Of a DNA stretch of 35,835 bases, positions 1-35,835 are shown piece by piece. Under the pieces are notes generated by a model, which saw only the letters and a program-made list of their open reading frames with translations, made no database searches and had not been told where the DNA came from. The stretch's first letter is position 1; each line of letters starts with the position of its first letter. Both the position numbers and the translations under genes were made by a program. Origin of the DNA: Desulfovibrio sp. (GTDB taxonomy: Bacteria; Desulfobacterota; Desulfovibrionia; Desulfovibrionales; Desulfovibrionaceae); NCBI GenBank assembly GCA_031272715.1, contig JAISTH010000030.1, positions 1 through 35,835 on the forward strand, given 5' to 3'.

Positions 1-78
1 CGATGCGATTCTGAGTTTTTGTCAAGATGTACGGAAAATGATCTAACTTTAAAAAATTTCTGGCTATCTCATACTTAA
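1..78 (+). pseudogene. possible remnant of the ATPase part of a DUF1703-type gene
   Basis: In frame 1 the first 78 bases read through to a TAA and contain LKNFWLSHT. This resembles the short 'K-N-Y-W-F-x-T-G-T' block that in AAA-ATPase/DUF1703 proteins sits some 50 residues before the nuclease domain encoded at about 410-1168. The match is short, so this is a weak call. If right, the gene has been split by about 300 bases of non-coding DNA at 79-410. The stretch 79-345 is AT-rich, has stops in all frames and shows no recognisable gene. Confidence 0.25.
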
Positions 79-345
79 CGTTACTGACACTTCTATTTAT
101 TATTTGTAGATAAGCTATATATTGATGGTCGCAATTTATTTGAAGACAACTTCAACGCATTGCTGGGGTGGAGACGGAATATAGTCGGACTTTCAAATAA
201 TTATGTGACCATCTATAAGTAGAATTTTTTAAAATAGCTCTAGTTTACTAAGTAAGCTCTTCACAATTTCTCATATATTTTTGTTGAAGGCAACAAGGTC
301 TAGTGCGTAATGACAAGTCGTGCTAGCCTCCGCTGCGGTGTCTTA

Positions 346-410
346 GAGCCGGATTCGGTAGCGTTGCATGTCCGGATTTGTGCGGGATGGGGTAAAATTT
401 CCTAGTCGTA
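346..410 (+). mobile_element. group II intron 3' end (domain V/VI-like), remnant
   Basis: Bases 346-378 fit the 33-34 nt domain V of bacterial group II introns: a GAGCCGGAT left arm with the catalytic AGC, a short upper stem, a two-base TG bulge, and a TCCGGATT right arm followed by TGTGCGGG, as is common after domain V. The next 25-30 bases could form a weak domain VI. No reverse transcriptase reading frame and no GTGYG 5' end lie within the 345 bases before it, so only the 3' end of an intron seems to remain, or an ORF-less degraded copy. The apparent ATG of the next gene (368) lies inside this hairpin, which suggests that the true exon starts near 410. Confidence 0.5.
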
Positions 411-1168
411 AAATTGTTGCCCCTGGTGAAATAACTAATAAGCTGAACCCAGCATATTATCTTTATCAAGCTGGATATCTTACGCCACGCCTTTTACCGG
501 GGAAGAAAAGTGAATATTACCTCACTTACCCCAATATTGAAGTTCGCTCCGCAATGGCTTCAATGGTTACTGATAATTTTTTTTCATCAACATCACAAGA
601 GAGTATAACGCGCGACGAAATTGATGCATGTTTAGATAATGAAGACTACATAGGATTTCTATTAATCTTGAATGATTTTTTATCACTGATTCCATATAGT
701 GATCGTGCACAAAAAAGAGGTAAAGAGATTGAAATAATCCCTGAGGGGCCATATAGAAGTGCGACGTTTTCTTTGTTGCTCGGCGCAGAATTTGACATTA
801 GACCCGAGGAATATACAAACCGAGGGAGAATAGATCTCGTACTGCTATATGCAAGACGAACTATTATATTGGAGTATAAAGTTTCCCAGACAGGAACTCA
901 ATATGATACAGAGATAAAACTTTATGAGGCATTAACTCAAGTCGAGAAATATCTGCGTCCTCGCTCCAAAAATATTCCCATATGTCTTGCCGTCAATGGC
1001 AAATATCGACACATAGCGCTCGCCTCTATCAAAGGAGATGTCTTTAAATATATCCCTCCAACAAAGAAGGGCGACTCTGGAAAATTTAATCGCATTGATG
1101 ATGTTGGCGAATTTCTTAAAAGAACAAATAAAGCAATCGAAGAGAATAATAAGAAGAAAACGAAATAA
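368..1168 (+). CDS. PD-(D/E)XK nuclease, C-terminal part of a DUF1703/AAA-ATPase-like protein (truncated)
   Basis: The 266-residue frame carries LYQAGYLT near residue 32, then a nuclease core late in the protein: GRIDLVLLY followed by IILEYKVS. The Asp and the Glu-X-Lys match the PD-(D/E)XK metal-binding residues of the DUF1703 (PF08011) nuclease domain. Full family members are about 500-550 residues with an AAA-type ATPase domain in front; that part is missing, apart from a possible trace at 1-78. An in-frame stop lies directly upstream (359-361), the ATG has no clear ribosome site and falls inside a group II-like hairpin, so the first 14 or so residues are probably not native. The gene is clearly AT-richer than the urease genes next to it, pointing to transfer. 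These proteins are abundant in gut anaerobes and their role is not settled. It converges on ureF. Confidence 0.65.
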   Translation: MSGFVRDGVKFPSRKIVAPGEITNKLNPAYYLYQAGYLTPRLLPGKKSEYYLTYPNIEVRSAMASMVTDNFFSSTSQESITRDEIDACLDNEDYIGFLLILNDFLSLIPYSDRAQKRGKEIEIIPEGPYRSATFSLLLGAEFDIRPEEYTNRGRIDLVLLYARRTIILEYKVSQTGTQYDTEIKLYEALTQVEKYLRPRSKNIPICLAVNGKYRHIALASIKGDVFKYIPPTKKGDSGKFNRIDDVGEFLKRTNKAIEENNKKKTK

Positions 1169-1265
1169 TACCCAATAGTATACCAAGTCGATAATGTATC
1201 CGCTAACATGGACACATATGAGATAATTGCTTTGTTTCTGAATGCGCCAAGGCAGGATATTCCAT

Positions 1266-2033
1266 TCAGCTGCGGAAAAGCCTGGAATACTGACTTTCGT
1301 GTCCAATGCTCGCCATGGTCAGCCCTGGAAGACTCGCTCCCACGTCCTCGTCGTCAAGGTCCATTGCGGCAAGAACCACCTCCTCCACGACCGGCGCCAA
1401 GGAAAGCAGCACGCCCTGCGCCGCGCGCTGACCGATGCCGAGGCATCGGGTAGCAGCCGCCACCTGATTCTCCAGCCAACTCCAGCCGTAGGCACAACCC
1501 GTCGCGACGGCCCTGTCCGGTCCAACGCCCAAGGCGATGGCACCCAGGGCAAAACCCGCCACGTACCCGCAGTCCTTCCCGCCCATCCAGTCGGGCATCC
1601 GTCCCTGCTCGCGCAGCAAACGACACAACGCCCGCCCCATCCGGACCTCCTCCTCCCAGAGTTCTGCGCTTTCCCGGCCGGCGAGCACAATGCGATCCCA
1701 GTGTCGCAGGGCGTCGGCATCCCGCGCACTGGCGGCGGCAACGCATCGCAGGAGCGCCGGCAGGTCCAGACGTCCCAAACCATGGCGCAGCACCGTCTCC
1801 AACCATGCGGCCAGGGACGCCGCATCCGTCACAAGTCCTTCATGGCATGCCGGGGCAAGTCCTTGGGACCAGGCGAATCCCCCCACTGGCAGGGCGGGGC
1901 TCGCAAGATACAGGAGGGCCGTCAAACCGTCCGCAACGTGGCGGTTAGCGGCCGATGGAGCGCGTCCCGTCGTCTCGGTCGCGACAGCGTCAGGGGAAGT
2001 GGCGCCGATCCCGGCAAGGGGGGTGGCTGTCAT
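1266..2033 (-). CDS. ureF: urease accessory protein UreF
   Basis: UreF joins UreD and UreG on apo-urease and gates nickel delivery through UreG. The 255-residue product has the UreF opening LTALLYLASPALPVGGFAWS (about residues 38-57), a helical middle, and the diagnostic C-terminal tail with HESQYSRLFRS, the part that in known structures docks on UreD. It looks complete. The ATG overlaps the ureE stop (ATGA), so the two are translationally coupled. The first 37 residues are low-complexity and poorly conserved; a later start is possible. Downstream, where ureG usually follows, there is only AT-rich unrelated DNA. Confidence 0.93.
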   Translation of the reverse strand: MTATPLAGIGATSPDAVATETTGRAPSAANRHVADGLTALLYLASPALPVGGFAWSQGLAPACHEGLVTDAASLAAWLETVLRHGLGRLDLPALLRCVAAASARDADALRHWDRIVLAGRESAELWEEEVRMGRALCRLLREQGRMPDWMGGKDCGYVAGFALGAIALGVGPDRAVATGCAYGWSWLENQVAAATRCLGIGQRAAQGVLLSLAPVVEEVVLAAMDLDDEDVGASLPGLTMASIGHESQYSRLFRS

Positions 2034-2749
2034 GCGTGGGGATCATGAGGATGGTCGTGGGGGTGGTCGTGAGTGTGGCCGTGGAAATGGTCATGGCCGT
2101 GGTCGTGGTCAGGCCTTCCGGCATGGACGTGTTCGCGGCCATCGCCGTGGTCGTGGGGATGGGGATGATCGTGTGGATGGTCCAACGTCGTGGATTGCTT
2201 GTGCTGGTCCACCGTCGTGCAATGATTGTGCTGGTCCAGCACAGTACATTTGCCATGCTGGACCAGCGCAGCATTCTGCCCACACTGGTCCAAATCCCCC
2301 TGATGCCGATGGCCGCCATGATCGCCGTAGGCCCCCGCCTCGGGAACGAAGGGCGCCATCTCCCGACGGATCGTGAACCCCATCCGGACGAGCATGTCCT
2401 CAAGCACCTTGTCCGGAAGAAGCCTGACGTGCAGGTCCCCGATCTGCACCGGCGCATGGCGGTTGCCGAGGTGGAAGCATCCCCGGGCAAGGGTCGGCCA
2501 GTCCGGGGCCGTGGCCGTCACCACCTCCTCAGCGAGGCACCGCACCCGGACCAGCGTCCTCCCGTCCTCGGTGGCCAGCACGTCCCCTTCGGACAGAACG
2601 CTCCCCCGCGGGAGGAATATTCCCGCAGGGGAGCCATCGTCCAACGTCACGCGCTGCCGGCAGCGCATGCGGCCTTCATGGTCCAGGGCGAGGCCTGTCG
2701 ACGGGGACGCCTCGGGCCTCGCCCCCAGATTGCGCACCAGTTCCAGCAT
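2030..2749 (-). CDS. ureE: urease accessory protein UreE with His-rich tail
   Basis: UreE is the nickel metallochaperone that loads Ni2+ for urease assembly. The start chosen (ATG at 2749, 5 bases after the ureC stop codon) gives MLELVRNLG and 239 residues; the frame is open much further upstream, but that part is a shadow of ureC. Residues about 25-145 hold the UreE core: CRQRVTLDDG, LPRGSVLSEGD, GCFHLGNRHAPVQI (the family's GNRH motif) and a C-terminal Ni-binding fold. From about residue 150 the protein becomes a long metal-binding tail: five 9-residue repeats of the kind LDQHNHCTT, then a block of His-Asp, His-Pro and His-Gly pairs up to the end. The His tail is known in some UreE proteins; the Cys/His/Gln 9-mers are less usual. 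Confidence 0.92.
   Translation of the reverse strand: MLELVRNLGARPEASPSTGLALDHEGRMRCRQRVTLDDGSPAGIFLPRGSVLSEGDVLATEDGRTLVRVRCLAEEVVTATAPDWPTLARGCFHLGNRHAPVQIGDLHVRLLPDKVLEDMLVRMGFTIRREMAPFVPEAGAYGDHGGHRHQGDLDQCGQNAALVQHGKCTVLDQHNHCTTVDQHKQSTTLDHPHDHPHPHDHGDGREHVHAGRPDHDHGHDHFHGHTHDHPHDHPHDPHA
2178..2292 (-). repeat. 27-bp in-frame tandem repeat inside ureE
   Basis: The heptamer TGGTCCA (one copy TGGACCA) recurs at 2178, 2205, 2232, 2259 and 2286, exactly 27 bases apart. This corresponds to five 9-residue repeats in the UreE tail: LDQCGQNAA, LVQHGKCTV, LDQHNHCTT, VDQHKQSTT and the start of the His/Pro block. Because the period is a multiple of three, copy-number changes keep the frame. Confidence 0.85.
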
Positions 2750-2754
2750 GACGG

Positions 2755-4470
2755 TCAGAAGAGCTGGTAGAGCTGCGCCAGAGGAAGCGAGCTTGCCGGC
2801 TCGCAGGTCAGCAGTTCTCCATCGGCCCGCACCACGTAGGTCTGGGGGTCGACCTCTATGACGGGCGTGCCCGCGTTGAGGACCATGTCCTTCTTGCCGA
2901 GGCCCCTCGTGCCCTTGCAGGGAGCGAGCCTGCGGGTGAGTCCCATCCCCCGCAGCGCCTCCTGCCGCCCGTTCACGCAGCTCACGCCGCTGACGAAGGT
3001 GGTCCCGAGACTCGCCCCGGCCCTGCCGAAGCCCCCGAACATGGGCCGGTAGATCACCGGCTGGGGCGTCGGGATGGAGGCGTTGCTGTCCCCCATGGGG
3101 CAGGCGGCGATGGCCCCGGCCTTGATGACGAGATGGGGCTTCACGCCGAAGAAGGCGGGCTTCCACAGCACGAGATCCGCCAGCTTGCCCACGCTCACCG
3201 AACCGATCTCGTCGGCGAACCCGTGGGTGATCGCGGGATTGATGGTGTACTTGGCGACGTAGCGCTTGACCCGGAAGTTGTCGCACCCCGTGCCGACGTC
3301 CTCCGGGAGGGGGCCCCGCTGCAGCTTCATCTTGTGGGCCGTCTGCCACGTCCTCGTGATCACCTCGCCGACTCTCCCCATGGCCTGGGAATCCGAGGAG
3401 AGCATGGAGATGACCCCCATGTCGTGGAGGATGTCCTCCGCGGCGATGGTCTCCTTGCGGATCCGGGAGTCGGCGAAGGCCACGTCCTCCGGCAGGGAGG
3501 GGTTGAGATGGTGGCAGACCATGAGCATGTCCAGATGCTCGTCCACGGTGTTGACCGTGTAGGGACGGGTGGGATTCGTCGAGGAGGGGAGCACGTTGGG
3601 CAGGGAGCAGGCCTTGAGGATGTCCGGGGCGTGCCCGCCGCCGGCCCCCTCGGTGTGGAAGGAGTGGATGGTACGGCCCTTGAAGGCCGCCAGCGTGCTC
3701 TCCACGAAGCCGCTCTCGTTGAGCGTGTCGGTGTGGATGGCCACCTGCACGTCGTAGGCGTCGGCCTGGGTCAGGCAGGCGTCTATGGCCGCCGGCGTCG
3801 TCCCCCAGTCCTCATGGAGCTTGAGTCCGCAGGCCCCGGCCTCGATCTGCTCCCGCAGCGCCTCCGGGGCGCTGGCGTTCCCCTTCCCCAGGAAGCCGAA
3901 GTTCATGGGCATGTCGTTGGTGGCCAGCATCATCTGGGCGAGATGCCAGGCGCCGGGGGTGCAGGTGGTGGCGTTGGTGCCCGTGGCGGGTCCCGTGCCC
4001 CCTCCCACCATGGTGGTGATTCCGCTGCACAGCGCCTCCTCCACCTGTTGCGGGGCGATGAAGTGGACGTGGCTGTCCATGCCCCCCGCCGTGAGCAGGC
4101 ATCCCTCCCCGGCGATGATCTCCGTGCCGGGGCCGATGACGATGTCCACACCGTCCTGGACGTCGGGATTGCCCGCCTTGCCTATGCCGGCGATGCGCCC
4201 GTCCTTCAGGCCCACGTCCGCCTTGACGATGCCCGAGGCGTCCAGGATCACGGCGTTGGTGATCACCGTGTCCACGGCGACGCCCCTGCCGTGCTGGCTC
4301 TGGCCCATGCCGTCCCGGATCACCTTGCCGCCCCCGAAGGTGACCTCCTCGCCGTAGACGCACAGATCCCTCTCCACCGCTATCCAGAGATCCGTGTCCG
4401 CGAGGCGTATCATGTCCCCCGTCGTGGGGCCGAATATCTCCGCATACCGTTCGCGATCGACCTTCAGCAT
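2755..4470 (-). CDS. ureC: urease subunit alpha UreC
   Basis: This is the catalytic subunit of urease (urea + 2 H2O to 2 NH3 + carbonic acid), with a di-nickel centre in an amidohydrolase barrel. The 571 residues match the usual length of about 570. Visible active-site residues are His134 and His136 (in DSHVHFIAP), the carbamylated lysine in [11 protein letters not shown], the histidine in [13 protein letters not shown], the nickel histidine in [16 protein letters not shown], the flap region [20 protein letters not shown] and the Asp in [11 protein letters not shown]. The start overlaps the end of ureB by 7 bases. All key residues are present, so the enzyme should be active once nickel is loaded. 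Confidence 0.98.
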
Positions 4471-4793
4471 GACCCGGCACCTCCCTTCGGCAACTCGGCC
4501 ATGATCTCCCCCCTGAATCCGCAGATGCGCCGTCCGCCGCCGAAGGGGATCAGCCGGACCCGGCGCCGCTGGCCGGGCTCGAACCGCACCGCCGTGCCCG
4601 CCACGATGTCAAGGCGCATGCCCAGGGCCTTGTCCCTGTCGAAGGCGAGGGCGGGATTCACCTCGCGGAAATGGTAGTGGGAACCCACCTGCACGGGTCT
4701 GTCCCCGGTGTTGGAAACGTCGATCTCCACCGCCTCCCTGCCCTCGTTGAGGACGATGTCCCCTTGGGCGAGCTTGTATTCTCCAGGTATCAT
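4464..4793 (-). CDS. ureB: urease subunit beta UreB
   Basis: This is the structural beta subunit of the (ABC)3 urease trimer. The start at 4793 gives [20 protein letters not shown], the classical UreB N-terminus, with a GGGAGAAA ribosome site just upstream; the open frame runs further back but those residues are not UreB-like. It has 109 residues (family about 100-110), with the conserved [14 protein letters not shown] block and [16 protein letters not shown]. It overlaps ureC by 7 bases. Upstream a 149-base gap separates it from ureA, unusual inside this otherwise tightly packed operon. Confidence 0.96.
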
Positions 4794-4923
4794 GCGCTTT
4801 CTCCCGAGATTGTCCTCGTGTGGACCGGAAATGGATGGGGGACGCCCCCGCCGATGGCTTCGCCGGTTCCGCGGAGGATCCCGGAGGGGGATATCTCCCG
4901 CAGGGATGCGGACGCCGCCATCT

Positions 4924-4940
4924 CTCCCGCAGGGCGGGAG
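4924..4940 (-). other. intercistronic hairpin between ureA and ureB
   Basis: CTCCCGC and GCGGGAG form a perfect 7-bp stem with a 3-base loop, 2 bases downstream of the ureA stop on the coding strand. There is no T-run, so it is more likely an RNA-processing or stability element than a terminator. The rest of the gap (4794-4923) is GC-rich and shows a second CTCCCGCAGGG copy near 4901 but no gene. Confidence 0.5.
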
Positions 4941-4942
4941 GG

Positions 4943-5245
4943 TCACTGTATGGGGTCGTGAACGGTCACGAGCTTGGTGCCGTCGGGGAAGGTGGCCTCC
5001 ACCTGCACCTCGTGCACCATCTCGGGCACGCCCTCCATGACGTCCTCGCGTTTCAGCACCTCGCGGCAGTACCCCATGAGTTCCGCCACGGTGCGCCCGT
5101 CCCGGGCGCCCTCGAGTATGGCGCAGCTGATGTAGGCCACGGCCTCGGGGTAGTTCAGCTTGACGCCCCGCGCCTTGCGCCGTTCCGCCACGAGCCCCGC
5201 CGTGAAAAGCAGGAGCTTGTCCCTTTCCCTGGGCAGCAGTTCCAT
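4943..5245 (-). CDS. ureA: urease subunit gamma UreA
   Basis: This is the small structural subunit of urease. The start at 5245 ([20 protein letters not shown]) is preceded by AAGGAG at a good distance and gives exactly 100 residues, the standard length. Conserved blocks are [31 protein letters not shown] and the end [21 protein letters not shown] longer open frame upstream lacks UreA similarity and is not used. It lies 97 bases after ureD. Confidence 0.97.
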
Positions 5246-5262
5246 AGCGTCGCTCCTTGCGT

Positions 5263-5322
5263 CCGCCGTCCGTGCGGCTGTTGCGGTTCCCGGATCCTGC
5301 GCCGCCCGTTCCCGGACGGCGG
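5263..5322 (-). other. inverted repeat in the ureD-ureA gap
   Basis: CCGCCGTCCG (5263-5272) and CGGACGGCGG (5313-5322) are perfect 10-base complements with a 40-base loop, filling most of the space between ureD and ureA. No T-run follows on the coding strand. It may stabilise the ureABC part of the message; function not known. Confidence 0.4.
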
Positions 5323-5342
5323 CCTCGCGTCTTCCAGACTTT

Positions 5343-6299
5343 TCATGTTTCCCAGATTCTCGGCCGGACGGGGGGCAGGCCCAGCACGACCGGCCGCGCG
5401 ATTTCCCAGGCACGGCCGAGACGGTCCCATGCATCCCCCCCGTCCATGCCAAGATAGCGTCCCACGAGCGCCCCGCCCCGCAGGCTGACCCTGAAGCAGC
5501 CCGCGGCCCAGGGCGACGCCCCGGCTCCGGGGGGCGGCCCGGTCAGGGGCGACAATGCCTGCTTCGCCCGCTCAAGAGATGCGCCATCCCCCACGCAGCA
5601 GAAAGTCCCGAACACGCTGGCGCCGCCTAGGCCGGCGGCATTCGTCCGCAGGGCGCCTTCGGCATCCAGCGACAGCCGTTCCTGCAGGATCGGCGCATCG
5701 TCCCGCCACACCCGCGTCGTCAGCGTGAGCCCCCCGGACCTGAAGGGCTCGTCTCCCGCCTCCCGGCCGAGACACACCAGGTCCCAGGCGAGCAGGAGGC
5801 TTCCGCCGTGAAGGTGGAAATCCGCAACAAGTTCCCCGCGGGACCCGTCGAAGCAGATGACCGGGTGCGGAAGCCATTCCAGCACGCCGTCCCGCACCAC
5901 CGCCCGGCTCGTCCTTCGCTGGCGGGCTCCGGTGCCGTCCCCACGATAGAATTTGTCGGCCGCGGGCGTCGTGGCGAGGCAGTGGGCCCCCGGTTCCACC
6001 TCGAGGGCGGTCTCGAGGTCGTCCCCGCTCACGATGCCTCCGGGAGGATGCAGAAGGTAGCAATGGCAGGGAAGGGCGAATCCCTGACGGGCCGCGTTCT
6101 CCGGATGGAAGGGGCGCTGCACCCGCAGAGGTCCGGAAAAACGCATCCTGCCAAGTTCCGTGCGCCCCCGTCTCGCAGCGAAGGTGCAGTGCAACGCGCC
6201 GGACCATTGCCGCGCAGGATTCGTGCCGGCAACCGAGGACACGGTCATGGCCGTCGATCCGTTCCCCGGGGATCCATCCCCCCCGACCGCATCGTCCAT
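5343..6299 (-). CDS. ureD: urease accessory protein UreD
   Basis: UreD is the platform that binds apo-urease and then UreF/UreG for nickel insertion. The sequence has the UreD signature series: [75 protein letters not shown] and a later [20 protein letters not shown] chose the ATG at 6299 (MDDAVGGDG, 318 residues) because GGAAGG lies 8-13 bases upstream; a GTG 36 bases earlier is also open but has no ribosome site. The first 30 residues are not conserved. It sits 52 bases downstream of urtE, linking transporter and enzyme genes in one unit. Confidence 0.93.
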
Positions 6300-6351
6300 G
6301 TCCGCCCTTCCTTCCGGATGCCGCCGTGCAGGCACCCCGCCCGCGTCCGTG

Positions 6352-7047
6352 TCAGACGCTAAGGAACGCCTTCACCGTCGCCGCGTCAAGCCCCTTCATG
6401 GACCCCGTGGCCGCGATGCGCCCACGCTCCATGATGGCGTAGGCATCGGCGATCCCCTTGGCGAAGGGCACCTTCTGCTCCACCAGCAGCACCGTCATCC
6501 CCATCTCCGCCATGAGCCGGCGCAACGTCGCCGCGATCTCCTGGACGATGTTGGGTTGTATGCCCTCCGTGGGCTCGTCCAGGATGAGCATGCAGGGATC
6601 CAGGACCAGGGCCCTCGCGATGGCCAGCTGCTGCTGCTGGCCGCCGGACAGGTCCCCGCCGCGCCTGTGGAGCATCTCCCGCAACACCGGGAAGAAGGAG
6701 TAGACAAAATCGGGTATGGAGGTGGCATGATCCTTGCGGCTGGCCAGGGAGACCTTCATGTTCTCCTCCACGGTGAGCAGCGGGAATATCTGCCTGCCCT
6801 GGGGCACGTAGCCGATGCCCGCGCGGGCCCTGCGCTCCGCGGAGAGACCCGTGATGTCCCTTCCCTGGAAGATCATGCGCCCGGACTCGATGCGCAGCAG
6901 GCCCATGATGCACTGCAGCAGCGTGGTCTTGCCCACGCCGTTGCGTCCCATGAGGCAGGTGCAGGCCCCCTTTTCCACGTGCAGCGTCACGTCCCACAGG
7001 ATGTGGGACTGCCCGTAGCACTGGTTCAATCCCTCGACGGTCAGCAT
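6352..7047 (-). CDS. urtE: urea ABC transporter ATP-binding subunit UrtE
   Basis: This is one of the two ATPases of the Urt high-affinity urea importer (branched-chain amino acid transporter family). It has 231 residues, the normal length. Walker A is GRNGVGKTT (residues 35-43), the ABC signature is LSGGQQQQLAIARAL, and Walker B is LILDEPTEGIQPNIV; the last segment, EGIQPNIV, is typical of UrtE rather than LivF. VEQKVPFA holds the switch region. Its start overlaps the urtD stop by 7 bases. Expected partners are UrtD in the cytosol and the UrtB/UrtC membrane pair. Confidence 0.95.
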   Translation of the reverse strand: MLTVEGLNQCYGQSHILWDVTLHVEKGACTCLMGRNGVGKTTLLQCIMGLLRIESGRMIFQGRDITGLSAERRARAGIGYVPQGRQIFPLLTVEENMKVSLASRKDHATSIPDFVYSFFPVLREMLHRRGGDLSGGQQQQLAIARALVLDPCMLILDEPTEGIQPNIVQEIAATLRRLMAEMGMTVLLVEQKVPFAKGIADAYAIMERGRIAATGSMKGLDAATVKAFLSV

Positions 7048-8072
7048 TGTTCCTCACCCAGATAGGCCTTCACCACTTCGGGATCGTTCCGTATCTCGTC
7101 CATGGTGCCCTCGGCGAGCACCGTTCCCTGGTGCAGCACCGTGACCTTCTTGGCGATGGCTCGCACGAAGGCCATGTCGTGCTCGACGAGCATGATGCTC
7201 TGCTCCCCTTCCAGTTCCTTCAGCAGTTCCACGGTGCGGTCCACTTCCTGCGGGCTCATGCCGGCCACGGGCTCGTCCAGCAGCAGGAGCTTCGGACGCT
7301 GCATGAGCAGCATGCCGATCTCCAGCCACTGCTTCTGGCCATGGGAGAGGGTGCCCGCAAGGACGTCCCGCCGGTCGACCAGGTATATCCGCTCCAGCAC
7401 CCTGTCCCGCGCGTCCTTCTGTTCCCCGGTGAGATGCCGCACGAGACATCCGAAAACCGACTTGTCCCCGCTGCAGGCGAGTTCCAGGTTATGCTGCACG
7501 GACAGCGCCTCGAAGACCGACGGCTTCTGGAACTTGCGGCAGATCCCGGCCTGGGCGATGTCCACCTCGTCCATGGCGAGGAGATTGCACTTCCGGGTGA
7601 ACCACGCGACGCCCCTGTCCGGCCGCGTCTTGCCGGTGATCACGTCCATCATGGTGGTCTTGCCGGCCCCGTTCGGGCCGATGATGCACCTGAGTTCCCC
7701 CTCGTCCATGTAGAGGGTCAGACGGTGCAAGGCCTGGAAGCCGTCGAAGCTCACCGAGATGTTCTCGAGGTAGAGGGCGATGTGCTGTCCCTCCGACCGC
7801 AGCGCCCGAGGGGGCCGGACCTTCATGGGGGCCGGCCGCATGCCCCTCTGCTTGTGGTAGTTCTCGACGAGTTCCCGCACGCCGTCCTGCAGTTCCTCGT
7901 CCGCCTTCAGACGCTCGTCGCCGCCGAGGGAGTCCAGGATCTGCCGCTCCCACGCATCGTAGCCCCGATCGGAGCGTTCCCGGCTCTCGTTGGCGTCGGA
8001 GGAGGGAAGATCGCCGCTCCGCACGCCGTCCTCCGGCCGCGGCCCGTTCTTGAATCCGCCCGTCTGGCTCAT
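7041..8072 (-). CDS. urtD: urea ABC transporter ATP-binding subunit UrtD with N-terminal extension
   Basis: This is the second Urt ATPase. The ATG at 8072 overlaps the urtC stop (ATGA), giving 343 residues against about 250 for usual UrtD. The ABC domain starts near residue 97 (YLENISVSFDGFQALHRL) with Walker A GPNGAGKTTMMDVITGKTRP, signature LSHGQKQWLEIGMLLMQ, Walker B LLLLDEPVAGM and the D-loop/switch LVEHDMAFV; LSHGQKQWLEIGMLL is characteristic of UrtD. The first 90 or so residues are hydrophilic and charged, rich in Glu, Arg, Asp and Ser, and include a stretch about DAWERQILDSLGGDERL; I recognise no domain there. An internal start would remove the extension, but the ATGA coupling favours the long form. 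Confidence 0.93.
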   Translation of the reverse strand: MSQTGGFKNGPRPEDGVRSGDLPSSDANESRERSDRGYDAWERQILDSLGGDERLKADEELQDGVRELVENYHKQRGMRPAPMKVRPPRALRSEGQHIALYLENISVSFDGFQALHRLTLYMDEGELRCIIGPNGAGKTTMMDVITGKTRPDRGVAWFTRKCNLLAMDEVDIAQAGICRKFQKPSVFEALSVQHNLELACSGDKSVFGCLVRHLTGEQKDARDRVLERIYLVDRRDVLAGTLSHGQKQWLEIGMLLMQRPKLLLLDEPVAGMSPQEVDRTVELLKELEGEQSIMLVEHDMAFVRAIAKKVTVLHQGTVLAEGTMDEIRNDPEVVKAYLGEEQC

Positions 8073-9271
8073 GCCGCCCCTCCCTGCGCCGGAACCGCCT
8101 GCGCCGCCGCCATGCCATCGCCGTTGCCCGTCCCCTCTTTCCCATCGTCGCCGGGCCGGCCGCCACCTCCCCGGACGCCTCCGGCGATGCGCACCATCAA
8201 TCCCGCCACCCCCTCGGGCAGGAAGAGGGTCACGAGGACGAAAAGGGCGCCCAGGAAGAAGGGCCAAAGCTCCGGCAAGGCCGTCGTGAACCACGTCTTG
8301 ATGAAGTTCACGGCCAGCGCCCCGATGACGGCGCCGTAGAGCCTCCCCCGGCCTCCCAGGGCCACGCACACCACCATCTCCACGGAGAAGAGGGGCGAGA
8401 AGACGCCGGGATTGATGATGCCCACCTGGGGAACGTACAGGGCGCCGCCGATCCCGGCCATGACCCCGGAGAACACGAAGGCCGCCAGCTTGACGTTCTC
8501 CACCCTGTAGCCGATGAAACGGGTCCTGCTCTCCGCGTCCCGCACCGCCACGAAGACCCTGCCGAGCCTCGAGACCGTGACGAAACGGCAGCACAGATAC
8601 GCCAGGCACAGCGCAAGGGCCGTCAGCCCGAACAGGGTCCGCCCCATGGCCTCGGACTGCAGGCTCACCCCCAGCAGACTCTTGAAGTCCGTCAGGCCGT
8701 TGTTGCCCCCGAATCCCATCTCGTTGCGGAAGAATGCCAGCATCAAGGCGTAGGTCATGGCCTGGGTGATGATGGAGAGATACACCCCGGACACCCTGGA
8801 CCGGAAGGCCGGCAGCCCGAAGATCAATGCCGCGAGCCCCGGTATCGTCAGGATGAGCAGGCACGCGAAGGCGAAGCTGTCCGAACCCCACCAGTACCAG
8901 GGCAGCTCCTTCCAGTTGAGGAAGACCATGAAGTCCGGAAGCAGGGGATTGGCGTACACGCCCCGATCCCCGATCTCCCGCATGAGGTACATCCCCATGA
9001 GGTAGCCGCCAATGCCGAAGAAGGCCCCATGCCCGAGGCTCAGGATGCCCAGGTAGCCCCAGACGAGGTCGATGGACAGCGCAAGCAGGGCGAAGCACAG
9101 GTACTTGCCCAGCAGGCTGACCACGTAGGGGCTCACGGAGAACGCGCTCCCCCCGGGCAGGGTCGAGCACAGGAGCACCAGCCCCGCCCCGAGCAGGGTC
9201 ACCGCCAGGAAATTCCTGGTGGCCCCGTCAAACAGCCTCTCGTCCTTGGATGTCCCGACGTGTGCGTGCAT
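8069..9271 (-). CDS. urtC: urea ABC transporter permease UrtC
   Basis: This is one of the two membrane subunits of the urea importer (LivM-like fold). Hydrophobic segments run through the protein from FLAVTLLGAGLVLLC onward. Family marks are LSIDLVWGYLGILSLGHGAFFGIGGY (split here by gene position about 70-95), FGLPAFRSRVSGVYLSIITQA, GFGGNNGLTDF and GGRGRLYGAVIGALAVNF. The ATG at 9271 (MHAHVGTSK, 400 residues) follows a GAGGA; the frame is open to a GTG at 9355 that would overlap urtB, also possible. The C-terminal 40 residues after the last helix are Gly/Ala-rich and not conserved. Confidence 0.94.
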   Translation of the reverse strand: MHAHVGTSKDERLFDGATRNFLAVTLLGAGLVLLCSTLPGGSAFSVSPYVVSLLGKYLCFALLALSIDLVWGYLGILSLGHGAFFGIGGYLMGMYLMREIGDRGVYANPLLPDFMVFLNWKELPWYWWGSDSFAFACLLILTIPGLAALIFGLPAFRSRVSGVYLSIITQAMTYALMLAFFRNEMGFGGNNGLTDFKSLLGVSLQSEAMGRTLFGLTALALCLAYLCCRFVTVSRLGRVFVAVRDAESRTRFIGYRVENVKLAAFVFSGVMAGIGGALYVPQVGIINPGVFSPLFSVEMVVCVALGGRGRLYGAVIGALAVNFIKTWFTTALPELWPFFLGALFVLVTLFLPEGVAGLMVRIAGGVRGGGGRPGDDGKEGTGNGDGMAAAQAVPAQGGAA

Positions 9272-9338
9272 CTGCCGTATATCCTCGCTGATCCTTCCCG
9301 TTCCCACGAATGGAGCCCCTCGCCGCCATGGACGCGCC

Positions 9339-11042
9339 CTAGCTGTCCGCCGCACGTCCCCGTTCGGGGAAGAGCCCCTTCGGCCGCGCCTGCATGAAGC
9401 AGATGAGGCCGGCCAGCAGCAGTATCTTGGCCAGCATTGCGCCGCTGAAGGGCTCGATGATCTTGTTGGCCAGTCCCAGCAGGAGCCCGCCGCACAGGGT
9501 GCCCCAGAGATTCCCCACGCCGCCGAACACGACGACCATGAAGGAGTCCACGATGTAGCCCTGCCCGAGGTTCGGACCGACGTTGGTCAGCTGGCTCAGG
9601 GCGACTCCGGCCATCCCCGCCACCCCGGACCCCAGGGCGAAGGTGAGGGTGTCCACGCGGGAGGCGTTGATGCCCATGGCCCGCGCTATGGCCCGGTTCT
9701 GGGTGACGGCCCGCACCTCGAGGCCCAGGCGCGTCCTGTGCATGATGAAGTAGATCATGGCGAAGACCGCGAGACAGAAGCAGAGGATGTACAGCCTGTT
9801 GCAGGTCAGGCTGAACCCGCCCGTCACGTGCCACATCCCGCTCATTAACTCCGGGGTCTCCACGGCCCTGTTCTGGGGGGAGATGAGCACCCGCACGGCC
9901 TGCTGCAGGATGAGGCTGATCCCGAAGGTGGCCAGCAGGGTCTCCAGGGGCCGGCCGTAGAGGTACCGGATGACCCCTCGCTCGAGGATCACCCCCGCCC
10001 CGCCGGACACCAGGAAGGCCGCCGGGATCGACAGCAGCAGGGCGAGGCCGGGGGACTGGGGCATGGCCTGCTGCATCCCCCACACCGTGTACGCCCCCAG
10101 CATGATGAACTCTCCATGGGCCATGTTGATCACGCCCATGACGCCGAAGGTGATGGCGAGTCCTATGGAAGTCAGGATGAGCACCGACCCGAGGCTCAGC
10201 CCGAAGAAGACGGTCTCGAAGCCCGAGGCCCACTCCGAGACGATGCGCCTGTGGCGCAGGGCCTCCTGCACCTTGGCGGCGACCTCGGGATGGGGGGACT
10301 CGCGCAGGCGCTCCAGCGTCTGGGACACCTGGGGCAGGGAACTGTCCTCGAGCAGGTCCACCGCCTTGACGAGGACCTCCGGGGAGGAGGCGGGATCCAT
10401 GGCGCGCACCAGCGCGAGCCCCTGCTCAAGGGAGGAGCGGATGCCCCCGTCGGTCTCCTTCTCCAGAAGTTCCGCCAGGAGCGAGCCGTCAAGCTGCGGC
10501 CGCCCGAGGAGGGCCTCCACGGCCTTGCGGCGCAGTCCAAGGTCGGGACTGCGCAGGAGCCTGACCGTGAGAATCTCCTGGATGCGGTCCCGCTGCCGCG
10601 TGGAGATGCCCACGCGCCTGAAGGCCCCCATGTCCACGACGGGCCGGCGCTGATCCGTGACCACGTCCCGGACCTCGCCCTTGCCCTCGTCGTGCTCGAG
10701 GATCGCTCCGGACTCCCGGTCGACGAAGACCGTCCCCCGGGCCAGGGCGTCCAGCAGGGCCGTGGCCTCCGGGGAGTCGTCCGCGGCGAGGGCGTCCAGC
10801 GCCACCTCCCGCTTGGCGACGGAGGAGTTCCCCAGGGAGGCGAGGACGTCCTCAGCAAGGACGATGCCTTTCCCGAAGGCCGGACAGGAAATCAGGGGGA
10901 CGGCCAGGACGATGGCAAGCAGCAAGGCCGGAAAGACGGCCACAAGGGCATCGGGGAAGACGGCCCTCAGGGCGGCCGCTAGGCATCCTCTCCCCGCACG
11001 GTGCCCCCAGGGGGGGCAAGGCACACGGCGCCGGGTCGGCAT
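9339..11042 (-). CDS. urtB: urea ABC transporter permease UrtB
   Basis: This is the LivH-like membrane subunit. An ATG at 11042 with GGAGGGA 7 bases ahead gives 567 residues. The N-terminus has a hydrophobic export segment (about 35-56, VFPALLLAIVLAVPLIS), followed by some 220 residues of helical, HEAT-like repeats that are expected outside the membrane, then the permease domain from about residue 290 with SIGLAITFGVMGVINMAHGEF, NRAVETPELMSG and the EAA-like region ALGSGVAGMAGVALSQL. Long N-terminal regions of this kind are known for UrtB and distinguish it from LivH. urtA lies upstream behind a strong hairpin. Confidence 0.95.
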   Translation of the reverse strand: MPTRRRVPCPPWGHRAGRGCLAAALRAVFPDALVAVFPALLLAIVLAVPLISCPAFGKGIVLAEDVLASLGNSSVAKREVALDALAADDSPEATALLDALARGTVFVDRESGAILEHDEGKGEVRDVVTDQRRPVVDMGAFRRVGISTRQRDRIQEILTVRLLRSPDLGLRRKAVEALLGRPQLDGSLLAELLEKETDGGIRSSLEQGLALVRAMDPASSPEVLVKAVDLLEDSSLPQVSQTLERLRESPHPEVAAKVQEALRHRRIVSEWASGFETVFFGLSLGSVLILTSIGLAITFGVMGVINMAHGEFIMLGAYTVWGMQQAMPQSPGLALLLSIPAAFLVSGGAGVILERGVIRYLYGRPLETLLATFGISLILQQAVRVLISPQNRAVETPELMSGMWHVTGGFSLTCNRLYILCFCLAVFAMIYFIMHRTRLGLEVRAVTQNRAIARAMGINASRVDTLTFALGSGVAGMAGVALSQLTNVGPNLGQGYIVDSFMVVVFGGVGNLWGTLCGGLLLGLANKIIEPFSGAMLAKILLLAGLICFMQARPKGLFPERGRAADS

Positions 11043-11057
11043 CGACACTCCCTCCGC

Positions 11058-11091
11058 GACGCCGCGCGGTCCCCAAGGGCCGCGCGGCGTC
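11058..11091 (-). terminator. strong intercistronic hairpin between urtA and urtB
   Basis: GACGCCGCGCGG (11058-11069) and CCGCGCGGCGTC (11080-11091) are perfect 12-base complements around a 10-base loop. It stands between the urtA stop and the urtB ribosome site. Without a U-run it is probably a partial attenuator or a 3' stabiliser. Such a device would let the binding protein UrtA be made in excess over the membrane subunits, as is usual for ABC importers. Confidence 0.65.
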
Positions 11092-11113
11092 CGATGACGG
11101 CGTTTCGTCTACG

Positions 11114-12400
11114 CTATTTCTTGGCAGCGGCGGAACCGCCGCACTTCTTCGTCTTGACGTTGTAGTTGCCGCAGTTGATCGGGGCCGTCCAGTCCGCCTC
11201 GAGATCCTTCGAATCCGGCAGATAGTCCGACCACGCGTCGCCGGCGACCTCCTTCGGGGTCTCCCAGACGATCTGGAACTGCCCGTCGGCCTGTATCTCG
11301 CCGATCAGCACGGGCTTGGTCAGATGGTGGTTGGGAAGCACCTTGGCGGTCCCGCCGCTCAGGTTGGGCACGGAGAGCCCCACGATGGATTCCAGCACCT
11401 TGTCCACCTTGGTGGTGCCGGCCTTCTCGACGGCCTTCACCCAGAGGTTGAAGCCGATGTAGTGGGCCTCCATGGGATCGTTGGTCACGCGCTTCGGATC
11501 CTTGATGAACTCGTGCCACTGCTTGATGAAGGCGCGGTTGGCGGGATTGTCCAGGCTCATGAAGTAGTTCCAGGCCGCCAGATGGCCCACCAGGGGCTTG
11601 GTGTCGATGCCGGACAGCTCCTCCTCGCCCACGGAGAAGGCCATGACGGGGATGGAGGACGCGGTGATGCCCTGGTTGGCCAGTTCCTTGTAGAAGGGCA
11701 CGTTGGCGTCGCCGTTGATGGTGGAGATGATGGCGGTCTTCTTGCCGGCCGTGCCGAACTTCTTGACCTCGGCGATGATGGACTGCCAGTCGGCGTGGCC
11801 GAAGGGGGTGTAGTTGATCATGATGTCGGCCTTGTCCACGCCCTTGGCGAGCAGGTAGGCCTCGACGATCTTGTTGGCGGTCCTGGGGAACACGTAGTCG
11901 GTGCCGGCGAGGACGAACCGCTTGATGCCGAGCCCGAGCAGGTAGTCCACGGCCGGGATCGCCTGCTGGTTGGGGGCGGCGCCCGTGTAGATGACGTTGC
12001 GGGAGGACTCCTCGCCCTCGTACTGGACGGGATAGAAGAGCAGGCCGTTCTCGCCCTCGAAGACCGGCAGCACGGACTTGCGGGACACCGAGGTCCAGCA
12101 GCCGAAGACCACGTCCACCTTCTGCTTCGTCAGCAGATCCCGGGCCTTCTCGGCGAAGAGAGGCCAATCCGAGGCGGGATCCACCACCACGGGCTCGATC
12201 TTCTTGCCCAGCAGGCCGCCCTTCTTGTTCTGCTCCTCGATGAGCATCAGCATCACGTCCTTCAGCGTGGTCTCGCTGATGGCCATGGTGCCCGACAACG
12301 AATGCAGGATGCCCACCTTGACGGTGTCCGCCGCCCGGAGCTCCCCTCCGACCAGCAGCAGGCATGCCACCGCCAACAACAGGCCAATGCGCTTGAACAT
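11114..12400 (-). CDS. urtA: urea ABC transporter substrate-binding protein UrtA
   Basis: This periplasmic binding protein captures urea (or short amides) and hands it to UrtB/UrtC. The ATG at 12400 has a very strong GGAGGAGGGGA ribosome site. It has 428 residues; residues 1-24 form a Sec signal peptide (MFKRIGLLLAVACLLL core, probable cleavage after ELRAA). The mature part shows VKVGILHSLSGTMAISE, KIEPVVVDPASDWPLFAEKA, FGCWTSVSRKSVLPVFE, GLLFYPVQYEGEESS and YTGAAPNQQAIPAVDYLL, all typical of UrtA. The C-terminus ends in a Lys/Cys-rich tail. As first gene of the urt-ure unit it should be the most strongly made product. Confidence 0.97.
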   Translation of the reverse strand: MFKRIGLLLAVACLLLVGGELRAADTVKVGILHSLSGTMAISETTLKDVMLMLIEEQNKKGGLLGKKIEPVVVDPASDWPLFAEKARDLLTKQKVDVVFGCWTSVSRKSVLPVFEGENGLLFYPVQYEGEESSRNVIYTGAAPNQQAIPAVDYLLGLGIKRFVLAGTDYVFPRTANKIVEAYLLAKGVDKADIMINYTPFGHADWQSIIAEVKKFGTAGKKTAIISTINGDANVPFYKELANQGITASSIPVMAFSVGEEELSGIDTKPLVGHLAAWNYFMSLDNPANRAFIKQWHEFIKDPKRVTNDPMEAHYIGFNLWVKAVEKAGTTKVDKVLESIVGLSVPNLSGGTAKVLPNHHLTKPVLIGEIQADGQFQIVWETPKEVAGDAWSDYLPDSKDLEADWTAPINCGNYNVKTKKCGGSAAAKK

Positions 12401-12592
12401 TCCCCTCCTCCCCTTCACGAATGGTTGCACCGACCGCCGATCGCACGGCGTTTTCCGCGGCCGCCCCCGTGTCATCGTCCCCCGGGCGGCGCGCGTCGAT
12501 GTCTGACAAGCCCGGCGCCCCTTCCCGAGGACATCCGTCCATGGGGAGAGACGCGTCGCACCATCGCGGCGAGGGGGGACATGCGCCTTCCA

Positions 12593-12608
12593 GCAACTCC
12601 CGTTCCAA
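12593..12608 (-). promoter_or_regulatory. candidate sigma-54 promoter of the urt-ure operon
   Basis: On the minus strand TTGGAACG-N4-TTGC matches the sigma-54 consensus TTGGCACG-N4-TTGC with a single mismatch; the GG and GC dinucleotides are 12 bases apart as required. Transcription would start near 12581, leaving a leader of about 180 bases before urtA; the leader 12401-12580 shows nothing else I can name. Nitrogen-related operons are commonly sigma-54 dependent. Not proven. Confidence 0.55.
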
Positions 12609-12667
12609 TGCGGGAGAAACGGCCATGGCAAAGGGTTCGCGGGCCTTTTCCCCAGACGGGGAGGGGA

Positions 12668-12736
12668 GAAAACCACGTTTCGGTGGGAAATGCCCTTCCG
12701 GCGGGACGGGGAAATCGTGAAAACTACGTTTTGGTG
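12668..12736 (-). promoter_or_regulatory. two 18-bp repeats, candidate enhancer (activator) sites
   Basis: GAAAACCACGTTTCGGTG (12668-12685) and GAAAACTACGTTTTGGTG (12719-12736) match at 16 of 18 positions and start 51 bases apart, about five helical turns. Each has a palindromic core, AAAAC-N3-GTTTY. They lie about 90-155 bases upstream of the predicted start, the normal place for sigma-54 activator sites. They do not match the NtrC consensus (TGCACC-N5-GGTGCA). The rest of 12737-12927 up to the carD stop is GC-rich with no gene seen. Confidence 0.55.
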
Positions 12737-12927
12737 TTTTTCAGGTTCCGGAAGGGGAGTCGCAACGGGATGACTTCCCGGGCATCCGGGTCCCATGGCG
12801 GGAGGCCGGAAGGGCGGCACGGCGCCGGGAGATCCGGAAGGAGCCCGGCGCGGGACGGGGCGACGGCCCGGTGGCGGGGACCGCTTCCCAGGGGAAGGCG
12901 GGGCCGGGGAGAACCCGCCCGAAGGGC

Positions 12928-13443
12928 TCAGGACCGGACCGTCTCCGCGACGGCCGGAGCATGGATGGCCTCCAGCTCCTCCCGCATGGGCCCTTCCTCG
13001 ACCCCCAGCACCTCGGCGATCTCCCCCAGCACGATGGACAGGGCGTGATCCCTGGTGCGGCGCTCCGCGAAGGACAGCTGCTTGAGCCGCCCGATCGTCA
13101 GCAGTTCCGCCAACACCTCGGCGCATCCGCGCAGATCGGGACTGGCAAGACGCTTGTCGTACTCCCGGGATCTGCGATGCCAGTTCTGGAACCCCGGAGG
13201 GGGCACCTCCTGACGGGACGTGCGCAGGAACTCCAGCACGCCCCGGCACTCCTCCGCCGAGGCGAGGGAGCGCAGCCCCACCCTGTCCGCGTTCTGGACG
13301 GGCACTATGAGCGTGAGATCCGTCATGCGGATGCCGATGACATAGACCTGGCAGCCGGCATCCCCGAGCTCTCGGTCCTCTATGCCCTGGATGGAGCCGA
13401 TGCCCTGTCCGGGATAGACGACGGTGTCGTGGATTGAAAACAT
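12928..13443 (-). CDS. CarD/CdnL-family transcription regulator
   Basis: The product has the CarD RNA-polymerase-interacting N-domain: FSIHDTVVYPGQGIGSIQGIED, then a Tudor-like strand set with YVIGIRMTDLTLIVPVQNADRVGLR, the last part matching 'ivPv.na..vGlR' of CarD/CdnL. A helical C-domain follows (about residues 70-155) with RREYDKRL-like and ELLTIGRLKQLSFAER blocks, the latter corresponding to the DNA-backbone-binding helices. It has 171 residues, within the family range. CarD-like proteins bind the polymerase beta subunit and stabilise open complexes, notably at ribosomal RNA promoters. It lies downstream of the HU gene and upstream of urtA, with gaps of 137 and 527 bases, so it is probably not part of the urea operon. 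Confidence 0.93.
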   Translation of the reverse strand: MFSIHDTVVYPGQGIGSIQGIEDRELGDAGCQVYVIGIRMTDLTLIVPVQNADRVGLRSLASAEECRGVLEFLRTSRQEVPPPGFQNWHRRSREYDKRLASPDLRGCAEVLAELLTIGRLKQLSFAERRTRDHALSIVLGEIAEVLGVEEGPMREELEAIHAPAVAETVRS

Positions 13444-13580
13444 CTATTGCATCACCTGCGCCATTGGGCGACATGGGGCGCGCCGTCGCCGCCGGGGAAA
13501 GGCCTCCCCGAGGGCTCACGGCTCGCGAGGTCCGGGACGCCGCAGAAGCGGACGCCGCGACCGGCCTTGGAGAGAATCGG

Positions 13581-13853
13581 CTAGAGGCTGTCCTTCAGCG
13601 CCTTGCCGGGAGTGAACTTCACGGACTTGGAGGCGGGGATCTGCATCTCGGCCCCGGTGTTGGGATTGCGTCCCCTGCGGGCGGCGCGCTGGACGACCTT
13701 GAACGTCCCGAAGCCGCCGATGGCCACGGGCTCCCCGGCCTTCAACGACTCCCAGAGCACCTCGAAGAGACTTCTGTACACGGCGTCCGCCTGGGCGATC
13801 GTGCCCAGATCCGCCCTCTCCTTCAAGGTCTTCAGAAATTCCGCCTTCGTCAT
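13581..13853 (-). CDS. DNA-binding protein HU
   Basis: This is a 90-residue HU/IHF-family histone-like protein. The ATG at 13853 (MTKAEFLKTL) follows GGAGGAG; an upstream GTG-type start is not needed. It shows VAIGGFGTFKVVQRAARRGRNPNTG, the beta-arm region with the conserved GFGTF and R-x-G-R-N-P sequence and proline at the arm tip, then IPASKSVKFTPGKALKDSL. Length and pattern favour HU over IHF. A promoter and a leader hairpin lie upstream. Confidence 0.95.
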   Translation of the reverse strand: MTKAEFLKTLKERADLGTIAQADAVYRSLFEVLWESLKAGEPVAIGGFGTFKVVQRAARRGRNPNTGAEMQIPASKSVKFTPGKALKDSL

Positions 13854-13884
13854 GACGCTCCTCCGCAATCGCAATGGGGCAAGC

Positions 13885-13912
13885 GGCGCGCCCCGAAAAC
13901 ACGGGGCGCGCC
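13885..13912 (-). other. leader hairpin upstream of the HU gene
   Basis: GGCGCGCCCCG and CGGGGCGCGCC form a perfect 11-bp stem around AAAACA, ending about 31 bases before the HU start codon. It would lie in the 5' leader, close to the mRNA start, and could protect the message or tune its translation. Confidence 0.55.
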
Positions 13913-13931
13913 CACATAGCCATCACAACCC

Positions 13932-13960
13932 ATGATACTCCCCGGAGCGGCGAAACGCAA
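13932..13960 (-). promoter_or_regulatory. candidate sigma-70 promoter of the HU gene
   Basis: On the minus strand TTGCGT and TATCAT are 17 bases apart; the -10 matches five of six consensus bases, the -35 only three. The start would be near 13925, just before the leader hairpin. Confidence 0.45.
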
Positions 13961-14143
13961 GGCGTCGCAAGGGGCGTGCCTCTCCGCCCCACGAACGGCG
14001 GGCATCCCAGGGCCATGGGCCGTCCCGGCCCCCCCGCCCCGGAGACCGGAACGCCCCCCGTCCCATCCCCGCCGCCCCACCCGCCAGTTGGGCGGTTCCT
14101 GAAGCATCCGTTAAAAAATGGGATTTTTCGGCCCCGGACCCCC

Positions 14144-14172
14144 TTGACCTCACGACTGTGCCGCAATATACA
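14144..14172 (+). promoter_or_regulatory. nrdD: strong sigma-70-like promoter upstream of nrdD
   Basis: TTGACC (14144-14149), a 17-base spacer, and TATACA (14167-14172) give a near-consensus promoter reading toward nrdD. An A/T-rich block with an AAAAA...TTTTT dyad lies just upstream (14113-14128). Start predicted near 14179. Confidence 0.7.
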
Positions 14173-14178
14173 TGGGCC

Positions 14179-14724
14179 CGTCGGCCCTGCGTGACTGCAA
14201 TCCGATGCGAGCCCGTCCGGGCCGCCCTGGACCGCAGCGCGCATCGGAGCGCCTCGGACGCCATCCGTCCGAAACACGTTCGCCCTTGCGGCAAGGGAGC
14301 CGTCTCAGAACGCCATAGTCCCATGCGGCACGTCAAACGTCCCGCAGACTCGGGTGTCCCCCCCACCTCGGCCGACAGTGCATGCGAATACCGCCGCCAC
14401 GACACGTCCATCCCACGCCGCACGCCGGAAAAGACACATGCCGCGCCTGCGACACGCCGCGAAGACAAGGGGGATTTCAAGGCACCGAAACATCGCAGAC
14501 ACACATCCGCACAACACGGTTCGCAGCATCCTGCCGTCATGCCGGCAGGATGCGGCACGGTCCTTGACCGAGCGCACCACGCAAGGACATCGGCAACGGA
14601 ACGGGAAAGAGGGATTCCCGGCCCCGACGACATCGGCGACGCCCATGCGGCATCTCGCCGCAGCCCCGGCCGAAGCGGCGAGAACGATCCCTCGTTTCAG
14701 GAACACAGCGAACAGGAGTCATCC
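14179..14724 (+). other. long 5' leader of nrdD
   Basis: About 545 bases separate the predicted start from the nrdD GTG. The frame is open and in phase with nrdD here, but the encoded peptide is Arg/Pro/Ala-rich, unlike any reductase N-terminus. A perfect 11-bp hairpin (GCATCCTGCCG at 14526-14536, CGGCAGGATGC at 14543-14553, 6-base loop) is the clearest element. I found no cobalamin riboswitch box and no NrdR palindrome. The upstream stretch 13961-14143 holds nothing else I can name. Confidence 0.45.
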
Positions 14725-16884
14725 GTGCACTTTTCCACGGTACAGAAACGCGACGGGCGCATCGTGGGCTTCGATGCATCGAAAATCACCTCGGCCCTGC
14801 TCAAGGCCGGCAAGGCCACGGGAGAGTTCTCCGAACGCGAGGCGAGAAGGCTGACCGTGCGGGTCCTCGCCATGGCCGAGGAACTGCACCTGCCCGATCC
14901 GCCCCACGTCGAGGACATCCAGGACGTCGTCGAGCAGATGCTGCTCACCTCCCACTTCCTCGCCACCGCCAAGGCATACATCCTGTACCGCGAACAGCGC
15001 GCCCAGCTGCGCCGGATAAAGACCAAGGCGAACGTCGCCCTCATGGAGGACTACCTCAACAAGATGGACTGGCGCGTCAGAGAGAACAGCAACATGGGCT
15101 TCTCCCTCCAGGGCCTCAACAACTACGTCTCCTCCGACATCACCTCCGAGTACTGGCTGAACCGCATCTACACCCAGTCCATCCGCGAGGCCCACACCAA
15201 CGGCGACTTCCACCTCCACGACCTGAACCTGCTCTCCGTCTACTGCGTCGGCTGGGATCTCGCCGACCTGCTCCGCCAGGGCTTCAAGGGCGTGTCCGGC
15301 AACGTGGAAAGCGCCCCCCCCAAACACTTCCGCTCGGCCCTCGGCCAGCTCGTCAACTTCTTCTACACCCTGCAGGGCGAGGCCGCCGGCGCCCAGGCCG
15401 TCTCCTCCTTCGACACCCTGCTCGCCCCCTTCATCCGCCACGACAAGCTCCGCTACCCCGACGTCAAGCAGGCGCTGCAGGAATTCGTCTTCAACATCAA
15501 CATCCCCACCCGCGTCGGCTTCCAGACGCCCTTCACCAACATCACCATGGACATGGACGTTCCGGGCATCCTGAAGAACGTCCCCGCGATCATCGGCGGC
15601 GTGGACCAGCCCCACACCTTCGGCGAATTCCAGCCCGAAATGGACATGCTGAACCAAGCCTTCGCGGAAGTCATGATGGAGGGGGACAACAAGGGCCGCG
15701 TCTTCACCTTCCCCATCCCCACCTACAACATCACCAAGGACTTCGACTGGGACAGCCGCAGGTTCGACGCGGTGTGGAGGATGGCCGGCCGCTACGGCAT
15801 CCCCTACTTCTCCAATTTCGTGAATTCGGACATGTCCCCCGAAGACGCAAGATCCATGTGCTGCCGGCTCCGCCTCGACAACAGGGAACTCAGGAAGCGC
15901 GGCGGCGGCCTCTTCGGCGCGAACCCCCTCACCGGCTCCATCGGCGTCGTGACCCTCAACCTCCCCCGTCTCGGGTTCGTCTCGAACAACGAGCAGGAAT
16001 TCCTGCAACGCCTCGACCACCTGATGGATCTCGCCAAGGAGAGCCTCGTCATCAAGCGCAAGGAGCTCGAACGCTTCACCGATGGCGGCCTCTACCCCTA
16101 CACGACCTTCTACCTGCGGGACGTCAAGGCCCGCAGCGGCAACTACTGGACGAACCATTTCTCCACCATCGGCGTCATCGGCATGAACGAGGCCCTTCTC
16201 AATCTCGCGGGGAAGGGCATCACGAGCCCGGAGGGACAGGCGTTCGCGCTGCGGACGCTGGAGCACATGCGGAAAAGGCTCGAAGCGTACCAGGAGGAGA
16301 CCGGGGACTTCTTCAACCTCGAGGCCACCCCCGCCGAAGGGACGTCCTACCGTCTGGCCCTCCTGGACAAGGGCAGGTTCCCCGACATGATCTTCGCCAA
16401 CGGCCCCGCCGGAGACGACCCGCCCTACTACACGAACTCCACGCACCTGCCCGTCGGGCACACGACGGACATCTTCGACGCGCTGGATCTGCAGGACAGG
16501 CTCCAGGGAAGCTACACCGGGGGCACCGTGCTCCACGGCTTCCTCGGGGAGGAGGTGGCGGACGCCCGGACGGTGCGCAATCTCGTGCGCACCATCACGG
16601 ACAACTACACCCTGCCGTATTTCACGCTGACGCCGACCTTCAGCATCTGCTCCCAGCACGGGTACCTGAAGGGGGAGCAGCGCAAGTGCCCGACCTGCGG
16701 CAAGGACGCGGAGGTGTATTCGAGGGTGGTGGGGTACCTGCGTCCGGTGGGGCGGTGGAACGACGGCAAGCAGGCGGAGTATGCGGACAGGACGCCGTAC
16801 GAGGTGCCGGGATTCGCGGCCTGCGCCAATGTCAGGACGGACGTGGGGGAGATGCTGGAGGAGGAACCCAGGATGGTCGCGTGA
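14725..16884 (+). CDS. nrdD: anaerobic (class III) ribonucleoside-triphosphate reductase NrdD
   Basis: This glycyl-radical enzyme reduces ribonucleoside triphosphates to deoxy forms without oxygen. A GTG start at 14725 with AGGAG 8 bases ahead gives 719 residues beginning VHFSTVQKRDGRIVGFD, the opening of an ATP-cone that runs to about residue 90 and senses ATP/dATP. The central region has NSNMGFSLQGLNNYV, HLHDLNLLSVYCVGWDL and NITMDMDVP, typical of NrdD. Near the end a zinc site (C-x2-H ... C-x2-C in CSQHGYLKGEQRKCPTCG) precedes the glycyl radical site in SRVVGYLRPVGRWNDGK, Gly670. The activase NrdG that must install the radical is not next door; AT-rich DNA follows instead. Confidence 0.95.
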   Translation: MHFSTVQKRDGRIVGFDASKITSALLKAGKATGEFSEREARRLTVRVLAMAEELHLPDPPHVEDIQDVVEQMLLTSHFLATAKAYILYREQRAQLRRIKTKANVALMEDYLNKMDWRVRENSNMGFSLQGLNNYVSSDITSEYWLNRIYTQSIREAHTNGDFHLHDLNLLSVYCVGWDLADLLRQGFKGVSGNVESAPPKHFRSALGQLVNFFYTLQGEAAGAQAVSSFDTLLAPFIRHDKLRYPDVKQALQEFVFNINIPTRVGFQTPFTNITMDMDVPGILKNVPAIIGGVDQPHTFGEFQPEMDMLNQAFAEVMMEGDNKGRVFTFPIPTYNITKDFDWDSRRFDAVWRMAGRYGIPYFSNFVNSDMSPEDARSMCCRLRLDNRELRKRGGGLFGANPLTGSIGVVTLNLPRLGFVSNNEQEFLQRLDHLMDLAKESLVIKRKELERFTDGGLYPYTTFYLRDVKARSGNYWTNHFSTIGVIGMNEALLNLAGKGITSPEGQAFALRTLEHMRKRLEAYQEETGDFFNLEATPAEGTSYRLALLDKGRFPDMIFANGPAGDDPPYYTNSTHLPVGHTTDIFDALDLQDRLQGSYTGGTVLHGFLGEEVADARTVRNLVRTITDNYTLPYFTLTPTFSICSQHGYLKGEQRKCPTCGKDAEVYSRVVGYLRPVGRWNDGKQAEYADRTPYEVPGFAACANVRTDVGEMLEEEPRMVA

Positions 16885-16891
16885 CGGGCGT

Positions 16892-16907
16892 CCTCCGTCT
16901 GCGGAGG
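16892..16907 (+). terminator. weak terminator-like hairpin after nrdD
   Basis: CCTCCG-TCTG-CGGAGG lies 8 bases after the nrdD stop. There is no T-run, so it may only stabilise the 3' end. The following bases to 17092 turn AT-rich and show no gene. Confidence 0.3.
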
Positions 16908-17092
16908 GTGGACGGGGCAACCGCATCCCCGCCGCATCCGTTGTGCTTGCGTTGGAGCGAATGCGTCCCGTGGAGACGGACATCAAATGTTTGTTACGCA
17001 AAGAACGTCTTGTCGTGCACAATTTGAGCTTTCATGCACCCCGTGTCATATCGGACGGTCAAAAAATCAGACTTTAAGGCGAACGCGTCCGG

Positions 17093-17130
17093 TATAATAA
17101 TACATCGATGACACTTCTATTATACATCGA
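17093..17130 (+). promoter_or_regulatory. promoter -10 overlapped by two 12-bp direct repeats (operator-like)
   Basis: A perfect TATAAT (17093-17098) lies about 120 bases ahead of the next gene; the -35 is poor. Overlapping and following it are ATAATACATCGA (17097-17108) and ATTATACATCGA (17119-17130), 11 of 12 identical and 22 bases apart, two helical turns. This is the usual layout of a repressor operator on its promoter. Confidence 0.5.
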
Positions 17131-17215
17131 CTTGTGGCAAACCTGACCTGTCCCCCGCTGGTGTACCACACCACACTCAGCACGGCAACTGCCCAACAAT
17201 CTTTCGGGAGGCATC

Positions 17216-17707
17216 ATGGGAAACAAATCTGGGCCTAAACTACCACTTGATGTCCTTAAATCATACATTGGCAAAAACGTGGACAAGGACCAATTCTTTA
17301 ATGAAATGGCCTATCGTCTACACGATCTTGTCAAGAACGTTCCCGGAGGATTTGAAAGCTTTGACATTGAAGAGAATCTTGACAAAATGGATTCGGCCAT
17401 AGGCTACTGTGTGCTAAATCACATTAGGGATCCTGAAACCTACCCGCCTCCCACCCCGCGCACAGTACGCAAATTCTATCACGGGACTGAAACGTATTCT
17501 AATGAAGAAATTCAACACAAAATAGATATATACTTGCAGCTCGCAGAACTTTCCAACGAAATCGTTAGGAATCACTCTGAAGCTCTCTTTACGGGACGTC
17601 CAGGAGAGCAAGGCTCCCATGAGAGATCCGGAAGGATTTCTCCTGACAGAAAACAGAAAATACGCGAGAGAAAACTTGCGTTGCGTGAAAAGAAAAGAAA
17701 GAAATAG
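17216..17707 (+). CDS. hypothetical protein in AT-rich islet
   Basis: I do not recognise this 163-residue protein. GGGAGG sits 7 bases before the ATG, so it looks like a real gene. The first 100 residues are mixed helical (PLDVLKSYIGKNVDKDQFF, a possible small alpha-helical domain); the last 35 residues are strongly basic and end in a Lys/Arg run (about REKKRKK), which could bind nucleic acid or be a disordered tail. No signal peptide or membrane segment is seen. Base composition is well below the neighbours in GC, so it was probably acquired. It has its own promoter with operator-like repeats and is followed by the DUF4160/DUF2442 pair after a 154-base gap. Confidence 0.6.
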   Translation: MGNKSGPKLPLDVLKSYIGKNVDKDQFFNEMAYRLHDLVKNVPGGFESFDIEENLDKMDSAIGYCVLNHIRDPETYPPPTPRTVRKFYHGTETYSNEEIQHKIDIYLQLAELSNEIVRNHSEALFTGRPGEQGSHERSGRISPDRKQKIRERKLALREKKRKK

Positions 17708-17861
17708 ACATAGCGGGAAGAGTTTCCGCAGACATGCGGGTGTTCTGAAAATCCCCTGAAAAATATTTGTCACTAGGTCTGGCATATATTTTCTCAAGGC
17801 AATCTTCAAGTTTGGCTTTTCATTCAAGCTCATGCAAATACCATCTACCAATAAGCCAACC

Positions 17862-18119
17862 ATGTCAATAATCTCAATGTTCTTCGGCATCATCATTTAT
17901 ATGTGCTATGACGAACACAATTCGCCTCATTTTCATGCAAAATACGGCGAACAGATGGCAATGTTCACATTCGACGGAGACTTGATACAAGGAGACTTTC
18001 CTGAAGAGAAATTGCGATTTGTGAAAGCGTGGGCATTATTGCGAAAGGATGAATTGGCCGCAAACTGGGAAATCGCCAAAGAAGGCGCCGAACTTTATAG
18101 AATTGACCCCATTAAATGA
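17862..18119 (+). CDS. DUF4160 domain protein
   Basis: This is a small protein of 85 residues with the DUF4160 layout: an opening SIISMFFGIIIYMCY, then HNSPHFHAKYGEQMAMFTFDG, and a C-terminal LRKDELAANWEIAKEGAELYRIDPI. The HxxPHFHAKYGE stretch is the hallmark. I place the start at 17862 because family members begin M-x-x-I-S-M-F-F-G; an ATG at 17832 is also open and neither has a clear ribosome site. It is followed after 10 bases by a DUF2442 gene; the two families are often side by side. A toxin-antitoxin-like role has been suggested by such pairing but I see nothing here that proves it. Confidence 0.8.
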   Translation: MSIISMFFGIIIYMCYDEHNSPHFHAKYGEQMAMFTFDGDLIQGDFPEEKLRFVKAWALLRKDELAANWEIAKEGAELYRIDPIK

Positions 18120-18129
18120 GGTTGCTGAC

Positions 18130-18387
18130 ATGTCCACAGAATACAATTTTATAAAAATTGACGATGTCATAGCACGCTCTGATCATACGCTGCTATTGAC
18201 ATTCGAAAATGGCGAAAAACGCATTTATGACTTTAAGCCGAAGCTTGCCAGAAAAGTCTTCGCATCGTTGAAGAATCCCGCAAAATTCATGCAGGCAAGA
18301 AATGATTTCTATGGGGTCGTATGGGACGATGAAACGGATATCGCCTCCGAAGAATGCTACTACAATGGGACGCCGGTGACGGATTGA
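18130..18387 (+). CDS. DUF2442 domain protein
   Basis: This 85-residue product shows the DUF2442 pattern: DHTLLLTFENGEKRIYDFKP early, then NDFYGVVWDDETDIASEECYYNG, with 'V-x-W-D-E-x-D-I-x-P-E-x-L-Y' of the family changed at the Pro position. The start at 18130 is preceded by GAGG. It forms a tight pair with the DUF4160 gene. DUF2442 proteins have a small beta-rich fold; some are thought to bind DNA and could act as the regulator of the pair. AT-rich like its neighbours. Confidence 0.8.
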   Translation: MSTEYNFIKIDDVIARSDHTLLLTFENGEKRIYDFKPKLARKVFASLKNPAKFMQARNDFYGVVWDDETDIASEECYYNGTPVTD

Positions 18388-18404
18388 CATGCGTGTCACG
18401 CATG
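18388..18404 (+). other. 17-bp palindrome after the DUF2442 stop
   Basis: CATGCGTG-T-CACGCATG is a perfect 8-bp dyad that begins at the base after the stop codon. It lacks a T-run. It marks the point where base composition returns to high GC, so it could be a terminator stem or the islet edge. Confidence 0.4.
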
Positions 18405-18628
18405 CGGCACAAGCCGAGAACGCAATGCAACCGATCGCCCCGGAGATTCCCCGCATCGCAGAGACGTTTACCTAAGCGATTGCCGCGGAGTCCGTCCCGG
18501 CTGGCGGAACCGCGTCATGGCATCCTTTTCCCGCCCGTCCCGCCGCCGACCGATGCGCCACGTCAACCCACGCCGCCCCCCGGCCCTGACGGGCCGGAGG
18601 CGCCACCCCTTCCCGCCCCGGGAATCCC

Positions 18629-18666
18629 ATGGTATAGCTCTCCCCCAATGGTATAGCCCTCCCCCA
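18629..18666 (+). repeat. two tandem 19-bp repeats upstream of the MFS gene
   Basis: ATGGTATAGCTCTCCCCCA (18629-18647) is followed directly by ATGGTATAGCCCTCCCCCA (18648-18666), one mismatch. Each holds TATAGC, which could serve as a weak -10. They lie about 150 bases before the MFS start and may be an operator. The rest of 18405-18800 is GC-rich with no gene seen on either strand that I trust. Confidence 0.55.
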
Positions 18667-18800
18667 CACGTGACCGGCCGATAGACATCGCCCACATCCC
18701 GCGGACGATCGCCCCAAGCGGCCCCGCCACGGGACGGCACGCCCTCCGGCGTTCCGCGACCTGCCGTCCGCACCCCCTCCACACCCACCCGGGGACACGG

Positions 18801-20030
18801 ATGGACACGACGACGAGCAACGCCCCACGCCGCGACGAAAACATCGGACACATCAGAAAGTTCGCCCTGACCACGGCGCTGTGCCTCATGGGAGACTCCA
18901 TGCTGTACATCGCCCTGCCCATGTACTACGCCCAGGCGGGCCTGAACAGCCTCTGGGAGGTCGGGATCGTGCTGGCGGCCAACCGCATCGTCCGCATCCC
19001 TCTCAACCCCCTCATCGGACGCCTCTACGACAGGATCAGCGAGCGCACGGGCGTGCTGATCGCCGTGCTGCTGGCCATCGCCACGACATTCTCCTACGGC
19101 TTCCTCCCCTCCCTCGCCTGGTGGATCCTCGCGCGCTGCTGCTGGGGACTGGCCTGGGTGCTGTTGCGCCTGGGCTCCCTCTTCTGCATCCTCAGACTCT
19201 CCACCCAGGAGACCCGCGGCCGGTACACCGGCACGTACAACGGCCTCTACAGGCTCGGCAGCCTCGTGGGCATGCTGGCGGGAGGACTGCTCAGCGACCT
19301 GGTGGGACTGCAGGTCTGCGCCGTCGTCCTCGGCATCGGTTCCACGATCGCCCTGGTGCCGACGCTTCTCTGGTTCCCCAAGGGAAAGGGCGGCCAGCCC
19401 AGGGAACATGGACCGACCCTGAGGCAGGCCCTGCCGCTGCTCAAGGCCGACGGCAAGGCGCTGGTGACGGTCCTGTCCGGCGGCATGATGGCGCTGCTGG
19501 TGCAGGGGGTCGTCGCCGCCACGCTGAGCAGGCTCATCGGCGTCCACGTGCCTGGCGGGCTGACCCTCTGGGGATGGGTCGCGGGAGCCGCGACCCTCGC
19601 CGGCCTCTTCCAGGCCCTGCGCTGGACCTTCGAACCCGCGCTGGCCCCCCGGGTGGGAAGACTCGCGGACATGCGGTACGGCTGGAAACGCATCTACCAG
19701 TGGAGCTACGGATTCGGGGGACTGGTCTTCTTCGCCCTGACCCTCTCCCTGCCCCTGCCGATCTGGTTCGCCCTGATCCTCGCCCTGCAGGTATCCGCCA
19801 TGGCCATGACCACCATGTCGGACACCGGGGTCTCCGACGTCGCATCCCACGGCATGGGCAACTCCCTGCTCATCGTGTACGCGGTCGCCGTCGACCTCGG
19901 CTCCGCCCTGGGGCCCCCGCTTGCCTTCGCCCTGGACGATCGGTGGGGCGTGGACTCGGGCTATCTCGCATCGGCGATGTGCTGCTTCGTCCTCTACTTC
20001 GTCTGGCAGCGCATGGCGCGGTCGGGATAG
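18801..20030 (+). CDS. MFS transporter
   Basis: This is a 409-residue major facilitator protein with about 12 hydrophobic segments in two halves separated by a loop near residue 195 (PKGKGGQPREHGPTLRQ). The loop between helices 2 and 3 has NPLIGRLYDRISERTG, the G-x-L-x-D-R-x-x-R pattern of the MFS A-motif. The second half has a similar loop (PRVGRLADMRYGWKR). Helix 4 region WILARCCWGLAWVLLRLGSL is typical of drug or metabolite exporters, but substrate cannot be read from sequence. A GGGGA lies before the ATG. It precedes trmD by 50 bases and might be cotranscribed, an uncommon neighbour, since trmD usually follows rpsP-rimM. Confidence 0.85.
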   Translation: MDTTTSNAPRRDENIGHIRKFALTTALCLMGDSMLYIALPMYYAQAGLNSLWEVGIVLAANRIVRIPLNPLIGRLYDRISERTGVLIAVLLAIATTFSYGFLPSLAWWILARCCWGLAWVLLRLGSLFCILRLSTQETRGRYTGTYNGLYRLGSLVGMLAGGLLSDLVGLQVCAVVLGIGSTIALVPTLLWFPKGKGGQPREHGPTLRQALPLLKADGKALVTVLSGGMMALLVQGVVAATLSRLIGVHVPGGLTLWGWVAGAATLAGLFQALRWTFEPALAPRVGRLADMRYGWKRIYQWSYGFGGLVFFALTLSLPLPIWFALILALQVSAMAMTTMSDTGVSDVASHGMGNSLLIVYAVAVDLGSALGPPLAFALDDRWGVDSGYLASAMCCFVLYFVWQRMARSG

Positions 20031-20080
20031 GGCCCCGCGCCCGTCGGGCCGCCGATGCGCAAGGCACGCCCAAGACCTCC

Positions 20081-21352
20081 ATGGACATCCATATCGTCAC
20101 CCTCTTCCCGGAGTTCTTCCACAGCCCCCTGCGCACTTCCCTTCTGGGCAAGGCGACGGAGGCGGGGATTCTGCGGATATCCTTCCACAACCCCAGGGAC
20201 TTCACCGCCGACAGGCACGGCCACGTGGACGACGCCCCCTACGGCGGCGGACCGGGCATGGTCATGCAGGCCGAACCGGTCCTGGACGCCCTGAAGGCCA
20301 TTCCCGACCCGGGACGGACGCTGCTCATGAGCCCGGCGGGACGATCCCTGGATCACGCCCTCGCCGCGGAACTCGCAAAGAACAGTCGCCTGACCCTCGT
20401 GTGCGGACGGTACGAGGGCATCGACGCCCGCCTGTCCCTCTGCTTCCCCATGGAGGAGGTCCGCGTGGGGGACGCCGTGCTCAACGGCGGCGAAACCGCG
20501 GCGCTGGCCGTCATCGAGGCGGTGGGACGCCTCGTCCCGGGATTCCTCGGCAAGGTGGCCTCGGCGGCCGACGAGACCTTCGCGGAAGGGCTGCTGGAAC
20601 ATCCCCACTACACCCGCCCCCCGGATCTGCACGGCCACGCGGTGCCCGAAATCCTGCTCGGCGGGGACCACGGCCGGATCGCCCTCTGGCGCAGACAGAC
20701 CGCCCTGACGGCCACGCTGGAACGACGCCCGGAACTGCTGGAGGAGGCCCCCCTGACCCGCCGGGACGTAGAGTTCCTGGCATCCTGCACCAGCCTTCGC
20801 CCCGCCCGCAACCTGAGCTTCTGCCTCCTCCACCATCCCGTGTTTCTGGAGGAGGGAACGATCGGGACGTCCTCGTTGACGAATCTCGACGTGCATGATA
20901 TAGCGAGAGTTTCACGCACGTACGCCATGGGACCCTTCTTCGTCGCGACGCCTCTGGAGGACCAGCGACGCATCCTGGACGCCATACTGGCGCACTGGAC
21001 GACCGGCCCCGGCGACAGGGCGAAGGCGCTGGAAACGGTCCGGCCCGCGGCCTCCCTCGAGGAGGCGGAAGACATGCTGGCCGAACGCGCGGGTAAAAGG
21101 CCCGCGCTTGTGGGAACGTCGGCCAGGTGGCCCGACGACGGCGTCCCTTGCCTCACGCCGAGGCAGGTGCGTGACATGTGCCGGGACGGCCCCGTCATGC
21201 TGTGCCTTGGCACGGCGAGGGGGCTGGCGCCCGAAGTGACGCGACGCTGCCGGGGCATGCTCAGGCCCCTGCGGTTCATGAACGACAATCATCTTTCCGT
21301 GCGCGGAGCCGCGGCCATACTGGCCGACAGGATATTGGGCGACTGCCTCTGA
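20081..21352 (+). CDS. trmD: tRNA (guanine-N1)-methyltransferase TrmD fused to a C-terminal SAM-dependent RNA methyltransferase domain
   Basis: Residues 1 to about 240 are TrmD, which methylates G37 of tRNAs next to the anticodon and prevents frameshifting: [42 protein letters not shown] and [20 protein letters not shown] (SAM-binding knot). HPHYTRPP follows. From about residue 250 to 423 a second domain begins with [12 protein letters not shown] and shows [38 protein letters not shown] and [13 protein letters not shown], fitting the PF09936 'SAM-dependent RNA methyltransferase' family, another SPOUT-like knot. TrmD alone is about 240-250 residues, so this is a natural two-enzyme fusion, known in Desulfovibrio relatives. 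The target of the second domain is not established to my knowledge. Confidence 0.93.
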
Positions 21353-21380
21353 CCGCCGCGCCCCAGGGAGTTTTCGAGCC

Positions 21381-21728
21381 ATGAGCATCATCTCGCAGAT
21401 CGAACGAGAGAACATGCGGATGGACATGCCCACCTTCCGTTCCGGGGACACCGTCAAGGTGCATCTGCGGATCCTGGAGGGGGAGAAGGAGCGCATCCAG
21501 GTGTTCCAGGGGAACGTCATCCGGGTCAGGCGCGGCACCACCAACGCCACGTTCACGGTGCGCAAGGTCTCCGACGGCGTCGGGGTCGAGCGCATCTTCC
21601 CCCTGAACTCGCCCTTCATCGACCACGTCGAACTGGTCACCCAGGGCCGCGTGCGGCGCAGCCGCCTCTACTATCTGCGCAAGCTCAAGGGCAAGGCGGC
21701 GCGCATCAAGCCCAGGGGACGGTACTGA
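21381..21728 (+). CDS. rplS: 50S ribosomal protein L19
   Basis: This is a 115-residue ribosomal protein at the 30S-50S interface. Conserved segments: [59 protein letters not shown], and [21 protein letters not shown]. The ATG follows GGGAG. Standard gene order after trmD. Its last codons carry the ribosome site of rnhB. Confidence 0.98.
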
Positions 21729-22435
21729 CGCTTTTCGCGGCAGACGGCGAACTCCGCCGATCCGCCGAGGCGCCTCCGGAGACGGGGGCGCCTTCCGATG
21801 GGGCGCCACGGGGCGCCCTCGTCGCCGGCATCGACGAGGCCGGCCGGGGGTGTCTTGCGGGCCCCGTCGTCGCCTGTGCGGTAATCCTGCCGGAGGGGCA
21901 CGGCATCAAGGGCATCGCCGATTCCAAGAGCCTCACGCCGGCCAGACGGGAGGCCCTCGAAAAGCCCATCCGCGCCGCGGCCCTCGCCTGGGGTCTCGGC
22001 CTCTGCTGGGCGCCCCGGGTCGATGCCGTCAACATCCTCCAGGCGACGCTGGAGGCCATGGCGAAGGCGACGTCCCTCCTCCGCCTGAGCCCCGGCCTGC
22101 TGCTGGTGGACGGCAACCGGACGATCCCCCCGGAAACCCTCGCGCCCCGCTGGCAGGCCCGTCACACGGCCCCCCTCCCGGACCAGAGGGCCATCGTGGA
22201 CGGCGACAGGGACGTGGAGGCGATCTCCGCGGCCTCCATCCTGGCCAAGACCTTCCGGGACAGGCTCATGGTCCATCTGGACAGGCGCTGGCCGGGGTAC
22301 GGATTCGCGCGGCACAAGGGCTACGGCACGAAGGAGCATTACGCCGCCATCAGGAAGCTCGGCCCCTGCCCCCAGCACCGGCTCACCTTCGCGGGGGTGC
22401 GCCCGAAACGCACCGTGCAGCCCTCCCTCTTCTGA
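21725..22435 (+). CDS. rnhB: ribonuclease HII, apparent CTG start
   Basis: RNase HII cuts RNA in RNA-DNA hybrids and removes single ribonucleotides from DNA. Catalytic acids are visible: Asp and Glu in [17 protein letters not shown] (near residue 37), DGNRTIP further on, and the Asp in the [17 protein letters not shown] region. The end is [19 protein letters not shown]. In this frame there is no ATG, GTG or TTG before the catalytic DEAGRG, and the first ATG (22058) would lose it. A CTG at 21725 overlaps the rplS stop (CTGA) and has AGGGG six bases before it, so I take it as the start, giving 236 residues. The first 33 residues are low-complexity. A sequencing error hiding a normal start is the alternative. 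Confidence 0.85.
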
Positions 22436-22475
22436 AGCTCCGGGCGGCGTCGCCCCCGGCCGTCGACGGGACCCC

Positions 22476-23420
22476 ATGGAAGACGCACATATCCCCGCCA
22501 TCGGCGTTCTCAAGGTGGTGGCCACACCTCTGGGCAACATGGGGGATCTCTCCCCGAGGGCCCGGGAGGCGCTGGAGAGCGCCGACCTGATCCTGGCCGA
22601 GGACACCCGCAGGACCTCCCGTCTCTGCGCCGAGGCGGGCGTCGTCCCCAAACGCCTCCTCAGCTTCTTCGAGCACAACGAAGACGCACGCAGGGAGACT
22701 GTCCTGGAACTGCTGCGCCAGGGACGGACCGTCGCCCTCGCCAGCGACGCCGGCACCCCCCTGCTGGCCGATCCCGGCTACGGTCTCGTGCGGGCCTGCC
22801 GTCTCGAGGGCATCCCCGTCGTGCCGGTCCCCGGCCCCTCGGCGCCGGCCTGCGCCCTCTCCGTGGCCGGCCTTCCCCCCATCCCGTACACGTTCCTCGG
22901 CTTCCTCCCGAGACACGCCGCGGCAAGGCGCCAGCTCCTCGAGTCCTTCGCCCGCGTGCCCGGCTCCCTCGTCTTCTTCGAGCGCAAGAACCGCCTCGCC
23001 GAGAGCCTCGCCCAGGCCCTGGAGATCCTCGGCGACAGGGAGGCGGCCATATGCCGCGAATTGACCAAAATCCACGAGGAACTTATACTCGGCCGCCTTT
23101 CGGAACTCGCCGGACGCGCCGCAGACCTGCTGGGAGAGATCACCGTCGTCGTCGGCCCGCCCGGGGAAGCGCCCCGCACTCCCGAATCCGACGTCCGCGG
23201 CCGTCTCGCATCGGCGGTCAAGGGCGGTGCCGCGCCCAGGGAGGCGGTCCGGCTCGTGATGGAGACCACCGCCGGCTGGAGCGCCAAGGACGTTTACGCA
23301 CTGCTTCTGGAACCGCAACGGACCCCCGGGGACTCGGCCGGGGATCGCACCCCCCCGGGAACCCGATGGAATACGACATCAAGCAGACCCCTGACGGACT
23401 GGCCATGTCCGTGCCCCTGA
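22476..23420 (+). CDS. rsmI: 16S rRNA (cytidine(1402)-2'-O)-methyltransferase RsmI
   Basis: RsmI methylates C1402 in the ribosomal decoding centre. The 314-residue product has the SAM-binding tetrapyrrole-methylase fold: LKVVATPLGNMGDLSPRARE, LILAEDTRRTSRLC, ALASDAGTPLLADPGYGLV, PVPGPSAPACALSVAG and the family's FFERKNRLAESL and CRELTKIHEE. The last 18 codons overlap the start of the HPr gene in another frame by 55 bases; those residues are not conserved. Family length is about 280-290, so the overlap may be a simple run-on. A yraN gene, often found between rnhB and rsmI, is absent. Confidence 0.95.
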   Translation: MEDAHIPAIGVLKVVATPLGNMGDLSPRAREALESADLILAEDTRRTSRLCAEAGVVPKRLLSFFEHNEDARRETVLELLRQGRTVALASDAGTPLLADPGYGLVRACRLEGIPVVPVPGPSAPACALSVAGLPPIPYTFLGFLPRHAAARRQLLESFARVPGSLVFFERKNRLAESLAQALEILGDREAAICRELTKIHEELILGRLSELAGRAADLLGEITVVVGPPGEAPRTPESDVRGRLASAVKGGAAPREAVRLVMETTAGWSAKDVYALLLEPQRTPGDSAGDRTPPGTRWNTTSSRPLTDWPCPCP

Positions 23421-23665
23421 GCATGCGTTCCGGACTCCACGCCCGCCCGGCCGCCAAGATCGCCCAGGAAGCCCAGCGGTACGAGTCCGACATCCGCATC
23501 CTGGGCGCCGAGGAAACGGCCGACGCCAAGAGCATGCTGGACATCCTGACTCTCGACACGACCCCCGACGCCAGCGTCACCTTCCTCGCCCAGGGCGAGG
23601 ACGCCAGACAGGCCCTGAGCGGACTCGCCGTCTGCCTCGACGCCGTCCAGCAGTCCGATGGCTAG
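23366..23665 (+). CDS. phosphocarrier protein HPr
   Basis: HPr carries phosphate from Enzyme I to sugar-specific EII proteins. It has 99 residues; the active-site histidine is His25 in SGLHARPAAKIAQEAQRY, and ADAKSMLDILTL holds Ser56, near the position of the regulatory serine in Gram-positive HPr. Start at 23366 (MEYDIKQTP) gives about 10 extra residues before the usual start; the ribosome site is weak. The gene lies inside the end of rsmI and overlaps ptsI by 8 bases, so the three are probably translated together. Confidence 0.93.
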   Translation: MEYDIKQTPDGLAMSVPLSMRSGLHARPAAKIAQEAQRYESDIRILGAEETADAKSMLDILTLDTTPDASVTFLAQGEDARQALSGLAVCLDAVQQSDG

Positions 23666-25424
23666 GGCGGTCCTCGCCGGCACCCCGGTCTCTCCGGGCA
23701 TCGCGATCGGGACCCTCCACTTCCTCCACGACACGAGAAGGGTCCGCCGGCAGCGCATCCACCCCAGGGAAGTGGCCCGGGAACAGGAGGCCCTCTGCAG
23801 GGCCTCCGTCGCCCTCTGCCACGCCTTCGAGCAGACCCTCGACAACGTCCCCCAGGAACTCGCGGAATACCGCGACGTGATCGGGGCCCAGATGGAACTG
23901 GCCAGGGATCCCAAGCTCCTCGCCGCCATCCGGGACTACATCGCCGAGAGGCACGTGCGCGCGGAACTGGCCATCGACCGCATCGTGGAGGACCGCTGCG
24001 CGAAGTTCCGCAAGATGGAGGACCCCTACCTCAGGGACAGGGCCCAGGACATCCGCGCCGTGGGCCTGCGGCTGCGGGAGTGCCTGAAGGGCTCGGACGC
24101 CGGGCGCAATCCCGACGTCGGGAGCGTGCTGGCGGCGGAGGACGTCTCCCCCGCGGACTTCATGGATCGCCGGCCGGGAAGCCTCCGGGCCGTCGTCACA
24201 GTGGAGGGCGGCCCCACGTCGCATTCCGCCATCCTGGCCCGGAGCCTGCGCATCCCCACCCTGGTGGGGGTCGCCGAACTTACCGATGCGGCCTGCGAAG
24301 GGGAGCCGGTCATCGTGGACGCCCTCGAGGGCCGTCTGCTGCTGGATCCGGACGAGATGGACCTTGCCCGGTACGTGGAGCGCCAGGAGGCCTACCAGCA
24401 GTGGGAGGTCCATTGCTGGACCGGCGTGCGTCTCCCCGCGGAGACGACGGGAGGGAGGGTCGTCGCGGTGGAGGCCAATCTGGAGAACCCCCGGGACCTG
24501 CCGGCCTTCGGCGAGTGCGGCGCGGAAGGCATCGGCCTCTACCGGACCGAGTTCGCCTATTTCCGGGAGCGGCTCCCCTCGGAGGAGGAACTCTATCTGG
24601 AGTACTCCAAGGTGGCCGCGGCCATCTCCCCGGCCCAGGTCGTCTTCCGCACGCTGGACTCCGGCGCCGACAAGCTCATCCGCGCCCAGGCCGCCCTGAG
24701 GGAGCAGAATCCCGCCCTGGGCCTGCGGGGCATCCGCTTCAGCCTGCGCTATCCGGACATCTTCCGGGGGCAGCTGCGGGCCCTGCTGCGGGCGGGAGCC
24801 ACGGGGAACGTCGCCCTGCTGCTGCCCATGATCACGGGCATCGACGAGATGCGGCAGGTGCGCGCCCTGCTCATGGAACTCCAGGACGAACTCGAGGCCG
24901 AAGGCGTCCCCTACGCCGCCGACGTCCCCCTGGGAGGCATGATAGAGACCCCCGCGGCGGTCCTCATCTGCGACGCCCTGGCCGGGGAGTGCGACTTCTT
25001 CAGCATCGGCACCAACGACCTGGTCCATTACCTGCTGTCCATCGACCGCACCAACAGGCACGTCGGCTATCTCAACGACCCCATGCACCCGGCGGTGGTC
25101 AGGGCGCTGAAGCAGATCATGGACACGGCCCGGGACCGGGGCGTCAGGGTGACCGTGTGCGGCGAGCTCGCCTCCGACCCTTACGCCCTCACCCTGCTGA
25201 CGGGACTCGGGGTCGACGCGGTGTCCGCCGCCCCCCGCTTCATCCCGGCGATCAAGCACCTGATCCGGCAGCTGGACGCCTCCTCCTGCGACGACCTCGC
25301 GGAGTGCGTGCTGAAGAGCGCGGACGCCGGAGCGTCACGGCGCATGGTCCACGACCGCCTCGCCCGGCAGCTGGGGGACGAACTCCCCTTCTTCACCGCG
25401 AGCTTCAGGACGCCGGGACAATGA
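23658..25424 (+). CDS. ptsI: phosphoenolpyruvate-protein phosphotransferase (Enzyme I)
   Basis: Enzyme I takes phosphate from PEP and passes it to HPr. It has 588 residues. The phospho-histidine is His189 in VEGGPTSHSAILARSL, the same number as in E. coli. The PEP-binding barrel shows GIGLYRTEFAYF, GLRGIRFSLRYPDIF, GGMIETPAAVLI, FFSIGTNDLVHYLLSIDR and the catalytic Cys in VTVCGELASDP. The N-terminus has SPGIAIG. No sugar-specific EII gene is seen in the window, so the partner EII lies elsewhere or the system is regulatory. It overlaps smpB by ATGA. Confidence 0.97.
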   Translation: MARAVLAGTPVSPGIAIGTLHFLHDTRRVRRQRIHPREVAREQEALCRASVALCHAFEQTLDNVPQELAEYRDVIGAQMELARDPKLLAAIRDYIAERHVRAELAIDRIVEDRCAKFRKMEDPYLRDRAQDIRAVGLRLRECLKGSDAGRNPDVGSVLAAEDVSPADFMDRRPGSLRAVVTVEGGPTSHSAILARSLRIPTLVGVAELTDAACEGEPVIVDALEGRLLLDPDEMDLARYVERQEAYQQWEVHCWTGVRLPAETTGGRVVAVEANLENPRDLPAFGECGAEGIGLYRTEFAYFRERLPSEEELYLEYSKVAAAISPAQVVFRTLDSGADKLIRAQAALREQNPALGLRGIRFSLRYPDIFRGQLRALLRAGATGNVALLLPMITGIDEMRQVRALLMELQDELEAEGVPYAADVPLGGMIETPAAVLICDALAGECDFFSIGTNDLVHYLLSIDRTNRHVGYLNDPMHPAVVRALKQIMDTARDRGVRVTVCGELASDPYALTLLTGLGVDAVSAAPRFIPAIKHLIRQLDASSCDDLAECVLKSADAGASRRMVHDRLARQLGDELPFFTASFRTPGQ

Positions 25425-25879
25425 GCGGGAAGAAGCAGGCCCCCTCCTCCATCGCCGTCAACAGGAAGGCCAGGCACCTCTACGACCTCTCGGACTTCCT
25501 GGAGGCGGGCCTCGTCCTGACGGGCCCCGAGGTCAAGAGCATCCGCGCCGGCAAGGTGAACTTCCTGGACAGCTACGTGGACTTCAGGAACGGGGAGGCC
25601 TTCCTCGTGTCCCTGAACGTGGCGCCGTATTCCAACGCCGGCTACGTCGTGCAGATTCCCGACCGGCCCCGGAAGCTGCTGCTCCACGCCAAGGAGATCG
25701 CGCGCCTTGCGGGCGTCGTGGCCCAGAAGGGGCTGACGGTGGTTCCGGTGCGCATGTACCTGAAGCGTGGGCGGATCAAGGTGGAGATCGCCGTGGGCAA
25801 GGGGCGCAAGCTCCACGACCATCGGGACGAACTCAAGCGGCGTGCCGAGGAGCGGGACCTCGCCCGGGACATGGCCTGA
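25421..25879 (+). CDS. smpB: SsrA-binding protein SmpB
   Basis: SmpB binds tmRNA and delivers it to stalled ribosomes. The ATG overlaps the ptsI stop (ATGA). It has 152 residues with the opening IAVNRKARHLYDLSDFLEAG, LTGPEVKSIRAGKVNFLDSY, RPRKLLLHAKEIARL and GLTVVPVRMYLKRGRIKVEIAVGKGRKLHDHR, followed by a basic tail that enters the ribosome's mRNA path. Complete and standard. tmRNA itself is not in the window. Confidence 0.97.
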   Translation: MSGKKQAPSSIAVNRKARHLYDLSDFLEAGLVLTGPEVKSIRAGKVNFLDSYVDFRNGEAFLVSLNVAPYSNAGYVVQIPDRPRKLLLHAKEIARLAGVVAQKGLTVVPVRMYLKRGRIKVEIAVGKGRKLHDHRDELKRRAEERDLARDMA

Positions 25880-25892
25880 CCGCGCCCCCAGG

Positions 25893-25943
25893 GGCGAATC
25901 CGTTCCCCAGGGCGAACCCGTTCCCTAAGGCGGACCCGTTCCC
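25893..25943. repeat. three tandem 18-bp repeats after smpB
   Basis: GGCGAATCCGTTCCC, GGCGAACCCGTTCCC and GGCGGACCCGTTCCC begin at 25893, 25911 and 25929, exactly 18 bases apart, in the smpB-zapB gap. No hairpin with T-run follows. Function unknown; could be slippage-prone. Confidence 0.7.
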
Positions 25944-26055
25944 CGATGCGGCGCAATCCGCCCCCTCCCCCTCTTCCGGAAGACTTGCCCCCTCCTGCAA
26001 GAATCCTCGCCATACCCCCTTGCCATCCCCCCGGCCCGGTGATATCCTCGCCGCC

Positions 26056-26301
26056 ATGGAAAATCTGAACAAGCTGGAAACGCAAATCTCCGCTCTGCTG
26101 GAAAAGTTTGACCGCCTCCGCGCCGAGAACGCCAGCCTTCGCGAGTCCTCCTCCGGGTTCACCTCGGAGAGGGCCGCCCTGGAGTCCGAGGTCGAGGATC
26201 TCCGGAGCCAACTGGAAACGGAAACGAAGCTCCGGAACGAGGCGGTCGTGCGCATTGACACGTTGCTGAACAAGATTCAGGAGCACAATGGCGCAGAGTA
26301 G
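26056..26301 (+). CDS. ZapB-like cell division coiled-coil protein
   Basis: This is an 81-residue protein, nearly all coiled coil with heptad spacing (LNKLETQISALLEKFDRLRAENASL, in two stretches before and after a Ser-rich break near residue 35). The size, the break and the position directly before zapA match the small ZapB/ZapB-like proteins that organise the FtsZ ring with ZapA. An upstream in-frame start would add 12 non-helical residues; the ATG at 26056 fits better. Function rests mainly on context. Confidence 0.7.
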   Translation: MENLNKLETQISALLEKFDRLRAENASLRESSSGFTSERAALESEVEDLRSQLETETKLRNEAVVRIDTLLNKIQEHNGAE

Positions 26302-26307
26302 GTTTTC

Positions 26308-26586
26308 GTGAGCCAGGCATCCATAACGATCAATGTCCTCGGGCTTGATCTGACGTTCAAGCCCGGAGCCGACATGGAACGGGTGCATGAGGTCATGCGC
26401 CTTGTTGACAGACGATTCAAGGTTTTGAAGTCCCAGGGGGGACGTAGCAAGGAAACCAATTTGACGCTTCTGGTTCTTGAAATGGCAGACGATGTGTTGA
26501 AACTCAAGAAAGAATTGGACGATCTAAAGCAACGTATTTCGTCCATTGTAAAAATGATAGAAAGTTCCGGAAATCAATCAGTCTGA
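26308..26586 (+). CDS. zapA: cell division protein ZapA
   Basis: ZapA binds FtsZ and crosslinks its filaments. It starts with GTG at 26308 and gives 92 residues: SITINVLGLDLTFKPGADMERVHEVMRLVDRRF matches the ZapA globular head, with a coiled-coil C-terminus (VLEMADDVLKLKKELDDLKQRI). It comes 6 bases after the zapB-like gene. The 3' side holds 6S RNA, an arrangement also known from E. coli, where zapA lies next to ssrS. Confidence 0.9.
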   Translation: MSQASITINVLGLDLTFKPGADMERVHEVMRLVDRRFKVLKSQGGRSKETNLTLLVLEMADDVLKLKKELDDLKQRISSIVKMIESSGNQSV

Positions 26587-26656
26587 AGTTCAACTTTTGG
26601 ATTGCCATCGTATATATTCGATGTAGACCAATGGTAGACTCTTTGATTCACCTTAA

Positions 26657-26841
26657 GCAACCCTGGAATGTTTGTGATCATAGCTTCGGTGCCTACCTTA
26701 CAAGCATTAAGAATAAGGGCATGGCCGCTGTTTCCGGTGTGCAAGCCCGGCCTGGACCGGGAAGCCTAAAAGAATTATGCTAGCGCCCGACCTGGTGACC
26801 CAGGTTCGTACCGCAAGCGTGACACGGCATTTCGGGGTTGC
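26657..26841 (+). ncRNA. ssrS: 6S RNA
   Basis: 6S RNA mimics an open promoter and holds RNA polymerase in slow growth. The ends pair well: GCAACCCTGGAATGT at 26657 with GCATTTCGGGGTTGC ending at 26841. The inside holds the conserved GCCCGGCCTGGACCGGGAAG hairpin followed by CCTAAAA, matching the E. coli GCTCGGTCCGTCCGAGAAGCCTTAAAA segment, and then the CCTGG/CCAGG hairpin. Total length is 185 bases, close to 184 in E. coli. It lies between zapA and rny. A T-rich stretch follows the 3' end. Clear call, though exact ends may shift a few bases. Confidence 0.9.
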
Positions 26842-26942
26842 TTTCTTTCCGGATTTCTTTCTCTTTCTATCGGACGCATTCTTTCTATTGCGCTTCCATC
26901 GGCACGCCCTGCCGCAAGACCTCTGCGTCACCCTTTGACACG

Positions 26943-26991
26943 GTCTGCGGATCCTTGCGTCCGCAGACGCCACCGGACAACGGCCGGTGGC
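26943..26991 (+). terminator. two back-to-back hairpins between 6S RNA and rny
   Basis: GTCTGCGGA (26943-26951) pairs with TCCGCAGAC (26960-26968); directly after, GCCACCGG (26969-26976) pairs with CCGGTGGC (26984-26991) and is followed by CTTTCT. The second looks like a modest rho-independent terminator for the zapBA/6S transcript, or an attenuator in the rny leader. The start of the gap (26842-26942) is T/C-rich with no gene. Confidence 0.6.
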
Positions 26992-27065
26992 CTTTCTACG
27001 TTGGCTCTTCAGCCCGGTGATCTTTTGCAGGGATTGGCGGCACTCTCCGATACGGGGAATTTCCG

Positions 27066-28628
27066 ATGGAACTCTACATCGCAATATTGCTGCTCCTTGT
27101 CGCGCTGGTGGCAGGCAGCGCCGGCGGCGCCATCGTCCACGGACGCATCGTGGGCAGGCGGCTCGGCGACGCCCGGGAACTGGCAAGGCGCATCATAGAC
27201 GAGGCGAGGAAGGAGGCGCTGGCCCAGAAGAAGGAGATCCTCATCCAGGGCCAGGACGATCTGTTCAACCAGAAACGGGAGATGGAGAACGAGCACAAGG
27301 AGCGGGAGCGGGAGGTCAAGGGCAGGGAGCGGAAGCTGGACGAGATGACCGCCAGGCTCGAGGAGAAGCTGGAGAAGGCCACCTCCAAGGAGCGGGAACT
27401 GCTGAAGACCGAGAAGGACCAGGCCCGCAAGGAACGCGCCCTGGCCGAGGAGGAGGCGAATCTCGCCATGCGGGTGGGGGAGCAGGACAGGGTCCTGGCC
27501 GAGATATCGGGACTCACCCCCGAGCAGGCCAAGGAGCGCCTCTTCGCCGAGATCGAGTCCAAGACCCGCCACGAGTCCGCCAAGATGATCCGCCAGATCG
27601 AGACCCAGGCCATGGAGACCGCGGACCGCAAGGCCAGGGAGATACTCAGCAACGTCATCCAGCGCTACGCCGGGGACTACGTCAACGAGCAGACGGTGAC
27701 GGCGGTGACCCTGCCCAGCGAGGACATGAAGGGGCGCATCATCGGCAGGGAGGGGCGCAACATCCGCGCCCTCGAGGCCGCGACGGGGGTGGACCTGATC
27801 ATCGACGACACCCCGGAGACGGTCATCCTCTCCGCCTACAGCCCCATGCGCCGCCAGGTGGCCAAGATGGCGCTTGAGCGGCTCATCCAGGACGGCCGCA
27901 TCCACCCCGCCCGGATCGAGGACATCGTCGCCAAGTGCGAGAAGGAGATGGACGCCAAGGTCAAGGAGATCGGCGAGCAGGCCACCTTCGACGCCGGCGT
28001 CCACGGCATCCATCCCGACGTGGTCCGCCTGCTGGGGCAGCTGCGCTACCGGACCTCCTTCACCCAGAACGTGCTCCAGCACTCCCTGGAGGTCTCGGCG
28101 CTGTGCGGCATGCTCGCCGCGGAACTGCGCATGGACGTGAAGAAGGCCAAGCGCGCCGGACTGCTCCACGACATCGGCAAGGCCGTGGACCACGAGGTGG
28201 AGGGGCCCCACGCCCTGATCGGCGCGGACATCGCCAAGAAATACAGCGAGGGCGGGGAGATCGTCCACGCCATCGCCGCCCACCACGAGGACACGCGCCC
28301 GTCGACGGCCCTGGCCGTCCTGGTCCAGGCCGCGGACTCCATATCCGGCGCCCGCCCGGGCGCCCGCAAGGAACTGCTGGAGAACTACGCCAAGCGCCTC
28401 GAGGATCTGGAGCACATCGCCATGTCCTGCGAGGGCGTCGCCAAGGCCTACGCCATCCAGGCCGGCCGCGAGGTGCGGGTCATGGTCAACGCCGAGTCCG
28501 TGGACGACGACACGACGTACATGCTCTGCAAGGAGATATCCGAACGCATAGAGCGCAACCTCACCTATCCCGGCCAGATCCGCGTGACCGTCATCAGGGA
28601 GCGACGCGCCGTGGGCTACGCCAAGTAG
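27066..28628 (+). CDS. rny: ribonuclease Y
   Basis: RNase Y is a membrane-anchored endoribonuclease that starts mRNA decay. It has 520 residues: an N-terminal helix ([20 protein letters not shown]) that anchors it, a long charged coiled coil to about residue 200, a KH RNA-binding domain with [22 protein letters not shown], and an HD domain with [13 protein letters not shown] and [13 protein letters not shown] (metal His-Asp), then [11 protein letters not shown]. The end ERRAVGYAK is typical. It has a GGGGAA ribosome site. The gene after it starts 8 bases downstream. Confidence 0.97.
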
Positions 28629-28636
28629 GCCGCCCC

Positions 28637-29233
28637 ATGATCGACGTCCTGCACTGGCTGGGAGCGGCGGGGATATTCGTGCCCGCGGCGGCGGCGGGAC
28701 TGCGGGCGCGGCAGTGCGGCTCCCACTTCACCGGCGCGGCGGTCCTGGGCTGCCTCGTCGGCCTGAGCGCCCCCCTCTTCATGGACTGTCTGCTGGGGAT
28801 GGGCGTCCCCGCCATCCTGACCCGGGAGACGCCCCTCGGGGCCACGGCCCTCGGAGGGGTGCTGGGAGCCCTGTTCGGCGCCTTCAACCCGGCGACGTCC
28901 CTGGTCTTCGGATGCCTGGACGCCCTGGGACTCGGTCTCGTGGCCTGTCTCGGCAGCCTGCAGGGACTCGCCATGGGACTGCCGGCGACGGGCTGTCTCA
29001 TCCTGGGATGCGTGTCGGGACTCATACCGGGCATCCTCAGGGACATGCTGGACGGCGAGCCGATCCTCGCGCTGGAGTCGGACTTCTACGTCTCGGCGGC
29101 CATCCTCGGGCAGGTGCTCACCATAGGAAGCTGTTTCTATTCACACATGCCCCGATGGGCGTGCGTCCTCCTTGGGGCGCTCGTCTGCGCCATGCTGCGG
29201 GGCGTGCGCATCAGGCGGGAGGCCGGCCGCTGA
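28637..29233 (+). CDS. trimeric intracellular cation channel / UPF0126-type membrane protein
   Basis: This 198-residue product consists of about six or seven hydrophobic helices. The stretch GCVSGLIPGILRDMLDGEPILALESDFYVSAAILG (read in two parts around residue 130-160) matches the second repeat of the UPF0126/TRIC family ('G-x-x-R-D-x-L ... P ... Y-A-x-A-A-L-x-G'). The first repeat is less clear: GALFGAFNPATSLVF lacks the expected RD motif. Some family members are cation channels, one group is linked to glycine transport; the substrate here is unknown. It follows rny by 8 bases. Confidence 0.7.
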   Translation: MIDVLHWLGAAGIFVPAAAAGLRARQCGSHFTGAAVLGCLVGLSAPLFMDCLLGMGVPAILTRETPLGATALGGVLGALFGAFNPATSLVFGCLDALGLGLVACLGSLQGLAMGLPATGCLILGCVSGLIPGILRDMLDGEPILALESDFYVSAAILGQVLTIGSCFYSHMPRWACVLLGALVCAMLRGVRIRREAGR

Positions 29234-29278
29234 GACCGGCCCGTCCGCGGCAACCCTCTTCCCCCAGCGAGGTGAAAC

Positions 29279-30394
29279 ATGACGAAAGCTCTCGACGCCC
29301 TTTCCGAGATACTCCTGATGGGCCCCGGCCCCTCCATGGTCAACGAGGCCGTGTACAAGGCCATGGGCAAGCATCTCGTGGGGCACATGGATCCCGAGTT
29401 CATCGCGGTGATGGACGACATCAAGGGCCAGTTGCGGCAGCTGTGCGGCACCGCCAACGAGGTGACCATGCCCATGAGCGGCACGGGCTCCGCCGGCATG
29501 GAGACCTGCTACGTCAACCTGGTGGAGCACGGCGACAAGGTGCTGGTCCTGCACAACGGCGTCTTCAGCGGCCGCATGATCGACGTCGCCACGCGCCTGG
29601 GCGCCCAGGTGGACGTGCTGGAGTTCCCGTGGGGGACGCCGGTGCTGGTCCCCAAGGTCAAGGAGAAGCTGGCCGGAGGCAAGTACGCCATCGTCGCGGT
29701 CATCCACGCCGAGACCTCCACCGGGGTCTGCAACCCCGTGGAGGAGATCGGGAAGCTGGTGCGGGAGCACGGCGCACTCTATCTCGTGGACGGCGTCACC
29801 AGCCTCGGCGGCATCGAGGTGGCCCTGGACCGTTGGGGCGTGGACGCCTTCTACAGCGGCACCCAGAAATGCCTCTCCTGCCCTCCGGGCCTCTCCCCGG
29901 TGTCCTTCTCCCCCCGGGCCATCGAGAAGATCAAGGCCAGGAAGTCCAAGGTGCCCAACTGGTACCTGGACATGAACATGATCATGCAATACTGGGAGGG
30001 GGCCAACCGCACCTACCACCACACGGCTCCCGTCAGCATGAACTACGCCCTCAACGCCGCCCTGGCCCTCATCCTCGACGAGGGGCCGGAGAAGGTGCAC
30101 GCCCGGCACAAGGCCATGCACGACATGTTCGTCAAGGGCGTCGAGGCCCTCGGCTTCTCCATGTTCGTGGAGAAGCCGTACCGACTGCCCATGCTCAACC
30201 TCGTCACGTGCCCGGCGGGGGTCGACGAGGCGGCGCTGCGCAAGGCGCTGCGCACGAAGCACAACATCGAGGTGGGCGGCGGACTCGGCCCGCTGGCGGG
30301 CAAGGTCATACGCATCGGCATCATGGGCGAGACCGCCCGGGAGGCCAACGTGCAGCGCCTGCTGGACGCCCTGGCGAAGGAGACCGGACGCTGA
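29279..30394 (+). CDS. class V aminotransferase (alanine/serine-glyoxylate aminotransferase type)
   Basis: This is a PLP enzyme of 371 residues in the serine-pyruvate/alanine-glyoxylate aminotransferase group. It has LLMGPGPSMVNEAVYKAMGKHLVGHMDPEF at the start, a Gly-rich cofactor loop (MSGTGSAGMET), HAETSTGVCNPVEEIG, LVDGVTSLGGIEVALDRWGVDAFYSG with the PLP-binding Asp, and the Schiff-base lysine in SGTQKCLSCPPGLSP. The C-domain has YHHTAPVSMNYAL. GAGGTG precedes the ATG. Likely reactions are pyruvate/glyoxylate transamination; some relatives act on phosphonates or purine-derived compounds, so the exact substrate is open. It converges on glmU. Confidence 0.9.
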   Translation: MTKALDALSEILLMGPGPSMVNEAVYKAMGKHLVGHMDPEFIAVMDDIKGQLRQLCGTANEVTMPMSGTGSAGMETCYVNLVEHGDKVLVLHNGVFSGRMIDVATRLGAQVDVLEFPWGTPVLVPKVKEKLAGGKYAIVAVIHAETSTGVCNPVEEIGKLVREHGALYLVDGVTSLGGIEVALDRWGVDAFYSGTQKCLSCPPGLSPVSFSPRAIEKIKARKSKVPNWYLDMNMIMQYWEGANRTYHHTAPVSMNYALNAALALILDEGPEKVHARHKAMHDMFVKGVEALGFSMFVEKPYRLPMLNLVTCPAGVDEAALRKALRTKHNIEVGGGLGPLAGKVIRIGIMGETAREANVQRLLDALAKETGR

Positions 30395-30398
30395 CGGG

Positions 30399-30590
30399 CC
30401 GGATTTGGTCCAAGGGCCGAAAATGGAAAGGTCGATGCCAACCTGACCGACGACCGTATCTGGTCCAAGGACCGAAAATGGAAAGGTCGACGTCGACCTT
30501 ACCATCGACCGGATTTGGTCCAAGGACCGAACGTGGAATGATCGGCGTCAACCCGACCATCATGCGTATCTGGTCCAAGGGCCGAAAATG
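30399..30590. repeat. four tandem 55-bp repeats between convergent genes
   Basis: Copies start at 30399, 30454, 30509 and 30564, exactly 55 bases apart. Each opens CGKATYTGGTCCAAGG and continues RCCGAAAATGGAAAGGTCGA; the last copy ends in the A-run of the glmU terminator. Copies 1 and 3 open CGGATTT, copies 2 and 4 CGTATCT, so the array looks like a doubled pair. GGTCC-AA-GGACC is a small dyad in each, and copy 2 also has the palindrome GGTCGACGTCGACC. No coding or CRISPR-type spacers. Confidence 0.85.
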
Positions 30591-30638
30591 GAAAAAAAAA
30601 ACGAGGCGGACGGGGCGTCATGCGCCCTGCCCGCCTCG
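30591..30638 (-). terminator. rho-independent terminator of glmU
   Basis: On the minus strand CGAGGCGG and CCGCCTCG form the outer arms (30602-30609, 30631-30638) of a GC-rich stem with an inner GGGCG/CGCCC part, followed by a run of ten T (A-run at 30591-30600). It sits 30 bases after the glmU stop. Textbook form. Confidence 0.9.
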
Positions 30639-30667
30639 CGAATTTCCGGATTCCGGACGATCCCGGC

Positions 30668-32077
30668 TCAGGACCCGGACTTGGGCTCTTCCGGGGGGAC
30701 GGCGTCCCTGCCCGCCAATCGCCGGGGGATGTTCCGCTGCCGTCCTCGCGCGATGGCCATTTCGCCCGGCCCCACGTTCCGGGTGACGACGGAGCCGGCT
30801 CCCACCAGCGCGTCGTCCCCCACCACCACGGGCGCCACCATGGCCGTGTTGCTGCCGATGAAGGCCCTCTCGCCGATGGTCGTCCTGTACTTGTGCTTGC
30901 CGTCGTAGTTGCAGGTGATGGTGCCGGCGCCGATGTTCGCCCCCGCCCCGATGGAGGCGTCCCCGAGATACGTGAGATGGTTGGCCTTGGCGCCCGGCCC
31001 AAGGACCGCATTCTTCAGCTCGACGAAGTTCCCGACATGGGAACCCGCCTCGAGCCGCGCGCCGGGCCGCAACCGCGCGAACGGCCCCACGATCGCCCCC
31101 TCCCCCACGACCGCGTCCTCGATGTGGGAGAAGGAACGGATCACCGCCCCCCGTTCCACCGTGCAGTTGCGCACCACCACGTGGGAGAGGCACTCGGCCT
31201 CCGACGCGATCCGGCTTGCGCCGTAGATCTCGCAGGGACCGGTGAGACGCGCGCCAGGGGCGACTTCCGCAAGGGGCCCCACCCGGACCAGGGACGGGGC
31301 GTGGATCACGACGCCGGACTCGAGCAACGCCTCCACCCTCGCCTCACGGAGCAGTTCCTCGCTCCGGGCCAGTTCCCCGGGGGTGTTGACGCCGAGCAGC
31401 CCCGTGTCCGCGCCGCAGGCGATCCCCAGCACCTCGATCCCCCGGCCGACGGCGAGTTCCACGAGATCCGTGACGTAGTATTCCCCCCCGGCGTTGTCGC
31501 AGGTCACCAGGGGCAGCAGTTCCTTCGCCAGGGCGAGATCCACCGCGTACATCCCGGCGTTGACCTCGCGCCCCTCGGGACCGTGCAGGGCGACGTCGAA
31601 CTCCTTCGCCTCCACGATGGACCGCACGCGGCCGTCCCCGCGCCCCCCCTCCCGGATCACCCTGCCGTAGGCGCCGGGATCGTCGAGGGTGATCGTGGCG
31701 AAGGCCAGAGGGGCGCCCTTCGTCCTTTCGAGGAAGGAGGCGACAAGGGCCGGCGTGAGCAGGGGCGTGTCACCGTTGACAAGCAGGACGCGCCGGATGC
31801 CGGCGGCCTCCATGTCCGGAAGGGCCGTGCCCAGGGCGTGGGCCGTGCCCAGTTGCCGCTCCTGGAACACGAAGCGTCCGCCGGGGAAACACTTGCGCAC
31901 GTCGTCGGCGCAATGCCCCACCAGCATCCAGACGTCCTCCCCGAGAACCGGGGCAAGCGCCCTCACGACATAGCTCGCCATGGGCTCCTCCAGCAGTTGC
32001 TGGAGGACCTTCGGCCGCGCCGAGTGCATCCTGGTCCCCTTGCCGGCGGCCAGCACCAGCACCCCTGTCCTTGACAT
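30668..32077 (-). CDS. glmU: bifunctional UDP-N-acetylglucosamine pyrophosphorylase / glucosamine-1-phosphate N-acetyltransferase GlmU
   Basis: GlmU makes UDP-GlcNAc for peptidoglycan and LPS. It has 469 residues. The N-domain has the nucleotide-binding LVLAAGKGTRMHSARPKVL, QLGTAHAL and VNGDTPLLTPALV; the C-domain is a left-handed beta helix of hexapeptide repeats with VGNFVELKNAVLGPGAKANHLTYLGD and IGAGANIGAGTITCNYDGKHK, the acetyl-CoA binding segment. It ends in basic RGRQRNIPRRL. GGAGG precedes the ATG and overlaps the end of clpB. It is the last gene of clpB-glmU, with a clear terminator after it. Confidence 0.97.
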   Translation of the reverse strand: MSRTGVLVLAAGKGTRMHSARPKVLQQLLEEPMASYVVRALAPVLGEDVWMLVGHCADDVRKCFPGGRFVFQERQLGTAHALGTALPDMEAAGIRRVLLVNGDTPLLTPALVASFLERTKGAPLAFATITLDDPGAYGRVIREGGRGDGRVRSIVEAKEFDVALHGPEGREVNAGMYAVDLALAKELLPLVTCDNAGGEYYVTDLVELAVGRGIEVLGIACGADTGLLGVNTPGELARSEELLREARVEALLESGVVIHAPSLVRVGPLAEVAPGARLTGPCEIYGASRIASEAECLSHVVVRNCTVERGAVIRSFSHIEDAVVGEGAIVGPFARLRPGARLEAGSHVGNFVELKNAVLGPGAKANHLTYLGDASIGAGANIGAGTITCNYDGKHKYRTTIGERAFIGSNTAMVAPVVVGDDALVGAGSVVTRNVGPGEMAIARGRQRNIPRRLAGRDAVPPEEPKSGS

Positions 32078-32093
32078 CCACTACCTCCGGAGG

Positions 32094-34694
32094 CTACCGC
32101 GCATCCAGGACCAGTCCGTCCTCGCCCATGTCCACGACCACCTTCTGCCCGTCCCGGATGGCTCCCGCCACGATCTCCCTGGCCAACGGCGTCTCCAGGT
32201 GCTGCTGCACGAACCGCTTCAAGGGCCGTGCCCCGTAGACGGGATCGTAGGCCGCGCCGCCGATGTAGCTCCGGGCCTTCTCCGTCAGTTCCAGCGTGAT
32301 CTTGCGATCCTCGAGCCTGCGCCGCAGGCGCTCCACCTGCAGATCGACGATCTTCACGAGCTCGTCCTTGGAGAGGGGGAGGAAGAGCACCGTCTCGTCC
32401 ACCCTGTTCAGGAACTCCGGCCGGAAGTTCCGCCGCAGCTCCTCCATGACGCTCTCCCGTGCCTCCTCGGTTATGTGCCCGTCCTTCGTGATGCCCTTGA
32501 GCAGGAACATGGACCCGATGTTGGACGTCATGATCACGATGACGTTGCGGAAATCCACGGTCCGTCCCTGGCTGTCCGTGAGCCTGCCGTCGTCCAGCAG
32601 CTGCAGAAGCGTGTTGAAGACGTCGGGGTGCGCCTTCTCCACCTCGTCGAAGAGCACGACGCAGTACGGCTTGCGCCGCACCGCCTCGGTGAGCTGGCCG
32701 CCCTCGTCGTAGCCGATGTAGCCCGGCGGGGAGCCGATGAGCCGGGACACGGAATGCTTCTCCATGTACTCGCTCATGTCGAGGCGCACCATGTTGTCCT
32801 CGGTGTCGAAGAGGGCCTCGGCCAGGGCCTTGCAGAGCTCGGTCTTGCCCACCCCCGTCGGCCCCAGGAAGAGGAAGGAGCCCGTGGGCCTTCCCGGATC
32901 GGAGAGTCCGGCCCTGGCCCTCAGGACCGCCTCGCTCACCTTCCGGACCGCCTCGTCCTGGCCCACCACCCGCCTGTGGAGTTCCTCCGGGAGCCTGAGC
33001 AGCTTCTCCCGCTCCGACTCCAGAAGCCGCGTCACCGGGATCCCGGTCCACTTCCCCACGATCTCCGCCACGTCGTCGGGCCGCACCTCCTCCCGCAGAA
33101 GCCGGCCCCCGTCCTCCGACGCGCCCCCGGAGGAGTCGGCAAGCTGCTTCTCCAGCGCCGGGAGCTTCCCGTACTTGAGCTCCGAGGCCCGGCCGAAATC
33201 CCCGGCCCGCTCGGCCTGCTCGAGGGCGAGCCTGGTCTGCTCGATCCGCTCCTTGACCTCCCGCATGGAGTCGATGGAGCCCTTCTCCCGCTCCCACTGC
33301 GCCAAAAGCGCCGCCTGCTCCCCGCGCATCTGGGCCAGCTCGTTCTCCAGCTTCTCCAGACGCTCCCTGGAAGCCGCGTCGCTCTCCTTGCGCAAGGCCT
33401 CCCGCTCGATCTCCAGCTGCATGACCTTGCGGTTGACCTCGTCGAGATCCGAGGGGAGGGAATCGATCTCCGTACGGATCATGGCCGCGGCCTCGTCGAT
33501 GAGATCTATGGCCTTGTCCGGCAGCTGGCGGTCCGTGATGTAGCGGTTGGAGAGCACCACGGCGTCCACGATGGCGGAGTCGCTGATGCGCACCCCGTGG
33601 TGCACCTCGAAGCGCTCCTTCAACCCCCGCAGGATCGAGATGGCGTCCTCCACCGTGGGCTCGTCCACCATCACGGGCTGGAACCGGCGCTCCAGCGCCG
33701 GATCCTTCTCGATGTACTTGCGATACTCGTCAACCGTGGTGGCGCCGATGCAGTGCAACTCCCCCCGGGCCAGCATGGGCTTGAGCAGGTTCCCGGCGTC
33801 CATGGCGCCTTCGGCCTTGCCCGCCCCCACGATGGTGTGCAGCTCGTCGATGAACAGGATGATCTGCCCCTCGGCCTTGGCCACCTCGTTGAGCACGGCC
33901 TTGAGCCGTTCCTCGAACTCCCCGCGGTACTTGGCCCCGGCGATGAGGGCCCCCATGTCCAGGGCGAAGAGACTGCGCCCCTTCAACCCCTCCGGGACGT
34001 CCCCCTTCACGATGCGGAAGGCGAGCCCCTCGACGATGGCCGTCTTGCCGACCCCGGCCTCGCCGATGAGGACGGGATTGTTCTTGGTGCGCCTGGACAG
34101 TATCCGGATCACCCGGCGGATCTCCCCGTCCCTGCCGATGACGGGATCCATCTTGCCCTGACGGGCCGCGTCCACCAGGTCCCTCGCGTACTTGGACAGC
34201 GCCTCGAAGGTGTCCTCGGGATTGGCGCTGGTCACCCTCGCCCCGCCCCGCAGTTCCTCCATGGCCTGCACGAAGGCCGCCCTCGTGATCTTGTATTCCT
34301 GCAGCACCTGCCCCAGCGGACAGGAACGGTCCACGTTGGTCAGCGCGGCGAAGAGATGATCCACGCTCACGTATTCGTCCCGCATCCGCTTCGCCTCTTT
34401 CTGGGCGTCCCCCAGGACCGCGGCGAGCCTCTGCGTGATGACGATCTTCGAGGGATCCATCCCCTGGCCCGAGACGGAAGGACGGCGCTTCACCGCCGTC
34501 TCCACGGCCACGGTGAACGCCCGGACCTGCACGCCCATGTGCTCGAGTATCCGCGGCACGATCCCCTTCTCCTGCCCCACGAGGGCCAGGGCGAGATGCT
34601 CGACGTCCGCCTCCTGGTGTCCCATGCCCCCGGCCAGCATCTGCGCTTCGCCGATGGCCTCCCGGGACTTGTCCGTGAACTTGCTGGTATCCAT
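32094..34694 (-). CDS. clpB: ATP-dependent disaggregase ClpB
   Basis: ClpB pulls proteins out of aggregates with DnaK/DnaJ. The ATG at 34694 ([18 protein letters not shown]) with GGAGGGG before it gives 866 residues, usual length. It has an N-terminal Clp domain, first AAA+ with Walker A GEAGVGKT and Walker [11 protein letters not shown], a coiled-coil M-domain (about 400-520), second AAA+ with GPTGVGKT and [13 protein letters not shown], arginine finger region, and a C-terminal D2-small domain. The pore loop YRGEFEERL is present. It lies 33 bases after the cbpM-like gene. A TTG start 18 bases earlier is less likely. Confidence 0.97.
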
Positions 34695-34727
34695 GCTCCC
34701 CTCCGTCCTCAAAGCCGTTCCGCGTCA

Positions 34728-35009
34728 TCAGCGGTTTTCGCCGTCCTCCAGGCCCTGCAGCGTCCGTATCGTCCGTTCCAGCATGTCGATGCGCTCGAGC
34801 AGGTCCACGATGATCGTCCCGCCCACCACCGACACCTCAAGGTCGCAACAAAGGCGCTCCAGCTTCCTCACCTTGTAGACGTCGCCGTCGAAGAAGCGGG
34901 GGGACTGCCCCTGCTCCGTCTCGATCCACCCCAGCGCCAGCAGCTCCTGCAGGCGGTCCGGGGCGATGCCGGTGACTTCCACGAATTCCTCGTATGCCAG
35001 AAGTTCCAT
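34728..35009 (-). CDS. CbpM-like chaperone modulator
   Basis: This 93-residue protein has a MerR-type winged HTH start (MELLAYEEFVEVTGIAPDRLQELLALGWIE) and a long helical second half (VDLLERIDMLERTIRTLQGL), the layout of CbpM. CbpM binds the DnaJ homologue CbpA and blocks its co-chaperone activity. GGAGGGGAG precedes the ATG. Position directly before clpB supports a chaperone role. A dnaJ/cbpA gene would normally lie just upstream; here the iscB gene starts after only 52 bases. Confidence 0.82.
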   Translation of the reverse strand: MELLAYEEFVEVTGIAPDRLQELLALGWIETEQGQSPRFFDGDVYKVRKLERLCCDLEVSVVGGTIIVDLLERIDMLERTIRTLQGLEDGENR

Positions 35010-35029
35010 CTCCCCTCCATTTTTCGTTT

Positions 35030-35056
35030 AATGGCACTACACAAAATGGCACTACA
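35030..35056. repeat. 12-bp direct repeats at the iscB/cbpM boundary
   Basis: AATGGCACTACA occurs at 35030-35041 and again at 35045-35056, 15 bases apart, in the 52-base gap between the iscB stop and the cbpM start. AT-rich on the iscB side and high GC on the other, so this is probably at or near the element's right end. Confidence 0.6.
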
Positions 35057-35061
35057 GACTA

Positions 35062-35835
35062 TCACGTCTTAACCCACTCCCGCATCCTGCTGGTCGCCGC
35101 CGAGACCCTCACAAGACCTTTCAGGTTCACGGTCTTGCTGCTCTTTCCGCTTTCCGTCTTCAGACGGTTTCCGTGTATGTCCTTCAACACACAATTTCCG
35201 GCACTTCTCACGCCGCAAAGAAACCATGTCCTCCCATTGTATGTCACTTTGTCGTTGACGCGGAACCCGAACTTGCACTTGCTTCTGTTCGCAAGAATCC
35301 TTGCATGATGCTGCTGCGCTGGATGCGAGTAGCCGTTTATATATCTGGATTTCTTCAATGCCTGCCCCTGGGATCGTTGATATGTTCCCTTGGCGTGACA
35401 CACTTCCATCAAATATCCGTCGGGTATGCTCACATCGTCCACATCGGCACCGTTGTCATACAAGTAGAAGAGGGATATGCACACCGCATCGTTCACGTGG
35501 GATTTTGGCAGACCGAAATGTTGCCGTATGGCCTTCGTGTCGCCTCCGGACGTTTTCGTGAACGGGATGCCATTCTCCGTCAAATATTCGCAAATGCGAC
35601 CGTTTATGATGTCCGTCTGCGTCGCATGCCTTGTCTTGGACCTGTCGCCATTTCTGTTGTTCAGGCAGACCAGCCCGTTGTCCGCTTTCCTGTGGCATTC
35701 GCGACAAAGCGTGACTAGATTGTCCGGAATATCGGCTCCCTGTTCCCGCCTTGGCTTTATGTGGTGAACCTCCAGTTGCACGTTTTTCTTTCCGCACTCC
35801 TGACAGGTGTAACCGTCCCTGTCCAGGACGTACTG
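35062..35835 (-). CDS. iscB: IscB RNA-guided endonuclease (3' part, runs off the right edge)
   Basis: IscB is a nuclease encoded in IS200/IS605-type elements and guided by an omega-RNA; it is held to be the ancestor group of Cas9. The visible 257 residues start inside the HNH domain: a C-x2-C zinc knuckle (YTCQECGKK), catalytic His-His in LEVHHIKPR, NLVTLCRECH with the second C-x2-C. After about 60 residues comes the RuvC-III part GLPKSHVNDAVCIS, with the His and Asp of the third RuvC motif, then a basic C-terminal region (KCKFGFRVNDKVTYNGRTW, the DNA-contacting end of IscB). The N-terminal PLMP, RuvC-I and bridge helix lie beyond 35835. Lower GC than neighbours. Nothing in the visible part is broken, so it may be active. 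Other HNH proteins lack the H-x-x-D-A RuvC-III motif at this spacing. Confidence 0.88.
   Translation of the reverse strand, partial: QYVLDRDGYTCQECGKKNVQLEVHHIKPRREQGADIPDNLVTLCRECHRKADNGLVCLNNRNGDRSKTRHATQTDIINGRICEYLTENGIPFTKTSGGDTKAIRQHFGLPKSHVNDAVCISLFYLYDNGADVDDVSIPDGYLMEVCHAKGTYQRSQGQALKKSRYINGYSHPAQQHHARILANRSKCKFGFRVNDKVTYNGRTWFLCGVRSAGNCVLKDIHGNRLKTESGKSSKTVNLKGLVRVSAATSRMREWVKT

Follow-up and report, generated by a model that had tools for sequence, protein, structure and literature searches.

The IscB proteins are already known as relatives of the gene-editing enzyme Cas9, and the HEARO/IscB elements that encode them integrate at ATGA or GTGA. IscB is usually assigned to the IS200/IS605 carrier group, whose members to our knowledge lack inverted repeats and target duplications, and how IscBs without a neighbouring transposase move is, as far as we know, an open question in the field. 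The published properties of IscB include a 5' guide and a target-adjacent motif (part of PMC9640706), and few IscBs were found beside a transposase (part of PMC9755519). IStrons, which combine a group I intron with an insertion sequence, are described as rendering insertion harmless to the host gene (part of PMC4227781).

The element described here is like the IscB/OMEGA (HEARO) elements in its RRXRR and HNH protein (seen in family B, below), in right ends that lie at start codons, and in a putative structured RNA upstream, with host DNA on its 5' side. It differs from them in its long inverted end repeats, its short target duplications and a right end that finishes GGAGG; its target is NNNNAT^G rather than ATGA/GTGA, and the HEARO Rfam model RF02033 has no match in the genome. 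Unlike IS200/IS605 elements it has both inverted and direct repeats, and no Y1 TnpA was found to go with it. It shares with IStrons the strategy of harmless insertion, but would achieve this by rebuilding translation initiation at a start codon and not by RNA splicing. As HEARO elements are known at ATGA/GTGA, the siting at start codons may be partly known; the form with inverted repeats and duplications, and the right end that bears a putative Shine-Dalgarno (SD) sequence, we consider new. Our literature search, a limited one that an earlier printed account may have escaped, found no report of start-codon insertion by IscB elements.

The window, which is the whole 35,835 nucleotide stretch of DNA that was analysed, is an entire contig (C18) of a Desulfovibrio assembly of 101 contigs and 80% completeness. 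The features at issue lie at its right edge:

32094..34712, minus strand: clpB, the next gene in the operon after cbpM; an open reading frame named by eye from its translation
34728..35009, minus strand: cbpM-type gene (MerR_2 in Pfam, with a weak CbpM match in NCBIfam); its start codon adjoins the element
35008..35013, minus strand: GGAGAT, predicted right copy of the target duplication, by analogy with the GCGTAT pair of the C57/C84 copy
35014..35018, minus strand: GGAGG that closes the element, 4 nt ahead of the ATG; putative replacement SD, putative in both element origin and function
35014..35042, minus strand: right terminal inverted repeat, with 24/29 positions the same as in the C57 and C9 left ends
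35062..35835, minus strand: C-terminal half of IscB (HNH, RuvC-III and C-terminal domain), severed by the contig end at 35835

The iscB frame in the open reading frame list has 257 codons and runs without a stop on the minus strand from 35835 to a TGA at 35062-35064. In profile searches it matches positions 185-313 of the 314 of NCBIfam guided_IscB (102 bits, E 2.9e-29, a score under the 175-bit cut-off that is to be expected of half a protein), Pfam HNH (2.3e-14) and solved IscB structures (HfmIscB 9k2z, E 2.4e-16, and also OgeuIscB). Both the HNH and RuvC-III regions are present, and its identity as an IscB is confirmed by homology far beyond chance. The original prediction had put the HNH and RuvC-III half of an "intact-looking" IscB here, in the same direction as cbpM-clpB; the identification and orientation are borne out, and "intact-looking" applies to the C-terminal half alone, which is open in the window. 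A 936-base query (34900 to 35835) found no contig of the assembly that extends the sequence past 35835; other contigs match query positions 106-519 alone. Since the assembly is so fragmented and incomplete, the missing half of IscB is an assembly gap. The closest IscB match among 36 relatives of the same genus is 44% identical.

The genome contains several copies of this element, which we call family A, and of a related family B. Family A has three right ends, in the window and on C84 and C95 (which match the window at 98.1% over 108 nt and at 94.6% over 111 nt, respectively), and two left ends on the omega-RNA side, C57:5028-5144 and C9:1-117, which were found through the inverted repeat described below. 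The C95 copy carries an in-frame stop, and a 5'-truncated family A iscB fragment (L003:1495-1761, on C64) follows a tRNA-Met gene at a distance of about 40 nt. Where families A and B overlap, in two pieces, their identity is 49% and 55%, and family B has an N-terminal half with RRXRR plus HNH (229 bits). Its left ends on C59, C81 and C82 come from the 202 collected contig ends; of these, 136 have sequence of their outer 300 nt in common with another end and 66 have no partner. Comparison of an A/B C-terminal alignment with genome contigs gave a single short match of 14 residues in Pectobacterium, so no close relative of the two families was found among those contigs. A further IscB relative in the genome is the 481-aa RRXRR protein encoded at the start of contig C58 of this genome, G000 (L120:1-1443), in which no HNH domain was found and which we take to be IsrB-like.

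Both families have terminal inverted repeats, 24/29 in A and 19/23 in B. The left end of family A reads CCTGAATTTTCCGTGAAATGGCACTACAC and its right end, reversed, CCTCCATTTTTCGTTTAATGGCACTACAC. In a scan of 4.80 million positions (both strands of 2.40 Mb) the A repeat occurs at 24/29 or better at just the two left and three right ends, and the B repeat at three left ends, one right end and one place on C79 that is taken as chance. The ends match in inverted and not in direct orientation, the best 22-mers scoring 19 and 18 inverted against 15 and 14 direct for A and B, respectively. Direct repeats are found at these same ends. The family A copy that runs from C57 to C84 has the 6-bp repeat GCGTAT, with ...GGAGGTAGAGCGTAT as left flank on C57 and GCGTATGCATCC as right flank on C84; C57 carries lipB-lipA and C84 a multihaem cytochrome gene, and in relative G017 a lipA-like gene (by eye) lies directly before a cytochrome gene, the product of which shares 51% identity with the C84 cytochrome, and no element separates the two genes. 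The family B copy C81/C57 has the 8-bp repeat ATCGCTGA on both sides, at the end of a reductase-like gene on C81 (...ATCGCTGA) and before an E2-type dehydrogenase gene on C57 (both by eye). Thus inverted repeats with a target duplication, the features of a DDE-moved transposon, are present in A and in B, in one junction pair per family and with different duplication lengths (6 and 8 bp). All five family A junctions fit NNNNAT^G with AT at the cut (right GGAGAT, GCGTAT and GAGCAT; left GCGTAT and GGTCAT), and C95 has one extra base between GGAGG and the six-base repeat.

A third inverted-repeat IscB element is L021 of genome G014 (IscB 464 bits), whose repeat scores 21/22 at its best position, where 342 mismatched pairs reach 20 at most; its flanks show no clear target duplication. 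It lies between rimP-like and nusA-like genes (by eye), and AGGAG stands in its right end, ahead of the nusA ATG. Inverted repeats were rejected as a general IscB feature, as none above 17/22 was found in 18 plasmid loci, which is within the range of mismatched pairs. Among viral IscB loci, repeats of at least 19 occur in 3/125 against 0/750 mismatched pairs, all three being shared palindromes, and repeats of at least 17/22 in 29/125 against 62/750, palindrome-free cases included; similar repeats may be present in further IscB groups. Three of the palindrome-free viral-contig loci (L301, L303 and L307) have an inverted repeat with a AGTCAAGAA core that matches at 17-18 of 22 between the two sides.

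In the window, cbpM begins 52 nt past the iscB stop on the same strand. The element had been predicted to end within 52 bases of cbpM, and its end can now be placed 4 nt before the cbpM ATG. The open reading frame list for 28000-35835 has no dnaJ-type frame between iscB and cbpM, and the single DnaJ_C match of the whole assembly is on C67 in a gene that we read as the canonical dnaJ, in agreement with the original observation that the dnaJ-type gene expected beside cbpM is not seen. Of 60 relatives searched 43 match the cbpM-clpB stretch, and the best 19 of these 43 loci were excised; cbpM is present in all 19, and one (L057) is interrupted by its own contig end, which leaves 18 readable. In every one of the 18 a dnaJ/cbpA-type frame ends 11-180 nt before the position of the window cbpM ATG, and no element is present. 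These upstream frames have the same DnaJ-like C-terminus, and DnaJ and DnaJ_C domains were confirmed by Pfam in the one that was tested. The element therefore very probably splits a cbpA-cbpM-clpB operon, of which the cbpA side would lie outside the assembly. The suspected position in a chaperone operon thus gains support from the element-free gene order of relatives, a comparison that the original prediction had proposed, and from the same right end at two other sites in the genome.

Family A lands in or beside a start codon that is restored by the repeat. Its three right ends read AAAAATGGAGG, followed by 4, 4 or 5 nt and then ATG. Two of these ATGs open clear genes (cbpM and the cytochrome gene, whose ATG is likely the true start because a signal-peptide-like sequence, read by eye, follows it); that of C95 opens no convincing gene. 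A start codon is thus no strict requirement, and start-codon insertion was rejected as an absolute rule for the family. The right end of element B (C57) is not at a start codon. In the C57/C84 copy the native GGAGG remains to the left of the element, and a second GGAGG closes the right end, with 4 nt between it and the ATG. We read the right-end GGAGG as the element's because the inverted repeat reaches its last AGG and GCGTAT starts after it, and because the C9 left flank lacks GGAGG and C95 has it without a clear gene. These features speak for a GGAGG that belongs to the element, though it could be the target's own SD and the support is short of proof. A native GGAGG occurs at most 70 nt upstream of the cbpM position in 15 of the 18 relatives (8 as TGGAGG), against 406 of 3800 random 70-mers of the same loci, so that the GGAGG of the window copy may have either origin.

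A TnpA gene had been named as something to look for. The Y1 kind (Y1_Tnp, PF01797) has no match in the assembly, from which, at 80% completeness, such a gene could be missing, and terminal inverted repeats are present instead. The inverted repeats and short duplications suggest that a DDE-type enzyme moves the element in trans, and so point to an unexpected kind of mover for IscB. The B left end folds better than all 200 shuffles (z -3.15), and the A left end folds weakly (7/200 shuffles as good, z -1.89).

We consider it probable, with room for doubt, that cbpA-cbpM-clpB was split at the cbpM start codon by one of several copies of an IscB (OMEGA) transposable element. The element would span from its left end through iscB to its right end, about 50 nt past the iscB stop. 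The left end probably doubles as the 5' hairpin of the omega-RNA, and the left flank would be transcribed as the guide, by analogy with guide use in published IscB work, so that IscB-omegaRNA could cut empty alleles and favour spread or retention of the element. Movement would depend on a transposase in trans, probably of a type that makes inverted repeats and target duplications, and the right end would supply an SD in place of the one displaced by insertion, so that host genes such as cbpM-clpB could stay translated. The predicted left junction of the window copy has the left end starting CCTGAATTTT after ...GGAGAT at cbpA, which gives the predicted order cbpA, ...GGAGAT, CCTGAATTTTCC..., full iscB.

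An ordinary IS200/IS605-type IscB element with a Y1 transposase in trans, in which the inverted repeats are a shared hairpin and the direct repeats chance, seems unlikely to us. IscBs are known from IS200/IS605 elements (part of PMC9640706), and at some viral IscB loci (L393, L264 and L274) the same palindrome near both ends mimics an inverted repeat; against this, the A and B ends match inverted and not direct, the 6-bp and 8-bp direct repeats sit at the exact ends, and the Y1_Tnp search of the 80% complete assembly was empty. It is much less probable still that this is a fixed, domesticated IscB that is non-mobile and has become a regulator or a component of the chaperone operon. Its strand, that of cbpM-clpB, and the open C-terminal half in the window would suit such a role, but the same right end is found at a third site and ahead of a cytochrome gene unrelated to the operon, another copy has lost its 5' part, the C95 copy has its in-frame stop, and the element is absent from the cbpM site in all 18 readable relatives. 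Misassembly, in which a repeat end was joined to the cbpM contig by chance, is a natural concern in a fragmented assembly where 136/202 contig ends share sequence with another; we regard it as highly improbable here, as the junction lies about 820 nt inside the contig, the other two right ends stop at exactly the same point, C57 and C84 together give a coherent duplication and a relative has that gene order free of the element.

Across this bacterial order, thirteen right ends could be placed in all (C18, C84, C95, C57 (B), L018, L019, L021, L228, L230, L410, L411, L412 and L413), and an ATG follows directly in all but the B end (in A, after the 4-5 nt duplication); 9 of these 12 were placed independently of the ATG, by sharing between copies or by inverted repeat, and L018, L411 and L412 by motif plus ATG. 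The neighbours include nusA- and murJ-like genes, all downstream genes except cbpM and the cytochrome being named by eye, and the frames that follow C95, L018 and L413 do not make convincing genes. The set leaves out L020, L225, L226, L036, L037 and L040, whose right ends were not placed, L227 and L229, which stop inside the gene, and many weaker matches. Here and in the viral loci below, start-codon siting is seen well beyond this genome. Genome G172 has three copies of one IscB family (L228, L230 and L410), each with its right end directly before an ATG, that of a lipoprotein-, a murJ- and an integrase-like gene (by eye).

Viral contigs supplied 160 IscB loci (the best 80 of 137 and the best 80 of 136), 150 of which have at least 150 nt after the stop and 136 of which are distinct. 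The motif GGG(G)T[AT]TC is present in 27/136 distinct loci. Counting frames of at least 60 codons (at least 40 if ended by the contig), there are 15 start codons 12-21 nt after the motif, an interval picked post hoc, against 15 in the following 98 positions. Fourteen of the 27 motif loci have a start at 6-25 nt; three of these have an SD-like word and three a stop/start overlap. Only some of the elements have a putative SD in their right end. Stop/start overlap was rejected as a general IscB feature; it is weak in viral loci, where a one-base overlap occurs in 14/136 against 21/384 control open reading frames, and 8 of the 14 have a frame of at least 60 codons. In 4 of 18 plasmid loci (L234, L235, L247 and L248) the iscB stop overlaps the start of the next, annotated gene by one base, as if the host ATG completed the iscB stop.

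We put forward tentatively, as a possibility that we judge more doubtful than probable, that IscB elements are translation-start specialists that insert between SD and start codon, that their right ends restore initiation either by a new SD (family A and the element before nusA) or through overlap of the iscB stop with the host start codon, and that one lineage left the IS200/IS605 mode for inverted repeats and target duplications. If true, insertion at start codons with rebuilt initiation would account for the presence of RNA-guided elements before essential or heat-shock genes, and start-codon insertion would tie the IscB target motif to the commonest landmark of bacterial genes.

We note that the genome is rich in other repeats. 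The left edge of the window (1-120) belongs to a repeat common to five contig ends (C15, C18, C48, C50 and C78), and other contig-end repeat families have 16, 14 and 7 members.
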